Below, piece after piece: positions 1 through 64,000 of a stretch of 64,000 nt of DNA. The DNA comes from Streptomyces sp. 11x1 (GTDB taxonomy: Bacteria > Actinomycetota > Actinomycetes > Streptomycetales > Streptomycetaceae): contig NZ_CP122458.1 in the NCBI RefSeq assembly GCF_032598905.1, positions 62,001-126,000 of the forward strand, written 5' to 3'. The position numbers were made by a program, and so were the translations under genes. Position 1 is the stretch's first letter; every line of letters starts with the position of its first letter. The notes below the pieces were generated by a model. The model did no database searches. It was not told the origin of the DNA and saw only the letters and a program-made list of their open reading frames with translations.

Positions 1-371
1 GTCAGTGTTTTGTACGTATCCTCTTCGAACAGGACCGCGACCTCGTCGTCCCGTTCGATCACTCCATCGCGGTACATCTCGTAGATTCGGCCGATGCCTG
101 ACACCGCCGGGATTTCGGTGGCACGCAGCGCCCCCATGCTGGCCGCTCCCAAAACCACTACCCCGCGGGAGATGGCTGCGCGGATCTCGCCCGGGCTGAT
201 CGCCAGCGTGTCGGCAAAGACGCCGTCGATGATGCCGACGACAGTCCCGGACGCGACGGCGTCCAGGTCACCACGCCGGATCGGCGGCCGGTAGTCGACC
301 TCTGGGAGTACCTGCTCGGCCACCGAGCGAGGCAGCGAGGGACCAAGGAAGATGACAGGTCGGCGGTCCAG
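1..371 (-). CDS. TfuA-like protein, C-terminus cut by window edge
   Basis: Reading the minus strand from 371 gives a TfuA-type protein: an FLGPSL opening, a GIIDGVF block, then AASMGALRATE and IGRIYEMYRDG, all hallmarks of the TfuA domain. TfuA proteins work with YcaO enzymes in RiPP maturation, often in backbone thioamidation; no YcaO is visible and would have to lie beyond the left edge. There is no ATG, GTG or TTG between the in-frame stop of the upstream gene (402-404) and the conserved domain. The best start is a CTG at 371 preceded by GGAAGG, about 30 nt after that stop. The alternative is a start codon lost by mutation. Family call is firm; the start is inferred. Confidence 0.78.
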   Translation of the reverse strand, partial: MDRRPVIFLGPSLPRSVAEQVLPEVDYRPPIRRGDLDAVASGTVVGIIDGVFADTLAISPGEIRAAISRGVVVLGAASMGALRATEIPAVSGIGRIYEMYRDGVIERDDEVAVLFEEDTYKTL

Positions 372-401
372 CGTCGTTTTCCTTCCAGACTCGCGGACTA
401 T

Positions 402-1010
402 CTACTCGCCCGGCTGCTCGAGCGGCAGGGGCATGATCGGCTCCCGCGGCAGGTCCGGGATTTCCGGGTTGAAGGTTTCCGGACTGATGATCTTGTTGCA
501 GTGCTGCCCGCTCTTGCACGCTTGCGGAAACGCATACATCCGCTCCGGATTGTCCGCTGATCCGGCACCGCCGACCGTCTTGTCGATTGTGAGTCGCTTC
601 TTCGTCGAGTACGGCTCACCGAAAGCTTCCTCGTAGAGATCCTGCGTCGCCGAGAACATCGCGATGTTCTCCAGCCACTCGTCGCCGCCCTTGTCAAGGC
701 CGAAGTACGGGTCGTGGTGGAGGAAGTAGCCGAAAAGACGCTCGCAGTCCTCGGCGTACTTACGCGTGTCCAGGATGTGCTGGTGCCAGTATTCGTCGAG
801 CGCGCGGTCGACGGAGAGCGTGGTGTGCGGGTGCAGCAGGTTCAGCACCAGGAACCGGCGGTACTTCTGCTCGGCCTCGCCGAGGGCCTCCTCGGTCCAT
901 GCTTCCGGGTCGTCATGCTGCAACTTGCGGTTGATCGGCGCGAGGTCAACCTGGTCCACCAAGGCGACCGCCGCAACGACGTCCTCCCGTGAGGGCGTGA
1001 CCGTTCTCAT
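402..1010 (-). CDS. Glycine-rich-domain (GRDP)-like protein
   Basis: This 202-aa protein carries the core seen in glycine-rich domain-containing proteins: DEYWHQHILDT followed by YAEDCERLFGYFLHH, near residues 73-100. The biochemical function of that family in bacteria is unclear. The C-terminus is a low-complexity Pro/Glu tail after two cysteines (CKSGQHC). It is the likely first gene of a minus-strand operon with the TfuA-like gene about 30 nt downstream, which suggests a role in a peptide-modification cluster, but that is context only. The ATG at 1010 follows a GAGGGTGATGGG stretch that can act as ribosome binding site. Confidence 0.7.
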   Translation of the reverse strand: MRTVTPSREDVVAAVALVDQVDLAPINRKLQHDDPEAWTEEALGEAEQKYRRFLVLNLLHPHTTLSVDRALDEYWHQHILDTRKYAEDCERLFGYFLHHDPYFGLDKGGDEWLENIAMFSATQDLYEEAFGEPYSTKKRLTIDKTVGGAGSADNPERMYAFPQACKSGQHCNKIISPETFNPEIPDLPREPIMPLPLEQPGE

Positions 1011-1157
1011 CCCATCACCCTCTCTCAGCAGTCGGCCGACACTGCGGAACTGCCCTCGGCACGGTGGTCAACTAGCACTACGACGGCCAGACCCCACTTT
1101 ATGACATCTGCAGCCACTACGCCACGTAACGTAACTGTTCGTGTCGTTCTGTGATGA

Positions 1158-1488
1158 AGTGGGCGGCACCGGAACGACCCGGAGGAGAAGGAGAACGCCG
1201 AGCGCGGCCCCAGGCCGCTGGAGGCCGCCGCGGTCACCTTCGCCAATGGCAGCGACAACATCGGCGTCTACGTGCCCGTGTTCGCCACCGCTGGCGTCGG
1301 CGGCATGAGCGTATACGCGGTCGTCTTCCTGATCCGGGTCGCGGTGTGGACTGCGGCCCGGCCGGTCCTTCGCCGCCCGGCCGGTGATCGCCAAGGTGCT
1401 CAGCCGCTGGGGCCACGTCCTGCTGCCTGTCGTCCTGATCGGCATCGGTCTGCTCATCTCCATCAAGGGCGGGGCCTTCGGCCTGTAG
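1158..1488 (+). pseudogene. CadD-family cadmium resistance transporter remnant
   Basis: Two frames together spell the second half of a CadD-type transporter. The first, from about 1158 to 1365, contains AAAVTFANGSDNIGVYVP and a following membrane segment. The second, from about 1366 to the TAG at 1486-1488, contains RPVIAKVLSRWG and a C-terminal membrane helix ending GGAFGL. They are joined only by a +1 frameshift near 1365. Stop codons lie directly upstream in the first frame and the N-terminal half is missing. This is a decayed fragment, and it sits next to the recombinase trio, as expected of cargo or of a disrupted target. Confidence 0.75.
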
Positions 1489-1547
1489 GACCCCGTACGC
1501 AAGAGCGGCGGCACCAGGGGGGCCGTCGCTCGGCGTTGACACCGGGG

Positions 1548-2078
1548 TCAGGGTCGGCGCCGACGGCGGGTGAGGTCGGGGACGGATGCCTGGGCGGCTA
1601 CCTGCTGCTCCAGGAACGCGTTGGTCTCCTTGAGCTGGCTGTTCTCGATCTCCAGGACGTGGACGATGCGGGCCAGGAGCTGCGCCTGTCCGCGCAGCTC
1701 GTCGCGTTCGGCGCGGACGCGGGCCAGGTCCTTCTGCTGCTTGGCCGCGCGGGCCCGCGCCGAGTCGGGCAGCGCTTCGGGGACGGGGGTGCGGGCCTTG
1801 ACCAGTGCGTAGAACAGGTCCTTGAGGCCGGTGTGCTTGTGGGTGAGCTTGTTGCGGCGGAGTCCGGCTTCGGTGGCCAGCGAGACGACGGTCAGCTTGC
1901 CGTCGGAGTGCAGCGGGGCGCCGATCAGCAGGCGCACCATGGCGTCGGTGATGGCTCTGATTTCCGCGGCATCCTCGCTGTCGGCGTGGCCCTGGGCGTG
2001 GGCGAGGGCGTCGCCAACGAGCTCGGCCAGCGCCGCGCCGTCGCGCGGGCCGGAGGCGGCCGCGGCGGGGGTGTTCAT
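1548..2078 (-). CDS. TnpC-like small coiled-coil protein of recombinase operon
   Basis: This 176-aa protein is the last of four genes joined by 4-nt overlaps; its ATG overlaps the TGA of the recombinase upstream. The N-terminal half has a helix-turn-helix-like stretch (VSLATEAGLRRNKL, about residues 67-80). Residues about 108-160 are heptad-rich and probably form a coiled coil (RAERDELRGQAQLL and on). Position, size and architecture match the small third protein of Tn554-type elements (TnpC) and similar proteins behind paired or triple tyrosine recombinases. There it is thought to aid recombination or choice of target orientation. Sequence identity to TnpC itself was not tested. Confidence 0.65.
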   Translation of the reverse strand: MNTPAAAASGPRDGAALAELVGDALAHAQGHADSEDAAEIRAITDAMVRLLIGAPLHSDGKLTVVSLATEAGLRRNKLTHKHTGLKDLFYALVKARTPVPEALPDSARARAAKQQKDLARVRAERDELRGQAQLLARIVHVLEIENSQLKETNAFLEQQVAAQASVPDLTRRRRRP

Positions 2079-4261
2079 CGTCGCTCCTCAACGTCGGTGT
2101 CGGCTGGCTGTTGCGCGTCGTGGCGGCGGATAATCGCGGTGAGGTGGCCCTTGCGCTGCTGTTCGCGGGCGGCGATGGGGTAGGGGGCGAGGCCGGCGTC
2201 GGCGTCCGCGTTGATCCGTGCGACCTCGGTTCGCAGGGCGGTGATCTGGCTGTCGGTGCGGCTGATGTTCGTGCACGCCTGGTGGCAGCGGGAGAGGTCG
2301 GGGGTGCTGCGTCCGCCGTCGCCCGCCCGGTCGCGATCCGGGTTGCACAGCGCGGTGAACGCGTCGTGGTTGCAGGTCAGGAACGCCTTCGGGTCCTCGT
2401 AGACCTGGAGGCGGGGGTTGGCGACCAGCGCGCGCAGTTCGCGTTTGCCGAGGTAGGTCCCGGCGTAGCGGTCGGAGAACTCGGCGGCTGCGGCGCGGTA
2501 GCGGTGGGCGGCCGGGCCGCTGACCTTCTCGCCGGCGGCGATGCGTTCGCCGGCCTCGGTGAGGGTCTCGGCCAGGGCCAGGCCTTTCTCCTGGTCCAGG
2601 ACCTCGAGCATGTCGGCCTTCGAGCGGCCAGCGTAGGACTCGGACATGGCGGTGGCCGCGTGTCCGTACTGAACCGCGAGCGCGATCCGGCCGCCGGGCT
2701 GGCGGTAGATGAACCAGGCGACGGTGCGGCGGAAGCGACGCAGGACGATGGCGCCGTCGGGATCGGGCGGGACCAGCTCGTGAGGCCGGTCGTGGGCGGC
2801 GGCGAGTTGGTTGGCCCAGGCGGTGAAGGCGCGTATCCGTTCCACGGCGGTGTCGGAGGACAGGCCGGTGCGCGGCATGCAGGTGCCCTTGGCGTACCGG
2901 TAGAGGGTGCGGGTGAACAGCTGCTCGCCGTCTTCGAGTTCCTCGAGGACAGCGATGGCGCGCGCGACGGGCTCCAGCACGATCCAGGGGTCCGCTCGCT
3001 GTTCGCCTTCGCCGATCGCGTTGCCGTCCTCGTCCAGGACTCCCTTGAAGTGCCGGCCGCGGACCTCGAACCGTACGGTGCCGTCGTTGCGCTCCACGCG
3101 GGTGCAGCAGCCGCGGCGCAGGGCCAGGACCTCCTCGGGCCGCATGCCGGAGAGGTAGGCGCAGCAGATCAGGGCGGCAGTGGACAGGTGCAACATCAGG
3201 GTGTCCACGTCGTCGAAGCCGACCGCCTCTCGCCACGGGGCTCCGCCGATCCGGGCGGCGAGCGGAACGTTGAGGCGCGGTGCGGGGCCGAAGTCGGCTG
3301 CGGTGAGCTCGTCGGACAGGATGCCGCGGGCGCGGGCAACCTGGGAGGTGGTGACGCCGAGGGTGCCGGCCAGGAAGGTGTTGGCCATCGGCGGCAGCGC
3401 CCCGCCGAAGCGGGCGCGCACGGCCGTGGCGCCGGGCGCACCGCTGGAGGGTAGCTTCTGCCCGGCGGCGAGCAGACCGCGCAGGTGGGCTACCGTAACC
3501 TCGGTGCCGCCGAGCGGAGCACGGTCGGGGATCGCGGCGAGCAGCCGGCGGTGCTCGCGGGCCGCGGCCAGGATGTCCGGGGACAGGTCCAGGACCGTGC
3601 GCAGTGCCCACACCAGCAGCGGGGCCATGACGGCCGGGTGCACGATCGCGACGCTGTTCTCGCCGTTGGGGGTGTCGTCGTTGGTGCCGAGGAAGTCGGA
3701 CATGACCGCGGCCGGGTCCTCCCACGGCGGCATGACCAGCCGGTCGCTCTCGGGCAGGTAGGGGGCGTAGGCCCACAGTCTCGAGATGGCCCACAGGGCC
3801 TTGGCGTCGGTGCGCCACCGGCGGCCGAGCGGGCGCAGGTGCTCGGCGTAGGCCTCCAGGTCGTCGGTCGTGACCTTGGAGAGCTCGGTGATGCCGCGTT
3901 CCTCGAGCCAAGAGGCGAAGCGGGTCCAGATCTGGAAGTTGTGGCGCAGGGTGCCTGGTTGGGTGGTGGAGCGTGAGGCGCGCTGCTGAAGCAACACGGC
4001 CGGGGTCGGGATGTTCAGTTCGGCGAAGGCCGCGCGCATCAAGCCGGGCCGCAGCCCGGCGGGGCAGCGGCTCCAGTCGATGACCAGGGAGCGGTTCGAC
4101 TCCCTTGGGCTGATCAGCGCCAGGCGCCAGGCCAGGTCACGGAAGCGCGGCAGCTGCTCGGGGTCGAAGCCGGGCCGCAGTCGGTTGAACGGGAGGACGA
4201 AGGTGTCCGGAGCCGGGTCGACGACCTCCGGGCCGGCTGGCAGGGGCGAGGACGCGCTCAC
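2075..4261 (-). CDS. Tyrosine recombinase, third of trio
   Basis: The GTG at 4261 overlaps the TGA of the gene before (GTGA), giving 728 aa; a longer ORF start lies inside the neighbour. Catalytic-domain signals are SGMRPEEVLALRRG (first Arg), FRRTVAWFIYR (box II region), and YGHAATAMSESYAGR with His and the probable nucleophile Tyr. The N-terminal region around residues 100-160 looks like a SAM-like core-binding domain. The C-terminus has a Cys/His cluster (CNHDAFTALC, then CHQAC), probably a zinc site, typical of this long-recombinase group. It should act with its two partners in site-specific integration and excision of the element. Confidence 0.85.
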   Translation of the reverse strand: MSASSPLPAGPEVVDPAPDTFVLPFNRLRPGFDPEQLPRFRDLAWRLALISPRESNRSLVIDWSRCPAGLRPGLMRAAFAELNIPTPAVLLQQRASRSTTQPGTLRHNFQIWTRFASWLEERGITELSKVTTDDLEAYAEHLRPLGRRWRTDAKALWAISRLWAYAPYLPESDRLVMPPWEDPAAVMSDFLGTNDDTPNGENSVAIVHPAVMAPLLVWALRTVLDLSPDILAAAREHRRLLAAIPDRAPLGGTEVTVAHLRGLLAAGQKLPSSGAPGATAVRARFGGALPPMANTFLAGTLGVTTSQVARARGILSDELTAADFGPAPRLNVPLAARIGGAPWREAVGFDDVDTLMLHLSTAALICCAYLSGMRPEEVLALRRGCCTRVERNDGTVRFEVRGRHFKGVLDEDGNAIGEGEQRADPWIVLEPVARAIAVLEELEDGEQLFTRTLYRYAKGTCMPRTGLSSDTAVERIRAFTAWANQLAAAHDRPHELVPPDPDGAIVLRRFRRTVAWFIYRQPGGRIALAVQYGHAATAMSESYAGRSKADMLEVLDQEKGLALAETLTEAGERIAAGEKVSGPAAHRYRAAAAEFSDRYAGTYLGKRELRALVANPRLQVYEDPKAFLTCNHDAFTALCNPDRDRAGDGGRSTPDLSRCHQACTNISRTDSQITALRTEVARINADADAGLAPYPIAAREQQRKGHLTAIIRRHDAQQPADTDVEERR

Positions 4262-6051
4262 GGGTCGAGCCTCCGTTCCAGCATCGCGTGGATAAGATCC
4301 CGCTCGCTGTCGGCCACGGCGGCGACCAACTGGGGCCGCGCGTCGGTGGTGGTGTAGGTGGTCAGGAAGTCGCCGATCCGCGCGTGGTGCGTCGCCCAGT
4401 CCGCGGCCCACACCGCCGATGTCACGGCTGAGCGCAGGGACTCCAGCGCCTGGTGCAGGTAGGCGATGCGGGGCAGGTCGCGGCCGGTTGCCACCGCGTT
4501 GCGGCAGGCGAAGCACAGCAGGAACGACACCGCACACGGCATCCCGGCCGTGCTGTGGTCGGAGTTGAGGAAGTCCGCGCACGAGGCGACCGGGGTGCGC
4601 AGCCGGCCGGCCACGATCCGGCGCGCCACCTCCAGGTCAATCCCGGCCTCCTTGGCCACGAGCTCGGCACTCACCTCGCCCTCGGCGTCGGCCTCCGCGA
4701 CCAGGCGCATGGCGACCGTCTGCCGGGCGGAGGCCAGGGCCTGGGCCAGACCGAGCTCCACCGCGCCGCGCGAGGCGGCGCGGACGTCTTCGTCCTGGAG
4801 CTGGTAGTCGCGCTCGTGGGTAGCCTGGGTGTTGTTGCGGGCCCGGCCGTGGTGCGCCTGCGCGCTGTGGCGCAGCGCCTGGGAGTTCACCCGGGCGGGC
4901 AAGTCGACGCCGCCAGCGCGGACCTGCTGCTGCCAGCGCCGGATCGCCCCGTCCAGAGCGGCACCGAGCGCGTAGTCGCGCAGATTCTCACCTCCGCCCA
5001 GGCCGCGGTGGCCAACCAGCAGCTTCGTCGTCGGGCGGCCCAGCGCCTCCAGGGTGGTCCTGGCCGGCGCGGTCAGCTCCAACACGTGCCGCAGGGCCCG
5101 GCCGCTGGAGCCCTCGCCGACGTCGACGAGCGTGTTGCTCGCGTGCCGGCGACGGCCACGCCTCGCCTTGTCCGTGTCGACCTGGTGCACGGCAGGGTCC
5201 TCGCGGTCCGCGTTCGGCCACCAGGTGGGCACGTCCATCTTCTTGAGCACCGACAGGTTCCACGCCTCGTGCACGATCAACAGCACGGCCGCCGCCCCGA
5301 TCTCCGCCGGCGTCGCGAAGAGCCGGCTCAGCGAGGCGGCGTTGCCCTCGAAGCCGCACGCGCGCTCCGCGTACGCGGTCACCGCTTGGTCGGTGGGGTA
5401 GCGCGGAAGGTCCCCGGTGCGTGCCAGCACGTCCAGCACCTCACCGAGGGGCCAGTCGCCGTCCCCACGCTCGATCGCCCCTGCCCGCCACCGCTGAAGG
5501 ACCGCGGTGTTCGCCGCGATCCGCAGCCTCCCGGCACGCACCGTCGCGGCGGCCGCGTCCCGGATCCGGCGCAGTTCCTCCCGGGTATGGCCCTGCTTGC
5601 GAGGCCGTCCGCGCCGGGACGGCGGCCGGCGCCGCGGGGTCTGAAGGAACACCCGGGTCGCCTCCGGCACCCCGGGCGCCCGCCGGACGACCGCGGCCAG
5701 GACACGGCGGACGTGGATGTCGCCGGTCCACTGCTTCCACCACTCCACCGTGATCTGCTCGGTCGCGGCGACGGACGGCTCGGCCGCTGCGGCGTCCCTG
5801 AACAGCAGCCTCAGCGTGCTGGCGTTCGTCTGGTAGGTGTCCTCGCTGCCCCAGCCCCGGCCCTGCGCGGCCAGCCCGGCCACCAGCGCCCGACGGAAGT
5901 CGACGGGTCCGGGGCTGTCCCGGAAGTCGTACACGCCCAGCGGCGTCCCGGCGCCGCTGACCGGGCGGATGACCAGGCCGTCCGCGTCCAGCACCGGCGC
6001 CTTGCGGTAGTCCGTCGGCGGCAGCGCCGCCCGGCGCCCCCGCCCGCTCAC
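4258..6051 (-). CDS. Tyrosine recombinase, second of trio
   Basis: The GTG at 6051 overlaps the TGA of the first recombinase (GTGA), giving 597 aa. The C-terminal half has the recognisable box LRHSAQAHHGRARNN and a later RDYQLQDE that can supply the nucleophile Tyr. At the place of the first catalytic Arg the sequence reads HEAWNLSVLKKM, so that Arg is not obvious. This is seen in the middle member of some recombinase trios and suggests an accessory or half-site role. Two cysteines near the C-terminus (LLCFAC) may join a metal site. It ends with a 4-nt overlap to the third recombinase. Confidence 0.8.
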   Translation of the reverse strand: MSGRGRRAALPPTDYRKAPVLDADGLVIRPVSGAGTPLGVYDFRDSPGPVDFRRALVAGLAAQGRGWGSEDTYQTNASTLRLLFRDAAAAEPSVAATEQITVEWWKQWTGDIHVRRVLAAVVRRAPGVPEATRVFLQTPRRRPPSRRGRPRKQGHTREELRRIRDAAAATVRAGRLRIAANTAVLQRWRAGAIERGDGDWPLGEVLDVLARTGDLPRYPTDQAVTAYAERACGFEGNAASLSRLFATPAEIGAAAVLLIVHEAWNLSVLKKMDVPTWWPNADREDPAVHQVDTDKARRGRRRHASNTLVDVGEGSSGRALRHVLELTAPARTTLEALGRPTTKLLVGHRGLGGGENLRDYALGAALDGAIRRWQQQVRAGGVDLPARVNSQALRHSAQAHHGRARNNTQATHERDYQLQDEDVRAASRGAVELGLAQALASARQTVAMRLVAEADAEGEVSAELVAKEAGIDLEVARRIVAGRLRTPVASCADFLNSDHSTAGMPCAVSFLLCFACRNAVATGRDLPRIAYLHQALESLRSAVTSAVWAADWATHHARIGDFLTTYTTTDARPQLVAAVADSERDLIHAMLERRLDP

Positions 6052-7460
6052 GCCGCGTCCAGGATCAGGCCCGTACGGGCCGCGAGTTCCGCGATCTTCT
6101 CCGCGTTCACGGGGTTGTCGTCGTCGCCGAGCAGCGACTCCAGCTGCAGCCCGCGCACCGGCTCCAGGTACACATCCCGCGTCACCTGCTCGCTGCGGTG
6201 CCCGAGCATGTCCTTGACCATCAGCCAGACCTGCCCGTACACCTCCTCGTAGTGCAGGCGCTCGGCCGGCGTCAGCCCGAGCCGACGATCCAGCGCGTTG
6301 TGCAGCGCGATCAGCGTCCGCAGGGCCATGGAATGCCGCAGCATCTTCGGCGTCGCGAAGACGTCGAGCCCCGCGGCGGCACACCGATCGCTCGCCCGCT
6401 CGAAAATTTTCGTCCAACTCATGTACCGCAGCGGCAGCCCGCCCTCGGTCAGCCACAGCATCGCCGGCTCCAGGCCGTCCTCGCCGTCGACGAACAGCCG
6501 CATCCGATCGACGGCCGTCAACCTCCCGAGCGCGCTCTCGCCCGTACTCCCGTCCCGGCTTCTCCACTGCACGCGGCCCGCCCGGCTGACCCGCTCGATA
6601 ATCCGCAGGTCGGGCAGCCGGTCGTAGACGCCGCGCCGTCGCGCACGGGCCACCGACAAGGCGCGCGTGCTCACTCGGTAGCCCTCGACGCGCTGAAGCG
6701 CCGGATGGCCAACGTAGAAGGTGTAGCCGGCCCGCTTTGCCACGGCCTGACCCACCCTGCCCGCGTAGTAGTTCCGTCGCCCGAGCGCCGGGAGCTCGCA
6801 GAGCAGCAGGGTGCCACCTTCACGGCGCCGCAGGCCGCTGGAGTACATCAGGTCGGCGTACGCCGTGTCCCGGCCGGCCGATCGGCCGCGCCATGTCTCG
6901 TCCTCCAGGCCGCCCGGCAGCATGCCGCCGAGCCCGACGTTGCGCCACAGCCCAAAGGCACGGGGCGACAGCCACTTCACGTCCGAGGTCTTCACGTCCG
7001 ACGGCGACGCGAGCAATACCGGGTTCGACGGCACGAGGCCGCGCTGGGCCGCGATGCCGTACAGCAGCTTCAACGCGGCCTGCTCCTTCGCCCACGTTCC
7101 GCCGTCGACGGGTGCCGGGTTCGTCGCCCCTCGTCGGCGCCAGTCCTCCCAGTCCTCGACGTCGCCCTCCGACGCCTCGTCCCAGTCCAGTCCGCGCTGC
7201 CACAGGAACGTGAAGAACAGTCGGTAGAGCGGGGCGTACGTGATCTGGGTGCCCTGCGCCTTGGCCGAGAACGCCGAGCGTCGGAGGCACTCACTCAGCC
7301 GAGGATCGACCCGGCCATCCGGCGAGACGAGGATCGGCTGCCGCTCGCGCAGCCCGAGCGCCCGCTCGCGCTCTTGCAAGTCTTCCCAACCGGGGACGGG
7401 TCGGTCTCCTGAGGGATGGCCCCCATCGCCAATCCAGAACAGCTGCCACTCGTACGCCAC
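6048..7460 (-). CDS. Tyrosine recombinase, first of trio
   Basis: This 470-aa protein starts at GTG 7460 behind GAGGGGGTCAA. The catalytic domain shows YSSGLRRREGG (first Arg), PKMLRHSMALR (box II, with Lys where His is usual) and GHRSEQVTRDVYLEP (His and nucleophile Tyr). It opens a four-gene operon with strict 4-nt overlaps, the layout of Tn554-like and recombinase-in-trio elements. In these, several tyrosine recombinases cooperate with one small protein. Terminal repeats of the element could not be fixed by eye. The family call is secure. Confidence 0.85.
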   Translation of the reverse strand: MAYEWQLFWIGDGGHPSGDRPVPGWEDLQERERALGLRERQPILVSPDGRVDPRLSECLRRSAFSAKAQGTQITYAPLYRLFFTFLWQRGLDWDEASEGDVEDWEDWRRRGATNPAPVDGGTWAKEQAALKLLYGIAAQRGLVPSNPVLLASPSDVKTSDVKWLSPRAFGLWRNVGLGGMLPGGLEDETWRGRSAGRDTAYADLMYSSGLRRREGGTLLLCELPALGRRNYYAGRVGQAVAKRAGYTFYVGHPALQRVEGYRVSTRALSVARARRRGVYDRLPDLRIIERVSRAGRVQWRSRDGSTGESALGRLTAVDRMRLFVDGEDGLEPAMLWLTEGGLPLRYMSWTKIFERASDRCAAAGLDVFATPKMLRHSMALRTLIALHNALDRRLGLTPAERLHYEEVYGQVWLMVKDMLGHRSEQVTRDVYLEPVRGLQLESLLGDDDNPVNAEKIAELAARTGLILDAA

Positions 7461-7502
7461 TTGACCCCCTCAGCCGCAACACGACCTGAGGCAACACAGC
7501 GT

Positions 7503-7631
7503 ATGTCCACAGAACACCGCTACGTATGGCGGCTGGGCCGAAGCCGGCGCGAGCGCGAGCAGATCAAGCTCGGCCTCCCCGCCCAACGGCCCTATCCCAA
7601 GCAGCCCGACCCCGAACCGATCGCGGTCTGA
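7503..7631 (+). CDS. Possible 42-aa basic peptide
   Basis: An ATG-led frame of 42 codons lies divergent from the recombinase operon. The product is rich in Arg and charged residues (RLGRSRREREQIKL) and ends PDPEPIAV. No family is recognised and the ribosome binding site is weak. It may be a small regulator or a chance frame. Confidence 0.25.
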   Translation: MSTEHRYVWRLGRSRREREQIKLGLPAQRPYPKQPDPEPIAV

Positions 7632-7708
7632 GGGCTGTTCAGCCGCGCAGTCCGTACCGCCCGCCGGGGTCGCCGCCCATTGTCCCGTGCTCCCTCAGGA
7701 GGAGACCC

Positions 7709-8161
7709 ATGCCCGCCCTCTGGAATCCGCCGCCGACCCTCTCAGTGCACCAGCTCGAAGGCCTTCCCGTGATCGGCCACGCACACGGCCCCAAGGACAC
7801 CGCCCCCTGGTCGACGCGGCCCGGGAACCGAACCCGATACAGCATCCACGCCGTCGACACCGCCCAGAGCAAATTGCTCGTGTCGATCAGCAGCGTCGTC
7901 ATCGCCGGCGGAGACACCGAGTACCCGCACCCCCAACGAGGCGTCACCGGCTGGGCTCCCCTCACGCGATTCGACCTCATCCTCCTCACCCACCTGCGCA
8001 CCAGCGGCTCGTACGCCGCACACCAGTGCCACCACCACATCCGTGCCTACCCCGAGGCACGGCCCTGCTGGCACTGCAAAGCCCGTCCGCCCAAGGCCCA
8101 GTGCACCTACTTCACCGCTTCCCAGCCCCACCAGACCGGCCCCGTCAGCGACGCCCCCTAA
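7709..8161 (+). CDS. Hypothetical 150-aa His/Cys-rich protein
   Basis: The ATG at 7709 sits behind a strong CAGGAGGAGACCC, so the start is well supported. The C-terminal third has a His/Cys cluster (YAAHQCHHHIRA, then CWHCKARPPKAQC) that could bind zinc. No family is recognised. It is the first gene of a plus-strand set in which the next gene is a PAPS-reductase-like protein 24 nt away, so co-transcription is likely. Confidence 0.6.
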   Translation: MPALWNPPPTLSVHQLEGLPVIGHAHGPKDTAPWSTRPGNRTRYSIHAVDTAQSKLLVSISSVVIAGGDTEYPHPQRGVTGWAPLTRFDLILLTHLRTSGSYAAHQCHHHIRAYPEARPCWHCKARPPKAQCTYFTASQPHQTGPVSDAP

Positions 8162-8185
8162 CCCGCCCACCAGGAAAGAGGAACC

Positions 8186-9220
8186 ATGTCGCACCCCACC
8201 CCCCTGTACTCCGACCCGGTCGAGTTCGCCGCGACCCGGCACCGCATTGTCATCAACCTGTCCGGCGGGAAGGACGGACTCGTGGCCGGAGCGATCGCGA
8301 TGGACGCCGCCCGCCAGGCCGGCGTCACCGACCGCGTCTGGACCGCCCACGCGAGTCTGGGCCCGATGGAGTGGCCCTCCGTCACCGTGGACGGAGTCCG
8401 CTGGCCCAGTGCCAGCGAACTCGCCGCACAGCACAGCCAGGCCCTCGGCGTGCCGCCCGAGCGGCACATCGAGGTCCGGCGCAGCCGTGAAGTCGACGGT
8501 GAACGGGTGCCATTCGACCTGCTGACCTTCATCGCGGAGCGAGGCGACTGGCCCTGGCTCGGCCGGGCCCGCACCTGCACCGGCCCGTGGAAGACGAAGA
8601 TGGTGTACCAGGCGTTCACCCCGCAGGTCCGCGCGCTCAGGAAGGAGACGGACGGCCCGCTGATGTTCGCCAACGTGCTCGGGATGCGCGCTGAGGAAAG
8701 CACGGAACGCCGCAACCGGGAGATGTGGCGCCGTACGACCGACAACTCGGCCCGGGTCGTCGACGAGTGGCTACCCGCCCACCAGGTCACCACCGAGGAG
8801 GTCTGGGAGCGCACGATCAGTGCCGGGCTGCCCTACCACTGGTGCTACGACTCGTACCCCGGCGCCAAGGACCGGCATGGTTCCAGTCGCTGTTCGTGCT
8901 CGGCCTGCACCCTGGCCAACCTCCGCGATCTACTGCTGACCGCCGGGCGCCGCCCGCGGCTCGCCGAGCTGTGCGCGCTGGTCGAACGCGTCCGCCAGGT
9001 GCCGTTCAACCCGAACATCACCATGGCCGAGGTCATCGCGCTGTCCCGTCGGCGCGACGCCCCGGACCCAGGCGTCGAGGTTGAGGAGACCGAGGACTTC
9101 GAGCGGATGGAGCGCGACGTCCACGCCGCCTTGCTCAAGCCGCCCACATGGGACTCCAAGGCCCGGACCGGGCCGGGCGAGCTCCTGCACAGCGCCGCCG
9201 GGTGCGATGGCTGCAGCTGA
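8186..9220 (+). CDS. PAPS reductase-like (PP-loop) protein
   Basis: This 344-aa protein has the PP-loop signature SGGKDG near residues 26-31, which marks the adenine-nucleotide alpha-hydrolase fold of PAPS reductases and DndC-like sulfur-transfer enzymes. Cysteines in RTCTGPWK and in CSCSACTLANLR could hold an iron-sulfur cluster or a catalytic thiol, as in DndC-type members. No Dnd neighbours are present, so phosphorothioation cannot be claimed. Such stand-alone proteins are common on Streptomyces plasmids and phages. The start follows GAAAGAGGAACC. Substrate unknown. Confidence 0.75.
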   Translation: MSHPTPLYSDPVEFAATRHRIVINLSGGKDGLVAGAIAMDAARQAGVTDRVWTAHASLGPMEWPSVTVDGVRWPSASELAAQHSQALGVPPERHIEVRRSREVDGERVPFDLLTFIAERGDWPWLGRARTCTGPWKTKMVYQAFTPQVRALRKETDGPLMFANVLGMRAEESTERRNREMWRRTTDNSARVVDEWLPAHQVTTEEVWERTISAGLPYHWCYDSYPGAKDRHGSSRCSCSACTLANLRDLLLTAGRRPRLAELCALVERVRQVPFNPNITMAEVIALSRRRDAPDPGVEVEETEDFERMERDVHAALLKPPTWDSKARTGPGELLHSAAGCDGCS

Positions 9221-9261
9221 CCACCACACCGGCGCTCACCCCCATCCAGGAGGGATACTCA

Positions 9262-9606
9262 ATGACGATGACTACGACCCAGCGCATCCTCGACCTCGCT
9301 GCGGCGGCACCGGCCAGCCACGGCGAGGACCTGGTGCTGCTCCTGAGCGAGGCGAACGAGCTGTACCAGCAGGGTCTTCAGGACCTGCACCGGGATGTGG
9401 CAGCACGTCTCGGCGGGCTGGCCACCGCGGATCTGATGTTCGCCGCGGACACCGCCGGCATGCCCTGTGATCCCTCGCAGGACCGCGACGAGGTGATCCT
9501 GCTGCTGGCCCTGGTCGAGTGGGAGATGACACCGGCCGCCATGGCGTATGCGGAGATGGCCGAGGCCGCCGCGCGTCGCGGTATCTGCTTGGTCCCCGAG
9601 GAGTAG
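9262..9606 (+). CDS. Hypothetical 114-aa acidic protein
   Basis: The ATG at 9262 follows AGGAGGG, a strong ribosome binding site. The product is mainly helical and acidic, with a single internal CDPSQ segment and no membrane segment. It lies 41 nt downstream of the PAPS-reductase-like gene and is probably in the same transcript. No family is recognised. Confidence 0.6.
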   Translation: MTMTTTQRILDLAAAAPASHGEDLVLLLSEANELYQQGLQDLHRDVAARLGGLATADLMFAADTAGMPCDPSQDRDEVILLLALVEWEMTPAAMAYAEMAEAAARRGICLVPEE

Positions 9607-9642
9607 GCCGTGGGCCGTGAGCGCGTCGTCGGGGAAAAACCT

Positions 9643-9685
9643 TGAGCCGCGGGCTGGACCTCCAACCGAAACTCCTGCCATTATT
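9643..9685 (+). promoter_or_regulatory. Intergenic element, copy 1 (probable promoter)
   Basis: A block TGAGCCGC-r-GGCTGGACC-y-CCA-m-CCGA followed 9 nt later by CATTAT recurs almost unchanged at 13108-13150. Here it lies about 55 bp upstream of the HTH gene at 9740. CATTAT can be a -10 box, and TGGACC, 18 nt upstream, a possible -35. The shared sequence is seen directly; promoter function is inferred. Confidence 0.5.
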
Positions 9686-9739
9686 TGCTTTGTGAGTCGG
9701 GCTGGCCGGCTCACTGCTGACAGGACGGACGGTTCTGCC

Positions 9740-10456
9740 ATGACCTCGCGCCGTGAGCCTCGCCTGGCCGACGCTGCCGAGATCGCGGCTGAACAGGGCC
9801 TGACATCCGCACGGATCACCGGCCTCTATACCGAGCGTGCTGAGAACGCGGCCGGCGAGACATTCCCCGAGCCTGTCGACAAGCGCGGCCGCGCCCGCCT
9901 GTGGGACCACGCGGAGGTCACCAAGTGGTTCGCCCACCGGGCGCCGGCACGGCTCGCTGAACACGCACCGCCCTCCCTCGCTCCGGACACGTTGCTGAAC
10001 GCGGCGGAGGCCTCGAGGTACCTCGGCTACAAGAACTCCAACCAGGTCACCACCTTCGTGCGCGACCACCCCGGTTACTTCCCCGAACCGGACGTCGTCG
10101 AAGAGAAGGGCACGGCGGAGAACCCTTACCGCCGCCAGCTCTGGAAGGTGCAAACCCTGCAGAAGTGGATGGCCAGCCGGCCCGGCCGCGGAAGACGAGC
10201 CGGAGCCAAGGAGGCACCGCCTCTGCCCGACGTTCCCGTCGACGGCGATCCCGACGAACTCCTGGGGGCGAGCAAGGCGGCCGCCTTGCTGGGGTACAAG
10301 AGCGTTGGCTCCTTCTCCAGCAGCCTGTCCCAGGGCAACCTTCCGCTGCTGAAGACCACCGACGGGGTCGCCGAGAATGCCGGGCGCCAGAACGGGCGCC
10401 GGCGGTGGACGCGCCGGCGCATCCTCCAGCAGGCCGCCCAGCGGTCGAGGAAGTAG
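9740..10456 (+). CDS. Triple Xis/MerR-like helix-turn-helix protein
   Basis: This 238-aa protein contains three tandem, diverged copies of an excisionase-like winged helix, about residues 8-68, 83-152 and 173-235. Each opens with a helix-turn (ADAAEIAAEQGL, NAAEASRYLGY, GASKAAALLGY), and the first two close on a tryptophan-bearing wing (LWDHAEVTKW, LWKVQTLQKW). It has no catalytic motif and is probably a DNA-binding regulator or directionality factor of the element. The ATG at 9740 is preceded by a poor ribosome binding site; the upstream repeat element probably carries its promoter. Confidence 0.65.
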   Translation: MTSRREPRLADAAEIAAEQGLTSARITGLYTERAENAAGETFPEPVDKRGRARLWDHAEVTKWFAHRAPARLAEHAPPSLAPDTLLNAAEASRYLGYKNSNQVTTFVRDHPGYFPEPDVVEEKGTAENPYRRQLWKVQTLQKWMASRPGRGRRAGAKEAPPLPDVPVDGDPDELLGASKAAALLGYKSVGSFSSSLSQGNLPLLKTTDGVAENAGRQNGRRRWTRRRILQQAAQRSRK

Positions 10457-10666
10457 TACCCGGCGGTGAGCGGACCTCCGCGCACCGCCCCATGAACGCG
10501 ACAGCCGGCTTTGGACGTTGGTCCCTTGCGGGCCGGGTGTCGCACGATGGCCGGCATGGCGTGGCTCGCCACCACGTCCCGCAGCAGCATCCGCTGCTGC
10601 GGACCGGCCATCGCCGATCCTCCAGGGCCGCTTCCGTGTGATCCGTCATGGTCGCCGGTGTCCCTG
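10457..10666. other. Intergenic, no gene supported
   Basis: No reading frame with a ribosome binding site or recognisable domain is seen between the triple HTH gene and the left IS5-type inverted repeat. A small hairpin of GCAGCAGCATCCGCTGCTGC lies at 10577-10596. Confidence 0.5.
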
Positions 10667-10686
10667 AGAACCCGTCTTTGAACCTG
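10667..10686. repeat. 20-bp inverted repeat, left copy
   Basis: AGAACCCGTCTTTGAACCTG is a perfect inverted match to 12021-12040. The right copy lies about 55 bp after the stop of an IS5-family transposase tail, so this pair probably marks the ends of an insertion sequence whose centre has been replaced. Confidence 0.7.
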
Positions 10687-10796
10687 TGTTCGTTCTCACC
10701 GAAGTCACTCGTGCGGCAGGATGCTGCCCGCAGAGGCCGGGATTTGTCGCCGACGGAGGGAGCGCCGGCGTCCCGTGCCGAGGGGTGGTGGGCACC

Positions 10797-11112
10797 ATGC
10801 CCCACAAGCACGAAGATCGGGAGCGTATCCCGAGCGCGGTACGAAGAAATCGTCGTCGAGGACCGGAAGCTCATCGAGGTCGAACTGGTTCCCGGGCGGC
10901 CGGAGAGCCCGGTCGCGCCGGTGGTGAGGCAGCTCGACCGGACTATCGACTTCCTGGATCTGATCGGGGCCTGCCACAAGTTCGTGGCCGCGACCGGCCG
11001 CCTGGTGCCGCAGATGCGCGGACGCCGTTTGTCTGAGGACGAGCGGGAGGTGAACCACAAGAACGTCGACCGTGTCCGGGCGACCTTCTCTGAACTAAGA
11101 ACTGCGGCTTAA
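10797..11112 (+). pseudogene. Hypothetical protein, probably frameshifted
   Basis: A frame ending at TAA 11110-11112 encodes a plausible about 90-aa domain (YEEIVVEDRKLIEVEL, then RQLDRTIDFLDLIGAC). It has no good start in frame; the nearest is GTG 10711 without a ribosome binding site. In the neighbouring frame an ATG at 10797 starts MPHKHEDRERIPS and would join the domain after a one-base shift near 10840. This suggests a damaged gene inside the IS-like repeats. No family is recognised. Confidence 0.35.
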
Positions 11113-11153
11113 GAGCTCTCCAGCAGCGGGCGGGTCCCGGCGTGGCCGCCCGG

Positions 11154-11822
11154 TCAGCCGTCGAGTGCGGCGGAAGGCGCGTCCCCGTTCTGGGCCTGTC
11201 GGGCCCGCTTGGCGAGCACCGTGGCAAGGTCCCGGACACTGTCCTCGTTGACGCCGTCCGTGTCTTTGTCCACGGAACCCGCCAGCGTCCACAGCAGCGT
11301 CGTGCCGACCCGGGTCTGGGTCACGGCGCCGGGCTCACCGAAGTAGCCGGAGGAACCGAACCGGGCGTCGCGCTCGTCTCCGATCGGGCCGAGGCTGAAC
11401 GTCTTGGCCCGCTGTCCCGCCTTCTTGCCGTAGTAGCCGTCCCAGAGCACGTCGTACGCCTTACGGGCAGCCTGTTCGCTGTCGTAGGCGATGATCAGAA
11501 AGGTGACGGTGACGGTGGCGGCGTTGTCGTTGCGCCGGAAAGTCGAGGCGCCGAAGAAGCGGGAGTTCTCGCAGCCCGCGTTGCCCTTGATGGGGCAGGC
11601 CTCCGAACGGTAGTTGAGCTTGTCGATCTCAACGGTCGTGGGCCGATGGGACTCCTTCCAATGCTTCATGGCCCCGCCATCCGGCAACGTCTCCCGTACC
11701 TGTTCCTTCGTGAGCGCCACCGCCTTGCCGTTCCAGCTGTCGCTCTCCGCGCCACCGCCACAGCCGGCCAGCAGCAGAGCCACCGCGATCGCCACGCACC
11801 ACCGGTAGTTCCTCATGGCCAT
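11154..11822 (-). CDS. Secreted lipoprotein, hypothetical
   Basis: The product of about 222 aa has an N-terminal signal peptide ending in a lipobox (LLAGC), so it is exported and lipid-anchored. The mature part carries a Cys pair (EACPIKGNAGC) and no known domain. The ATG at 11822 follows GAGGGGTGG and is preferred over an upstream TTG in the same frame. It lies between inverted repeats typical of an IS5-family element and points opposite to the transposase remnant, so it looks like passenger DNA. Confidence 0.7.
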   Translation of the reverse strand: MAMRNYRWCVAIAVALLLAGCGGGAESDSWNGKAVALTKEQVRETLPDGGAMKHWKESHRPTTVEIDKLNYRSEACPIKGNAGCENSRFFGASTFRRNDNAATVTVTFLIIAYDSEQAARKAYDVLWDGYYGKKAGQRAKTFSLGPIGDERDARFGSSGYFGEPGAVTQTRVGTTLLWTLAGSVDKDTDGVNEDSVRDLATVLAKRARQAQNGDAPSAALDG

Positions 11823-11860
11823 GCCACCACCCCTCAAGCGGTGATCTTACGCGGACAGTC

Positions 11861-11965
11861 TTCGCGCAGAAGGCGGCCCGGGACTACGAGACCCGGCCCG
11901 AGCACTCCGAAGCGATGCTCACCCTCGCAGCCATCACGTTGATGACGCGCCGACTTGCTCGGTAG
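11861..11965 (+). pseudogene. IS5-family transposase, C-terminal fragment
   Basis: The frame to TAG 11963-11965 reads AARDYETRPEHSEAM, LTLAAITLMTRRLAR, the usual C-terminus of Streptomyces IS5-family transposases. Everything upstream of about residue -35 is missing and replaced by the lipoprotein gene. The right terminal repeat follows about 55 bp downstream. Confidence 0.7.
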
Positions 11966-12020
11966 CCCATCTGATCGGCGGTGCGATCAGGTGACTTTGG
12001 GCGCGGCTGTTGCGTACAAG

Positions 12021-12040
12021 CAGGTTCAAAGACGGGTTCT
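12021..12040. repeat. 20-bp inverted repeat, right copy
   Basis: Perfect inverse of 10667-10686, in the position expected for the right end of the IS5-family remnant. Confidence 0.7.
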
Positions 12041-12052
12041 GAGCTCACGCAG

Positions 12053-12129
12053 TCTCGTGGTCGGGGCCGTGGGCCCCGACCACGAGAGCGTTCTTGGGTC
12101 GTGACCTTGGTCGGGGCCTCGTGGTCGGG
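12053..12129. promoter_or_regulatory. 16-bp palindrome plus GTGGTCGGG repeats
   Basis: TCTCGTGGTCGGGGCC (12053-12068) and its exact inverse (12072-12087) are separated by 3 nt. Further copies TTGGTCGGG (12107) and GTGGTCGGG (12121) follow. The array ends 35 bp before the replication-relaxation gene at 12164. The same 9-mer recurs upstream of the HTH gene (18897, 18909) and of the conjugation operon (19934-20028). This looks like an operator family; the palindrome could also form a hairpin in RNA. Confidence 0.65.
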
Positions 12130-12163
12130 GGTTGGGTCGGGGGCTGAGGGTTGTCTCCTCTCC

Positions 12164-13078
12164 ATGACTCGTTCCACATCAGGTGTTCCGGCCGCCGAGG
12201 TGGCCCCGAGCCCCGCTGAACCGCTGCGTCTGCAGGTCCTGACCGCGCTCGCCCTGCACCGCATGGCCACGACCGGCCAGTTGCGGCTCATGCTGCGGCC
12301 AGACAGCTCCCGTCAGCTGTTCTCCCGCGTGCTGAACAAGCTGCGTTCGACCGGCTTCGTCGACCTCACCCCTCTGCCGGACTCGGACCGGTCGCGTACG
12401 CACGCCTGGTACCTCACCCCGGAAGGGGCGCGTCTGACCCGCGATCTCCCTGTCCTTCGGGGGCGTCCGCCGTACCCCATCACCTCGACAACCGCAGCGT
12501 CGCTGAAGACGCCGCACACACTGACCGTCGTACGGTCCCACCTTCCGTTCGCCGCAGATGCCCGCCGGCTCGGGCACGAGCACGGCCCGTGGGACTGGAC
12601 CCCTGAGGTAGCTCACCCCATCGGTGAGGGCGAGCGGCTCGTTGCGGATGCCGTCATGCACTACACCGTCGTCGACGGCGAACACCGGCGGAAGCTGCGC
12701 GCGTTCGTGGAAGTCGATCGCAGCACTATGAGCAGCGAGCGCCTGGCCGTGAAGCTGATCGAGTACGCGCGGCTCTTCCAGTACGAAGCCCAGCCTGTCG
12801 GCCGACGCAGGCCCGCCTCGACCGGCCCGGCGTGGCTGCGCTGGTATCCGGTCTTCCCTCGCGTCCTCTTCGTGCTCACCGGCGCTTCCCGGGCACGGCT
12901 GGGCGACCGAATCAGCGATCTGCAGGCGATGGTCGCTCAGCACCCGCTCGTCGCGGCCCTTGCCCGTGAAGTTCAGCTGGGAGCCGTCGTCCTGGAGGAC
13001 ATCGAGGAGCACGGTCCATCGGGGTCGGTGTGGGTGCCATTGACTGGGGGTGAGCCTCGCCCGTGGACCGACTTGTGA
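12164..13078 (+). CDS. Replication-relaxation family protein, copy 1
   Basis: This 304-aa protein matches the Replic_Relax family. It has an N-terminal winged helix (HRMATTGQLRLML, then VLNKLRSTGFVDL), an LTPEGARL motif, and a conserved core with ASLKTPHTLTVVRSH and VEVDRSTMSSERLAVKLIEYAR. Family members occur on actinobacterial plasmids and are linked to plasmid replication or relaxation functions. A clear paralogue of the same length is encoded at 32160. The upstream GTGGTCGGG palindrome makes DNA binding and autoregulation plausible. The ATG at 12164 has a weak, distant GAGGG, so a leaderless or differently started transcript is possible. Confidence 0.8.
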   Translation: MTRSTSGVPAAEVAPSPAEPLRLQVLTALALHRMATTGQLRLMLRPDSSRQLFSRVLNKLRSTGFVDLTPLPDSDRSRTHAWYLTPEGARLTRDLPVLRGRPPYPITSTTAASLKTPHTLTVVRSHLPFAADARRLGHEHGPWDWTPEVAHPIGEGERLVADAVMHYTVVDGEHRRKLRAFVEVDRSTMSSERLAVKLIEYARLFQYEAQPVGRRRPASTGPAWLRWYPVFPRVLFVLTGASRARLGDRISDLQAMVAQHPLVAALAREVQLGAVVLEDIEEHGPSGSVWVPLTGGEPRPWTDL

Positions 13079-13484
13079 TCACGTCGTCCCTGCTTTGGTC
13101 AGGCACCTGAGCCGCAGGCTGGACCCCCACCCGAGCCTATTTGGCATTATCGAACCTGTCGCGGTCGGCCGTCTGCGCCGGCCTGCCGGTCGCGGACCAA
13201 GCGGGCGACGGCGGCCCGCAGATTGTCGCTCACGGCATCGTCGACAGTATCGAGGTCTCCTCCGCGGCAGGGGCGTGGGCCGGTGTGGGCACGGGTGCCC
13301 TCCCTTCTGGTAGCTCAAGTGCGACTGCGCGAGCCCCGGCTCGCAACTCCCGGCGTTGGTGGGTGATTTACGGACCCTTTCGGCTCGGTGGCCGACATGA
13401 AGGAGTGGTGAGCTCGTACCCTCGATACAGCAACAACTGATCTTGGGGGCGGGATCCCGGTGAGCCGGGCAGAAGGGGGCGGCC
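13079..13484. other. Intergenic with second copy of the 43-bp element
   Basis: Positions 13108-13150 repeat the element at 9643-9685 with few changes. Downstream no gene with a ribosome binding site is seen on either strand. The minus strand keeps a short open tail ending VARLVRDRQAG near 13160-13260, which may be the end of a decayed gene. Confidence 0.45.
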
Positions 13485-14291
13485 GTGACCGGCGAGCAGA
13501 TGTCGAAAACCCTCGCGTTTCATGTCGAGCACTACATGATCGCGGTGGCGGAGCACCTGATGGCGAAGGGCGCCCCCATCAGCCTCGTCCACAGCTGCGG
13601 CCCGTACACCGAGGAAGATCATGTCTTCCCGGATGTCGAAGGCACGCTGTACTTCTCCAAGCGCTTCGCGGAGCAGCTGGACGGCCGTGGAGGCGTCGAT
13701 CTGCACTGGGCAGGGACCTCGGGCTGGTGTTTGAGTAATTTGGACGTCCCTGATTCCCCCAACGGGGATGCTCGCTGGATGGGTAACGGCCTGATGCCGG
13801 AACCGGAGCGCGTGGCAGCCTTTCTGGACACTTACCGGCTCAGCCCCGAGCAGGCCGGGAGCACGGAGCGTCCGTATTACCGCAGCGAGGGCAGCGACTT
13901 CCCCGCCCTGCTCCAGCGGCTGGCCGCCTACGTGCCGCCCCGCGACTCTGCCGGATACAAGGCTCGCCCGCGGTTCTCGACGGCTCGCGACCAGGCCTAC
14001 TCCCGGCGCATCCTCGACGCTCTGACCCCGCAAGGCAAGGACCCGATAGTCGAAGTACCTCTGCGCTCCAGCGAGTTGGAAGCGCTGCTCCACCTGCTTG
14101 AGTACGCCCAGGTTTCCTCAGGAGGACTGGGGCCGAATGATTTCGCCAGCCTGCTCGCCAGTGACCTTGAGGGCCGCCGCGGCGGCGGATACGACGCCGT
14201 CGAACGGCACCGCAGTGCGCTGACAGAGGCCGCCGCTCGACGGCAGCGAATCGAAGCACACCGCCGAAGGCAGCAGGGCGAGGGAGGCTGA
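13485..14291 (+). CDS. DUF6292-like hypothetical protein
   Basis: The 268-aa product has an N-terminal part (about residues 10-110) that resembles DUF6292 proteins of Streptomyces, with DLHWAGTSGWCL and PEPERVAAFLDTY. Its C-terminal part is helical and Arg/Glu-rich. No function is known. The GTG at 13485 follows AGAAGGGGGCGGCC. It converges on the lipoprotein at 14470, with a strong bidirectional terminator between them. Confidence 0.55.
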   Translation: MTGEQMSKTLAFHVEHYMIAVAEHLMAKGAPISLVHSCGPYTEEDHVFPDVEGTLYFSKRFAEQLDGRGGVDLHWAGTSGWCLSNLDVPDSPNGDARWMGNGLMPEPERVAAFLDTYRLSPEQAGSTERPYYRSEGSDFPALLQRLAAYVPPRDSAGYKARPRFSTARDQAYSRRILDALTPQGKDPIVEVPLRSSELEALLHLLEYAQVSSGGLGPNDFASLLASDLEGRRGGGYDAVERHRSALTEAAARRQRIEAHRRRQQGEGG

Positions 14292-14405
14292 CTTCGGGAG
14301 GCAGGGTTGTCGTGAGGGCGATCTGTTGCGGCCGCTCCTGGCGCCGACGCCCCGGCCATCGTGCCGAGGCTCCTCAGGGGTGCTGGGCCCCTGTAGACAC
14401 AGGCG

Positions 14406-14442
14406 CCGTGGTGCCCCGGGAAGGCTGCCCGGGGCACCACGG
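14406..14442. terminator. Bidirectional hairpin terminator
   Basis: CCGTGGTGCCCCGGG (14406-14420) and its perfect inverse (14428-14442) enclose a 7-nt loop between two convergent genes. There is no T-tract, as often seen for Streptomyces terminators. Confidence 0.75.
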
Positions 14443-14469
14443 CCTGTTCCGTGCGCGGTCTCCCGTTTC

Positions 14470-14916
14470 CTACTTGATCGTGTAGCTGCAGCCCTTGGTG
14501 CTCTTGCCACCGTCGTTGTCCGCGACCTGCTTGCCGTCGACCTTGATCACGCACGGTGCGAACTGCAGCAGTCCGTCGGCGGCCTTGACCGTGCCCGGGA
14601 TCACGGACACCAGGTATCCCACCTCCTGATGGGCTTCGGTGAGTTCGACGGTCTCCGTCTTCGTCCACGGCAGCGTCTGGTCGTCGAAACCGTCTGTCGC
14701 CGCGTGGTACATGACCCGGGTCGTTCCTTCACCGCTCACCTGCAGCGTGACCTCGTGGTTCTCCTGGCCCGGCTCTGTCTTCGGCGGCGTACTCGCCGGT
14801 GCTGAGGCCTTGTCGCCCTTCGCGCTGGTGTCGGCGGATTCGCTGTCGCTGCCGCATCCGGTCAGCAGCACTACAGCCGTGACGAGCGCGGCTGCGCCCT
14901 GAAGCGTCTTTCGCAT
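14470..14916 (-). CDS. Small secreted lipoprotein
   Basis: The 148-aa product has a signal peptide with lipobox LLTGC at about residues 17-21 and then a Ser/Ala/Pro-rich linker. A mature domain with two cysteines follows (FAPCVIKVDGK, STKGCSYTIK), which may form a disulfide. It is probably anchored on the outer face of the membrane. The ATG at 14916 is preceded by GAGGAACGGGG. No domain family is recognised. Confidence 0.7.
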   Translation of the reverse strand: MRKTLQGAAALVTAVVLLTGCGSDSESADTSAKGDKASAPASTPPKTEPGQENHEVTLQVSGEGTTRVMYHAATDGFDDQTLPWTKTETVELTEAHQEVGYLVSVIPGTVKAADGLLQFAPCVIKVDGKQVADNDGGKSTKGCSYTIK

Positions 14917-15104
14917 GGTCCCCGTTCCTCGTTCCCTGTCGTGAATGGACCGGCGTCCGCAGATCCAACCACGGACGGGCTGCTCGCCGGCCAACGAGGT
15001 GTGCTCGAAGGCCTGTTGTCCTTGTTGCCTTCTTCCGGGGCGCCTCTCAGCCCTGCTCGGTGCGGGGGCGGTGCAGCAGTGAAGGGCCGGGCGCCGGGGC
15101 CGCG

Positions 15105-15686
15105 TCACTTCGTCCGTCCGGGTGCTGCTGCGGCCATGGTGTCGGCGGTCTTGTCGTGGAGGCACTGCCGGTAGGGCTTGTCCCAGCAGCACCAGAGCGG
15201 GTTGAGCAGGCTGAGGACCGGGACGATGAAGGCGAACAGCCAGAACAGCTCCCTGCCGAGTGCACGCCAGAATCCCACCGGGTGGGCCGTTTCCCGGCGC
15301 ACGATCCGTACCCCGCACACAGCCTTGCCCAGGGTCGCGCCGAACTTCCAGACGGCGAAGGGGAAGTAGAGGACGAAGGAGACTGCGAGCCAGGCGAACA
15401 GCACCGTCCTCGCGGTGCTGCCGCCGCCCTCGTCGATCCACATCATGACCGGGACGGCCGGTATGAAGTACGCGGCATACCAGATGATCACGTCGAGCAG
15501 CCGGGCGCCGAGGCGCGCACCCAGGCTGGCCAGCCTGGCCGGCTCGGTGGTGCTCGGCGTAGTCGGCATTCCGTAGCCCGGCGCGTAGCCGTATCCCTGT
15601 CCCGGGTGTTGCCGGAACTGCGCGTAGGGAGGCGGAGCGGGGTCGGCCGGGTGCGGGTGCGGGGGGTGGTGCGGCTGATTCGCCAT
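15105..15686 (-). CDS. RDD-family membrane protein
   Basis: The 193-aa protein starts at ATG 15686 behind AGAGGAAGGAACC. After a Pro/His/Tyr-rich N-terminus it has the RDD pattern: LGARLLDVIIWY with Arg and Asp in the first membrane helix, a second helix (VLFAWLAVSFVLYFPF), GATLGKAVCGVRIV, and a third helix (LFAFIVPVLSLLNPL). RDD proteins are small integral membrane proteins of mostly unknown role, sometimes transport. It ends CLHDKTADT, also typical of the family. Confidence 0.8.
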   Translation of the reverse strand: MANQPHHPPHPHPADPAPPPYAQFRQHPGQGYGYAPGYGMPTTPSTTEPARLASLGARLGARLLDVIIWYAAYFIPAVPVMMWIDEGGGSTARTVLFAWLAVSFVLYFPFAVWKFGATLGKAVCGVRIVRRETAHPVGFWRALGRELFWLFAFIVPVLSLLNPLWCCWDKPYRQCLHDKTADTMAAAAPGRTK

Positions 15687-15817
15687 GGTTCCTTCCTCTG
15701 GTGGGAGATGTGTCTGCACGGTTCGCGGTCGGACCGCGTGTGCGGAGTCAGGGGTTGTTTGTCGGTGGAGCAGTCGCCGCAGGTCGGCCCAGACGGCGCG
15801 CGGTTCGTAGCCGAACA

Positions 15818-17269
15818 TCAGCGGACTTGGTCACGGGCCGGCGCAGGCAGCAGGTTGTCTCCGGGCCACAGGTCCCGCTCAGCCACCAGGTCGGCGAGGA
15901 AAGCGCCGATCTGGGCCAGGACTTCGTCGCGCTGTGTCGGCCCGTGGTCGAGGGGTTCGCCGGCCGCAGGGTCGTAGGTGCGGACGTGGCCGTGGGGTCC
16001 GGTGCAGATCAGGGCGCGCGCGATATCCGGCAGGCCGAGGCTGAGGGCGTCGCACTCTCCTGCATGGACGAGTTGCACGAGGTCGGTGGTGACTTTCTCC
16101 CAGTCGCCGACCTTCGGCCAGTCGGCGCCGCCGTTCAGTTCGTGATTGAGGGTGGACAGCGGGACGATTTCGCCCGGCCGGCGCCCTTGGGTGAGGCGGT
16201 CGTGGATCTGAGCGCCGTCGGGCTGCAGCACGTGGGGGTGGAGCAGCGAGCCGGCGGCGACGACGGTGGCGTTGACCTCCTGGGTGCCGGGGCCGGGGTA
16301 GTACGGCTCGTGCGCGAAGAGCAGGTAGACGTCGGCGGTGGGGTCTGCGTTGTCGGACTGGGCCTGGGTCATGGGGCGGTATCCCTTCAGCGGTGAAATG
16401 CCCGGCGAGCGTCGAGGTCCTGGTTGTGCCGCTGGCTCGAAGCCGGGCGGGAGCGGGCCCAGCGGGCCTTCGTGCCCGCGGGGCTGGTTCGCTTCGCCGG
16501 AGCGGGCCTCAGTGCGAGTGCGCTCCAGCATCTGGGCGACTTGGTCGGCTAGCTGGACCATCAGCCGTTCCCGGTCGATGAGGTGAGGCGAGGCCGTGCG
16601 GGTGTCCTGGGTCTGGAGCAGGTCAGCGGCGTCCCACAGCAGGTTCTGGCCGATCTCGGCCGCGCGGCGCAGTTCGTAGCGGTCGCTGTCGGCGGCGGCC
16701 TGGACGAGGTAGGTGTGCAGGGCGGCGAGCCTCTGGAGGTACTGGCAGGCGGCGTCGCCTTCGACGCTGCGGACGTGCTCGCGGGCCCGGTCGTCGAATC
16801 GGTCGGGCAGGTGCTCGGTGAGCAGTGGGGCGAGCAGCATCGCCGGCAGCACGACGTCGGCGGGGATGCCGCGGCTGAGGGCGAACAGGGCGGCGAAGAG
16901 GCTGATGACGCCCACGAGGACTGCGGAGAACCGCAGGGATGCGGGGCTCGTGGCGGTCAGGGCGATGCGGTTGGCGGGGCGCCGGGTCAGCCAGCGCACG
17001 GCGAGCCGTTGTGTCAACGTCGCGCCCGGGGTGAGCACCCCTATCTGCCGAGGGAGGCCGGGCAGGGTCCCGTCACCGGGCACGGTCCAGGTCAGCCAGC
17101 CCCACTCCGTGCGCTCGTAGACGAGCGCGGGTTCGCACGTGGTGTCGCGGCAGAGGTGGCCGGTCAGCAGCGCGCGAGATCGTTCTTCCTCCCACCGTCG
17201 CGGATCGCGGGCGAAGGGACGGAGAGGTTGCTGGGGTGCCGTCCGGGGTGTGTGGAGCGTGTCCGTCAT
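15818..17269 (-). CDS. Membrane protein fused to unknown C-terminal domain
   Basis: The ATG at 17269 overlaps the TGA of the HTH gene upstream (ATGA), giving 483 aa. Residues about 100-150 hold two hydrophobic helices (LVGVISLFAALFAL, ADVVLPAMLLAPLL). A Pro/Gly-rich linker follows, and then a separate soluble domain from about residue 300, beginning MTQAQSDNADPTADV and rich in His, Asp and Leu. The second part has its own Met behind AAGGGATACC, so it may once have been a separate gene. No stop divides them now. Function unknown. Confidence 0.6.
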   Translation of the reverse strand: MTDTLHTPRTAPQQPLRPFARDPRRWEEERSRALLTGHLCRDTTCEPALVYERTEWGWLTWTVPGDGTLPGLPRQIGVLTPGATLTQRLAVRWLTRRPANRIALTATSPASLRFSAVLVGVISLFAALFALSRGIPADVVLPAMLLAPLLTEHLPDRFDDRAREHVRSVEGDAACQYLQRLAALHTYLVQAAADSDRYELRRAAEIGQNLLWDAADLLQTQDTRTASPHLIDRERLMVQLADQVAQMLERTRTEARSGEANQPRGHEGPLGPLPPGFEPAAQPGPRRSPGISPLKGYRPMTQAQSDNADPTADVYLLFAHEPYYPGPGTQEVNATVVAAGSLLHPHVLQPDGAQIHDRLTQGRRPGEIVPLSTLNHELNGGADWPKVGDWEKVTTDLVQLVHAGECDALSLGLPDIARALICTGPHGHVRTYDPAAGEPLDHGPTQRDEVLAQIGAFLADLVAERDLWPGDNLLPAPARDQVR

Positions 17270-18699
17270 GAAGTGCTCGCTTCCAGAAGGTCGGTCACGG
17301 CGGTCAGGGCGGAAGTGCAGGTGGCGCAGCGGCCGTCGCCCTCGGGGTGAGCACGACGGGGAGTCGGCCCGGGGCAGGTGCGGCATCGCGGCCAGTCGAG
17401 GCAGGCCGGGCAGAGGTCTTCACCGGGGGCGGTGCCGGGCCGGCCGCAGCCCGCGCATTCGACGAGCGCCCGGTAGGTGATCGCCTGGTCGACCGTGCGG
17501 GCGGCGGCGGACGTCGTGGAGGGGTGTGTCGCCCACGAGGCCTCGCCCTGGTCGACGTCGTCGACGCAGGCAACAGGAGGCGGGTAGAGCTGAGCGGAGC
17601 GCAGTCGGGCGGCGACGATCGCATCGACGGAGGTGCGGATCCTGCTCGGCAGTGGGCGACTGGTGATGACGTGGCGCAGTTGCTCTGAGCTCCAGCCGAC
17701 GTCCAGCATCGCGGTCATGACCCGGCCCTGGTCGTACAAGGCCTTCTCCTGCAGCAGCAGTTCAGGGTGGGCCGACCCGATCGACAGCAACAGCCGGGTG
17801 CCCGGATCCAGATCTTGCGGCGCCGGCCTCACCGTCCCCTTCGCAGCCGCAGCCGAGCGGCCACTCGTGCGCTCGCCGCGGGCGCACGGAGGGACGGAAC
17901 TGGTCTTCTGCTTGTTGGTCTTCTTACTGATGGTGTTCTTTGTGGGGCGGTCAGCCAACGTAGGGTTATCCAGTCCTGGATTTCCCGACTCTGGTTGTGA
18001 CCTGGTGCTTTGCAGGGCGGGCAGATCGGTTATGACGTACGTTGCCGAGCCGAGGGTGCCGTCGGGGTTGCGGTCGCGGTCTCGCTGCAGGAAGCCGTAG
18101 CGCGCAAGCTCCTCCAGTCCGGTCGTCACTGCGTCCATGCCCTCGCGGCCGCGCCGGGCCAGGTCCGCGACCGTCATGTGCCAGCCCTCGCGGTGGGTGC
18201 TGATCAGTCCGAACAGTCCCTTCGCCTTGAAGGACATGCGGCTGTCGCGGAACAGGCCGTTGGCGATCTGGGTGAACTGGTCGCTGGCCATCACGCCGCG
18301 GCGGATGCCCTTGCCGTAGTCGCCCCGGCCGTCCTTGGGGGCCGGCGGCGCGTGGAGTGCTGTGGCGGCGTCTGCCATGAGGGCGTCGACGAAGGTGGGG
18401 TGGTCGGTGATGGAGTAGACGATCTCGCCGAGGGTGCCGTTCGTACGGCGCAAGCGTTCGCGGATCAGGTAGCCGTGGGTTTCCAGTTCCTGAAGTCCGG
18501 TGCGTATCGCGTCCCGTCCGTCGGGTCCGGAGCGGACGAGGCCGGCGACGGTCACCTGCCAGCCGTCCTGGTGGGTGCTGATGTACCCGAAGATTCCTTT
18601 CGCCTTGTAGCTGAGGCGGTTGTCGCGGAACAGGCCGTTGGCGATCTGGGTGAACTGGTCGGCGGCCATCGAGCCGCGACGGATCCGTGCTCCGTTCAT
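17266..18699 (-). CDS. Tandem winged-HTH protein, replication-initiator-like
   Basis: The 477-aa protein starts at ATG 18699. Residues 11-136 and 137-260 are two copies of one module: each begins MA(A/S)DQFTQIANGLF and continues with KAKGIFGYISTH or KAKGLFGLISTH and a G-D/M-A-TGLEEL stretch. This is the winged helix-turn-helix found in plasmid replication and partition regulators of actinomycetes. The C-terminus has three Cys pairs (CAGC, CPAC, CRTC) and a final CATC, probably zinc ribbons. GTGGTCGGG repeats lie about 200 bp upstream. Its role as initiator or regulator is inferred. Confidence 0.7.
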   Translation of the reverse strand: MNGARIRRGSMAADQFTQIANGLFRDNRLSYKAKGIFGYISTHQDGWQVTVAGLVRSGPDGRDAIRTGLQELETHGYLIRERLRRTNGTLGEIVYSITDHPTFVDALMADAATALHAPPAPKDGRGDYGKGIRRGVMASDQFTQIANGLFRDSRMSFKAKGLFGLISTHREGWHMTVADLARRGREGMDAVTTGLEELARYGFLQRDRDRNPDGTLGSATYVITDLPALQSTRSQPESGNPGLDNPTLADRPTKNTISKKTNKQKTSSVPPCARGERTSGRSAAAAKGTVRPAPQDLDPGTRLLLSIGSAHPELLLQEKALYDQGRVMTAMLDVGWSSEQLRHVITSRPLPSRIRTSVDAIVAARLRSAQLYPPPVACVDDVDQGEASWATHPSTTSAAARTVDQAITYRALVECAGCGRPGTAPGEDLCPACLDWPRCRTCPGPTPRRAHPEGDGRCATCTSALTAVTDLLEASTS

Positions 18700-19181
18700 C
18701 GCGCGTCCGCAAGTGCGCTGTGCGCGCGGCAGCCGGGACATCCCACACCGCTCACGGAAGCGAGACGGCCGGTGCCTGCGGTCAAGGGGACGTGCGTGAG
18801 ATCCATACAGGCAGCTCACCCGTCGACGCCGACCAGGGCGGCGGCCACAACCCCCGACCATCGATCACGATCCGGCAACATGCGCGCTGGACTGCCGTGG
18901 TCGGGTCCGTGGTCGGGCCGACCAGCCGTCAATCAGGCGCCACACGCACGGCGTAGTCGCTCGGGGCCGCAGGACGCTGGGTTGTTCAGCTCAGGTGTGT
19001 CTGGGCCGACGCGGTGCACCGCCGCATCTCATGCCACGAGGTGTTGCGCGCCCGCCATTGAATGGGTGGCTCGGGTCTGATCTCTTGGCCTCAACGCGAG
19101 CCCCTGCCACATCGGCAGGGGTTTTTCCGTGCCTGGCCGTCGGGGCACCGAGGGAGATCCCTGGAACGGACGGAAGCCGAC
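18700..19181. other. Regulatory intergenic region
   Basis: This stretch upstream of the minus-strand HTH gene has two GTGGTCGGG copies (18897, 18909) and one inverted CCCGACCA (18853). A plus-strand terminator lies at 19101-19126. No tRNA or gene was recognised. Confidence 0.55.
19101..19126 (+). terminator. Rho-independent terminator
   Basis: CCCCTGCC (19101-19108), loop ACATC, GGCAGGGG (19114-19121), then TTTTT. No upstream plus-strand gene is recognised, so it may end a small RNA or insulate the conjugation region. Confidence 0.7.
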
Positions 19182-19271
19182 ATGGACGAGTGGTGGGTCG
19201 TGGACGGCCCTCGCGAAGAGGTCGGTGCTTCCTCTGACCGTGCACCTCGATACGTCGAGTTGCGGGGCTAA
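19182..19271 (+). CDS. Possible 29-aa peptide
   Basis: An ATG frame encodes MDEWWVVDGPREEVG and ends YVELRG. It lies just upstream of the 73-aa gene at 19350. A weak GGAAG precedes it. It could be a leader peptide or chance. Confidence 0.25.
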   Translation: MDEWWVVDGPREEVGASSDRAPRYVELRG

Positions 19272-19349
19272 CCCCTGGGTTCTCCATCGTCCTCTTCACC
19301 GTCCCGGTCCGGTACGGCGCACCATTCCGATACAGCTCTTGGAGGAGCA

Positions 19350-19571
19350 GTGAGTAACGAGCAGGGCATCCCCAGGCCGGATCCGTCCGGCGCAGCGGTC
19401 GGTGGGCGTCCGGCACAGCCCTCGCAGGAGGCCGGGGACAAGGCCTCGGAGCGGAAGGACTTCGCGAAGAAGGCCGGCCTGGCTGCGATCGGCGGAGCAT
19501 TCTCCGGAACGTTCCGTGTTGTGGCTTCCTCGATCCGCGACGCCCTCCTTGGGGACTCCGGGACGGAATGA
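19350..19571 (+). CDS. Small 73-aa hypothetical protein
   Basis: GTG 19350 follows the strong CTTGGAGGAGCA. The product is hydrophilic at first (QEAGDKASERKDF) and then has a Gly/Ala amphipathic segment (AAIGGAFSGTFRVVASSI) that might contact membrane. No family is recognised. It precedes the TGCGCA cluster and the conjugation operon. Confidence 0.55.
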   Translation: MSNEQGIPRPDPSGAAVGGRPAQPSQEAGDKASERKDFAKKAGLAAIGGAFSGTFRVVASSIRDALLGDSGTE

Positions 19572-20088
19572 GGCCGCCCGCTTCAGCGGTCTGGCTACCC
19601 GCTGTGCTCCGCGGCCCGCGTTGAATGACGGTCCGATCCCGGCTGCGCAAGCAGTGCGCACTGCCGACTGCGCAGTCGCGGGCGGGCCGTTGCGCACACG
19701 TTGCGCACCGGGTCGCGGATCGTGCGCAATCGACTTGCGCGTGTGAGTGCGCAGCCCCGCCCGGGGTCCTCGGGATCCGGCTGCGCATCCGCCTGCCGCT
19801 GCGCAGCCCCCAGTGCGGAAGTCCGGGGGGGCGTGCCCGCAGGCTTCATACGGCGTGCGCACTTGGCGCCGGCCGCCCCGATCGGCGTGCGATCCGCCGT
19901 GTCGGAGCGGGGCTCCGTGGGGTGCGAAATGTCGTGGTCGGGTCTGTGGTCGGGGCGACCATGGGCCCAACCACGGGCTTTGTGTCCCCATCGTGACCGT
20001 GGTCGGGGGCTCATGGTCGGTGGTCGGGTCGGGGCCGACGGGTTTTCTCAAGGTCAGCAAGTACACGTTCTGACCTGGGAGTTTGGCC
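19572..20088. other. Intergenic, packed with two repeat families
   Basis: No gene is supported here. The stretch holds ten TGCGCA sites (19644-19861) and then four GTGGTCGGG copies (19934-20028) before the first conjugation gene. It is a candidate control region, origin of transfer, partition site or origin of replication. Confidence 0.6.
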
Positions 20089-20492
20089 ATGTCCCCTGGC
20101 AAGCAGGCGTCGGAGAGCGACGCTGCTCCTCCGATGGCCGCAGGCATCGAGCTGGAGAAGATGAGGCGCCGCGTCCGCCTGTCGCGCTTGGCCCTGTTCA
20201 CCGCGATCGCGGCCGGTCCCGTCGCCCTGGGCGTGGCGGTGATGTCCGGCCCGACCACGGCCAAGGCCGCCCCCTCGGACAAGCCGGCCGCTGTGCGCAC
20301 CGCGGCCGCCGCGGCCGACCCGGCGGGCTATGCGCAGGTGTTCGTCGGCGCGTGGTTGCGCAGCAGTTCCGACGACGAGGGCAGTGCGCAGGCGCGGCTT
20401 GCGCAGTTGCTCGCGCCGGACGTCGATCTGCCGGCCCCGGTCGCCGGTGCGCAGCCGGAGCTCGGGTCGGTGACCGCGGTGCGCAGTGCGCA
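19644..20492. repeat. Cluster of 18 TGCGCA palindromic sites
   Basis: TGCGCA occurs at 19644, 19655, 19669, 19691, 19702, 19723, 19748, 19782, 19800 and 19856. It continues inside the next gene at 20294, 20331, 20357, 20385, 20400, 20448, 20480 and 20487. Two sites extend to longer perfect palindromes: GCAGTGCGCACTGC and CGACTGCGCAGTCG. Copies in the coding part fall in different codon frames, so codon preference alone does not explain them. By base composition well under one copy would be expected in 850 bp. Confidence 0.7.
19934..20028. promoter_or_regulatory. GTGGTCGGG repeat array upstream of conjugation operon
   Basis: GTGGTCGGG copies lie at 19934, 19946, 19999 and 20020, with a variant ATGGTCGGT at 20013 and an inverted CCAACCACGG at 19967-19976. 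The array sits about 60 bp before the first gene of the type IV secretion operon and matches the arrays at 12053 and 18897, suggesting one shared regulator. Confidence 0.65.
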
Positions 20493-21024
20493 GCGCGACG
20501 CCGGCGCGTGGGCGGTGACGGTGTCGGCGCAGTACGCCGACGGACGGGTGCGCTACTTCGTCGTCCCCGTGGCCGCCGACGCGAGCGGGAGTTCGTTCGC
20601 CGTGACCGGTGCCCCGGGGGTGGTGGCGGGCCCAGCGCGCGCCGCGGTGACCCCGTCGCCGTACGGCGTGAGCGTGCCGTCCGGCAGCGACCTGTCGTCC
20701 GCGGTCGGGGAGTTCTTCGGCGCATACCTGACGGGGGCCGGGGAGGTGGATCGCTACCTAGCGCCCGGGGTGAAGCTGTCGCCGGTCTCCCCCGCCCCGT
20801 ACCAGGCGGTCACGGTCCAGGAGGTGTGGGGCGCTGAGGAGGCCGCGGCCGCCGAGCAGGTGCCTGCCGACGGTACCGAGGTCCGCGTCCGCGTCCAGGT
20901 CGAGGCCCGGGATGACGCCGGGCGCTGGCCGCTGGCGTACGTCGTCGCCCTCACGTCTCGCTCCGGCCGGTGGGAAGTCGCGGCGCTGGACTCCGGGACC
21001 CTCCAGGACGGGGGTGCCCGGTGA
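20089..21024 (+). CDS. VirB8/TcpC-like conjugal transfer protein
   Basis: The 311-aa protein has a cytoplasmic N-terminus and one membrane helix (LALFTAIAAGPVALGVAVM, about residues 34-54). An extracytoplasmic part follows that can form two NTF2-like domains (YAQVFVGAWLRS; VGEFFGAYLTG). That is the plan of TcpC-type conjugation proteins of Gram-positive bacteria, the VirB8 counterpart of the secretion channel. It opens a ten-gene operon and its stop overlaps the next start. ATG 20089 follows GGGAGTTTGGCC. The first 400 bp carry eight TGCGCA sites. Confidence 0.65.
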   Translation: MSPGKQASESDAAPPMAAGIELEKMRRRVRLSRLALFTAIAAGPVALGVAVMSGPTTAKAAPSDKPAAVRTAAAAADPAGYAQVFVGAWLRSSSDDEGSAQARLAQLLAPDVDLPAPVAGAQPELGSVTAVRSAQRDAGAWAVTVSAQYADGRVRYFVVPVAADASGSSFAVTGAPGVVAGPARAAVTPSPYGVSVPSGSDLSSAVGEFFGAYLTGAGEVDRYLAPGVKLSPVSPAPYQAVTVQEVWGAEEAAAAEQVPADGTEVRVRVQVEARDDAGRWPLAYVVALTSRSGRWEVAALDSGTLQDGGAR

Positions 21025-21362
21025 ACACGGTGCAGAGCATGATGCTCGCCGGGCAGCTGGACGACCTCGGCGACAGCTGGATCAACATGTTCGAGGACTG
21101 GGCGACCAAGGGCCTGCAGGCCGGTCTGATCGTGCTGGTCGTCGTCATCATGATCCAGAAGTTCAGCCTGAAGGCCGGGATCGGCGCCCTGCTTCTGATG
21201 ATCATCGCGCTGGGGCTGTACGACTCCCGCGAGGACCTGGCGGACATGTTCACCGACGAGGTGAAGAACCCGGCCAAGGGCGCGCCCGCCGTGCCCGGCA
21301 TCGTGCAGGGTCCCGATCCGCTCGCCCGTGTGCACTCGGTCGGCGCGGGAGGTCGGCTGTGA
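21021..21362 (+). CDS. Small conjugation membrane protein
   Basis: A 113-aa protein coupled by GTGA overlap to the genes on both sides. It has two adjacent hydrophobic helices (LQAGLIVLVVVIMIQ and IGALLLMIIALGLY) and an acidic tail. Its place between the VirB8-like and PrgI/TcpE-like genes suggests a small channel subunit, perhaps VirB2-like. Sequence alone does not decide. Confidence 0.55.
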   Translation: MNTVQSMMLAGQLDDLGDSWINMFEDWATKGLQAGLIVLVVVIMIQKFSLKAGIGALLLMIIALGLYDSREDLADMFTDEVKNPAKGAPAVPGIVQGPDPLARVHSVGAGGRL

Positions 21363-21952
21363 GCGCGGCGGCCGCGGGGCGGGTGGGACGCTTCTACACT
21401 TCCGCCCGCCGCCACCCGTGGGTGCTGGGCAAAGTCGCCGACTGGAAGATCCCGCTCGGTCCGTACACGCCCGCGCAGATCGCGGTCGCGGTCGGCGGCG
21501 TCTTCCTGCTGGTCAAGACGATCGGCTGGTGGTCGTGGATGGGCCCGGTGCCCATCGTGGTCTGGGTGTTGACGGTCTGGGCGGTACGCCGGCCGAAGAT
21601 CAAGGGGCGCGCCCCGTTGCAGGCAGCTTTGGGCTGGGTGCTGCTCGCCTGGCAGCCGCAGGGCGGCCGGATGGGCGGAAGGGCCGCCCGGGACCGCCTC
21701 TCCCGTCCTCTGCTCGGCGGCTTCACCGTCGAAGAAGCTGATCTCGCTGTCCCGGCCGTGGCGGCGCCGCCCCGCGCCGACCAGCCGGCAGTCGGCCGGA
21801 GCGCGCCCCGGGGCCGGGCTGCCCGTCCGTCCGCCGGACCGCGCTCAAAGCCGCAGACTCGCCCGGCACCGACAGGGCCGGTGCCGGGTGTACCGGTGTC
21901 GGGTGTGCAGCAGTTGCTCGCCCTGGCCCAGCAGGCGGGGGGTGCGCGGTGA
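21359..21952 (+). CDS. PrgI/TcpE-like conjugation membrane protein
   Basis: A 197-aa protein with two close membrane helices near residues 38-80 (QIAVAVGGVFLLVKTIGWW, then VPIVVWVLTVWAVRR). Ahead of them is WKIPLGPYTPAQ and after them a Pro/Ala-rich cytoplasmic tail. The layout matches PrgI/TcpE family proteins that lie directly upstream of the VirB4 ATPase in Gram-positive systems, as here. GTGA overlaps on both sides. Confidence 0.6.
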   Translation: MSAAAAGRVGRFYTSARRHPWVLGKVADWKIPLGPYTPAQIAVAVGGVFLLVKTIGWWSWMGPVPIVVWVLTVWAVRRPKIKGRAPLQAALGWVLLAWQPQGGRMGGRAARDRLSRPLLGGFTVEEADLAVPAVAAPPRADQPAVGRSAPRGRAARPSAGPRSKPQTRPAPTGPVPGVPVSGVQQLLALAQQAGGAR

Positions 21953-24621
21953 GGGTGCCGATCCGTCACATCGCCGGGCATCTGGTGTGGTCGACGCACG
22001 GCAGCGTGTGGGCCCTCTACCGGCTGCACCCCGGTCCGGACGCCCGCGGCCGCCGGGAGGAGACCGTCCAGGGCACCTACGTTCCGGACGCGGTCCGCGA
22101 CGAGCAGCTCGCGAAGATCACGCACCTGATCCGTTCGCTGGCGGGGGCGCCGCGCCTGTTCGGGCTGTGCGCACAGGTCGACCCAGGCGAGATCGCCCTG
22201 CGCATGATCGAGGGCATCGAGCCCGGCGCCCAACCTCCCGGCGACGCGCATCCGTGGGTGGAGAACGTTGAAGCCACCCTGGACCTGCTGAACGACCAGG
22301 AGATGCACCGGCGCACCCTCTGGCTGGCGGTGCCGCTGCAGAACGACGCCGCGGGCGGGCAGATGACCGCATCGCTCGGCGCGATGTGGGCGGACGTCGC
22401 ACCGATGCTGGGCATGCGGGCGGCACCCGTGGCGCGCCGTGAGGTGGCCGCCTACCGCGAGCAGGCCTTGCGGGTGGAGGCCGCGCTCGCCGGCGGCGTC
22501 GCCCTGCGCCCTGCCCGCCCGGCAGAGATCGTGTGGATGATCCAGCACGCTCTTCACCGCGGCCTGGACGAGCCGCTGCTCACCGAGGCCGAGACCAGCG
22601 ACCTGTACGGCGGACAGCTGAGGGCGGGGATGCTGCACTCCCCCAGCTACGCCGACCTCGGCCAGGCCCGCCTGCAGGAGGGCGGTGTCGACCCGGCTCT
22701 CGACAGCGCCGACGATCTGACCGGCGCGGACCGGATCGGCCGGTCGGGCCGCAAGGCGTGGTGGCGGCTGAGGACGTCGTCGCCGCTCAAGCGGCGGTGG
22801 CTGCAGGTGGAGTCCGACGCCGGGGTGGGCTATCAGGCTCAGTTGGCGCTGGCCGAGTGCCCGCCCGCGGTGAGCCAGGACGCTGCTGACCTGTTCGCCC
22901 AGCTGGAGACCCTGGATTTCCCCGTCGACTACACCGTCGACCTCACTTTGGTGCCGGCCGAGAAGGCCCGCGACCAGGTGCGTCGCAAGAAGAACGAACT
23001 CGTCGACCAGGCCGACCAGTACGACGCACGCCCCACCGGCATGCCCGCCTCGCTGACCGATGCCGCCCGCGACCTGGGCGAGCTCGACGCCCGCCTGTCC
23101 CGCACCAGCGTGGAGGTCGAGGTCCAGTCCGTGACGGTCCTGACCGTGTGGGGTCCGACCGCCGCCGTCTGTGACGCCCGCGCCCGGGCCCTGGCCGCGC
23201 TGCTTGGCGGCGCCGACTACCGGGCGGTCCGCCCGGCTGGCCTTCAAGAGGCCCTGTTCACCCTCGGTCTGCCCGGCACCGCACGGCCCGGTGTAGTCCG
23301 GGAGTTCACGCAGCACCAGGTCAGTGAAGACTGGGCGCTGGGCGGAGCCTTCACCGCCTGTGAGGTCGGCGACCCCAACGGCATGTTCCTCGGTATCGAC
23401 CTGGACTGCGGCACTACCCGCCCCGTCATGATCAACGTGGCGGACGCGCCGAAACAGGACGCCTCCGCCTCCATGGGCGTCGTCGGAGATCTCGGCGCAG
23501 GCAAAAGCGTCCTGGAGAAGCTGATCTCCGAGGCAGTGTGGGCACGCGGCGGGGTCGCGATCTGCATCGACCGCACTCCCGTGCGGGAGTGGGCGAGCTT
23601 CGCCCGCACCGCGGCCGCGGGCCGCTGCCAGATCATCGACGCCGCCCAGGCCGAGGTGTCCATCGACCCCCTGCGCATCTTCACCGGCCCCGAAGGCCGC
23701 CACTACGCCCTGTCCTACCTCACCCTCCAGCTCGGCATCGGCCCCATGAGTACCAGCGGGGAAGTCCTGCACCACGCCGTGGAGCGGGCCGCAGCCAGCG
23801 AAGCCCCCTCCATGCACCGTGTCCTTCAGGTCCTCGAGGAGATGGGCGGGGCGGAGGCGGGCAAGCGGCAGGACACGGCCGCCACCCTCGCCGGACTCAT
23901 CCGCGTCGTGGCCAGCAACCCTCTCGCCGCGATGGTGTTCGACCCCGCCCTGCCGCCCGTGCGACTGGACGCCTCCAGCGCCTCCGACATGATCGTGATC
24001 ACGACGACCGGCCTGAAGCTGCCGCCCAAGGCCGCGTTCGACAAGCCCGAAGTGCTCCACCAGCAACCCCTGGAAGCCCTGATCGGCCGCGCGGTCCTCT
24101 ACCTGATCGCGGCGATCGCCCGGCAGACCGCGTTCGAGGACCCCGAACGGTTCACCGCGGTAGTGACAGACGAGCTGTACTGGCTCACCTCGTCCGCCGA
24201 AGGCACCGCCCTGGTCCACGAGATCCTCCACGACGGCCGCAAGCACGGCGCCGGGCTGATCGCCGGATCCCACGACGCGGAAGAACTCGGCCCCGACCGC
24301 GGGCTGATGGCCTACCGCGCGCTCGCCCGCACCACCGACCGTGAACGCGCCCGCCGGGGGCTGGAGTTCCTCGGTCTCGATCCGAACGACCCTGAGCTGC
24401 TGCGGCTGGTGACCACCGGCCTGTCCCCCGTCGGACAGCGCGGCCGCGAAGGCGAGTTCCTCATCGCCTGCCCGCGGCAGAACATCGGCCGGATCAAGGT
24501 CAGCATCCCGCGCATCGAGCGGATCTCCTCCTCCATCACCACCACGCCGGGACGCCGCACCACCGCGCCCGCGCCGCTCGCCGGAGCCGTTGCGGGCGAC
24601 CGTCAGAAGGAACTCCTGTGA
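21949..24621 (+). CDS. VirB4-like conjugation ATPase
   Basis: The 890-aa protein has the VirB4/TraC layout: an N-terminal domain, then an ATPase with Walker A GDLGAGKS near residue 512 and Walker B AVVTDELYWL near residue 740. It ends with a GREGEFLIA segment. It powers assembly of the channel or pilus and substrate transfer at the cytoplasmic membrane. GTG 21949 overlaps the stop of the PrgI-like gene, and its own TGA overlaps the next GTG. This is the anchor gene for calling the operon a type IV secretion system. Confidence 0.88.
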   Translation: MRVPIRHIAGHLVWSTHGSVWALYRLHPGPDARGRREETVQGTYVPDAVRDEQLAKITHLIRSLAGAPRLFGLCAQVDPGEIALRMIEGIEPGAQPPGDAHPWVENVEATLDLLNDQEMHRRTLWLAVPLQNDAAGGQMTASLGAMWADVAPMLGMRAAPVARREVAAYREQALRVEAALAGGVALRPARPAEIVWMIQHALHRGLDEPLLTEAETSDLYGGQLRAGMLHSPSYADLGQARLQEGGVDPALDSADDLTGADRIGRSGRKAWWRLRTSSPLKRRWLQVESDAGVGYQAQLALAECPPAVSQDAADLFAQLETLDFPVDYTVDLTLVPAEKARDQVRRKKNELVDQADQYDARPTGMPASLTDAARDLGELDARLSRTSVEVEVQSVTVLTVWGPTAAVCDARARALAALLGGADYRAVRPAGLQEALFTLGLPGTARPGVVREFTQHQVSEDWALGGAFTACEVGDPNGMFLGIDLDCGTTRPVMINVADAPKQDASASMGVVGDLGAGKSVLEKLISEAVWARGGVAICIDRTPVREWASFARTAAAGRCQIIDAAQAEVSIDPLRIFTGPEGRHYALSYLTLQLGIGPMSTSGEVLHHAVERAAASEAPSMHRVLQVLEEMGGAEAGKRQDTAATLAGLIRVVASNPLAAMVFDPALPPVRLDASSASDMIVITTTGLKLPPKAAFDKPEVLHQQPLEALIGRAVLYLIAAIARQTAFEDPERFTAVVTDELYWLTSSAEGTALVHEILHDGRKHGAGLIAGSHDAEELGPDRGLMAYRALARTTDRERARRGLEFLGLDPNDPELLRLVTTGLSPVGQRGREGEFLIACPRQNIGRIKVSIPRIERISSSITTTPGRRTTAPAPLAGAVAGDRQKELL

Positions 24622-24974
24622 CCTCCTTCGCTCCCAGTCGCTCGAGGCGTCTCGCCGCAGCCGCGAGCGCCCTCACGGCCATCGCCGTCGCCGTCGGCGT
24701 GCTCGTCCTGGTGTTCGGGGCGAGCCTGCCGGAGACCTGGTGGCCACGCACCGGACACGCCTTCGCCGCCGACACCGCCAGGACGCCCGCAGACGCGTGC
24801 GATCTGATAGCCGGTCCGGCCAAGGCGTACTGCGAGCGCGGCCGCCACGCCACGAGCGCCGCTCCCGCCCAGGGCAGCGGCGACGCCGCCGCCTGGAAGC
24901 TGGCCCCCGCCGCGGCGGTGCTCGGGGCGCTCGTGATCTGGCGCCGCGCTCCGGCAGGACGAGGGCGGGCTTGA
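24618..24974 (+). CDS. Small membrane protein with C-x10-C motif
   Basis: A 118-aa protein with an N-terminal hydrophobic helix (ALTAIAVAVGVLVLVF), an external loop carrying CDLIAGPAKAYC (residues 61-72), and a C-terminal helix ending WRRAPAGRGRA. The Cys motif is repeated twice in the next protein of the operon. It is coupled to virB4 by GTGA. Probably an accessory subunit of the secretion channel; the family is not named. Confidence 0.6.
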   Translation: MTSFAPSRSRRLAAAASALTAIAVAVGVLVLVFGASLPETWWPRTGHAFAADTARTPADACDLIAGPAKAYCERGRHATSAAPAQGSGDAAAWKLAPAAAVLGALVIWRRAPAGRGRA

Positions 24975-24975
24975 G

Positions 24976-27765
24976 ATGTTCCGTCCAGACCGCGCAACCC
25001 TGCGCTCGGCCGGCTTCGTGACGCTGCTCACCGGCGTGTTCGTCATGGTGAACAGCCAGGTCGTGTACGCGGCCAGCAGCAACAGCGAGACCGGAGACCT
25101 GCTCGCGCCGCTGAACATCACCTCCTCCGAGGGGGTGCCGATCAACGGCTACGAGCTGAACGCCGACGGCGGCTCCATCGTCGCCTTCAAGACGCAGGCC
25201 TTGGCCTTCGCCCTGTCCGGGCTTTTCACCCTGATCCGGCTGCTGGTCGGCCTGGCGGGGTGGGCGATCGAGCTGGCCTTCCGGTTCCCGCTGTTGAAGA
25301 TCCTCACCCGTCCGGCTCAGAAGGTCGCCGACACCTACGACAACGTGGTCGTCGACACGCTCGGGCTGAAGGGTCTGCTGCTGGCCTGGGCGTTTGTTTT
25401 CGCGGGGTTCATGATCGTGCGCGGTCGTGTCGGCCGCGGTCTGGGCGAGATCTTCCTGACCCTGCTCATCGGGGCGATCGCCGCTTCGGCTCTCATCCGC
25501 CCTGACACGCTGCTCGCCCAGGACGGACCCCTGGGGCAGTCCCAGCAGGTAGCTGCCGAGGTCGCTCAGCAGAGCGTCAACTCCTACGACTGGGGCGGCA
25601 AGCTCGCCAGCCGTGGCCCGTGCGCCGGCATGGCCGGCATGCAGGAGGTCAAGTGCCTGGAACGTGAAGACGACAAACCTGTCTCCGCCGAAGAGGTGGC
25701 CCGCCCGATCCAGGACTCGATCACCAACGCGCTGATCGTGAAGCCGTACATGCTGCTGCAGTACGGGCGCATCCTCGACCCTGCCAAGACCGCCGACCGC
25801 AAGGCCTACGCGGTCCACCTGAAATGGATCACCGGCGGGTACAAGGCCGACGGCAAGGACAGCGAAGGCGAGAAGAACAACTGCTCCCTGCTCGACGGCC
25901 AGGCGAGGAAGGTCTGCGAGAGCGATACCGACGACAAGGAGAAAGACCCCTGCGAGCTGATCAGAGGCGAGGCTAAAAAGTACTGCGAGCGCAACGACGG
26001 CGATACGCCCTCCAGCGACGACCTGCCGTCCCTGACACCAGGCGGCGAGTTGCTGGATGCATCGAATGCGATCGTCACGGACGAGGACCGCGAGTTCTAC
26101 GCCTTCATGCAGGACATGAAGAAAGCCGGCGATGTCGGCAAAGCGTGCGCGGACTATGCGCAGAAGCCCACCTGGTGGCGCGTCGGCGGCGCCGCCCTGC
26201 TGCTCATCGCCGCGCTGTTCATCTGCGGCATGCTGCTCTCCAGCGCCATCGTGCTGCTGGGCACCCAGGGCATCTGCGTGGCGGCCGCGGCTGCGGGTGG
26301 TGTCACCTTCATCGCCGGCATGCTGCCCGGGCCCGCACGCCAGTCCGTGTGGAAATGGCTGTCGATCTGGGGCATCTCGGTCCTGACCGTGGTCGGGATC
26401 TGTGCGTTCATCCCGTTCTTCGGCATCGCCGTGGACGCCACCATCACCGACGGGCCCGACTTGATGGTGGAGCAGATCCTGCTGATCGACGTCCTGGCCG
26501 TCGCGGGCGCGGCCGGACACCGCAGGCTCCTGACCGGGATCGCCTCCTTCGGACGGCGTATGGCCATGCGGATGCGCTACGCCAAGGTCGGCGGCACCCA
26601 CATGCCCGGCGACACCTCCGAGCTCGGCGCGGCGCTCGCCATGAACTCGCCCGCCGCGATGGGCGGTTACGGCGGGAGCCTGCGTGCCTTCACCGGTGGC
26701 GGGGGCGGCCGGTTCGGGCTGCTCGGCACCCGGCAGCGCCTGATGGGCGCGCTGACGTCGCTGGCCGACGGCGCGGGCATGCCCGTGGACACCGGACGGG
26801 TGCTGGCCGATGCCACAGCCGAAGCAGGGCGCGGACTCGCCCCGCTCACCGCGGCGGCCGCTGTGGGCGGGGCCGGTGCTCGGCTCGGTGCGAAGGGCGG
26901 TCACTGGCTGCTGATCGGCCGCCGGCCGGACAAGGAGCAGTTGGCCAAGTGGCGCAAGCCCACCGCCGACGGCGACCCCGGCGCGGGCGGCCCGTCCGGC
27001 GGACCAGGAGGCGGGTCGGGCGGCGGAGGGCCCCGTCGTCCCGGCGGTCCGCCCGACCGCTACCGCGACGAGGACGGCCAGGTCGTCGACCGCCGCTCGG
27101 GGCAGGTACTGCACGACCAGAACACCGATCGCACCCTGCTGTCGACGCGCGCACACAACCGCCTGGTCCGTTTCCGCGGATACCGCATCCTCAACCGGGG
27201 CGGCCGCACCGCGTACGGGGCGACAGCAGGTCTCCCGGCAGGCGTCCGCCGGGCCCGATCGGGCGGATCGCAGTACGCGCAGGACGCCCGCCAGCAGGTG
27301 CGGGTGTGGAGCAACACCGTCCGCGAGGACGGCCGTGCCTGGGCTGAGGCGGGTTGGCAGGCAGCCCGGTCCGGCCCCTTCCGCAGCCGCCGCCTGCCGA
27401 CAGCGACGACAGTGTCCTCCCCGCGGCCGAACCCGGTGCAGCCGCCGACGGCGCCTACCGGCAGTCCCGCGGGCCGTCCGGGGCCGACCCCATCGGGGCC
27501 GAGCGCGCCGGCGTCTCCGGCGGAAGGCAGCACCACGCCGATGTCCCCGAACCGGCTCGCGGGCGGTAACGCCCCGCGTCCGGCGAGTCCTGCGCCGAAC
27601 AGGACGGACTCGGCCCTTCCCGGCGCAGGAAGCACTGGCAACACCACGCGCGACGAGGCGCGTCGGCGGATGCAGGACCTGATGCGTCGGACCGCTCCCG
27701 AAGCGGAGCGTCTGCGCCGTGAGCGGGGCCAGCAGCCGCCGGCCGAGGACGGTGACGCCGAGTGA
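24976..27765 (+). CDS. VirB6/TrbL-like polytopic conjugation protein
   Basis: The 929-aa protein has an export-like N-terminus and several membrane helices between about residues 75 and 175 and again at about 395-500 (e.g. LLLIAALFICGMLLS, LTVVGICAFIPFFGI). Between them is a large external loop with two C-x10-C motifs (residues 303-314 and 326-337). The last 300 residues are Gly/Pro/Arg-rich and presumably cytoplasmic. This is the plan of VirB6/TrbL channel proteins of Gram-positive conjugation systems. ATG 24976 lies 1 nt after the stop before it; its stop overlaps the next GTG. Confidence 0.75.
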   Translation: MFRPDRATLRSAGFVTLLTGVFVMVNSQVVYAASSNSETGDLLAPLNITSSEGVPINGYELNADGGSIVAFKTQALAFALSGLFTLIRLLVGLAGWAIELAFRFPLLKILTRPAQKVADTYDNVVVDTLGLKGLLLAWAFVFAGFMIVRGRVGRGLGEIFLTLLIGAIAASALIRPDTLLAQDGPLGQSQQVAAEVAQQSVNSYDWGGKLASRGPCAGMAGMQEVKCLEREDDKPVSAEEVARPIQDSITNALIVKPYMLLQYGRILDPAKTADRKAYAVHLKWITGGYKADGKDSEGEKNNCSLLDGQARKVCESDTDDKEKDPCELIRGEAKKYCERNDGDTPSSDDLPSLTPGGELLDASNAIVTDEDREFYAFMQDMKKAGDVGKACADYAQKPTWWRVGGAALLLIAALFICGMLLSSAIVLLGTQGICVAAAAAGGVTFIAGMLPGPARQSVWKWLSIWGISVLTVVGICAFIPFFGIAVDATITDGPDLMVEQILLIDVLAVAGAAGHRRLLTGIASFGRRMAMRMRYAKVGGTHMPGDTSELGAALAMNSPAAMGGYGGSLRAFTGGGGGRFGLLGTRQRLMGALTSLADGAGMPVDTGRVLADATAEAGRGLAPLTAAAAVGGAGARLGAKGGHWLLIGRRPDKEQLAKWRKPTADGDPGAGGPSGGPGGGSGGGGPRRPGGPPDRYRDEDGQVVDRRSGQVLHDQNTDRTLLSTRAHNRLVRFRGYRILNRGGRTAYGATAGLPAGVRRARSGGSQYAQDARQQVRVWSNTVREDGRAWAEAGWQAARSGPFRSRRLPTATTVSSPRPNPVQPPTAPTGSPAGRPGPTPSGPSAPASPAEGSTTPMSPNRLAGGNAPRPASPAPNRTDSALPGAGSTGNTTRDEARRRMQDLMRRTAPEAERLRRERGQQPPAEDGDAE

Positions 27766-28919
27766 AGCGGGCACGGCGCCGCCTGGGTCGGTGGGTATGC
27801 GTGAGTGTGCTGCTGCTGTTCACCGCCGTGTGCTGCGCGGCTCCTGTCTCGAACGCGATCAGCGCGTACGTCACGCTGCAGACCGGGCTCCAGGACGATG
27901 CCGATGGTGGGATCGCCGACGGCGGCAGCGCGGCGGACATCCCCGCCCGGATGCTGGCTGCTTATAACAAGGCCGTACAGCAAGTCGGGAAGTACGTGCC
28001 CAAGTGCCAGGGCATGCGCTGGCCGATCCTTGCCGGAATCGCCAAGGTCGAGTCGAACCACGCCGTCGGCCGCAACATCGCTGCAGGCGGCGACATCCGT
28101 CCGAAGATCTACGGAGTGCTCCTCAACGGCTCCGGGGCCGGCGGGAACACCACCGTCTTCCCGGACACCGACGGCGGCAAGTGGGACGGCACAGCCAGCG
28201 GGGAGCGCGCAGTCGGGCCCTTCCAATTCCTCCCGTCCACCTGGGAGGGCGTCGGCGAGGACGCCAGCGGGGACAAGACAGCCGACCCGCACAACGCCGA
28301 CGACGCAGCCCTCGGCGCCGCCGTCTACCTGTGCGCAGGCGGCCGGGACTTGACCAAGCGGGCTCAGCTCAAGGCCGCGATCCTCCAGTACAACCACTCC
28401 GCTGAGTACGTCTCGAACGTGCTGGGCTGGATCGACCAGTACACGGCGGCCGCGAAGGACCCGGACCTGAAGAACGTGACCGGAAAGGTCCACACCGTGA
28501 TCGAGGCGGCGCTCTCCCAGCGCGGTGTGCCCTACTCGTGGGGCGGCGGCAACGCCAAGGGCAAGTCGACCGGGATCTGCTGCTCCCTCAGCGGGAAGAG
28601 CGGCGAAAGCATCAAGGGCTTCGACTGCTCGGGGCTGACCGTGTACGCCTACGCCAAGGTCGGCATCCAGCTGCCGCGCACCGCGGCCGCCCAGGCCGGT
28701 GTCGGCCAGCGCATCCCCGCCCGTCTGGGCACTGGTGCGCTCAGGGCCGGCGACCTCGTCTTCTACGCCGATGCGCCCGGCCGCGACGCGACGATTTATC
28801 ACGTCGGGATTTACCTGGGTAGCGGACAGATGGTCAACGCCCCCCGTCCCGGAACCGTCGTCCGCCTGGACGCGGTCAACGCGATGTCGGGATACGCGGG
28901 AGGGGCCCGGCTGCTATGA
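27762..28919 (+). CDS. Lytic transglycosylase / NlpC-P60 peptidase of conjugation
   Basis: The 385-aa protein has an N-terminal membrane anchor. Next comes a lytic transglycosylase domain at about residues 70-210 (LAGIAKVESNHAVG with the catalytic Glu, then AVGPFQFLPSTW). An NlpC/P60 domain lies at about 245-385, with the Cys in FDCSGLTVYAY and the His in IYHVGIYLG. Such two-domain cell-wall hydrolases open the peptidoglycan for Gram-positive conjugation machines (Tn916 Orf14 and VirB1-like proteins). GTG 27762 and the ATGA at the end couple it to both neighbours. Confidence 0.88.
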   Translation: MKRARRRLGRWVCVSVLLLFTAVCCAAPVSNAISAYVTLQTGLQDDADGGIADGGSAADIPARMLAAYNKAVQQVGKYVPKCQGMRWPILAGIAKVESNHAVGRNIAAGGDIRPKIYGVLLNGSGAGGNTTVFPDTDGGKWDGTASGERAVGPFQFLPSTWEGVGEDASGDKTADPHNADDAALGAAVYLCAGGRDLTKRAQLKAAILQYNHSAEYVSNVLGWIDQYTAAAKDPDLKNVTGKVHTVIEAALSQRGVPYSWGGGNAKGKSTGICCSLSGKSGESIKGFDCSGLTVYAYAKVGIQLPRTAAAQAGVGQRIPARLGTGALRAGDLVFYADAPGRDATIYHVGIYLGSGQMVNAPRPGTVVRLDAVNAMSGYAGGARLL

Positions 28920-29563
28920 CCAACCCCCCGGCGCGCTCGCCGCGCCTGCTTCTGATCGCCACCGTGGTCCTGGCCGTGGCCGGGGTGATCCTGCTGACGG
29001 TGCCGCACACACCAAGCGCACCGGCAACCTCGGCGCCACCGCGCACGGCCGCTCCCACGCCGTATCCCTCGGCGACCGCTGTACGCGGCCGTACTGCGCA
29101 GGCCAGCGGGTCCGCGTCGGCCACGGCCTCCACCGGGTCGACGCAGTCAGCCGGTGCGTCCGTGCTGCCGCCGCACGGCGAGGGCGTGGCCGGCGATGCC
29201 GTCATCCAGCAGTCGTTGGAAGACGCCTGGCCCGCCGACCTTGCTGCCGACGAGGAGCAAAGGCTCCTCGCGGCCGGCCGTGGCCTGCTGCGGGCGGACG
29301 CCACCGGGATCGGCCGCGCCAAGTGGCCCGCGATCTTCGGAAACCCGGACCAGGCGATCGCACCGGCGTTCTCCACCGCCCGCTTCCGCATCCAGGCCGC
29401 CATTGCCCGCAGGGACGGCAGCCGGGACAAGGCAGTAGTGCACCTGGTGTGGGCGGCTGCCGACCGCGGCGGCACCTACACCGACCGGCGCATCACCGAC
29501 TGGTACTTCACCCGCACTTCAACGAAAGGAGGGTCCACGTGGACACCTCAGCCCCGTACCTGA
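28916..29563 (+). CDS. Conjugation-associated membrane-anchored protein
   Basis: A 215-aa protein with one N-terminal helix (LLLIATVVLAVAGVILLTV), a long Ser/Ala/Thr linker and an extracytoplasmic domain with no named family. It is coupled to the hydrolase by ATGA and overlaps the next gene by 25 nt, so it belongs to the operon. Likely a periplasm-side channel accessory. Confidence 0.55.
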   Translation: MTNPPARSPRLLLIATVVLAVAGVILLTVPHTPSAPATSAPPRTAAPTPYPSATAVRGRTAQASGSASATASTGSTQSAGASVLPPHGEGVAGDAVIQQSLEDAWPADLAADEEQRLLAAGRGLLRADATGIGRAKWPAIFGNPDQAIAPAFSTARFRIQAAIARRDGSRDKAVVHLVWAAADRGGTYTDRRITDWYFTRTSTKGGSTWTPQPRT

Positions 29564-32163
29564 CCGAGCAGGCGGATGACACGGCAGCCAGTCAGGTCCT
29601 CGGTCTGCTGGCCGGCCTGGTCAACGCCGCTGGCTGGGTGATCACCTATTGGTACCTGCCCGTGGCGGCCGCGGCCGCCTGCTGGGCCGTGAGCGAGACG
29701 GTGGTGCGCCGTCTGGCAAGGAAGGCCTCGGCCGAGCGGATGGCGCTGGAACTCGTGCCATCGCAGCACTTCGACCCCGGCCTGGAGGAGATCTTCCGCC
29801 GCGGGGTTCAGCTCGCCCGAGCTTCAACGAGCATGCCGTGGTGGGCGCCCAGGCGGTCGAAGGCGGTGCAGATCCGGCTGCGCGCCGACGGCTCGAGCCC
29901 GTTGCGCTACCGGATCGAAGGTCCTGCCGGCGGTGAACGCCTGCTGTCGATCACCCCGTTCGGTCCCGCCGTCACGGTGAACCGGGCCCGCCCGCTCGTC
30001 GACAAGCCGCGTGAGCATGTGGTGCGGGCGGAGTTCGTCCTGCGCGGCAAGCCCACCGCCCCGCTGCGGGACGTTCCGCTGGACCCCGACCCGCTGCAGC
30101 CGCTGATCGACGCCGTCTCCGATCTGCGGGCGGAACTGGGGGACCTGGCCGAGATACGGCTCGACATCCAGCGGGCCCCCAAATGGGCGCTGCGGGCCCG
30201 GCGTCTGCAGCTGATGTCGGACGCCCGGCGCAGGGAGCGGCGCGAGGCCCAGCGCGCCGCCCGGTGGGTGCGCCAAGACGCGGGCGGCATCGAGGACTCA
30301 CTGGCCTGGCAGCTGCAGCAGCTGGTCAGCGGCAAGCAGGCCGGGGGCGGGCGCCGTCTGGTCATGCCGCCCGTCCCCCGCCGGGTCGAGCCGGCTGAGG
30401 CGCTGGGCAAACTCGCCGACGACGACCACCTTGTCCGCGTGCAGCTGCTGGTGATGTGCGCGTCGAACACCGAAGGCCGCTCCCAGGCCCGGCTCGCCCA
30501 GCTCCAGGCCGCCTTCGACGTGTTCGGTGGCGGCTCGCGGTGGGCGATGCGCGGATGGCGGGTCGGCCCGTGGCGGTTCGGGGCGGACCGCTGGCCCAGC
30601 CGTCGCGGTTTCGAGCGCCGCTGGACGTTGGGTCACTGCCAGCCGCCCCGTCCGAACTGGGTACGCCTGGAGGAACTGACTGGCCTGCTCAAGCCGCCCA
30701 CCGTGCACTGCCAGCTGCCGCTGCTCGCCGGGGACCTGCCGACCTTCGAGTTCAACAACCCCACGTTGCTGCTGCAGGGCATCTACCGCGGCCCCGACGG
30801 CCGTCGGCGTCTGGTCGCCAGCTATGCGAAGGAGACGCTGTTCGAGGTCGGCGTGGGCAAGGCGGGCGGCGGCAAGACCGAACGCGCCCTCGCGCAGGCC
30901 ATCGGCTGGGCTCATGCAGGAGGCGGGCTGATGTTCGTCGACCCGCATCGCGACTCCTGGCCTCGCGCTGTGCCGTTCCTCGCCCACGACGCGCTGATGG
31001 ACCGGATCGCGCTCATCGACCTCAACGCCCACGGGCCTGCGCCTCAGGTGAGTTCGTGGAACCCGCTCGGCATGCACCAGGGCCAGGTGGCACACGAGGT
31101 CGTCGAGGCAACGGCGGACGCCTTCGCGTCTGCGCTCGGCTGGGACGACGCCAGCGCGCCCCGCGCGCTGACCATCCTCACCGCTTCCCTGGCGGTGCTG
31201 GTGGCCGTCAACGAAGCCGCCTGCCAGGCCGGGCGCCCCGACGACCAGGCCACGGTCTTCCATGTGCGGGCGCTGCTCACCGACTCGGTTTTCCGCGCTG
31301 CGGCGCTCGCCGGGGTTAAGGGGCGCCTGGACGAGGAGACCCGCTCTTGGTGGCAGACGGTGTTCCCGACGCTGCCGCCGGACTCTTTCGCCGTGGTCCT
31401 CAACCCGATCGCCCGCCTCGCCGCCAACCCCGTCACCCGCGCGTTCCTCGGGCAGCCGGCCGGCCGCTACAACATCCGCGCCGCGATGGACTCGAAGATG
31501 ATCGTGTGGGTGTGCCCGGGCGGAAACGGGCCCACCGACCGGCTGATCACCGCACTGCTCGCCCGGGACCTGCTGCGCGCGGTGCGCTCCCGCCGGGATA
31601 CCCCCGAGGCCAGGCGGGTGCCGTTCCGCCCGTACTTCGACGAGCTGATCACCCTGACCGGAGCGGCCGCAGAGACGATCGCCAGCATGTTTGAGGACTT
31701 CCGCAAGTACAAAGTCCACGTCCACGGCATGACTCAGTTGCTGGCCCGCCTGCCCATCCCGGTGCGTCTGTCCCTGGTCCAGAACGCCTCCACTCTGGCG
31801 TCCACCGCCGGCTCGCAGTCCGCTATCGCTCCGATCACCTCGGAATGGGGCGAGAGTCCCGGACCTGACGTCGTCGCCGCCCTGGACCGGTTCGAGCACT
31901 ACATGTCGCTGACGGTCAGGGGCCGTCGTGTCGGTCCCGTCCGGATCACCGGGCCGCACCTCGACGAGGTCTTCGCGGAGTACGCCCGTCCCCGCCAGGC
32001 GGCGGCATTGGAGCGCGCCGCCCGGGCCACGGCCGGCGCCGCGCCCCTGGACCAGCTCACGACTCGCGCCACCGATCAGCTGGGCCGGGTGGGTGCCTTC
32101 CTTGCCCAACTCGCCCCCACCACCGCGGCAGCCGGACGGCTGCAGAAGAAGGGTTACGAGTGA
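29539..32163 (+). CDS. VirD4/TraG-like coupling ATPase
   Basis: The 874-aa protein starts at GTG 29539 behind AAAGGAGGG; the open frame extends upstream, but that part overlaps other genes. It has N-terminal membrane segments (LLAGLVNAAGWVITYW, LPVAAAAACW) and a long middle region. A P-loop ATPase follows with Walker A GKAGGGKT near residue 441 and FDE as Walker B near residue 698. This fits a VirD4/TraG-type coupling protein that feeds DNA to the channel; a second VirB4-like ATPase is the alternative. The TGA overlaps the next GTG. Confidence 0.75.
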   Translation: MDTSAPYLTEQADDTAASQVLGLLAGLVNAAGWVITYWYLPVAAAAACWAVSETVVRRLARKASAERMALELVPSQHFDPGLEEIFRRGVQLARASTSMPWWAPRRSKAVQIRLRADGSSPLRYRIEGPAGGERLLSITPFGPAVTVNRARPLVDKPREHVVRAEFVLRGKPTAPLRDVPLDPDPLQPLIDAVSDLRAELGDLAEIRLDIQRAPKWALRARRLQLMSDARRRERREAQRAARWVRQDAGGIEDSLAWQLQQLVSGKQAGGGRRLVMPPVPRRVEPAEALGKLADDDHLVRVQLLVMCASNTEGRSQARLAQLQAAFDVFGGGSRWAMRGWRVGPWRFGADRWPSRRGFERRWTLGHCQPPRPNWVRLEELTGLLKPPTVHCQLPLLAGDLPTFEFNNPTLLLQGIYRGPDGRRRLVASYAKETLFEVGVGKAGGGKTERALAQAIGWAHAGGGLMFVDPHRDSWPRAVPFLAHDALMDRIALIDLNAHGPAPQVSSWNPLGMHQGQVAHEVVEATADAFASALGWDDASAPRALTILTASLAVLVAVNEAACQAGRPDDQATVFHVRALLTDSVFRAAALAGVKGRLDEETRSWWQTVFPTLPPDSFAVVLNPIARLAANPVTRAFLGQPAGRYNIRAAMDSKMIVWVCPGGNGPTDRLITALLARDLLRAVRSRRDTPEARRVPFRPYFDELITLTGAAAETIASMFEDFRKYKVHVHGMTQLLARLPIPVRLSLVQNASTLASTAGSQSAIAPITSEWGESPGPDVVAALDRFEHYMSLTVRGRRVGPVRITGPHLDEVFAEYARPRQAAALERAARATAGAAPLDQLTTRATDQLGRVGAFLAQLAPTTAAAGRLQKKGYE

Positions 32164-33074
32164 CCATCACCTTCGAGGCCGTGTCGTCCGGCCGCACTCC
32201 GAGTCCGGTCGAGCCGCTGCCGCATCAGCTCCTGGCCGTGCTGGGTCAGCACCGGATGGCGACTACCGGTCAGCTCCACGACCTGCTGCGGCCCGGCACG
32301 GCGCGGCAGACCGTCTCCACACCGTTGAACAAGCTGCGCCGTGAGGGCCTGGTGGATTACACGGTGCTGCCCGCTTCCAACCGGTCCCGTGCCTGGTATC
32401 TGACGGGTGAGGGGGCCCGGCTGGTGAGGGACTTTCCCGCGCTGAGGGGACGGCCGCCGTATCCGATCGCCTCGGCCACCGCTGCCTCGTTGAAGACGCC
32501 GCACACCCTGACCGTGCTCCGCACCCACCTGGCGTTCGTCGCCGATGCCCGCAGGCGTGGCGACGAGCACGGTCACCTGGACTGGACGCCTGAGGTCTCC
32601 CACCCGCTCAGCGACGGCGAGAAGATCATCACGGATGCGGTGATGTACTACACGCTCATCGGTGAGGATCAGCGGACGAAGCTCAGGGCACTCGTCGAAG
32701 TCGACCGGACGACCATGAGCAGCGAGCGGCTCGCACTGAAGTTGATCGAGTACGCGCGGCTGTGGTCGTACGAGCCGCAGCCTGTCAGCCGGTCCCGAGC
32801 GCGTCAGTCGGTTGTTCCCGGTGCCGTCTGGCTGCGCTGGTATCCCGTGTTCCCCCGGGTTCTGTTCGTGCTCACCGGTGCCTCCCGGTACGTCCTGGGC
32901 AACAGGATCAACGACCTGCAGGCCATGGTCGCGCAGCACCCGCTTGTGGGCACGCTGGCCCGGCAGGTGCCGCTGGGCGCGGCGGTCCTTGGAGACCTCG
33001 AACTCCAGGGGCCTACCGGCGATGTGTGGGTCCCTCTGGCCGGCGGCGAGCCGCGGCCGTGGACCGACCTGTGA
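32160..33074 (+). CDS. Replication-relaxation family protein, copy 2
   Basis: The 304-aa protein closes the conjugation operon, coupled by GTGA to the VirD4-like gene. It is a close paralogue of the protein at 12164, with the same length and same blocks: HRMATTGQLHDLL, LKTPHTLTVLRTH, VEVDRTTMSSERLA, and a shared GGEPRPWTDL end. The family is linked with plasmid replication/relaxation. As no classical relaxase is seen in this operon, it may take part in DNA processing, or it may repress the operon; neither is proven. Confidence 0.8.
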   Translation: MTITFEAVSSGRTPSPVEPLPHQLLAVLGQHRMATTGQLHDLLRPGTARQTVSTPLNKLRREGLVDYTVLPASNRSRAWYLTGEGARLVRDFPALRGRPPYPIASATAASLKTPHTLTVLRTHLAFVADARRRGDEHGHLDWTPEVSHPLSDGEKIITDAVMYYTLIGEDQRTKLRALVEVDRTTMSSERLALKLIEYARLWSYEPQPVSRSRARQSVVPGAVWLRWYPVFPRVLFVLTGASRYVLGNRINDLQAMVAQHPLVGTLARQVPLGAAVLGDLELQGPTGDVWVPLAGGEPRPWTDL

Positions 33075-33224
33075 CGCGGCGGCATGGTGCCGAACGAATG
33101 TCGCAGCCTTGCAACTGCTCCGGAATCCACTTGATGTTTGCTTACGCGAATGACAAGTTTACTTATGCGCAATGGGGCCCGGTCCTGCAACTGTCCCCGT
33201 AGGCTCTTACCTTGGGAGATCCAG

Positions 33225-33470
33225 ATGCGGCAAGCTACTGGTGAGATTCGCACCCTTGAAACGCAGCCCACTGACGCGTGGCCCGTACACACGAAGGCCG
33301 TCTCCTACGTCGGGAGTGCTTGCGCGGCCGAAGGGGCCAGCGACTTCCACTTGGACGACCTGAACCTGGTACGCCACCAGTTCCCGGGCCGGCGCGTCAC
33401 GCTCGACGGAGACGTGATCACCGTATGGCCGACCTCCCCGCCCAACGGGGCAGGGACTCCCGCTCCATGA
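33225..33470 (+). CDS. Hypothetical 81-aa protein
   Basis: ATG 33225 follows TGGGAGATCCAG. The product has the look of a small folded domain (DLNLVRHQFPGRRVTLDGD) with no membrane segment and no known family. An AT-richer stretch upstream (33130-33175), with two imperfect direct copies of TTnnCTTAyGCGmAATG, probably holds its promoter. Confidence 0.5.
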   Translation: MRQATGEIRTLETQPTDAWPVHTKAVSYVGSACAAEGASDFHLDDLNLVRHQFPGRRVTLDGDVITVWPTSPPNGAGTPAP

Positions 33471-33832
33471 TGCCTGGGGCGACATCAGCTCAGCCCGCCC
33501 CTCGGCCGGAAGAACCCGGCGGCCCGTATCTCGTTCTCGCGCGCGGGGGCTCACGCCGCCCGGACGGCCCGACGAACGACACGGACCACATGCGGTCGCA
33601 ACGAGCGAAGACACAGAACTACAAATCGACATCCGGTTCCGAAAGCGACCGGATACGTCCCGAGTTGTGTGAGTGAACTCAAATATCAAGGTGGGAAGTT
33701 GACTGGCATATGCGTAATCTGGCGGTCACGCAAACGCATTACCGCAGCTGGGCCTGACCGCAGTTCTTGGCCGCCGAACGCCGGGGGGCCGGGGAAGCGG
33801 TCGAACCGCACCGCGTCGTACGGGGAGACAAC
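33471..33832. other. Intergenic, probable Tad-locus promoter region
   Basis: No gene is supported. Positions 33665-33745 are unusually AT-rich for this DNA. They contain TTGACTGG and the facing motifs ATGCGTAAT and ACGCATTAC, about 20 nt apart, which may bind a dimeric regulator of the pilus genes downstream. Confidence 0.4.
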
Positions 33833-34435
33833 GTGACTGCAGCACAACCACGCCCTTCACGGATCGTGAGCGCCGCTGTTCGCACCCGGAAGCACGCAAC
33901 TGCCCTGCTTCTCGCGGGCAGTCTGCTGGCATTGGCCGGCTGTAGCGACAGCGACGCGGACGCGTCACCGTCCACTCCGAGCCCCACTCAGACAGCTGGC
34001 TCGTCGTCCCCCAGTTCCACGGCCGACGCCGAGGATGCCGCCGTCATCGCGGCGTACACCAGCTCATGGGACGCGCAGACCGAGGCGTACAAGAAGGCCT
34101 CCTCCACGGGCACCGACCTGAAGAAGAACACCACCTTCAAAGCCCTGGCCGACATTGAGAACGACTTGTCGGCCATGCGTAAGGCAGGACAGGTCACGAC
34201 CGGGAAACCGGTGCTCCATCCGAAGGTCGTCAAGGTCACAGACGCCGAGATCCCCACGGCCACGGTCGCGGACTGCGTCGATACGACGAACTGGACGCTG
34301 ATCGACGAGGCCTCGAAGAAGCCGGTCCCGCTGCCAACGGAGCGACTCACCAAATACGTCAGCACCGCAACGCTTGAAAAGTGGGGGACGAAGTGGATGG
34401 TCACGAAGTTGACCGCTCAAGAGCAGGCCTGTTAG
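33833..34435 (+). CDS. Lipoprotein at start of Tad locus
   Basis: The 200-aa product starts at GTG 33833 behind GGGGAGACAAC. The signal peptide ends in lipobox LAGC; the mature part is Ser/Thr/Pro-rich and then forms an about 130-aa domain (AAYTSSWDAQTEAYKKAS and on) with NTF2-like character. Its end overlaps the next gene. It is probably surface-anchored; whether it serves the pilus is inferred from position. Confidence 0.65.
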   Translation: MTAAQPRPSRIVSAAVRTRKHATALLLAGSLLALAGCSDSDADASPSTPSPTQTAGSSSPSSTADAEDAAVIAAYTSSWDAQTEAYKKASSTGTDLKKNTTFKALADIENDLSAMRKAGQVTTGKPVLHPKVVKVTDAEIPTATVADCVDTTNWTLIDEASKKPVPLPTERLTKYVSTATLEKWGTKWMVTKLTAQEQAC

Positions 34436-35280
34436 CCCGTCGTCTCGCCGTACTCACCGGTGCCCTCGTCCTGGGGTCGGCCGGCATCGCGCACGCAGGT
34501 GACGATCCCGACGTCGATGCCGGCAAGTGCCAGGTCGTCAAGTTCTGTGTCGGTGTCGGCGTCGATGACGAGACCGGCGGTAGCGGCGGGCAGGCGGGCG
34601 GCTCGCAGGGCAGCAGTGAAAGCAGCGAGAGCAAGCTGAAGTGCAAGTACACGAAGGTTGACCCGAAGCCGCCGGCCGAGCACCCGGCTTGGAAGGGTCA
34701 GGACCCGGCCAAGTACGACATGTACTTCAGGGGTTGCTCGGACGGCGGTCTGGACAACCCGGACGGATTCATCGTCGTGCCAGAGGGGCAGCCTCCCGTT
34801 CCGCAGGTGGACCCCCAGGAGTTGGGGCAGCGCGCGGTCGACTCGATGACGCTGCTCGGCCCGGACATCGTCAGCCCGAAGGCGGCCGGGAAGTACACCG
34901 TCGGTGTCCCCATGTGGATGTGGGTCAACCAGAGCGCCACGACCTACGGACCGAACACCGCGTCGGCGTCGGCGGGCGGGATAACCGTCACCGCAACGGC
35001 GAAGGTGTCGAAGATCGTGTGGCAGATGGGTGACAGCGCCAGCGTGACGTGCAACGGCCCCGGTACGCCCTACCAGGCCTCCGAGGGGATGGCCCAGTCA
35101 CCGACCTGCGGACACGTGTACTCCAAGACTTCAGCTGGTGCCCAGAACGGCAAGTTCCCGGTGACCGCGACCTCGACGTGGACGATCGACTGGCAGGGCG
35201 GCGGAGCGGCCGGCCAGCTCATTGAGGTCCGGCAGACCAACGTGCAGGTGGCAATCGGCGAAGTACAGGTCGTCAGGTAA
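34393..35280 (+). CDS. Secreted Tad-locus protein with TTA codon
   Basis: The about 295-aa protein has a signal peptide (RLAVLTGALVLGSAGIAHA), a Ser/Gly-rich linker and a secreted beta-rich domain with cysteines (VTCNGPGTPY, SPTCGHVY). Proteins of this type are found at the head of Streptomyces Tad loci. GTG 34393 behind GGGGGACGAA is preferred; GTG 34381 is possible. Both give an overlap with the lipoprotein gene. Codon 34432-34434 is TTA, which would make translation depend on the bldA tRNA. Confidence 0.6.
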   Translation: MDGHEVDRSRAGLLARRLAVLTGALVLGSAGIAHAGDDPDVDAGKCQVVKFCVGVGVDDETGGSGGQAGGSQGSSESSESKLKCKYTKVDPKPPAEHPAWKGQDPAKYDMYFRGCSDGGLDNPDGFIVVPEGQPPVPQVDPQELGQRAVDSMTLLGPDIVSPKAAGKYTVGVPMWMWVNQSATTYGPNTASASAGGITVTATAKVSKIVWQMGDSASVTCNGPGTPYQASEGMAQSPTCGHVYSKTSAGAQNGKFPVTATSTWTIDWQGGGAAGQLIEVRQTNVQVAIGEVQVVR

Positions 35281-35301
35281 CGCCGCCGGAAGGACAGAAC
35301 G

Positions 35302-36006
35302 GTGAGCAAGACCCAAGAACGTGTAGACAGAGCCCCGAACGGAGTCCCTCAGCAGGGGCGCGTGGCCGGACCGGTGGCTCCGCCCCAGGTGTCGGCTCGC
35401 AGGCGGCGCCCCGGTGTCATTGCCCTGTCCCTGGCGCTGATCGCCGCCGGCGGGGCCGGTGTTGCCGTGCTGCTGCTGCAGGTCGGCAACCGCACCGAGG
35501 TGGTGACCGTCGTCCGGGACGTCCAGGTCGGCCAGGTCCTCACGGAGGACGACCTTGGCAAGGCATCCCTCGCCTTGGATCCGGCCGTCAAAGCGGTGCC
35601 CAGCGAGGACCTGGACTCGGTGGTGGGCAAGCGGGCCGCCGTGGAGCTCAAGCCCGGCTCCCTTCTCGCCCCGTCACAGGTGACGAAGGACTCGCTGGTG
35701 AAGGCTGGCGAGCAGTTGGTGCCGATCGGGCTGGAGCCCAAGCAGATCCCGGCCACCGCGCTGGTACCGGGCCAGAAGGTGCAGCTGGTCCATGTCCCGG
35801 CCCAGGGTGCGACGGACACCGGCAAGACGTCGGATGCCGTCCCTCAGACCATTGACGGACGGGTGGTGAAGGCGTCCACCGCTGCTCCCGGCACCGGAGT
35901 CGTGGTCGTGGACGTTGCCACATCTGCTACGGACGGCCCCACGGCGGCCGCGTGGGTGGCGTCCGACACGCTGCGCCTGGTCCTCGCTGCTCCGGACGGC
36001 AGCTGA
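35302..36006 (+). CDS. cpaB: SAF-domain protein, CpaB/RcpC-like
   Basis: The 234-aa protein has one membrane helix (VIALSLALIAAGGAGVAVLL). A SAF domain follows (VVRDVQVGQVLTEDDLGKA) with the typical GKRAAVELKPGSLLAPSQV, as in CpaB/RcpC proteins. In Tad systems this protein helps the pilus cross the cell envelope. GTG 35302 follows GGAAGGACAG. The TGA overlaps the next ATG. Confidence 0.8.
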   Translation: MSKTQERVDRAPNGVPQQGRVAGPVAPPQVSARRRRPGVIALSLALIAAGGAGVAVLLLQVGNRTEVVTVVRDVQVGQVLTEDDLGKASLALDPAVKAVPSEDLDSVVGKRAAVELKPGSLLAPSQVTKDSLVKAGEQLVPIGLEPKQIPATALVPGQKVQLVHVPAQGATDTGKTSDAVPQTIDGRVVKASTAAPGTGVVVVDVATSATDGPTAAAWVASDTLRLVLAAPDGS

Positions 36007-36833
36007 TGGCTGTCATCGCGCTGGCCGGGTGCAGTGGTGCACCCGGTGTGACCACAAGCGCGCTCGCCTTGCTGCTGTCCTGGCCGCTGGAGCCGGGCCG
36101 GCGGATGATCCTGGCCGAGTGCGACCCAGACGGCAGCGCCGTACTGCACGGACTGCTGCAGGGCACGCTCGGCGACCGCTACGGGCTGCGCAACCTCTCG
36201 GTCGCCGCCCGGCAGGGCGAACTCGGGGATGCGTTCTTTCGTCAGCTGATCGACCTGAGCAGCGAGGACGGCAAGAAGGAATCGCCGCGCGACCGGCTGC
36301 TGCTGCCGGGCATCACCGATCCTGCGCAAGCGGCAAGCCTGGGCTCGGTATGGAAAGCCCTGGGGGTCATCTTCCGCGGCATCGAGGCCGAGCACAGCCA
36401 CGACGTCCTGATCGACCTCGGCCGCCGGGGTGCTTTCGGGCCGTCCGGCGTCCTGGCTGAGCAGGCCGATGCCGTGTTCATGGTCGTGCGCAACACCCTG
36501 CGCTGCCTCCAGGCAGCCGAAGGCCGGGTGCGCGCCCTGGAGGAACGGGTCGGCGACGTCAGCGTGCTGATGATCAACGAGGGTCCGTATCCCGCGGGCG
36601 AGGTGCAGCGCGTGCTTCAGGTGCCCGTGGTGGCCACCCTGCCGTACGCCCCGAAGGACGCCAAGGTCCTGTCCGACGGCGTGGAACAGCCGCGTCACTT
36701 CACCAAGTCGCCGCTGATGAAGGCCGCCCGGACGGCCACCACGCTGCTGGTGCAGCGGGCCGTAATGCGGCGGGCGCGCCTCGATCCGGGCGGCGTGCGT
36801 ACCGCAGGGGGCGAGGTGACCCGTGCGCGGTAG
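36006..36833 (+). CDS. tadZ: ParA/TadZ-like ATPase with deviant P-loop
   Basis: The 275-aa protein has the ParA/MinD fold order: a P-loop region GCSGAPGVTTSALAL near residues 7-21, an AECDPDGSA box and DVLIDLGRRGAFG. The P-loop lacks both expected lysines, as is common in TadZ-type proteins that place the pilus but hydrolyse ATP weakly or not at all. It lies between the SAF protein and TadA genes, with overlaps to both, the usual TadZ position. Confidence 0.75.
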   Translation: MAVIALAGCSGAPGVTTSALALLLSWPLEPGRRMILAECDPDGSAVLHGLLQGTLGDRYGLRNLSVAARQGELGDAFFRQLIDLSSEDGKKESPRDRLLLPGITDPAQAASLGSVWKALGVIFRGIEAEHSHDVLIDLGRRGAFGPSGVLAEQADAVFMVVRNTLRCLQAAEGRVRALEERVGDVSVLMINEGPYPAGEVQRVLQVPVVATLPYAPKDAKVLSDGVEQPRHFTKSPLMKAARTATTLLVQRAVMRRARLDPGGVRTAGGEVTRAR

Positions 36834-38322
36834 GCCTCTGCACACCGATCCCACGGTGGCTTCGCCGCCCGGCCGCCCCCAGCAGGCGTGGCCGCGCCAG
36901 GCGAACGGCACACATGCACCGGCCGGTGCCGCCTCGAGTACGCATGTGCTCGGCGCCGCGGCACCTCAGGCCACCGTCGACTACAAGGTCGCCCGTCACA
37001 TCGCGGCCCAGGTCGCCAAGCAGCGCGAAGAGTTACTGAAGACCACGCCGGACATGGACCGGGCGAGCGAAGAGCAGCGCTGCCTTGAATGGATCAACGA
37101 GGCGGTCGCCCTGTGGTCGGACGCCCAGGCGATGGCGCCGCAGGAGGACGAAGCCCTGCGGCGAGGCGTCTACGACCTGCTTTTCCGTGCCGGAAGGCTC
37201 CAGCCGTACCTGGACGATGACCGGGTCGAGGACATCATCATTCAGGGCCCGAACGAGGTGTGGCTCGACTACGGCGACGGCGAACGCCGCATGGTCGGAC
37301 CGATCGCCGACTCGGAAGAAGAACTCCTGGAACTGCTGCGGGAGTTGGCCCGGGGCTCCGGGCACAACGAGCGCACCATCTCCACGGCGAACCCCACCCT
37401 CGCCCTCTCCCTGCAGGACGGCTCCCGCCTGCAGGCCATCACCGGGCTCGGGCCGATGACCTATGCGGTCATCCGCCGGCACCGGGTCTCCCACGCCGAC
37501 CTGGACGACCTCGTGACGCTGGGCACGATCGACCCGATCCTGCGGGAGTTCCTCGGCGCGTGTGTCCGCGCGGAGAAGAACATCATGATCGCAGGGAAGC
37601 AGAAGGCGGGGAAAACAACGCTGCTGCGTGCGATGCTCAAGGAGTTCGACCCCGAGACACGCTTTGCCACCATCCAGACCGAGGACGAACTGTTCGCCCA
37701 CGCCAACGGCTACCACCGCCAGGTCGTCTCCCTGGTCGGGCGCGAGTCGAACGGGGAGAGGGACGTCACCGGCCGCAGCGCCGGCGAGGTCACGCTCCTG
37801 GACCTGATGCACCCGGCGCTGCGCATGTCGCTGGAGCGGATCGTGGTCGGTGAGGTCCGCGGGCCCGAAGTCGTCGCCATGATGCAGGCGCTGACGAACG
37901 GCTCGGGCGGCAACCTGTGCACCATCCACGCCCGCCGCCCGGACATCATCTTCGACCGGATCGCCGAGCTGTACGCGCTCGCCCAGGACAACCTGTCCGA
38001 GCAGTTGGCTTACCGGCAGACCGCGAACGGCCTGGACTTCATCGTGTACGTCGACATGACGGATGAGACGCAGATCGGCGGGCGCCGCCACCGCTACGTC
38101 TCTCACGTCCTGGAGCTGACCGGGATCGGCGAGTCCGGCCGCCCTGCCACCAACGAAGTCTTCTCCCCTGGGGCGGAGTTCGGCGAGCTGCGGGCGGTCC
38201 CGCGGATGGATCCGGGCTGCGTGGATGACCTGCGGCGTGTCGGGTTCGACTCCGCCCTGCTGCAGCAGCCCTACGGGGCCTGGCAGGCGCCGCTGCCGCT
38301 GAAGGTGGGGGCGCGCCGATGA
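36823..38322 (+). CDS. tadA: Tad pilus assembly ATPase TadA/CpaF
   Basis: The 499-aa protein is a type II/IV secretion ATPase of the CpaF/TadA group. It shows DDDRVEDIIIQGPNEVWL, Walker A GKQKAGKTTLL near residue 260, an Asp box and Walker B (LERIVVGEVRGPE), and a His box (GNLCTIHARRP). It energises pilin polymerisation at the membrane. Codon 71 (37033-37035) is TTA, so bldA control is possible. GTG 36823 overlaps the TadZ-like gene; the stop overlaps tadB as ATGA. Confidence 0.92.
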   Translation: MRGRPLHTDPTVASPPGRPQQAWPRQANGTHAPAGAASSTHVLGAAAPQATVDYKVARHIAAQVAKQREELLKTTPDMDRASEEQRCLEWINEAVALWSDAQAMAPQEDEALRRGVYDLLFRAGRLQPYLDDDRVEDIIIQGPNEVWLDYGDGERRMVGPIADSEEELLELLRELARGSGHNERTISTANPTLALSLQDGSRLQAITGLGPMTYAVIRRHRVSHADLDDLVTLGTIDPILREFLGACVRAEKNIMIAGKQKAGKTTLLRAMLKEFDPETRFATIQTEDELFAHANGYHRQVVSLVGRESNGERDVTGRSAGEVTLLDLMHPALRMSLERIVVGEVRGPEVVAMMQALTNGSGGNLCTIHARRPDIIFDRIAELYALAQDNLSEQLAYRQTANGLDFIVYVDMTDETQIGGRRHRYVSHVLELTGIGESGRPATNEVFSPGAEFGELRAVPRMDPGCVDDLRRVGFDSALLQQPYGAWQAPLPLKVGARR

Positions 38323-39272
38323 CCCTGTTGTGGGGGCTGCTGAGCGGCATGGCCGTCGTCGGCGGGCTGATCGGTGTCGTGGCCGGGTTCGTGGGGACGA
38401 CGGCTCCGCGTCGGGCTCCGTTGTGGCAGCGGTGGCGTTCTCTGGGCGCGGGGAAGGACCAGAGTGAGGACGTCCGGCTGCGCCGGCGGACCCTGGCGGT
38501 CGTGGCGGTCGTGGTCTTCGCCGGCGTGTGGCTGGTTTCGGGGAACTTTGTGGGCGGCGTTCTGCTGGGTGCGGCCGTCATCGGCGTGCCCTGGCTGATC
38601 ACCCCGTCGCAGACTGCGCAGGAGCGCATCGGCCAGCTGGAGGCCTTGAGCGAGTGGACCCAGCGGCTGGCCGGCCTGCTGCGGCTGGGCATGGGCCTGG
38701 AGCAGGCGATGATGACCAGCCGTAAGGGCGCTCCCGAAGAGCTTGCCCCGCAGATCATCAACCTGTCCGACCGGCTGCGTCTGGGGTGGCGGCCGGAGGG
38801 AGCGCTACGCGCGTTCGCCGATGAGCTGGGCGATGTGACCGCGGACAAGGTGGTCGCCGCGCTCATCCTGTCGGTCAACGACCGCGGCCCGGGCCTGGCG
38901 CAGGCGTTGGAGGACCTGGCCGGAACAGTGCGCGACGAGGTCGCCCGTAAGCGCGCCATCGAGGCCGACCGGGCGAAGCCGCGGACCACGGTGCGGTGGA
39001 TGACCATCATCACCGTGGGCGTGGTGGCGGCCGGGTTCTTCGTGCCCAGCTACACCAAGCCGTACTCGACGCTGCTGGGACAACTGGTGCTCGCCTTCCT
39101 GACGGCCGGGTTCATCGGAGTGCTCGCCCTGATGCGGCAGCTGGGCTCCTTCCGCCGCATCCCCCGCTTCTTGATCACCGATCCGTCCAGCACGGTCCGG
39201 CTGCCTGCTCCCGCGACGGAACCCGACGTCGTACCGGTCGCCGGCCGTGAGCCGGAAGGAGTCAGCTCGTGA
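38319..39272 (+). CDS. tadB: Tad membrane platform protein TadB
   Basis: The 317-aa protein is a type II secretion F-domain protein. It has N-terminal helices, the F-domain (LEALSEWTQRLAGLLRLGMGLEQAM) and C-terminal helices (TIITVGVVAAGFFVP; LVLAFLTAGFIGVLALM). It forms the inner-membrane platform with TadC. ATGA and GTGA overlaps couple it to tadA and tadC. Confidence 0.88.
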   Translation: MTLLWGLLSGMAVVGGLIGVVAGFVGTTAPRRAPLWQRWRSLGAGKDQSEDVRLRRRTLAVVAVVVFAGVWLVSGNFVGGVLLGAAVIGVPWLITPSQTAQERIGQLEALSEWTQRLAGLLRLGMGLEQAMMTSRKGAPEELAPQIINLSDRLRLGWRPEGALRAFADELGDVTADKVVAALILSVNDRGPGLAQALEDLAGTVRDEVARKRAIEADRAKPRTTVRWMTIITVGVVAAGFFVPSYTKPYSTLLGQLVLAFLTAGFIGVLALMRQLGSFRRIPRFLITDPSSTVRLPAPATEPDVVPVAGREPEGVSS

Positions 39273-40153
39273 ACCTGTCCCCCGTCCTCCTGACCGGCGG
39301 CACGGTCGGTGCAGGCCTCGCGCTGCTGGTGCGGGAACTCCTGCGTCCCCAGCCCGCGTTGGCGCCCGCCCTCGCGCGCAGCGCCCCGGCCACCTTGACA
39401 ATGCCCGAGCCGGAACTGGACCGCGAGGAGGTGTGGGGCCGTTGGCTGCTGGCCCGCCTCGAGCGGCTGCCCGGAGTGCGGATCCCCGCCACCAACTTGG
39501 CTCTCCTGGGCCAGGGGGCGGGCCAGTTCATGCTGAAGAAGGTGGCGCTCGCCGCGCTCGGCCTGCTCTGCCCGGTGATCGCGACGATCCCGTGGATCAT
39601 CGCGGGCGTCTCCCTGCCGTTCTACGTGCCCGGGGCGGTCGGACTCCTCGTCGCGGGGCTGCTGTTCATCACGCCCGATCTCGCGGTGCGGGACCAGGCC
39701 AAGCGGGCGCGGGAGGAATTCGCGCACGCCCTGTCCGCCTACCTGGACCTGGTCGCGCTCAAGCGGGCCGCCGACGCCGGGCCCACCGAGGCCCTGGAGA
39801 AGGCCGCCGAGGTCGGCGCGGGCTGGCCATTCCTGTATCTGCAGGGTGCGCTGCGCCGGGCCCGGCTGGAGAAGATCCCGCCGTATCAGGCGCTCACGGA
39901 GCTGGCCGCCGAGTATGACCTGCCCGTCCTGGACGACGTCGCCGACATCATGCGGAGCTCGGCCACCGACGGCGCCGCCGTCTACAAGGCCTTGCGCGCC
40001 CGGACCGCCGCTCTCAACGCCGAACTGCTGGCCGACCAAGCCGCGGAGGCCAACGCCGCCAGCGAGAAGATGACCGCCCCGGGAGCCCTGCTCGCCGTCC
40101 TGGTCATGCTTCTGATGGCTTTCCCTGCGGTCATCCGCATGCTCACCATCTAG
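39269..40153 (+). CDS. tadC: Tad membrane platform protein TadC
   Basis: The 294-aa protein is the second F-domain platform protein, with helices at about residues 90-130, an AHALSAYLDLVALKRAADAG block and a C-terminal helix (GALLAVLVMLLMAFPAVIRM). GTG 39269 overlaps the end of tadB. Confidence 0.88.
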   Translation: MNLSPVLLTGGTVGAGLALLVRELLRPQPALAPALARSAPATLTMPEPELDREEVWGRWLLARLERLPGVRIPATNLALLGQGAGQFMLKKVALAALGLLCPVIATIPWIIAGVSLPFYVPGAVGLLVAGLLFITPDLAVRDQAKRAREEFAHALSAYLDLVALKRAADAGPTEALEKAAEVGAGWPFLYLQGALRRARLEKIPPYQALTELAAEYDLPVLDDVADIMRSSATDGAAVYKALRARTAALNAELLADQAAEANAASEKMTAPGALLAVLVMLLMAFPAVIRMLTI

Positions 40154-40197
40154 ACCGTCTCAACTCGGAACCGCTGTAGGAGCAAGGAGCCCAGATC

Positions 40198-40413
40198 ATG
40201 AACCACACCGCAGCCCGTACCTACCGTGCGGTGCACTGGCTGACCACGCGTCTGCAGGAGAGCCTGGAGGAAGCCAGGCGCCGTCCGGACCGCGGGGACG
40301 TCAGCACCACCACCGTCATCATCTGGGTGGCCGCTGTCACCGGCGCCGTGGTGATCGCCGGGACTATCGCCGTCGTGATCGCCAAGTACAACGACAAGCT
40401 CAGCGGGCTGTAG
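40198..40413 (+). CDS. Flp-type pilin or small Tad pilin-like protein
   Basis: The 71-aa protein has a charged N-terminus, then RGDVSTTTVIIWVAAV and one long hydrophobic helix, and ends NDKLSGL. Size, helix and place right after tadC fit the major Flp pilin, processed by the prepilin peptidase encoded at 45657; cleavage would be near the Gly-Asp before the helix. The usual Glu at position 5 after cleavage is not seen. ATG 40198 follows AAGGAGCCCAGATC. Confidence 0.7.
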   Translation: MNHTAARTYRAVHWLTTRLQESLEEARRRPDRGDVSTTTVIIWVAAVTGAVVIAGTIAVVIAKYNDKLSGL

Positions 40414-40415
40414 GG

Positions 40416-40841
40416 ATGTCTCGTCCGGAGCGGCTGAAGGACTGGTGGCAGGGGCGAAGATGGCGCGACGACCGCGGTGACACGTCCATCCAGATGGCGA
40501 TCGTCTTCCCCTTCGTGCTGCTCGCCACGGTCGCCGTCATCCAGGCTTCCATGTGGTACTACGCAAGGCAGATCGCCCTGACCGCGGCCCGCGAAGGAGC
40601 CACCGCAGCACGCGCCTACCAGTCGAGCCCGGCCGATGGTGCGGCCCAGGCGCGGAGCGTATTGGAGCGCACCGCGGGTGACAGCCTGCGCGGCTACAGC
40701 GTCGTGGCCAGCAGCAACGGGCAGCGTGTGCGGGTAGAGGTCTCCGGAACGGCAATGTCGATGATCCCGGGCGTCTCCGGCCTGCAGGTCACCCAGTCGG
40801 CGTCCGGGGCCGTGGAACGCTGGACGGTCCCAGGGGAGTGA
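40416..40841 (+). CDS. TadE-like pseudopilin 1
   Basis: The 141-aa protein has the TadE N-terminus: DDRGDTSIQMAIVFPFVLL, a hydrophobic helix, then ARQIALTAAREGATAAR. Minor pseudopilins of this class are needed for Tad pilus assembly. It starts 2 nt after the pilin stop and overlaps the next gene as GTGA. Confidence 0.8.
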   Translation: MSRPERLKDWWQGRRWRDDRGDTSIQMAIVFPFVLLATVAVIQASMWYYARQIALTAAREGATAARAYQSSPADGAAQARSVLERTAGDSLRGYSVVASSNGQRVRVEVSGTAMSMIPGVSGLQVTQSASGAVERWTVPGE

Positions 40842-41299
40842 ACAACGTGCGTAACAGGGCCCGGTGGTCCGAGCGAATCCGGGGCGATGAGGGCAGCGCC
40901 GCGATCGAGGCCGCCATCATCGTGCCGGCACTGATCATGTTCGTGTGTCTGGCGATCGCCGGGGGCCGAATCGTCACCTCCGGCTCGAAAATCGACTCCG
41001 CTGCCGAGGACGCGGCCCGGGAAGCCTCCATTCACCGCACGGTGGCGGCCGCCCAGAGTGCTGCCCACACGGCGGCCGCGGAATCCCTCGACGACCAAGG
41101 CATCACGTGCGCGTCCACCAGCGTCAGCGTCGACGCCGGTGGCCTGAGCGTGCCGGTGGGACAGGTCGGCACCGTGACCGCGACGGTGACGTGCACGGTC
41201 AACCTCTCGGACCTGCTGTTGCCGGGCGTGCCCGGGGCGCGGACGCTCACGTCGACGGCGACCTCGGTGGTGGACCAGTACCGGCAGCGGGGGGATTGA
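40838..41299 (+). CDS. TadE-like pseudopilin 2
   Basis: The 153-aa protein repeats the TadE plan: RGDEGSAAIEAAIIVPALIM with the conserved Glu, a hydrophobic helix, then AEDAAREASIHRT. The outer domain has a Cys pair (GITCASTSV, VTCTVNL). Coupled by GTGA before and TGATG after. Confidence 0.82.
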   Translation: MNNVRNRARWSERIRGDEGSAAIEAAIIVPALIMFVCLAIAGGRIVTSGSKIDSAAEDAAREASIHRTVAAAQSAAHTAAAESLDDQGITCASTSVSVDAGGLSVPVGQVGTVTATVTCTVNLSDLLLPGVPGARTLTSTATSVVDQYRQRGD

Positions 41300-41751
41300 T
41301 GAGCGGGCACTGGCTGGCTCGCCGCCTAGAGCGGCTCGACGACCGGGGCGGCGTCACCGTGTTCGTCGCCGTCTGTGTCGTCGCGTTGATCGGGATCATC
41401 GGTGTCGCCGTCGACGGCGGCAGCAAGATGCGCGCCACCGAACGCGCCGACTACCTCGCCGGGGAGGCCGCGCGGGCTGGCGGGCAGGCCATCGATCCGG
41501 CTCAGGCCATTACCGGCGAAGCCATCGTCGTCGACCCGCAGGCCGCCGTGGCGGCAGCGCGGGCGTACCTCGCCGACGCCGGCGTCGGCGGCACGGTCAG
41601 CGTCTCCGGGGACGGCGAGACGCTCACCGTCACCGTCGCCGACGCGTACGAAACGAAGTTCCTGCCCGTGGTCGGAATTGGCAGTCTCGCGGTGACCGGC
41701 CACGCCAGGGCGACCCTCCTGCACGGCGTCACCGCTCCCGAAGGAAACTGA
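41299..41751 (+). CDS. TadG/TadE-like pilus assembly protein
   Basis: The 150-aa protein begins with a Tad-type helix (DRGGVTVFVAVCVVALIGII) followed by GVAVDGGSKMRATERADYLAGEAARAGGQA in two blocks, typical of TadG-like pseudopilins. A small beta-rich outer domain follows. The ATG overlaps the stop of the second TadE gene. Confidence 0.75.
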   Translation: MSGHWLARRLERLDDRGGVTVFVAVCVVALIGIIGVAVDGGSKMRATERADYLAGEAARAGGQAIDPAQAITGEAIVVDPQAAVAAARAYLADAGVGGTVSVSGDGETLTVTVADAYETKFLPVVGIGSLAVTGHARATLLHGVTAPEGN

Positions 41752-41752
41752 C

Positions 41753-44700
41753 ATGCGCGCCACCCACTCCCCCACCGCCGCGGGCTCCGCCGTGACCCGA
41801 GTCCTTAGGGCCTTGGGCAGTCTGCTGGTCCTGGCCACCGTGGTCGCCGGTCTGCCGCTGCTGCTGGCCTGGGCCACCCCGGTGATCTGGGCGTCCAGCC
41901 ACGACGATCTCGCGCACCTGCTGGACCGGCAGGACACCGGTGCGGTGTTCCTCCTGCTGCTCGTCGCTGTGGGCTGGATCGGGTGGGCGCAGTTCACGTT
42001 CTGCGTCGTTCGAGAGCTGGCCGCGCAGCTGCGCGGCCGGACGTGGCATGCCCCCCGAGGCCTGGGCTCCTCCCAGCGGGCCGCGGCCGCGTTGGTCGGC
42101 GGCATTCTGGTCCTGCTGCCCACCAGTTCGGCTCTGGCCTCCCCCGCCCAGGCAGCACCGGCGATCAGCGACGCCCGGGTGCCCGGGCAGGCCCCGGGAG
42201 AACAGCACACCGCCGGGGCGGCTGCAGAATCGGTGGCCGCCACGAACGCGACGGAACCCCGTGCGTACACGGTGAGGGAGGTGCGTCCGGCGGAAAGCCT
42301 GTGGAGCATCGCCGAGCAGGAACTCGGCGACGGTGAGCGCTGGCGGGAGATCGCCGCCCTCAACGAGGGCCGCCCCATGACCGACGGACAGGTCTTCAAG
42401 AGCAACAGCTTTCTGCAGCCCGGGTGGAGGCTGCAGATGCCTGAGGTGTCCTCCGGCTCCACGGCCGTCGCGGGAGGAACCCGTACACAGCTGGGTGACG
42501 GTGCCCCGACTGCTGATGAGAAGGGCGAGCACGTCGTCACGGTCCACTCCGGCGACTATCTGTCGAAGATCGCGGAGGAGGAGCTCGGCGACGGCAATAG
42601 GTGGCCTCAGCTGTTCGAGGCCAGCAAGGGCAAACCGCAGCCAGACGGCCTGCCCGAGATCTCCGACCCGGATGTGATCTACACGGGCCAGCAGGTCTCT
42701 GTGCCCGACGCCCAGCCCGACCAGATGCCCCCCGACCGCGATGAGGGTGATGAGCCGGGCAGCCCGAAGACACCTCCCCCGGACACCCAGAAGCCCGACG
42801 GCGAGCAGAAGCCCGACGAAGGTACGGGCGATGAGCAGGCGCCCGTCCCCAGCCACACCGCAGCGCCTGCACCAGAGTCGTCTGCCCCGAGCGCACCGGC
42901 GAGCCGCCCTACCGAACAGCCCGGCCAGGATCAGAGCTCTCCTTCCGTATCGGATCCAGCGATGCCCGGGCCCGGCGTCAGCCTCTCGCCTTCTACTGCC
43001 CCGCCGTCGGTGCCGTCTGATTCATCCGGCTCGGTCGCCTCCCCGACCAGCACAACGTCCGAGACTCCGGTGACGGCTCCGTCCAGCAGCCGGCTGAACC
43101 TGCACACTGTGCTCGGCGCCGGCGCGCTGCTGGCCGCCGCCATCACCGGTGCCCTCGCCCTGCGCAGGACACTGCAGCGCCGGCGCCGCAAGCCCGGCGA
43201 GAAGATCGCCATCGCCTCGGAGACGTCCACGGCAGAGGCTCAGTTGGCGGCAGCTGCCGAACCGGGCGGCGCAGCCCGCCTGGACATGGCACTGCGGACT
43301 CTGGCCCACTTGGCGGCACAGGAAGAGGACGCCGTGCTTCCCCCGTTGCGGGCCGCGCGGATCGGTGCCCGGGCGCTGGAGGTGTTGCCCGACGATCTTT
43401 CCCAGGAGCCGCAGGCGCCGTTCGTGTCCGGGCAGGCCGGTTGGTGGGTTCTGTCCTCTGATGCCGTCCTCTTGGACGAGGATTCCGCCCGCGAGGTGCG
43501 GGCACCGTATCCCGGGCTGGTGACGATCGGCAGCACCGAGGCGGGTGACCTTCTGCTGCTCAACCTCGCACAACTGCCAACGCTCCTGCTGGACGGCAAC
43601 CCGGTCCACATCACTGAAGTGTGCACCTCGCTCGCCCTGGAGATCGGGATGAGCCCGTGGGCGAGTGAAGTCGAAGTCGTCACCGTGGGGTTCGGCGAGG
43701 ATCTGCCACAGCTGCTGCCCACCGCACGGATCGCTCACATGCGGCAGGCTGCGCACGCGCTGCGCGATCTGACCGAACGGCTGCTGGAAGCGCACCAGAT
43801 GCCCGAAACCCAGCATCAGCCGTATCTGCTGCTGTGCGCGTCGTCGCTGGATGCTGACACGGCCTGGCAGATCGCCGATGTCATCGACAAGTCCGGCGCA
43901 GTCCCCGTCACTCTGATCGCTCCGGCGAGTTCGGCGGCCTCCCACTTGCCCGAGGCGGAGATCATCAACGCCTCACTGAGTGAACCGCAGCACCTCGACT
44001 ACGCCAGCGTCGACATCATGGTGCAGCGCCTGGAACACGCCGCCTACGTGCAGATCACCACCGCGTTGAAGGTGTCCGGGCAGCCTCCGCATGCGGCCGA
44101 GGGTCCCTGGCGGGAGGTCCCAGACGAGCCCGACAGCATGCATCAGCCCGCGTCGGAGGCGTCCCTCGCGCCTCCCGCCGCCGCTGCCGCGAGCCCTTCT
44201 CCGGCAGGGGTAACGGACGTGAGCGGCGAGGTGTTCCCGGCCCTGCTCGCCGCCACCACTGATCCGTCCGGACTTCGTCTCCTGCCCACCGCCACGGTGT
44301 CGACTCAGCCCGATGACGAGCCCGCCCCGGACACCGAAGCCGCGCCGCCAACGCCCGCGGAGAACCCGGCCGCTGAAGAGGCTGCGGAGACCGACGGCCA
44401 CGAAGACTCCGTCGAGTGCAGCAAAGTGCCGGAGGGTGAGGTATGCGAGGCGCATGACGTCCACGCGCCAGAGATCCGGGTCCTGGGCCCGGTCGAGGTG
44501 ACCGGTGTGGACAGCACCGGCCACGGCCCACGGATGGCACAGCTCGCCGCCTTGCTTCTCTTCCGGCCCGGGCGAAGCGCGGACGTGCTGTGCTCCGACA
44601 TGGATCCCGTCAGCCCCTGGTCTCCGAGCACCCTCAACGCCCGGCTGCAGGGCCTGCGCCGCTCCCTGGGCAGCGATCCCGCTGGCAATCCCTACGTGCC

Positions 44701-45211
44701 TCGCCGGAGCTCCGGCGGGGACCCGTACCGGCTCTCCCCCGGTGTGCGCAGCGACTGGAGCCGCTTCCTGCAGCTCGTCGAGCGTGCGCTGCCACTGGGG
44801 TCGGCGGGCCTGACCGATCTCGAACGGGCTCTCACTCTCGTGCGCGGTCGGCCGTTCGGAGGCAAGCCCCTGCCCTGGGCCGAGCCCTACCAGCAGGAAA
44901 TGATCACGCGCATCATCGACGTGGCGCACACCGTGGCCACCTACCGAACCCCCGCTGGCCCGCACCACGATCTCAGCGCCGCCCGCCAGGCCGTCGCGAC
45001 CGGTCTCGACGTCGACGACACCGCTGAGCTCTTGTATCGGGACTGGTGCCGGCTCGAGTATGCGGCCGGGAACCGGCAGGGACTGCACACCGCCATCACC
45101 CGCGTCCAGCAGGTCAACCAGGCGCTGGACTGCTCGCTGGAGACGGAGACCGAGCAGCTCATCAACGAGCTCCTCAACGGCTCGGGCGGGCCAGCGCGCA
45201 GGGTCCTGTAG
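41753..45211 (+). CDS. LysM-BTAD membrane regulator
   Basis: The 1152-aa protein has two or three N-terminal helices up to about residue 127 and LysM domains at about 167-220 and 261-323. A long Pro/Ser/Thr linker, another helix at about 446-470 and a large cytoplasmic region follow. The C-terminal DNA-binding/BTAD-like module starts near residue 905 (EIRVLGPVEVTG, then ALTLVRGRPFGG). LysM binds peptidoglycan and BTAD occurs in SARP-type regulators, so it could sense the wall and control pilus genes. It follows the TadG-like gene by 1 nt. Confidence 0.8.
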   Translation: MRATHSPTAAGSAVTRVLRALGSLLVLATVVAGLPLLLAWATPVIWASSHDDLAHLLDRQDTGAVFLLLLVAVGWIGWAQFTFCVVRELAAQLRGRTWHAPRGLGSSQRAAAALVGGILVLLPTSSALASPAQAAPAISDARVPGQAPGEQHTAGAAAESVAATNATEPRAYTVREVRPAESLWSIAEQELGDGERWREIAALNEGRPMTDGQVFKSNSFLQPGWRLQMPEVSSGSTAVAGGTRTQLGDGAPTADEKGEHVVTVHSGDYLSKIAEEELGDGNRWPQLFEASKGKPQPDGLPEISDPDVIYTGQQVSVPDAQPDQMPPDRDEGDEPGSPKTPPPDTQKPDGEQKPDEGTGDEQAPVPSHTAAPAPESSAPSAPASRPTEQPGQDQSSPSVSDPAMPGPGVSLSPSTAPPSVPSDSSGSVASPTSTTSETPVTAPSSSRLNLHTVLGAGALLAAAITGALALRRTLQRRRRKPGEKIAIASETSTAEAQLAAAAEPGGAARLDMALRTLAHLAAQEEDAVLPPLRAARIGARALEVLPDDLSQEPQAPFVSGQAGWWVLSSDAVLLDEDSAREVRAPYPGLVTIGSTEAGDLLLLNLAQLPTLLLDGNPVHITEVCTSLALEIGMSPWASEVEVVTVGFGEDLPQLLPTARIAHMRQAAHALRDLTERLLEAHQMPETQHQPYLLLCASSLDADTAWQIADVIDKSGAVPVTLIAPASSAASHLPEAEIINASLSEPQHLDYASVDIMVQRLEHAAYVQITTALKVSGQPPHAAEGPWREVPDEPDSMHQPASEASLAPPAAAAASPSPAGVTDVSGEVFPALLAATTDPSGLRLLPTATVSTQPDDEPAPDTEAAPPTPAENPAAEEAAETDGHEDSVECSKVPEGEVCEAHDVHAPEIRVLGPVEVTGVDSTGHGPRMAQLAALLLFRPGRSADVLCSDMDPVSPWSPSTLNARLQGLRRSLGSDPAGNPYVPRRSSGGDPYRLSPGVRSDWSRFLQLVERALPLGSAGLTDLERALTLVRGRPFGGKPLPWAEPYQQEMITRIIDVAHTVATYRTPAGPHHDLSAARQAVATGLDVDDTAELLYRDWCRLEYAAGNRQGLHTAITRVQQVNQALDCSLETETEQLINELLNGSGGPARRVL

Positions 45212-45656
45212 CCGCTGGGTGCGCAGCGCTCTATCGGCTGTGGGCGACGTCGCGGGCTGCGTACGCGAGCAGTTCACTGACGGCGGCCTCGTCCGAGGCA
45301 GGAGGCCGCATACGCCACTCCGCCAGCGCCTCCCGAACGGTCTACACAGCCACCGTCACCGTGCTGGACCAGGTTATCGTCGAGTGCCTGTCGACGATCG
45401 GCACCACGTTGCGGACGCCGTCCAGGCTGGTGAACCGCATCTCGCGCTCGGTGCCCCGCACCTTGGGCACGGGCCTGACCGCCGCCTTCTCGCCAGCGGT
45501 GTCCGCCTCGAACACGGCGCCGAAGCCGCCATCCCCCGATGCAGGCGCCGACGGCCCACCCCTTGTTCAGCGCCCGTTGAGGCATCGGTCCCCCGTTCCG
45601 TCCCCGTGAGGTCGGCCAGACCCACGCCAGCAAGAAGCGGCTTTAAGCTCCGTCCG
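45212..45656. other. Spacer with kinase remnant, no intact gene
   Basis: Between the LysM-BTAD gene and the prepilin peptidase lies only a decayed protein kinase fragment on the minus strand (45342-45585). No promoter could be named. Confidence 0.6.
45342..45585 (-). pseudogene. Ser/Thr protein kinase N-lobe remnant
   Basis: From ATG 45585 the frame reads MPQRALNKGWAVGACIGG. After removing one G from the GGGGG run near 45538 it continues DGGFGAVFEADTAGEKAAV, PVPKVRGTEREM, then TAG 45342-45344. This is the glycine-rich loop and first strands of a kinase (IG-x-GGFG-x-V), cut off before the catalytic loop. The frameshift and truncation mark it as a remnant. Confidence 0.65.
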
Positions 45657-46388
45657 GTGGAGACGTTCTGGATCATCACCGCGGCGGTCCTGTGGGGCAC
45701 CGGCACGGGCTTGCTCATACCGCGCGCCGCGTACCGGCTTTCCGTGCCCCCCGATGAGCCGTGGCGGACAGCGTGTCCTGCCGGACACCCCTTCGTCGGC
45801 GCCGGGAACGGATGGCTCGGGAGGGCCCGCTGCTCCGACGGGGATGCGTACGGTCCGCGCACGCTCACCATCGCCATCGTCGTCGCCATGGTCTGCGCAG
45901 CGTTAGCGGCCGCCGTCGGAGCACGCCCCGAGCTGGTGGTCTGGCTGCTGCTCACACCGGTTAGCGTGCTACTCGCCGCCGTCGACTTTGCGGCACACCG
46001 GCTGCCCGACGTGCTCACCTTGCCGCTCGCCACGGCGGCGCTCGTGCTGCTCGGTGGTGCCTCGTTGCTGCCCGATGCCGAAGGGAGTTGGACGCCCGCG
46101 CTGCTCGGTTCCCTCCTTCTGGGAGCCTGCTTCTTGGTGCTCTTCCTCATCAGCAAGGGCTTCGGATTCGGTGATGTGAAACTCGCCCTCGCGCTGGGCG
46201 CTGTCCTGGGCTGGTACGGCTGGCCCATCGTCCTGATCGGGACCTTTGCCGGGTACCTGCTCGGCGCCCTGTACGGCATCGCCCTCATGCTCGCAGGCCG
46301 CAGTGGCCGGGCGACCCGGATCCCGTTCGGCCCGTTCCTACTCGCCGGGGCATTCGCCGGCGTGATGCTGGGCTCATACACCCAGTGA
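45657..46388 (+). CDS. Prepilin peptidase (A24 family)
   Basis: The 243-aa polytopic protein has both aspartate motifs of type IV prepilin peptidases: VDFAAHRLPD near residue 110 and GFGDVKL near residue 175. Multiple membrane helices surround them. The N-terminal Cys pairs of classic PilD are only partly present (CPAGH, RCSDG). It should process the Flp/TadE pilins encoded upstream. GTG 45657 has a poor ribosome binding site. A TTA codon occurs at 45903-45905 (in AALAAA), again pointing to bldA dependence. Confidence 0.88.
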   Translation: METFWIITAAVLWGTGTGLLIPRAAYRLSVPPDEPWRTACPAGHPFVGAGNGWLGRARCSDGDAYGPRTLTIAIVVAMVCAALAAAVGARPELVVWLLLTPVSVLLAAVDFAAHRLPDVLTLPLATAALVLLGGASLLPDAEGSWTPALLGSLLLGACFLVLFLISKGFGFGDVKLALALGAVLGWYGWPIVLIGTFAGYLLGALYGIALMLAGRSGRATRIPFGPFLLAGAFAGVMLGSYTQ

Positions 46389-46796
46389 ACCGGGTGTGAG
46401 CTGCGAGGACCTTCAACACCCCCGATGGTGCTCATCGGAATGCATACATCCCTTGCTCTGCGCATTTCCCGACGGCCGCTCCGCCTGGGCATCGCCCACG
46501 AGGCCTTGCACCGGCAGATCGGCACCCGTGTACCGGTCTTGGACATGAACGATCTGCCAGCGCCCGTGCGGCTCAACGCCGTCCTGCACGAGCTGCTGAG
46601 CCTCCTGTGACAACCCTGCAAGGACGGGCACGACGAAGGCCCCGGTCGCCGAGGGCCCGTCTACCTCTGCGCGCACAGAGAAGGAGTCGCGACCATCGAG
46701 CCCCATGGGGCAGCCCACGGATCACCTCCGCTCGCGCGGAGAGCGCCTTATGAGCCCCAGATGTGTGCATCCCCCGAAATCCGCCCCTCGCCGACG
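46389..46796. other. Intergenic, no convincing gene
   Basis: A plus-strand frame of 57 codons from ATG 46440 (MHTSLALRISRRPL to LNAVLHELLSLL) has no ribosome binding site or known domain. Nothing else is supported between the prepilin peptidase and the GNAT gene. Confidence 0.4.
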
Positions 46797-47357
46797 CTAC
46801 TGGCGCAGGGGATCCCGCAGCATCGAAGCGAAGACCGGGGAGTCGGCGAACGGCTGCTGACGGCCGACTTGCTTGTACCCCCATGACTCGTAGACGGCCT
46901 TGAGGCGTCCGTCGGACAGGGTCGGGTTGACCAGCAGGGTAACGCGCTGCTCCTGCCGCTGCGAGAGCAGTTCCTCATGCAGGGCGCGTGCGGCACCTTG
47001 GCCGTGGGCGCCACGCCACTGCCGGCGGACGAGAATCTCGTTGAGGGCGAGGGTCCGTCGGCCATCCTCACGTACGAACTCGTCGGGGAGCGGTTCCTTC
47101 TCAGCAGACCACCATGCCGTGCCCTCACCGAGCGGCACGGCGAAGACGTACCCGATCGGCTCGTCGCCTTGATAGGCGATGACAGCTTCCCAGCCGGGCC
47201 GGGACGAGTACGCCGTCAGTCGCTCGTCGAACCGGTCACGGTGATAGAACGGCCGATCCATGAGCCCGAACTCACCGCGCACTTCGACGTGGATGTCGAG
47301 GATGAGCTGTCGTACGGCGGCTACGTCGCTAGTCCTGCTGTAGGTCGTGCCGTTCAT
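46797..47357 (-). CDS. GNAT-family N-acetyltransferase
   Basis: The 186-aa protein has a GNAT fold: VIAYQGDEPIGYVFAVPL for the central strands, LNEILVRRQWRGAHGQGAARAL for the acetyl-CoA loop (Q/R-x-x-G-x-G/A), and YESWGYKQVG at the end. Substrate unknown. Its ATG overlaps the TGA of the TPR regulator upstream (ATGA), so the two are co-expressed; such pairs flank small peptide-modification loci in Streptomyces. Confidence 0.8.
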   Translation of the reverse strand: MNGTTYSRTSDVAAVRQLILDIHVEVRGEFGLMDRPFYHRDRFDERLTAYSSRPGWEAVIAYQGDEPIGYVFAVPLGEGTAWWSAEKEPLPDEFVREDGRRTLALNEILVRRQWRGAHGQGAARALHEELLSQRQEQRVTLLVNPTLSDGRLKAVYESWGYKQVGRQQPFADSPVFASMLRDPLRQ

Positions 47358-48616
47358 GCGGCTGCCCTTCGATAGTCGAGCCACGCGGTCGTCTCGGAGT
47401 TGCGCGGCGCCAGGGTCGTGAGGCGGGTGGTGAAGTCGTTCAGGAGCATGCGCACCCGGCCGTTGTCGGCCATCGCCCCGGGGACCTTCCGGGCGGCGGC
47501 GACGGCTGGCTCGATGTCGCCTTGCCCGAGCTGAGCTAGGGCAAGGTTCGCGTACGTCAGGCCACGGTTGCGCTGGAGCTCCGGACGCAGAGCGCCGAGG
47601 CACCGGTGGGCGTGCCGCTCGGCCTCCGCCCACTTCCCGAGCCGCAAATGCGCGAACGTCGCGAGGCTGTCCAGTTCGGCCTGGTCGTAGAAGTCCATCC
47701 ACGGCGGCCGGTTCTTCGCCAGGTCGCCGCGGTCGAAGTTGGATTGGGCGAGGCCGATCGCTCGGAGGGCGCTGCGCTCGTCGCCTATGTCAGCGTGGAA
47801 GGTGGCGAGCCGGGCCATGGCCAGGGAGGCATACACCGGGTCGGTGCGGGTGATGGATGTGGCCCGCGCGGCTTCGGCGGCGGCGATGGAGTCAGCGGGG
47901 CGCCCGAGGTGACGGTACATGATCCCGGCGTGGCCCCACACCCGGAAGAGCACGTGCTTGTTGTTGGCCAGCCCGGCGAGGGTAACGGCCTGGTTGAGGT
48001 AGGGCTCTGCCTCGCTGAGGCGCCGGCCGTCGATCGCCGCCCACATGGCGCTCGCGGTGAACGCGGCTGCGACCCCGTACAGCTCGGACCGGATCCGGGC
48101 GGAGGAGATGTGAGTGTTCTGCAGGTGGACGGTCTCGTCGGCGAGCGCGGCGGCGTGCGCCTGGAGTTCCTGCGTTCCCCCGTACTTGTTGTCCATGCTG
48201 ACGACGGCCGCCAGCTTGGCATTCATGCGGTCGACGTCGGCAGAGCCGAGTCGGCGCTGCCTAGCGGACGGGGCGGTGAGCGCTGCTCCGGCAGCGGTGG
48301 CTGCGGCCATGAAGGTACGGCGATACAAGGGGTCGTCCTCGGGTGCTGGGGAAGGGCTGCGGGTCTTACTCCCCCGGGGAAGGAAGCCTAACTCTGCGAC
48401 GGGGAGACCCGTGGCTCTCTCCAGCGCTGCCCTCAACAGGCCGTTGGGGGAACGGTGTTTCCCCTCTAGGAGCTTGTAGATGTGTCTCTCGTGGACCGTA
48501 CCGGGGTGGCCTGTGAGCTTCTCAACCTCGGTGTTGACCAGGGACGTTAGCTCCCTGACAACGATCCCGTGCGTACGCATCCACGATGCAAGCACTTCGT
48601 TCGGTGCACCCGGCAT
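47354..48616 (-). CDS. HTH-TPR transcriptional regulator
   Basis: The 420-aa protein has an N-terminal HTH-like region (ASWMRTHGIVVRELTSLVN) and a KLLEGKHRSPNGLL segment. A hydrophobic twin-alanine stretch (FMAAATAAGAALTA) follows, then helical TPR repeats from about residue 170 to 400. Streptomyces proteins of this plan often sit beside RiPP or bacteriocin genes and may sense a peptide. A TTA codon in VAELGFL (near 48388) suggests bldA dependence. Divergent from the peptide locus starting at 48779. Confidence 0.75.
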   Translation of the reverse strand: MPGAPNEVLASWMRTHGIVVRELTSLVNTEVEKLTGHPGTVHERHIYKLLEGKHRSPNGLLRAALERATGLPVAELGFLPRGSKTRSPSPAPEDDPLYRRTFMAAATAAGAALTAPSARQRRLGSADVDRMNAKLAAVVSMDNKYGGTQELQAHAAALADETVHLQNTHISSARIRSELYGVAAAFTASAMWAAIDGRRLSEAEPYLNQAVTLAGLANNKHVLFRVWGHAGIMYRHLGRPADSIAAAEAARATSITRTDPVYASLAMARLATFHADIGDERSALRAIGLAQSNFDRGDLAKNRPPWMDFYDQAELDSLATFAHLRLGKWAEAERHAHRCLGALRPELQRNRGLTYANLALAQLGQGDIEPAVAAARKVPGAMADNGRVRMLLNDFTTRLTTLAPRNSETTAWLDYRRAAA

Positions 48617-48778
48617 AACAGAACGTTAGATCCGTCGGTCAAAACAACGAGTAAAGGGACAGTCAAAACGGCAGGCTCCATGCAAGCAGATCTCGGCGAT
48701 ACGGCAGCGACAGCAGCGGTGGTGCGGCTGTTTTCTGGATGCCCAGGACGAGCACGATCGTGGACCAGGGAGTCCCCC

Positions 48779-49408
48779 ATGCCCCACCCCAGAGATCTAG
48801 AACCCGCCATTCGTGTCGAGGTGCGCACGCCCGTGGAGGCCGGGGCCGGTGTGCTCGTGCACTCCGGCAGCGACCGTGCCTTCGCGTCCTCCACCTGGCT
48901 TCTGGTGGCGGCTCAGGACGGGGCTCAGGCCAAGGCTGCGTGGGCGAAGCGAAACGGGATCGCGCTCCTGCGCTGTGGTGGCATCTTCGGTGCGATCCGC
49001 ATCGAGGCCGACCTGATCCACGCAGCGGCCGGCACGAAGAACAGCACGGAGGTCAACGCCTTCCTCGCGGAGGCGTTGCGTGGCGCTCCGGTCTTCCAGG
49101 ACCAGCACGCTCACCGGTACTACGTCCTCGTGCCGAGGAGCACTGGGGAGCGCCAGGAGTGGAGGAGCGGCCTTCTCGCCCCGAAGGCTGAGTTCCTCGG
49201 GATCAACAGCGTTATCGGTGTTCCGCGACCAGACGCGATCGGGCCTGAGGAGCGCTCCTACTGGTGCGTGCCGCCCGAGGGGCCCGGCATCCTCGCTGTC
49301 CCGGACATGGTCTCCCAGCTCGTCTCGATCGGCAGGCTGCGGCAGGTGGAGACGCAGCAGGCAACCGACGGTTCCGAAGGCGCCGCTCCGTCGGCCTTCA
49401 GGGCATAG
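48779..49408 (+). CDS. PrimPol-N-terminal-like protein
   Basis: The 209-aa protein resembles the short primase/polymerase N-terminal-like proteins of Streptomyces accessory loci, with RCGGIFGAIRIEADLIHAAA, APVFQDQHAHRYYVLVP and SYWCVPPEGPGILAVP. The catalytic DxD of true PrimPol domains is not clear, so activity is doubtful. ATG 48779 follows AGGGAG. It is the first plus-strand gene of the peptide locus, divergent from the regulator. Confidence 0.55.
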   Translation: MPHPRDLEPAIRVEVRTPVEAGAGVLVHSGSDRAFASSTWLLVAAQDGAQAKAAWAKRNGIALLRCGGIFGAIRIEADLIHAAAGTKNSTEVNAFLAEALRGAPVFQDQHAHRYYVLVPRSTGERQEWRSGLLAPKAEFLGINSVIGVPRPDAIGPEERSYWCVPPEGPGILAVPDMVSQLVSIGRLRQVETQQATDGSEGAAPSAFRA

Positions 49409-49487
49409 ACCGGCGCCGGCCGTGCTCTCCCCTCGTACGGCACGGTCGGCGCCTTCCACCACCCCAACCCGTCATCGTGAGAGAGAC

Positions 49488-50159
49488 ATGTCCCGACCCC
49501 TTTCCCTCAGTTACAAGGGCCTTCCTGTCCCCTACATCGCCGCCTGGAGAAACGAGCGCCTGCCGGAGCCGGCCGTCGTCCAGGCCGCCGACGGCATCGC
49601 ATTCGAAGACGCTGTGGGCGCCAACGGCCACGCGCAGGGCCGTGACAAGGCCGGGGTGTTGTGGAAGCGCTGGGCGCTGCGTCAGGGAGACGGGGCGGCG
49701 CTTTTTGACGTGGTGCATGCGCCCCGGCAGAAGCGTGCGATGCGGAAGCTGCTGTGTCAGGTGTGCGGAGGGCCGTCGGACGAGAACGAGCAGGGCCGAC
49801 TGTGGCTGTTGGAGGACTACAGCGGCGTGGACGGCTGGCCCGAGCGGGAGGTCACGGCGCATCCGCCGTTGTGTCTCACGTGCGCGCCGTTGGCCGCGCG
49901 GCTGTGCCCGCACCTGCGGGACAAGGTCGCGGTCGTTCGCGCCCGTCGGGTCTCCATCGACGGCGTTTACGGCACGGTCTATGCCAGCAGCGGTGGACCT
50001 TTCCCCGTTCCGGTGGGGAAGAAGGTCGTGTTCACCGACGACTGGCGCAGGAAGTGGACGGTTGGCGCGCAGCTTGCCGCCACCCTCATGGACGTCACCG
50101 TCGTCGACCTGGACGAGCTGGGGATGGGCCCGGCTGCACGAGAGGCGGCGAGCGCATGA
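49488..50159 (+). CDS. Zinc-ribbon-like hypothetical protein
   Basis: The 223-aa protein has two CxxC pairs (CQVCGGPSDEN and CLTCAPLAARLCPH) that likely bind one zinc between about residues 88 and 135. A small beta-rich domain follows. No family name is certain. ATG 49488 follows GAGAGAGAC, and its TGA overlaps the next ATG, so it is in an operon with the membrane protein. Confidence 0.6.
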   Translation: MSRPLSLSYKGLPVPYIAAWRNERLPEPAVVQAADGIAFEDAVGANGHAQGRDKAGVLWKRWALRQGDGAALFDVVHAPRQKRAMRKLLCQVCGGPSDENEQGRLWLLEDYSGVDGWPEREVTAHPPLCLTCAPLAARLCPHLRDKVAVVRARRVSIDGVYGTVYASSGGPFPVPVGKKVVFTDDWRRKWTVGAQLAATLMDVTVVDLDELGMGPAAREAASA

Positions 50160-51142
50160 TGCCACCCGGCGGTACGCCCATCGTCATAAAGGTTTCCGAG
50201 CACTCCACCTCGCGCGGCACGCTGTTACCGGCTGGTGGGCTCTTGGCGCTCGCCTCCGGTCCGTCGCTGGCGACCGGAACGACACGGGTCGTGGAGGCCG
50301 CGCCGGACGTGCTGGCCGAGTGGGTCCGGTTCGGCGGGGCATTGATCGTGACGGTCTGGCTCGCCGGGGTGGTCATCGCCAGAACGTCACACGGCTCCCG
50401 CCGGCAGATACCGCAGCAGCTCGGGTTCGGCCTCGGCGGTGCGGTCTTCCTCTACACCACGGCGCCGGCCTCGACCGCGCTCGCCCAGCACCTGGGTGAG
50501 GCCGTGTACGGATGCGCCTTGGCGTGGCTGGCCGTCGAGGTGTGCCGCTCGCAAGGGGTTCGGCTGCGTCCCGGCTTTGCCATCTGGGACGCTGAGCAGC
50601 GGCGCCGGACGTGGATGGTCACCTCGCTGTCGTATCTGATCTGCGTGGTCTCGGGCTTCCTGACTGCGCAGATCACGGCTGGCCTGCAGGCCCTCGGGGT
50701 CGGCGAGGCTCTCGTCGTGGGGCTGGACCAGCGCTCCAGTATCGGTGTGGTGACGGTGGCGGACGGCGTTCTCGCGTTCGTCACGACGGTCGCCATCGAG
50801 GACGTCGTGATCGTGGCGGCGGCCGTCACACTGCTCGCCGCTGCTCGCCGCCCGGCGTGGCAGGTCTACGGCGTGGTCTGCCTCGTGGAGATCGCTCTCC
50901 ACGTCTACATGGGTGCGGTCGCTCTCACGATCGCGTTGTATGCCGCAGGCCGTGTCTGGCTGTACCGGCGATACGGCGGCGTCGTCCCCCTGCTCGTCGG
51001 ACACCTCCTGTTCGACCTCACCGTGCTGGCCAACTGGACGGCGCCGGCCTCGGCTTCACGTCTGCTGGCTGGCGGCCTCGCTGTCGCAGCGGTCTGCGGA
51101 GCTGCTCGGTTGTGGACGCCGCGGAGGGGAGGCGAGACGTGA
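50156..51142 (+). CDS. CPBP-like intramembrane protein
   Basis: The 328-aa protein has about eight hydrophobic helices. It resembles CPBP-type intramembrane proteases in its C-terminal half (TVAIEDVVIVAAAV carrying an EE-like acidic site, then VVPLLVGHLLFDLTVL with HxxxD). CPBP proteins serve in bacteriocin processing or self-immunity, which would suit this locus; the usual EExxxR is incomplete, so activity is uncertain. It contains a TTA codon (TLLPAG). ATGA and GTGA overlaps to its neighbours. Confidence 0.6.
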   Translation: MMPPGGTPIVIKVSEHSTSRGTLLPAGGLLALASGPSLATGTTRVVEAAPDVLAEWVRFGGALIVTVWLAGVVIARTSHGSRRQIPQQLGFGLGGAVFLYTTAPASTALAQHLGEAVYGCALAWLAVEVCRSQGVRLRPGFAIWDAEQRRRTWMVTSLSYLICVVSGFLTAQITAGLQALGVGEALVVGLDQRSSIGVVTVADGVLAFVTTVAIEDVVIVAAAVTLLAAARRPAWQVYGVVCLVEIALHVYMGAVALTIALYAAGRVWLYRRYGGVVPLLVGHLLFDLTVLANWTAPASASRLLAGGLAVAAVCGAARLWTPRRGGET

Positions 51143-51339
51143 CCAGGCGCGCGGAGCCGAGGTGGGTCTTCGGCGACTGCTGGCTCGGGTGCGAGAGCAC
51201 CGGCGTGCTGGTGACCTGGCTCGGCCCGGTGCAGTGGGACGGACAACACGCCCCGTTCATGACGTGCGGGCCGTGCCTGAGCCGCCTCCAGGCGCAGGCC
51301 GAGCAGTACTTCACGCAGCGGCAGCCGGCCGCTGCGTAG
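51139..51339 (+). CDS. Small Cys-containing protein, 66 aa
   Basis: GTG 51139 overlaps the TGA of the membrane protein gene. The product has four cysteines (GDCWLGCES, MTCGPCLSRL) and could bind a metal. No family is recognised; position makes it part of the peptide locus. Confidence 0.5.
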   Translation: MTRRAEPRWVFGDCWLGCESTGVLVTWLGPVQWDGQHAPFMTCGPCLSRLQAQAEQYFTQRQPAAA

Positions 51340-51509
51340 ACGGCTGTTATCGGCCAAGAGACGGGCCCCGTCCTCCCATCCGACGCAGCCGGCCATGGGG
51401 CTCTTCAGACCCCCGGCCCCGAGCACCAGCCCTGGTAAGGCGAACCTCGGAACGGGTGGACCACGGCCAGAGACCGCCTCTCCGTAAACAGAATCGCTGG
51501 ACGTCAGCT

Positions 51510-51623
51510 ATGACCACGCAGAATCTGTACGACATACCCGCGGATGCACCGACCAAGAAGCGGTGCGGTGACAACGCGACGTGTATGACCACCCCGGTCG
51601 CGTTCAGCGCCGCGATCCCCTGA
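51510..51623 (+). CDS. Candidate precursor peptide A (37 aa)
   Basis: The short frame MTTQNLYDIPADAPTKKR continues with CGDNATCMTTPVAFSAAIP. The split into a leader-like N-terminus and a small Cys-bearing core, 153 nt upstream of a radical SAM gene, fits a RiPP substrate. The ribosome binding site is weak. No named family; assignment is by position and shape. Confidence 0.5.
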   Translation: MTTQNLYDIPADAPTKKRCGDNATCMTTPVAFSAAIP

Positions 51624-51775
51624 CGCCTGTCCGATGGCCCGCTGCCGTTCGACCTGGGCCACCGGGCAGGGCGATACCCCCGGTGCGGGACGACTGCCCG
51701 CTCGTGCTCCCCCACGATCAGGTCCCCTGCGCCGGGCCCGCCCACCCTCTGACCACGCCTGCCCATGGAGGCACC

Positions 51776-52894
51776 ATGCATCGACTGATCACCAGTCCGT
51801 TCCTGGGGCAGTTCCTCGTCCTGCGGCCCGGCCACAGCAGCGGCGTGGGCATACCCGAGTCCCGCTACGAGGAACTCCGCGCGGCCGTCACCGACGACCG
51901 ACCAGCCCCGGCCTGGCTGCGCGAGGCGACCGCACAAGCCTGGCAGATGGCTCTCCCCAACAGCGGGCTGCGGGAGGCCGTCCTGGTGCGCGAGCGCTCC
52001 CTGTACGGGTACGCGAAGGCCTCGTGGGAGATCAACCTCGGCTGTGACCACGACTGCGGATTCTGTTACCTCGGCAAGAAGCGGTTCGAGGGCCTTGTCT
52101 GGGACGACAAGGCCCGCCTGCTCGACATGCTGCGGGACGCCGGTGTGCTGTGGCTGCAGATCACCGGCGGAGAAGCACTGATCGACCGCGAGTTCGCCGC
52201 GGCGTACGAGTACGCCACCGGGCTCGGCATGATGATCCAGATTTCCACGAACGGCTCCCAACTCCACAAGCCACGGATGCAGGAGCTGTTCGCGCGGCTG
52301 CGGCCCTACCGGCTGACCGTGAGCCTCTATGGGGCGACCGGCGAGACCTACGACGCCGTGACCCGCAACCGTGGCGCCTTCGACCGGTTCACCCGCGGCC
52401 TGGACGCCTCCCGCGAGGCAGGCCTGCCCGTCCGGCTGAGCCTGATTGTCGCCGAGGAGAACGCTCACGAAGTCGACGACATGGTCCGTCTCGCCGAAGA
52501 CCGGTGGGGCTTCCCGTACAACGTGTTCACGAACATGTCCCCGACGATCAACGGCGAGGCCAAGCCGCTTGCCTCCCAGGCGCAGAAGTACGTGAAGACC
52601 CGCCGCGTCTTCACCGGATGCAACGCGGGCCACACCTTCTTCCACGTCGACCCGCACGGCGTCGCATCCATCTGCAAGATCGGCCGCGACCCCAGCGTGA
52701 ACCTCATGACGGAGGGCCTCGCTGCCCTCCCCCGGCTCGGCGGCATCGCCGAGTCCCTACAGCTCCGCACCGGTGGCTGCTCCGGCTGCTCCAAGGCCGG
52801 CACCTGCAGGACATGCCGGCCGCTGGCCAAGCTCCACCAGGAGGCGGGGGACAACCGATCGCTGTACTGCCAACACGGAGGTTACGGAGCATGA
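51776..52894 (+). CDS. Radical SAM peptide-modifying enzyme candidate
   Basis: The 372-aa protein has CDHDCGFCYLG (Cx3CxxC) near residues 86-95 for the 4Fe-4S cluster that cleaves S-adenosylmethionine. A GGEALID box and a TIM-barrel follow. The C-terminus has the motif GGCSGCSKAGTCRTC and a later Cys, as in SPASM-type auxiliary cluster domains. Such enzymes make thioether, C-C or epimerised links in peptides. Small peptides lie on both sides, and its stop overlaps the 70-aa peptide gene. ATG 51776 follows GGAGGCACC. Confidence 0.82.
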   Translation: MHRLITSPFLGQFLVLRPGHSSGVGIPESRYEELRAAVTDDRPAPAWLREATAQAWQMALPNSGLREAVLVRERSLYGYAKASWEINLGCDHDCGFCYLGKKRFEGLVWDDKARLLDMLRDAGVLWLQITGGEALIDREFAAAYEYATGLGMMIQISTNGSQLHKPRMQELFARLRPYRLTVSLYGATGETYDAVTRNRGAFDRFTRGLDASREAGLPVRLSLIVAEENAHEVDDMVRLAEDRWGFPYNVFTNMSPTINGEAKPLASQAQKYVKTRRVFTGCNAGHTFFHVDPHGVASICKIGRDPSVNLMTEGLAALPRLGGIAESLQLRTGGCSGCSKAGTCRTCRPLAKLHQEAGDNRSLYCQHGGYGA

Positions 52895-53103
52895 GCCCTT
52901 CCGCAGCTGCCCTCACCCGCCCGGCACCGGTGCCGGTCACCATCAACCTGCGCCCTCCGGAGGAGGCCACCGGTACCCTTCCCATGCCGCTGCCCGCCCC
53001 CTCGGTCGCCGAGGGCACGTTCCAGGTCATCGCCGACCTCGACGTCGACGTCGCCGAGTCCGCCAGCTGCTCCTGCTCGGCCGGTGACGATCAGCCCTAC
53101 TAG
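52891..53103 (+). CDS. Candidate precursor peptide B (70 aa)
   Basis: The ATG overlaps the radical SAM stop (ATGA) behind GGAGGTTACGG. The protein has a Pro-rich leader-like part, a TFQVIADLDVDVAESA segment recalling the FxLD leader of lanthipeptide-like families, and a short core SCSCSAGDDQPY. Direct coupling to the maturase makes it the best substrate candidate. The FxLD likeness is loose. Confidence 0.55.
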   Translation: MSPSAAALTRPAPVPVTINLRPPEEATGTLPMPLPAPSVAEGTFQVIADLDVDVAESASCSCSAGDDQPY

Positions 53104-53123
53104 GCCGTAACCCGCTCCACCTC

Positions 53124-53154
53124 GCTGCCCCGGCCGTACGCTGGCCGGGGCAGC
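53124..53154 (+). terminator. Hairpin between peptide B and kinase genes
   Basis: GCTGCCCCGGCC (53124-53135) and its inverse (53143-53154) enclose a 7-nt loop. It lies 20 bp after the peptide stop and could end or attenuate the transcript, raising the peptide:enzyme ratio. Confidence 0.6.
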
Positions 53155-53186
53155 CCCGTCTCACCCACCCCTTGAGGAACAGCGCC

Positions 53187-54032
53187 GTGTCCATGCTCCG
53201 CCGCCACTTCCACGACCTCCCCTTTGAAGCACGCCAGGTTATCGCCGACAAGGCGGGACCAGTGCTCACGGCCCGCACCGCCGCGGGAGGCATGAACTCG
53301 GGAATCGCAGCGTTCATCGACACCCCCAACGGCCCGGTATTCGTCAAGGGCATCCCCACCGATCACCCCCAAGCGCCCGCGCAACGCCGCGAGGCCGCCA
53401 TCGCCCCGCACCTTCCCCGTGCCTGCCCCCGCCTGTACTGGCACATCGAAACGGCCGGCTGGGACCTCCTCGGGTACGAAGTCCTCCAGGGACGGCACGC
53501 CGACTACACGCCCGGCTCCGCCAACCTGCCGCTGGCCGTCGCGGCGGTCCAAGAGCTGCAGGAGATCAGCGCGCCGGGAGACATCGCGATCAAATCGGCT
53601 GAGCAGCGGTGGGCCGCATACGCACCCCCCGGCACCGCCGACCTGTTCTCCGGGGACACCCTGCTGCACACCGACCTCGCCCCGCACAACGTCCTCGTCA
53701 ACGACAGGGCGCACATCATCGACTGGGCGTGGCCCACCCGCGGCGCGGCATGGATCGACCCGGCCGTGCTCATCCTGCGCTTGCTCGAGGCCGGGCACTG
53801 CCTCGCCTCCGCGGACAGCATCGCCCGGCAGCTCCCCTCATGGCGCAGCGCTCCCGTACGCGCGGTGCAGGCATTCGCCGCCGCCAACGCCGCCGCATGG
53901 GCGGAGATCGCCCGGCAGGACAGCGCCCCGTGGAAAGCAGCGATGGCCCGCCATGCCGCCGACTTCCACACGCACGTGCGGACAAATCGGCGTCAGGGGA
54001 GGGCGAGAGGTGTAACAGATCACGGCGGTTGA
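53187..54032 (+). CDS. Aminoglycoside-phosphotransferase-like kinase
   Basis: The 281-aa protein has the APH catalytic loop LLHTDLAPHNVLVND (H-x-D...N) and the metal-binding IIDWAWPTRG near residue 180. An N-lobe Lys lies in GPVFVKGIP. The substrate could be a small molecule or the modified peptide. GTG 53187 behind GAGGAACAGCGCC is preferred over the upstream TTG. It is part of the same plus-strand locus. Confidence 0.72.
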   Translation: MSMLRRHFHDLPFEARQVIADKAGPVLTARTAAGGMNSGIAAFIDTPNGPVFVKGIPTDHPQAPAQRREAAIAPHLPRACPRLYWHIETAGWDLLGYEVLQGRHADYTPGSANLPLAVAAVQELQEISAPGDIAIKSAEQRWAAYAPPGTADLFSGDTLLHTDLAPHNVLVNDRAHIIDWAWPTRGAAWIDPAVLILRLLEAGHCLASADSIARQLPSWRSAPVRAVQAFAAANAAAWAEIARQDSAPWKAAMARHAADFHTHVRTNRRQGRARGVTDHGG

Positions 54033-54091
54033 CGTTCCGGACACGAAGGGGGTTGCACTTTACGTCAACCCCGCAGTGATTCGGAGGAACG

Positions 54092-54205
54092 GTGACGACC
54101 GCGGGAAGCATCCCCCGCAGGACCGCCTCCTCCGACTGCACGCCGGCCGACTCCAACGACTGTGACCCGGCGAACACCGAGGCCTGCGCCCCTGCATACG
54201 GCTGA
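54092..54205 (+). CDS. Candidate precursor peptide C (37 aa, Asp/Cys-rich)
   Basis: GTG 54092 has a strong CGGAGGAAC. The product starts MTTAGSIPRRTASS and ends with three cysteines and three aspartates plus Asn and Glu in 23 residues (DCTPADSNDCDPANTEAC, then APAYG). It lies directly upstream of a PCMT-like methyltransferase. Such methyltransferases act on Asp in RiPPs, so this is a plausible substrate. Not in any family I can name. Confidence 0.55.
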   Translation: MTTAGSIPRRTASSDCTPADSNDCDPANTEACAPAYG

Positions 54206-54227
54206 GACCCGAGAGAGCAGGCAACCG

Positions 54228-55365
54228 ATGAACTGGCTACCCCGGGCACAGAGCCTGGCATGTGCGGTTGTACGGCCGGAATCCCGCTGGCACGCGGCCG
54301 TGGCCAACGTGCCGCGCCACCAGTTCGTGCCTCGGTGGTGGGAGGCGGACGGCGGCGTCTGGATGCTGCGCGACGGCTCGAGCGATCTGGAGACCTGGCT
54401 CGATGCGGCCTACGCCGACAAGACGCTGGTGACCCGTGTCGGCCCCTGTCACGCCGACATCGCGGCCGCCGAGGGCGTCGGCATCGTCAGCGACGGCACG
54501 CCTACTTCCTCGTCGACGCTGCCCAGCCTCGTCGTGCGGATGTACCGGCCGCGATGATCGCCGACGGCAACGAGGTGCTCGTCACCACGGGCACCGGCTA
54601 CGGCACCGCCCTGGCCTGTGCCCGGCTCGGCAGCGAGCACGTCACGAGCGTCGGCGTCGACGAGCACCTGGTGACGAGCGAACGGGATCGGCTCGCACTG
54701 ATCGACGAGGCCCCGAGCGTGGAGGTCTGCGACATCACCGGGCCGCTGCCGGGCGAGTACGACCGGATCGTCGCCACGGTGTCCGTGCGGTCTGTGCCCG
54801 TGTCCTGGCTGAAGGCGTTGCGGCCGGGCGGCCGGTTCGTGACGACGCTCGCCGGCACGGGCCTGATCCTCACCGCCGACAAAACCGCCGACGGCGGCGC
54901 CGTCGGCCGGATCGAGTGGGACCGTGCCGGGTTCATGGCCACCCGGCACTGCGCCGATTACGAGCACCCGGCGGACGACCTCTGGAAGGGCGCCCTGGAG
55001 GGCGACGGCGAGGCCACCACACAAGCCGGTACCCGCTGCTGTATCCCCCGGACGCATGGGACGTCATGTCGATGCTCGCACTGCACCTGCCCGGCATCGA
55101 CTACCGCTACGGGCAGGACGGTGAGACCCGCACCGTGTGGCTCCTGCACCCCGACAGCTCGTGGGCCCGCGCCACCGCGACCGGCTTCCTCAACTCCCCG
55201 ACGGTGCATCAGGGCGGCCCGAGGCGTCTGTGGGACGAGCTGGAACGGATCCGCAACCGGCTCAACCGTGAGGGCGCCCTGCCGGTGTACGGGGCGCAGG
55301 CCCGGATCGCCCTGGACGGAGTCCTCACCCTCTCGCGCGGCAAGTGGTCGATGGTTGTGCACTGA
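54228..55365 (+). pseudogene. PCMT-like (FxLD-system type) methyltransferase, two frameshifts
   Basis: Three frames joined in order give one protein-L-isoaspartate methyltransferase-like enzyme. Residues HAAVANVPRHQFVPRWW lie in the first frame (to 54557), TTGTGYGTALACARLGSEHV in the second (54554 to about 55025), and YPLLYPPDAWDVMSM to SRGKWSMVVH in the third (to 55365). The first junction has an ATGA overlap, so a split gene is possible; the second has no such excuse. As written the enzyme cannot be made whole. Related enzymes methylate Asp in lanthipeptide-like RiPPs. Confidence 0.7.
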
Positions 55366-55804
55366 CACCGTCCAGATAACGCGCGGAGCGCCCGATGCAG
55401 GGCAGTTGTTCAGCCGGTTCCCCCTGGTTGAGACTCCCCGCGTCGGGCTTGTTCATCTCAGGCGCGCGGTGCGGAGGGCTTCAAGTCCGGCGGTGAGCCG
55501 GTCCCGCTCGCAGTTCACACCAGGCGCGGGCGGCCTGGTACTGGAGGGTGACGGCGGACTGGTGCTCGCCAACGCCCGGGCGCGTTCCGCCTCGCGGCGG
55601 ACCTCCGCAGACTTTTCGGCGGACGGTGTGGAGCGGCAGCCGGGGCTCCGGCTGCCGCTCTGTCAGCTACCGATCGGCCCAGGAGGCATCCCGACCCATC
55701 AATTCACACCACTAATGAGTGAGTTTCTCAAAATATATAGTGACCTTACTCACTGAATGAGTTGATTTCGTTACCGTAATGGAGAGTTGAGTGGAGGAGG
55801 GTGA
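55366..55804. other. Intergenic with AT-rich promoter region
   Basis: No gene is supported. Positions 55700-55790 are strikingly AT-rich for this DNA. They contain facing motifs ATGAGTGAG (55714) and CTCACTGAAT (55750), with further GAGTGAGT copies at the start codon of the next gene, suggesting an autoregulated promoter. Confidence 0.5.
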
Positions 55805-58375
55805 GTGAGTCAGTCACCGCAGGAAGAAAGCGCTGTCAGCGCGTCCGCAGCACGGACCCACCTGTACTCGCTGGTGAAGCTCGTCGAAGAGGAGGGGCGC
55901 ACCACGATGATCACCAAGCACAAAGTGCGCGCTCTGCTCGCGCCGCTGGACCGGTTCCCCGCAGCCCGGAAGGCCGATGCCTTCCCGGCCCACGTGCTGA
56001 GTACGGCACAAAAGGACTTCGGTGACCTCGTCACGCTGGCAGCGAAGGGCCAACCACAAGTCCTCCTTCGCAACACCACGCCGGTCGCGGTACTGCTCCC
56101 CGCCGACCCTGCCTCAAGTGCCCTCTCGTCCGACACGGCCGCGTACCCCGGCGCGGCGACCGCAGGAGGTGCGGTGAACAGCCAAGGCAACCAGGACCGC
56201 AGCAGCGCGCCGCGCAGGCTCGCCACGCTGGGCGACGCCATCGGTTCCGTACTCACCGACGGCCCGGTCGGCCAAGCCCTGTTCGGGCTGCCCGGCCTGG
56301 ACGCCGCGACGGGCGGTCTGCAGCCGGGCCGGCTGACGCTCGTGGCGGCCGCCCCGAACGTCGGCGGGAGCCTGCTGGGTCTTGCCGCCGCACGGCAGAC
56401 CGCGCTCGTCGACCGCCACACGGTCCTGTATGCGGCGTCGGGACCGAATCGGGACGACATTTTCCGCCGGATCATCTCCGCCGAGACCGGCGGCGACTAC
56501 CCGCGCCTGAAGCAGGGGCGTCTCACCGAGCAGGAGCAGCAGGTCGCCCGGCAGCTGGTCCAGGCGGGCGACCTGCTGATGATCGATGACGGCACCAACT
56601 TGAGGGCCGAGGACATCGCGGAAACCGCGCCGCACATGGAGGGCCTGGCCCTCGTGGTCGTGGACCGCCTCCAGGCCGCCCACAGCGCCCGCCTCCCGCT
56701 GTCCGGAGAGCGTCTCCCCGATGCCTCCCAGGTCCTGGCCGGCCTCGCACGCGCCCTTCACGTACCGGTCCTCGCCGTCGTGGACAGCGACGACCCCACG
56801 CTCCTGGCACTCCTGGACGCCGACGTCGTCGTGACGCTCACTGCGACCGCCGACCTGGGCAAGGTCCAAGTGACGGTCACCGAACGCGACTTCGGCGCGA
56901 TCGGCTCGGCATACCTGCAGCCCGACCTGCTCCACGCCCGCTTCCTCGACGTAGGAATCGGACCCATCGACCGCGCCCACAGCCCGGCGGGCCCAGGGCT
57001 CTCGCCTGCCACTGGCGGAACGGGAACCGCGGCGCTGGAACTGGCCGAAGCCGCCCTTGCCTACACGTCCGGCGGACACCAGGGGATCCCCGCCGCCCTC
57101 ACCCACGAGCTGGCGGCATGGCGGACCGCAGTCGCAGGCGGCGACCAGGACGCCCTGAAGGAGATCCTGCCGTCGCTGCTCCAGGCCGCCGCAGCGGTAT
57201 CGGAGATGCCGGACACTCACGAAGGGCACCGCCTCGCCGCCGCACTGCGGCCCTTCAGCACGCCCATGTCCGCCGACACTGCCGGAAGCGCCGGTCAGGC
57301 CGCTGCTGCCGGTGCCCCTGTGCACGCCCCGGCAGGCAGCGGCCAGGGGCAGGATGACGTAGCGGAAGACGAGGAAGACGGCGAGGACGGTCTGACGCCG
57401 GGGGATGAGGAGGACGAGCCCGAGGGTCACGTCTTCCCTGCTCTGAAGATCCTCAAGGACTCGGTTGGCCGCTCGAAGATGCACCCGATCCCCGTCATCC
57501 GCACCGAGGCGCGCGACAGCGCCCCGTGGACTCTGATCAGCGAGCACATGGACGGTGAGCCCCGCTGGGTCCACCCCGACGTCACCGCCACCCGTGTTCC
57601 CCACATCCGGGCGAACGGCAAGCGGGTACGCCGCGATCAGCTCGACGTGCCCGACTCCTTCGGAGAGGGCGTGCTGTGCCTGATCGACCGCAACGGGTCC
57701 TTCCCCTCCGCCTGTTCGGCCGTTCCCCTCGCTCCGAACAAGCTTCTGCACACCGGCCCGCTCGACGCGTACGACAAGGCCGGGGCCGGCATCTACCTCA
57801 TCGACATCCCGCAGTGGACCCGCACCGACATGCCGCACCCCCTGGGGCGGATCATCGACCGACCCGACGAGAACGGCCACGTGTGGGTCACCACCCCCCA
57901 CATCAAGCAACTGGAGAAGCTCGTCCGGGCAGGCCACCTCGCCGGCATGCCGGCCATCCACGACTCCTGGACCGGCAAGGCCAACGAGTCCCTGTTCAAG
58001 CCCTTCTACGAGGCCACCCGCAAGGCACGCACCGAACTCGTCCAGGCCGGCGGCGAACCCTACAAGGCGTACAAGACCCGGCTGTCCATCGCGCTGCGTC
58101 TGCTGTGGCCCAAGCGTCCCGCTCAGCGGTCCCCGTTCTGGCGGCCGGACTGGCGTATGAGCATGGTCGCCGAGGCCTCCGTCCGGCACTGGACGGTCGC
58201 GTTCAAGGCCGTCCAGGAAGGCCACACCCTTGTCGCGCTGCGCAACGTCGACCAGGCCATCTTCTGGACCCCGCCCGGCACGCCGCCGTCCACGTACCGG
58301 ATCGGGACCGGCTTCGGCGAAGTGAAGCGCAAGTTCGTCCAGTCTGGCGAGACCATCCTCGAAGGTGACGACTGA
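55805..58375 (+). CDS. Tap-like protein fused to Phd-like and DnaB-like domains
   Basis: GTG 55805 follows GGAGGAGGG. The 856 aa divide as follows. Two Phd/YefM-like antitoxin modules at about 12-50 and 64-100 (RTHLYSLVKLVEEEG, QKDFGDLVTLAAKGQ). A DnaB/RecA-like domain at about 155-385 with TGGLQPGRLTLVAAAP, where the P-loop reads PNVGGS and lacks the Lys. An acidic linker at 515-543. A C-terminal part resembling telomere-associated protein Tap, with DRNGSFPSA (628-636), FWRPDWR (778-784) and RNVDQAIF (813-820). Tap binds Streptomyces telomeres and recruits Tpg. The gene overlaps the next as TGATG. Confidence 0.6.
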   Translation: MSQSPQEESAVSASAARTHLYSLVKLVEEEGRTTMITKHKVRALLAPLDRFPAARKADAFPAHVLSTAQKDFGDLVTLAAKGQPQVLLRNTTPVAVLLPADPASSALSSDTAAYPGAATAGGAVNSQGNQDRSSAPRRLATLGDAIGSVLTDGPVGQALFGLPGLDAATGGLQPGRLTLVAAAPNVGGSLLGLAAARQTALVDRHTVLYAASGPNRDDIFRRIISAETGGDYPRLKQGRLTEQEQQVARQLVQAGDLLMIDDGTNLRAEDIAETAPHMEGLALVVVDRLQAAHSARLPLSGERLPDASQVLAGLARALHVPVLAVVDSDDPTLLALLDADVVVTLTATADLGKVQVTVTERDFGAIGSAYLQPDLLHARFLDVGIGPIDRAHSPAGPGLSPATGGTGTAALELAEAALAYTSGGHQGIPAALTHELAAWRTAVAGGDQDALKEILPSLLQAAAAVSEMPDTHEGHRLAAALRPFSTPMSADTAGSAGQAAAAGAPVHAPAGSGQGQDDVAEDEEDGEDGLTPGDEEDEPEGHVFPALKILKDSVGRSKMHPIPVIRTEARDSAPWTLISEHMDGEPRWVHPDVTATRVPHIRANGKRVRRDQLDVPDSFGEGVLCLIDRNGSFPSACSAVPLAPNKLLHTGPLDAYDKAGAGIYLIDIPQWTRTDMPHPLGRIIDRPDENGHVWVTTPHIKQLEKLVRAGHLAGMPAIHDSWTGKANESLFKPFYEATRKARTELVQAGGEPYKAYKTRLSIALRLLWPKRPAQRSPFWRPDWRMSMVAEASVRHWTVAFKAVQEGHTLVALRNVDQAIFWTPPGTPPSTYRIGTGFGEVKRKFVQSGETILEGDD

Positions 58376-58947
58376 TGGCCGGCCCCACTGGCCACGGAGG
58401 ATCCCTGGGTGCCGCCCTCAACGACCTCCTGCGCTCCCAGGTCACTCCCCGCCACCGGCTGTCGTCGTACAGCGCCAAGCACTGGCACGCCCAGCTCAGT
58501 CAGCTCACCGCGACCCACCGCGGGCAGCAGGCCCTGGCGGACGCCGGTCTCCACGTCACGACCAAGACCCTCGTCAACTGGTTGTCCGACGCCGAGTACA
58601 ACGTCCGCCGCAGCTACCTGGACATCATCCACACCGCGTACGAGAACGTCGCCGTCGTCCCAGCCGACCCGATCCCCCGTCACATCAAGCGGGGCCAGTA
58701 CGAAATCAGCGGCGTCGTCAAAACCGGGGACGACGAACGCACCCGCGGCACCGTGGACGCCGCGCCCCTGCGGATCGACGGCAGCAGGGGCAACTGGGAC
58801 GAGATCGAGGAGCTCTGGCTCGCCGGCGAACTCACCGACGACGAGTTCGAGGACCACTTCATCGACGACGTCATCGTTGAGGACATCGGCGAAGGCACCG
58901 ACGGCTGGGAGTTTCCCGGCGCCTCGTATGCCGTCGAAGTCAGGTAA
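58375..58947 (+). CDS. Terminal protein (Tpg)-like candidate
   Basis: The 190-aa protein starts at ATG 58375, overlapping the stop of the Tap-like gene, the usual tap-tpg order. It has an HTH-like region (ALADAGLHVTTKTLVNWL, then NVRRSYLDIIHTAYENV) that aligns by eye with the N-terminal HTH of Tpg. A C-terminal acidic beta segment follows (DDVIVEDIGEGTDGWEF), where Tpg also has conserved acidic residues. Tpg primes replication at linear ends and becomes covalently bound. The likeness is moderate; a simple DNA-binding partner is the alternative. Confidence 0.5.
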   Translation: MAGPTGHGGSLGAALNDLLRSQVTPRHRLSSYSAKHWHAQLSQLTATHRGQQALADAGLHVTTKTLVNWLSDAEYNVRRSYLDIIHTAYENVAVVPADPIPRHIKRGQYEISGVVKTGDDERTRGTVDAAPLRIDGSRGNWDEIEELWLAGELTDDEFEDHFIDDVIVEDIGEGTDGWEFPGASYAVEVR

Positions 58948-59106
58948 CACCACGCGGTGAGTTCATGAGAAGCCGCGCCAAAACCCATCCTGGACCCCCT
59001 TGGCGAGTACGCGTCTGCCGCCGCCGAAGTCGCCGTGCACCCGGCGCCTCCTGACTCCCGCAAACGGACCCGCGCCGGGAGCGCGACTCGGCGTTCGGGA
59101 GGCGGG

Positions 59107-59370
59107 TCACCACTCGTCCGTGTCGTCGCCCGCCTCGAGGTCGAGCAGGCCGAGCGTGCGAGAATCGGCTTGCTCGGCCGCTCGCAGCAGCCAGTCGAAG
59201 GTGCGTACCTCGATCCTGCTGTCGGTGAACAGGCGGCGGCGCACCTGTGCGGAGTCCTCGGTGTCGTCCTCACGCCGGAATAGCGCACCCTCGGAATACA
59301 GCCTCTCCACCAGTTGGAGGGCGGCGTGGAGCCAGCCGAGTATCGCGTGTGGGTGCGCGCACCCGAGCAC
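59107..59370 (-). CDS. Hypothetical 87-aa protein
   Basis: A minus-strand frame from GTG 59370 encodes a helical, charged protein (LQLVERLYSEGALFRRE, VRTFDWLLRAAEQA) with an acidic end. Its first 45 bases overlap the start of the plus-strand DUF6233 gene, so the true start may be further in. No family recognised. Confidence 0.4.
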   Translation of the reverse strand: MLGCAHPHAILGWLHAALQLVERLYSEGALFRREDDTEDSAQVRRRLFTDSRIEVRTFDWLLRAAEQADSRTLGLLDLEAGDDTDEW

Positions 59371-59694
59371 GTACGCCCCGTTGACGGCGTCTCGTACGAC
59401 GCCGTGCCCACCGAGCCCCTGGAGCAGCCCTCACCGGTGCGTGAGGCCCTGGGACCGCGCCGACCCTCCGGGTGGGTCCTGCAGAAGCTGAGCGGCGGCC
59501 ACGGGCCCGGCCAGGCTGTCCTGCACGCCCGGGACTGTGACGAGGCGCCAGAAGGCGCGCCGGTGCTGGAGCTGGAGCGCGCCCTGGACGCTGCCGAGAA
59601 GGCTGGCGTCCGGCTGTGTGCGCTGTGCGGCGCGGCGCAGGAGTTGGAGCCGCTGCTGCACGGCTTCGACCGAGGCTTCGACCCAGAGGGCTGA
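59326..59694 (+). CDS. DUF6233-family protein
   Basis: GTG 59326 lies behind TTGGAGGGCGGC. The 122-aa product ends with the DUF6233 signature: VLHARDCDEAPEG, then AGVRLCALCGAAQELEPLL, with His and Cys that may bind zinc. DUF6233 proteins are frequent in Streptomyces accessory regions; function unknown. The N-terminal coiled region of longer members is missing or short. Confidence 0.65.
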   Translation: MEPAEYRVWVRAPEHVRPVDGVSYDAVPTEPLEQPSPVREALGPRRPSGWVLQKLSGGHGPGQAVLHARDCDEAPEGAPVLELERALDAAEKAGVRLCALCGAAQELEPLLHGFDRGFDPEG

Positions 59695-59768
59695 CCATGC
59701 CACTCGAGCGCGCCCACGCACGAAGTCTCACAGGCGCATTTCACCGCGATCGCGTTCCCATCAGCGTC

Positions 59769-59772
59769 CTAG
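59769..59772. repeat. IS701 target-site duplication, left
   Basis: CTAG directly precedes the left terminal repeat and is matched at 61202-61205. CTAG is the usual 4-bp target of IS701-family elements. Confidence 0.85.
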
Positions 59773-61201
59773 TAGGGCTCCGTTACGTCTGTCTGTCGGT
59801 CCTGTTTGGGGGAACGCTGAAGGTGTGGACGCACATGAAGTGAACCGGGCTCGGGCGACGTTGGCGTTGTTCGTGGCTGACGTGTTCGCGTCGGTGCCGC
59901 GTAAGGATCAGCGGGCGAAGGGCGACTGCTACCTGCGGGGACTGATGCTGGACGGACGGCGGAAGTCGATCCAGCCGATGGCGGAACGGCTGCCGGACGG
60001 CAACGAGCAGAACCTGCAGCAGTTCGTGAACCAGTCGACGTGGGATCCGGTGCCGGTGCGGCGGCGGATCGCCCAGCGGATGGTGCCGAGAATCGGCCCG
60101 GAGGCGTGGGCGGTCGATGACGTGTCGTTCCCCAAGGACGGGAAGATGTCGGTGGCGGTCGCGCGCCAGTACTGCGGGGCGCTGGGCAAGCGGGCCAACT
60201 GCCAGGTCGCGGTGAGTGTGCACGCGGTCTCCGACACGGCGTCCTGTCCGCTGCAGTGGCGGATGTTCGTGCCCGAGGAGTGGGCGGACGATGCGGTGCG
60301 GCGGCAGAAGACCGGGATACCGCCGGAGGTCGGGCACCGGGAGAAGTGGCGTCTGGCCCTGGACATCCTCGACGAGCTGGCCGGGTGGGGGCTGGTTCCG
60401 CCGGTGCTGGTCGCCGACGCCGGCTACGGGCAGAACGCCGACTTCCGCGACGGTCTGAGCGAGCGGGGCATCGGCTATGTCGTGGCGGTCCGTTCGGACG
60501 TGACGGTCCACCCGCACGACGTGCGGCCCACCGCCCCGGCGTGGTCCGGGAACGGTCGCAGGCCGCAGCCCCGCTACCGGGACAAGCCGTCCTCGGTGGC
60601 AGCGCTGGCTCAGGAGCACGGACGGCAGGCGTTCACCGAGGTGACCTGGCGTGAAGGCTCCCGCGGGCCGATGCACTCACGCTTTCTGGCGCTGCGGGTG
60701 CGGCCGGCCGGGGTGAGGGCCCGCCGTCTGGCCCAAGCCGCCGCCACTGCCGAGCACGGCCACTGGGACGGTGTCCTGCCCGAGGTGACGCTGCTGGTCG
60801 AATGGCCCGCCGGCGCCGAAGCACCCACCGACTACTGGCTGTCCAACCTGCCCGCCGACACACCGATCACCGAACTGGTCCGCCTGTCCAAGATCCGCTG
60901 GCGCATCGAGCACGATTACCGGGAACTCAAGCACGGCCTCGGCCTGGACCACTTCGAGGGCCGCTCCTGGAACGGCTGGCACCACCACGTCACCCTGGTC
61001 ACCGCCGCCCACGCCTTCCTCACCGAACAGCGCCTGTCCCCAAAAGCCGATACAGCGGACTCACCCTCTACCAGATCCTCGACGCCATCCAGGACCTGCT
61101 GAACTGCTGGACCGGCACCTGCACCACCTGCCACCGCCCCCTGCCCAGAACATCCACCACCAGCCAGAACCCAAGAGCCAGAGCAACCTAACGGAGCCCT
61201 A
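59773..61201 (+). mobile_element. IS701-family insertion sequence, complete
   Basis: The element is bounded by perfect 13-bp inverted repeats TAGGGCTCCGTTA (59773-59785) and TAACGGAGCCCTA (61189-61201), with CTAG duplications outside. It carries one transposase gene. Intact ends and exact target duplication suggest a recent insertion. It landed 9 bp upstream of the RNB ribonuclease remnant's ATG and separates it from its former upstream DNA. Confidence 0.9.
59825..61102 (+). CDS. IS701-family transposase
   Basis: The 425-aa protein (start GTG 59825) is a DDE transposase of IS701 type: WAVDDVSFPKDG (first Asp), PPVLVADAGYG (second Asp) and RWRIEHDYRELKHGLGLDHFEGR (Glu region). After LTEQRLSPK the frame runs into DTADSPSTRSS and stops. 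The usual C-terminal sequence (SRYSGLTLYQILDAIQDLL, to 61191) lies in the -1 frame. The change-over sits on C CCA AAA (61038-61044), a possible slippery site. The core is complete, so the enzyme may still work. Confidence 0.88.
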   Translation: MDAHEVNRARATLALFVADVFASVPRKDQRAKGDCYLRGLMLDGRRKSIQPMAERLPDGNEQNLQQFVNQSTWDPVPVRRRIAQRMVPRIGPEAWAVDDVSFPKDGKMSVAVARQYCGALGKRANCQVAVSVHAVSDTASCPLQWRMFVPEEWADDAVRRQKTGIPPEVGHREKWRLALDILDELAGWGLVPPVLVADAGYGQNADFRDGLSERGIGYVVAVRSDVTVHPHDVRPTAPAWSGNGRRPQPRYRDKPSSVAALAQEHGRQAFTEVTWREGSRGPMHSRFLALRVRPAGVRARRLAQAAATAEHGHWDGVLPEVTLLVEWPAGAEAPTDYWLSNLPADTPITELVRLSKIRWRIEHDYRELKHGLGLDHFEGRSWNGWHHHVTLVTAAHAFLTEQRLSPKADTADSPSTRSSTPSRTC

Positions 61202-61205
61202 CTAG
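61202..61205. repeat. IS701 target-site duplication, right
   Basis: CTAG, matching 59769-59772, directly after the right terminal repeat. Confidence 0.85.
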
Positions 61206-61214
61206 GCTCGGGGC

Positions 61215-61790
61215 ATGAAACGCCGCCGGATGCACCTGTCGGCCGAGGCCCAGGCCGCTCTGCGCACCGCGCTGGAGGAACTCCGCGTGGAGCTGAAGGT
61301 CCCCCTGAGCTTCCCCAAGCGCGTACTCAAAGCGGCCGACAAGGCTGCGGGTGAGGCGCGCTTGCCCGACAAGGACGCCACCCACCTGCCGTTCTTCACG
61401 ATCGATCCGCCGACCTCGAAGGACCTCGACCAGGCCATGCACCTGGAACGGCGGCCCGGCGGCGGCTACCGCGTGTACTACGCCATCGCGGACGTGGCAA
61501 CCTTTGTCAGGGCGGGCAGCCCTCTGGACATCGAGGCGCACGACAGGATCGAAACGCTGTACTTCCCCGATCTCAAGGTGCCCCTGTACCCGCCCGTCCT
61601 GTCCGAGGGCGCGGCCAGCCTGCTGCCGAACAAGGACCGCCCCGCCCTGTTGTGGCAGCACGACCTCGACGCCCACGGCAATCTGACCGACTCGTCCGTG
61701 AGCCGGGCCATGATCCGAAGTCGGGCCCGGCTCGACTACGCCGGCGCCCAGCAGGCCATCGAGAACGGCACGGCGGAGGACGGCGGTCAT
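61215..61790 (+). pseudogene. RNB-domain ribonuclease, N-terminal fragment
   Basis: From ATG 61215 the frame encodes the start of an RNase II/R-type RNB protein: FFTIDPPTSKDLDQAMHLER with the catalytic Asp cluster, YYAIADVATFVRAG, and LSEGAASLLPNKDRPAL. Homology stops near 61790 (ENGTAEDGG). The frame then runs on as Arg/Pro-rich nonsense to 62072, so about half the RNB domain is missing. The IS701 insertion directly upstream also removed its promoter context. Confidence 0.75.
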
Positions 61791-62925
61791 GGCGGCGGCC
61801 GCCACCCTGGAGCCCGCAGACGTCGCCACCCTCACCAAGGACAGGGACATCCCCATCCCGACAGGGCTACTGGTACTGCCGGAGCCGGTCGTGGTGGAGA
61901 ACAGGGGCGGCTCCCTCTCCGACATCCGCGCGTTCGGCTGGCAGTTCGTCACCCAGGACCAAGTCCTGCCCGACGCCCAGTACCCGGGGATCCAGCTCAC
62001 GTGCTTCATGGACCGGGACGGCCCCATACAGCCGGAGTCCTGGCGCCTTGCCATCTCCCAGGCGCGCGCTAACGGGTCACCGCTTCCCCCACTCGTTCCT
62101 GACGGAATCTACGGACTGCGGGCGGACGGAGAGTTGCACCTGCTCAAGGCCCGTCTGCGGGGCGGATCACTGTCCAAGGCGAGACGCGGCGAGCTCATCC
62201 AGCCGCTGCCCGTCGGCCTGGTCTATGACCACGCCGACCGCGTGATCCTCGACCCGGACGCCCAGGTGCAGCAGGCCATCCGGCATCTGCTGACCACGTT
62301 CGCCGCCACCGGCTCCGCCTACGCCGTCGTCAAGGCGTTCGCCGGCGCGGGCCTGAAGTTTCCCCGTCGGATCCGCACCGGCCCCAACAAGGGCGAGCTG
62401 ACCTGGGGCATCCTGCAGCACCACCGAGTCCTGCAGGTTCTGCACAACCCGCGCTATGCCGGAGCGTTCTTCGACGGACGGCGCCGCGAACGCCGCGGCC
62501 CCGGCGGCAAGACCACCAGCCACGTGCTGCCCCGCGAGGAGTGGACCGTGCTGATCACCGACGCCCACCCCGGATACCTCACCTGGAGCGAGTTCGCGGC
62601 CAATCAGACCCGGCTCACCGAACTCGCCGCCGCCCGCGGCAGCGACCGCAAAGCCTCCCCGCCCCGCGAGGGCGCCGCGCTGCTGCAGGGTGTGGTGTCG
62701 GTACGGACTTTCCGTGTACGCCGACATGTGGTCTCCTGCGGCAAGTGCGGCCGCCGGATGACCGTGCGCTACCGGCACCAAAAGCCGGTCTACCTCACCG
62801 GCGTCCTCGCCAACGACAAGGGCGAGTACGTCTTCCACCTGCCCGGACCCGGGTTCGTCCGCCCCGTCATCGGCCGACCTCGGCGAAGCGTCCTGGACCC
62901 CGAATACTCCGAAACGACCCGATGA
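61789..62925 (+). pseudogene. Chimeric serine recombinase remnant
   Basis: One open frame of 378 codons joins unrelated parts. Residues 1-105 are of unknown origin (VVVENRGGSLSDIRAFGWQF, MDRDGPIQPESWRLA). From about 62120 it is the middle of a large serine recombinase (HLLKARLRGGSLSKARRGEL; LQVLHNPRYAGAFFDGRR; SCGKCGRRMTVRYR zinc ribbon). The N-terminal resolvase domain with the catalytic Ser is absent. The zinc ribbon is split by about 15 extra residues, and the end is cut at the IS481 junction. It cannot be an active recombinase. Confidence 0.7.
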
Positions 62926-62949
62926 GGTGCAGTGTGATGACAGAGGTTT

Positions 62950-63708
62950 GGTCTGGGGCCGGTAGGGCCGGGTTCGCTTGTGGGTGATCCCGGCTGTTGC
63001 CATGAGGTCGCGCCAGTCGCGTGAGCGGTAGCAGGATCCGTTGTCGGTCAGCACCCGCTCGACCGTGATCCCGCACTCGGTGAAGAAGGCGTGGGCCCGC
63101 TGCCAGAAGCCGGTGGCGGTCTCTTTCTTCTCGTCGGTGAGGATCTCGCTGTAGGCCAGGCGGGAGTGGTCGTCGACGGCGGTGTGCAGGTAGCTGTAGC
63201 CGGCGCCGGACCGGGTCCTGCGGCCCGCTGCCCGGCCGAGGACCTTGTGGCCGCCGCCGTCGGGGATGTTGCCGAGCTTCTTGATGTCGACATGCACCAG
63301 CTCGCCCGGACGTTCTCGTTCGTAGCGGCGTATGACGCGGCCCGTTGCCCGGTCCAGGTGCGTGAGCCGGGCCAGGCCGTAGCGGTTCAGGACACGGTGC
63401 ACGGTCGAGGGCACCAGGTGCAGCAGGTGGGCGATGCGGGCCGGTCCCCAGCGGCGCAGCAGGCGGACCTTGATGATCCGGCGCTCGGTGCGGGTCGGGG
63501 TGCGGCGCGGGCTGGCGTGCGGGCGGGAGGACCGGTCGCTCATGCCGGCCTCGCCGAGCTGCCGGTAGCGGTCGGCCCAGCGCTGGGCCGTGGTCGGTGA
63601 GACCTGGAAGCGTTCCGCGGCGCGCCTGAGGGGCCAGTGGTCCTCGACCACTCAGCGGGCCAGGCGCAGCCGTCCGGTCTCGGTCAGGGGTGCATTACGG
63701 TGGGGCAC
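62950..63708 (-). pseudogene. IS481-family transposase remnant with nonsense codon
   Basis: GTG 63708 opens MPHRNAPLTETGRLRLAR, and codon 19 is TGA (63652-63654) where a sense codon is expected. The frame then continues as a good IS481 transposase: RRAAERFQVSPTTAQRW (HTH), VDIKKLGNIPDGGG and HTAVDDHSRLAY (DDE strands), LTDNGSCYRSRDW (second Asp). It breaks off after RPYRPQT, before the Glu motif. Nonsense codon and truncation both kill it. Confidence 0.8.
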
Positions 63709-63826
63709 GAGGGCCTTTCGGTCAGGTGTAGACGTCGCAATCCACACCGAACCGGAAGGCCCTCACCTGTTCAAGATCCCTCAACCGAGACCTGGCTCAC
63801 CCGTCACAACCTCCCGGGACAGAACA
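62950..63826 (-). mobile_element. IS481-family element, truncated
   Basis: The 5' end is kept: the minus strand begins TGTTCTGTCCCGGGAGG (from 63826), as in Streptomyces IS481-like elements. The transposase runs to RPYRPQT, where DNA of the recombinase remnant takes over near 62950. The 3' third with the conserved catalytic Glu and the right end are lost, so the element is immobile. Confidence 0.7.
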
Positions 63827-63854
63827 GCTAGTCCAGGACCGGAGCCGAGCGGGA

Positions 63855-64000
63855 TCAGCACTGCAGGCTGGACGGTCCGGCTGGGCTGGGCTCTGCGCCG
63901 AGGGGCACGATCAGGTCGCGCAGGGCGCTTAGCACTAGCTCCTCGTGCTCACGCAGATAGAAGTGTCCGCCAGGGAACATCCGCACCGTGAACGATTCGG
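63855..64000 (-). CDS. Type II thioesterase, C-terminal end (cut by window)
   Basis: The minus-strand frame entering at 64000 reads SFTVRMFPGGHFYLREHEE, LVLSALRDLIVPLG and stops at 63855-63857. GGHFYL with the catalytic His is the C-terminal signature of type II (editing) thioesterases of PKS and NRPS clusters. The N-terminal part lies outside, so a natural-product cluster probably continues to the right. Confidence 0.75.
   Translation of the reverse strand, partial: ESFTVRMFPGGHFYLREHEELVLSALRDLIVPLGAEPSPAGPSSLQC

Follow-up and report, generated by a model that had tools for sequence, protein, structure and literature searches.

The overlapping genes P1 and P2 of Streptomyces sp. 11x1 most probably form a telomere end-patching pair that serves a separate class of Streptomyces telomere, with a minimal protein-primed polymerase palm in P1; we place the probability of this reading at roughly 80%. 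Homology, operon structure, location near replicon ends, complementarity with Tpg, an associated telomere and a polymerase-like model were all computed here, and the pair belongs to a known functional kind, in which it is a new architecture accompanied by its own telomere. The window, meaning the whole 64,000-nucleotide stretch that was analysed, covers 62–126 kb of a 10.54 Mb contig in a Streptomyces genome of 10.67 Mb. The pair lies ~118 kb from the contig end, a distance that counts against a telomeric role. Its features, in positions of the window, are as follows.

55805..58375, + strand: P1, 856 aa with a GTG start; two Phd modules, a DnaB-like domain, a linker and a Tap-related, polymerase-like C-terminus
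55826..55972, + strand: first Phd/YefM-like module, residues ~8–56, with limits set by the strand-helix repeat seen in the model
55982..56110, + strand: second Phd/YefM-like module, residues ~60–102, best Pfam stretch 65–101
56285..56890, + strand: DnaB/RecA-like domain, residues 161–362 (Pfam DnaB_C at 161–325, E 3.3e-18)
56354..56377, + strand: degenerate Walker A motif PNVGGSLL, without Lys (Gly188 in 39/39 family rows)
57335..57427, + strand: acidic linker, residues ~511–541, from the sequence and low pLDDT in the model
57425..58366, + strand: polymerase-like C-terminal domain, residues 541–854, from sequence profiles and the model
57680..57709, + strand: motif A-like LIDRNGSFPS, with D628 in 90/90 rows
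58244..58255, + strand: motif C-like NVDQ, with D816 in 90/90 rows
58325..58327, + strand: conserved Lys K841, 3' of motif C, in 90/90 rows
58375..58947, + strand: P2, 190 aa, member of a terminal-protein superfamily, from profile searches and an AF2 model
58474..58650, + strand: helical, HTH-like region of P2, residues 34–92, four helices in the model

The sequence-only reading had described an 856-codon frame overlapping a 190-aa gene; both are present, and in the ORF reading their frames share one base. It had also proposed to look for co-conservation, and P2 lies directly 3' of P1 in all 11 public plasmid records that contain at least 80% of P1, so the pairing is not due to chance. P2 covering at least 80% occurs in 12 such records; in the 12th, CP109366, P1 is absent among the best 20 matches listed. 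The majority of the records opened are annotated as linear and two as circular, so homologues are not restricted to circular replicons, the situation that was held to speak against a telomeric role. In the two records annotated as circular, L004 (CP013744) and L178 (AP028456), such a pair lies ~8 kb and 1.3 kb from the record end, and these are perhaps linear replicons deposited as circular. In the window, a radical SAM protein gene with no obvious connection precedes the pair (51581–52894), and DDE and IS481-like transposase-like frames, together with overlapping RNB-domain and serine recombinase frames, follow it (59537–63651), looking like insertion debris.

Pfam detects two PhdYeFM_antitox stretches in P1 (E 5.5e-11) besides the DnaB_C match, bearing out the proposed pair of Phd/YefM-like modules and the DnaB/RecA-like domain. 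The P-loop had been read as PNVGGS lacking its Lys, and the alignment agrees: none of the 39 P1-family rows and none of the 5 distant relatives examined has the Walker A Lys, and the Walker B Asp-Arg is retained in all 39 family rows. The acidic linker was likewise located as described. The only other P1 match in the same genome covers residues 153–325 at 31% and is presumably the host DnaB.

The C-terminus had been called Tap-like, and profile comparison sustains this. When P1-family and related C-termini are combined into a profile, it finds canonical Tap ORFs at E <= 0.001 in 7 of 16 tap-tpg loci and at E <= 0.03 in 13 of them, these E-values being computed for that small ORF set only. An alignment of related C-termini with 14 Tap sequences extends over 207 columns (E 2e-4, probability 46%). 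P1 itself has no match at E <= 1 to the curated Tap model NF047542, and two HTH-type relatives match the N-terminus of that model at 77–80 bits (cut-off 600). Judged by the superfamily profile, which includes P1 rows, and by the comparison of relatives with Tap, the C-terminal domain of P1 is homologous to Tap.

According to excerpts of a 2015 article (PMC4513846), Tap and Tac polymerise, yet show no visible polymerase motif, which a hidden palm of the phi29 kind would account for. In the predicted structure, P1 541–854 has the PolB palm fold upon re-alignment of the top 1000 chains; the model is of low to moderate confidence (mean pLDDT 59, pTM 0.38). The polymerase match emerged from this re-alignment and lies outside the best 50 Foldseek matches listed for P1, those being DnaB-type proteins among the PDB entries and helicases, primases or unnamed proteins among the viral ones. 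The register of motifs A and C was taken from the colinear alignment of relatives rather than from structure coordinates. At the sequence level, no Pfam PolB match was found and profile alignment of the C-termini with phi29 polymerases gave an hhalign probability of 1–2%; with P1 as the first row, just motif A aligns (37 columns), neither the P1 family alone nor canonical Tap alone yields an alignment over the motifs, and the canonical Tap profile by itself gives no colinear match with PolB. A PDB sequence-profile search with related C-termini returned no polymerase and chance matches only (best E 0.47), and neither Pfam nor PHROGs gave a relevant match to the C-terminus or to the small proteins. 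The likeness to phi29 DNA polymerase consists of the predicted fold of P1 541–854, the Asp residues of motifs A and C, and the proposed protein priming. The residues of the phi29 enzyme before 183, which we take to be its exonuclease part, fall outside the aligned range, and phi29 replicates from its ends, whereas P1–P2 is proposed to patch ends after internal initiation.

Both the weak sequence-level link to PolB and the limited confidence of the P1 model leave room for a telomere pair in which the C-terminal domain acts as a tether of the Tap type, similar in fold, with a host DinB carrying out all synthesis; end patching in Streptomyces requires DinB1 or DinB2 (PMC4513846, in part). We consider this unlikely.

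P2 was expected to be Tpg-like, an expectation that did not hold at the sequence level: P2 matches neither the curated Tpg model NF047541 nor the Tpg ORFs tested, its profile finding none of the latter at E < 1, and it has no reliable family in Pfam or NCBIfam. Its AF2 model (mean pLDDT 82.7) contains helices at 34–46, 48–56, 63–71 and 79–92, followed by strands and two helices, and residues 34–92 may be HTH-like. A fold search with this model found no solved relative (best E 0.56). Three hydroxyl residues, T45, T65 and Y89, are invariant in 62 rows and are candidates for the nucleotide-carrying residue, which in Tpg is T114 (excerpts of PMC3572947).

Of 343 Streptomyces genomes, 54 contain a match to the P2 profile. 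In 21 the match is close (in four of these as fragments only); the remaining matches include many proteins of ~200 aa at the very ends of contigs, in several cases mirrored at the two ends. Among the 17 loci studied (16 genome loci and the linear plasmid L006), 15 have a long ORF that stops where the small gene starts; none was found in L037, and in L041 the match lies in a long frame on another reading. The P1 C-terminal domain is common to all 15 long ORFs (E 4e-22 to 1e-10). Five of them (L006, L028, L030, L031 and L042; 758–1455 and 1930 aa) have the Phd plus DnaB-like architecture, and the ten without it are mostly 510–619 aa long, with one 317-aa fragment. Within the tested ORFs of the latter group, an N-terminal HTH is clear in L029, L032 and L039 and doubtful in L038, and of three compared with the Tap model, two match its N-terminus. 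These two architectures, HTH versus Phd/DnaB in front of a common C-terminal domain, fit the suggestion that the usual N-terminal HTH is replaced by Phd folds together with a dead helicase platform. In a named-genome scan, none of the best 80 of 293 relatives has a Phd or DnaB match, and 61 of these 80 have the small gene at most 200 bases away; of 7995 candidate proteins scored with the C-terminal profile, 1829 match. The 1930-aa member of the Phd/DnaB branch (L031:1901-7693) ends 1.9 kb from its contig end. On pRLB1-9.2 (L179:941-4586), a replicative dnaB stands immediately 5' of a gene of the HTH type that encodes the C-terminal domain and is followed by a small gene, as if the Phd/DnaB fusion had been split.

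Across the 343 genomes, Tpg scored over its cut-off in 247 and the superfamily profile A5 matched in 153. Both occur in 68 genomes, Tpg only in 179, the superfamily only in 85 and neither in 11 (Fisher p 1.2e-25, or 2.3e-17 when weak Tpg matches are taken as present; genome lists of 268, 247 and 153 in total, with 9 candidates per genome scored in the scans). The superfamily is present in 85 of the 96 genomes without Tpg. For the P2-close branch, 12 of 21 genomes lack a full-scoring Tpg (p 0.004); Tpg also occurs in the other 9, which counts against the telomere-pair explanation. In the genome of strain 11x1, no Tpg was found, just a 35-bit match to the Tap model was seen (model positions 24–116), and P2 is the sole superfamily member detected by A5. 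The eleven genomes with neither a full-scoring Tpg nor the superfamily (G067, G071, G084, G086, G118, G131, G211, G225, G261, G279 and G305) may use Tac-Tpc or another system, or have circular chromosomes.

Where places were listed in single-contig genomes, a superfamily member lies within 500 kb of an end in 20 of 22 (expected ~11%; median 21 kb; two genome lengths rounded). G247 was omitted from this set; its match is a 25-residue fragment lying 256 kb from the end. The pair is a two-gene operon near linear-replicon ends, with G284 (4.0 Mb) and G342 (0.9 and 4.9 Mb; internal) as exceptions.

The associated telomere was recognised in G230, a genome with P1–P2 and only sub-cut-off Tpg matches, whose contig end is a series of hairpins; its folding energy shows no excess over the neighbourhood (z about 0). 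Used as a query, this end found 9 plasmid records and lay within ~60 bases of the terminus in the matches listed, and P2 is present in 8 of the 9 (p 7e-10, against a rough background of 153 Streptomyces records with any P1 match). The outer 140 bases of one plasmid end returned the same 9 records, with the best place at the first or last base in each. Several observations count against the telomere-pair explanation: the telomere occurs on the plasmid CP075613 in the absence of P2, the 10 telomere places in 9 records leave 8 of the 9 matched at one end only, and 4 of the 12 plasmid records with P2 at 80% or more have no telomere match. The plasmids CP109206 and CP107978, which carry P2 and no telomere match, have both ends similar to that of G290, which we take to be archetypal; this fits telomere exchange, and pair and telomere can part.

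Among the 343 genomes, the telomere was found in seven, and six of these have P2: G000 (strain 11x1 itself), G010, G023, G217, G230 and G286 (Fisher p 1.7e-7). The match in the seventh, G166, was set aside as a degenerate copy in a P1-less genome. The outer 140 bases matched 9 genomes, strongly in G010, G120, G217, G230 and G286 (all with P2) and G166, and weakly in G023, G103 and G314; matches of ~30 nt in G103, G314 and G023:C7, which involve one generic hairpin, were discounted as chance. In G217, telomere and pair lie 30 kb apart on one contig. An alignment of eleven ends contains 4 hairpins with 33 pairs, and 98.1% of its cells are paired. Nine pairs changed on both sides, versus 2.2 in shuffles; none of 500 shuffles attains any of five measures, and sliding the partners abolishes the hairpin signal. 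Helix 1 is near-invariant and therefore little informative on covariation. The loops are mostly TCC on this strand, equivalent to GGA on the 3' strand; such a loop is reported to be frequent among other telomeres (PMC8743542, in part). The sequence has no similarity to the archetypal-like G290 end or to 5 of 6 other end sequences, and a 47-base stretch is shared with the G176 end (E 0.012). Association and hairpins together point to a cognate palindromic telomere.

A look for terminal palindromes on the source replicon had been proposed, and in strain 11x1 one contig end matches part of the telomere. The left contig end corresponds to the inner part of the telomere (for example, bases 2–198 versus 176–371 of L208, 80%), which places ~175 outer bases outside the assembly; the outer-140-base query has no match in this genome. 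The right end lacks the hairpins, so the ends of this assembly look incomplete, and a comparison of the two ends of each contig (12 kb per end for contig 1, 5 kb for contig 2) showed no common repeat. Location, Tpg complementarity, the undetected Tap and Tpg in this genome and a travelling telomere uphold the idea of a divergent, protein-primed telomere-maintenance pair; the likely polymerase fold, the telomere and the superfamily are additions to it.

A first rival reading is a plasmid replication-initiation locus, in which P1 would be a Rep protein or helicase loader with a DnaB-like ring, P2 a DNA-binding accessory, and the end location a result of linear plasmids donating the locus to chromosome arms. 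The DnaB-like domain, the numerous plasmid homologues and the dnaB directly 5' of the related HTH-type pair on pRLB1-9.2 agree with such a locus, which is nonetheless improbable: no iteron-like repeat array was seen in 54800–59900, the DnaB-like domain lacks the P-loop Lys, and Tpg complementarity and terminal-sequence association are unexpected for an internal origin. A toxin-antitoxin or defence module, suggested by the Phd/YefM domains and by several public names of the type 'prevent-host-death family antitoxin', is very hard to reconcile with the telomere association and with the place of P2 in an end-located superfamily whose other partners carry HTH rather than Phd.

For the telomere end-patching pair, the following mechanism can be proposed. 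After internally started replication, the 3' overhang would fold into hairpins with GGA loops, and P1 would recognise the folded end through its Phd modules and/or the DnaB-like platform, the latter probably serving as a scaffold instead of a motor given its lost P-loop Lys. The C-terminal domain, modelled as a minimal phi29-like, protein-primed B-family palm, would join the first nucleotide to a P2 hydroxyl and make a short primer, by analogy with Tap-Tpg and Tac-Tpc biochemistry, and P2 would remain on the 5' end as the terminal protein. A wider version, to which we give slightly better than even odds, holds that all Streptomyces telomere-associated proteins, namely Tap, the HTH-type relatives and P1 of the Phd/DnaB type, have in common a cryptic, minimal, protein-primed B-family palm. 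P1 would then be a single-protein telomere replisome for its own telomere class, combining the palm with Phd modules for recognition and a DnaB-type platform that does not hydrolyse ATP, at a telomere unlike those compared. If so, Tpg and the P2 superfamily would supply the terminal proteins in 332 of the 343 genomes examined.

The pairs characterised according to excerpts of PMC4513846 and PMC8743542 are Tap-Tpg and Tac-Tpc. P1–P2 resembles Tap-Tpg, in which Tap polymerises on Tpg (PMC4513846, in part), as an operon of a large and a ~185–190 aa protein near chromosome ends with a related C-terminal domain. It differs in the Phd and DnaB-like N-terminus of P1 where Tap has HTH, in that P1 and P2 fall outside the Tap and Tpg models, and in a telomere sequence other than archetypal. 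Tac-Tpc of SCP1 is similar by description, comprising a terminal protein and a telomere-associated polymerising partner (PMC4513846, in part). GtpB-GtpA of S. griseus, an atypical two-gene terminal-protein operon whose GtpA is 18% identical to Tpg (excerpts of PMC7205883), probably represents the HTH-type branch of the P2/P1 superfamily, matched by description only; P1 lacks that HTH. The pRL2 telomere genes, one product being similar to Tap and a helicase and the other to Tpg (cited in PMC8743542), probably represent the Phd/DnaB-type branch, again matched by description only, and the excerpted description there does not include the polymerase fold, superfamily or telomere linkage. A polymerase fold in these proteins, the P2 branch and this telomere went unnamed in the open-access titles and abstract openings searched, which say little of the printed literature overall.

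Excerpts of a 2021 survey (PMC8743542) report many complete genomes without either a Tap or a Tpg gene and several telomere classes whose end-patching proteins are unknown. A superfamily present in most Tpg-less genomes, with one branch tied to a specific telomere, bears on these genomes, and telomere swapping between plasmids and chromosomes becomes trackable. The palm reading singles out two Asp residues, and the hidden polymerase, if confirmed, would be a larger discovery than the pair and its telomere. The S. cattleya plasmid pSCAT (L177) encodes a P1-type C-terminal domain (tblastn); it has a telomere of the Sg2247 type, a class without known proteins (PMC8743542, in part), and the protein with this domain is a candidate for the missing Sg2247 protein. 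Finally, the first 180 bases are hairpin-rich in L028, L030, L184, L185, L186, L188, L195 and L197, from genomes with superfamily genes; these ends are unlike the archetypal-like end where compared and perhaps represent several further telomere classes.
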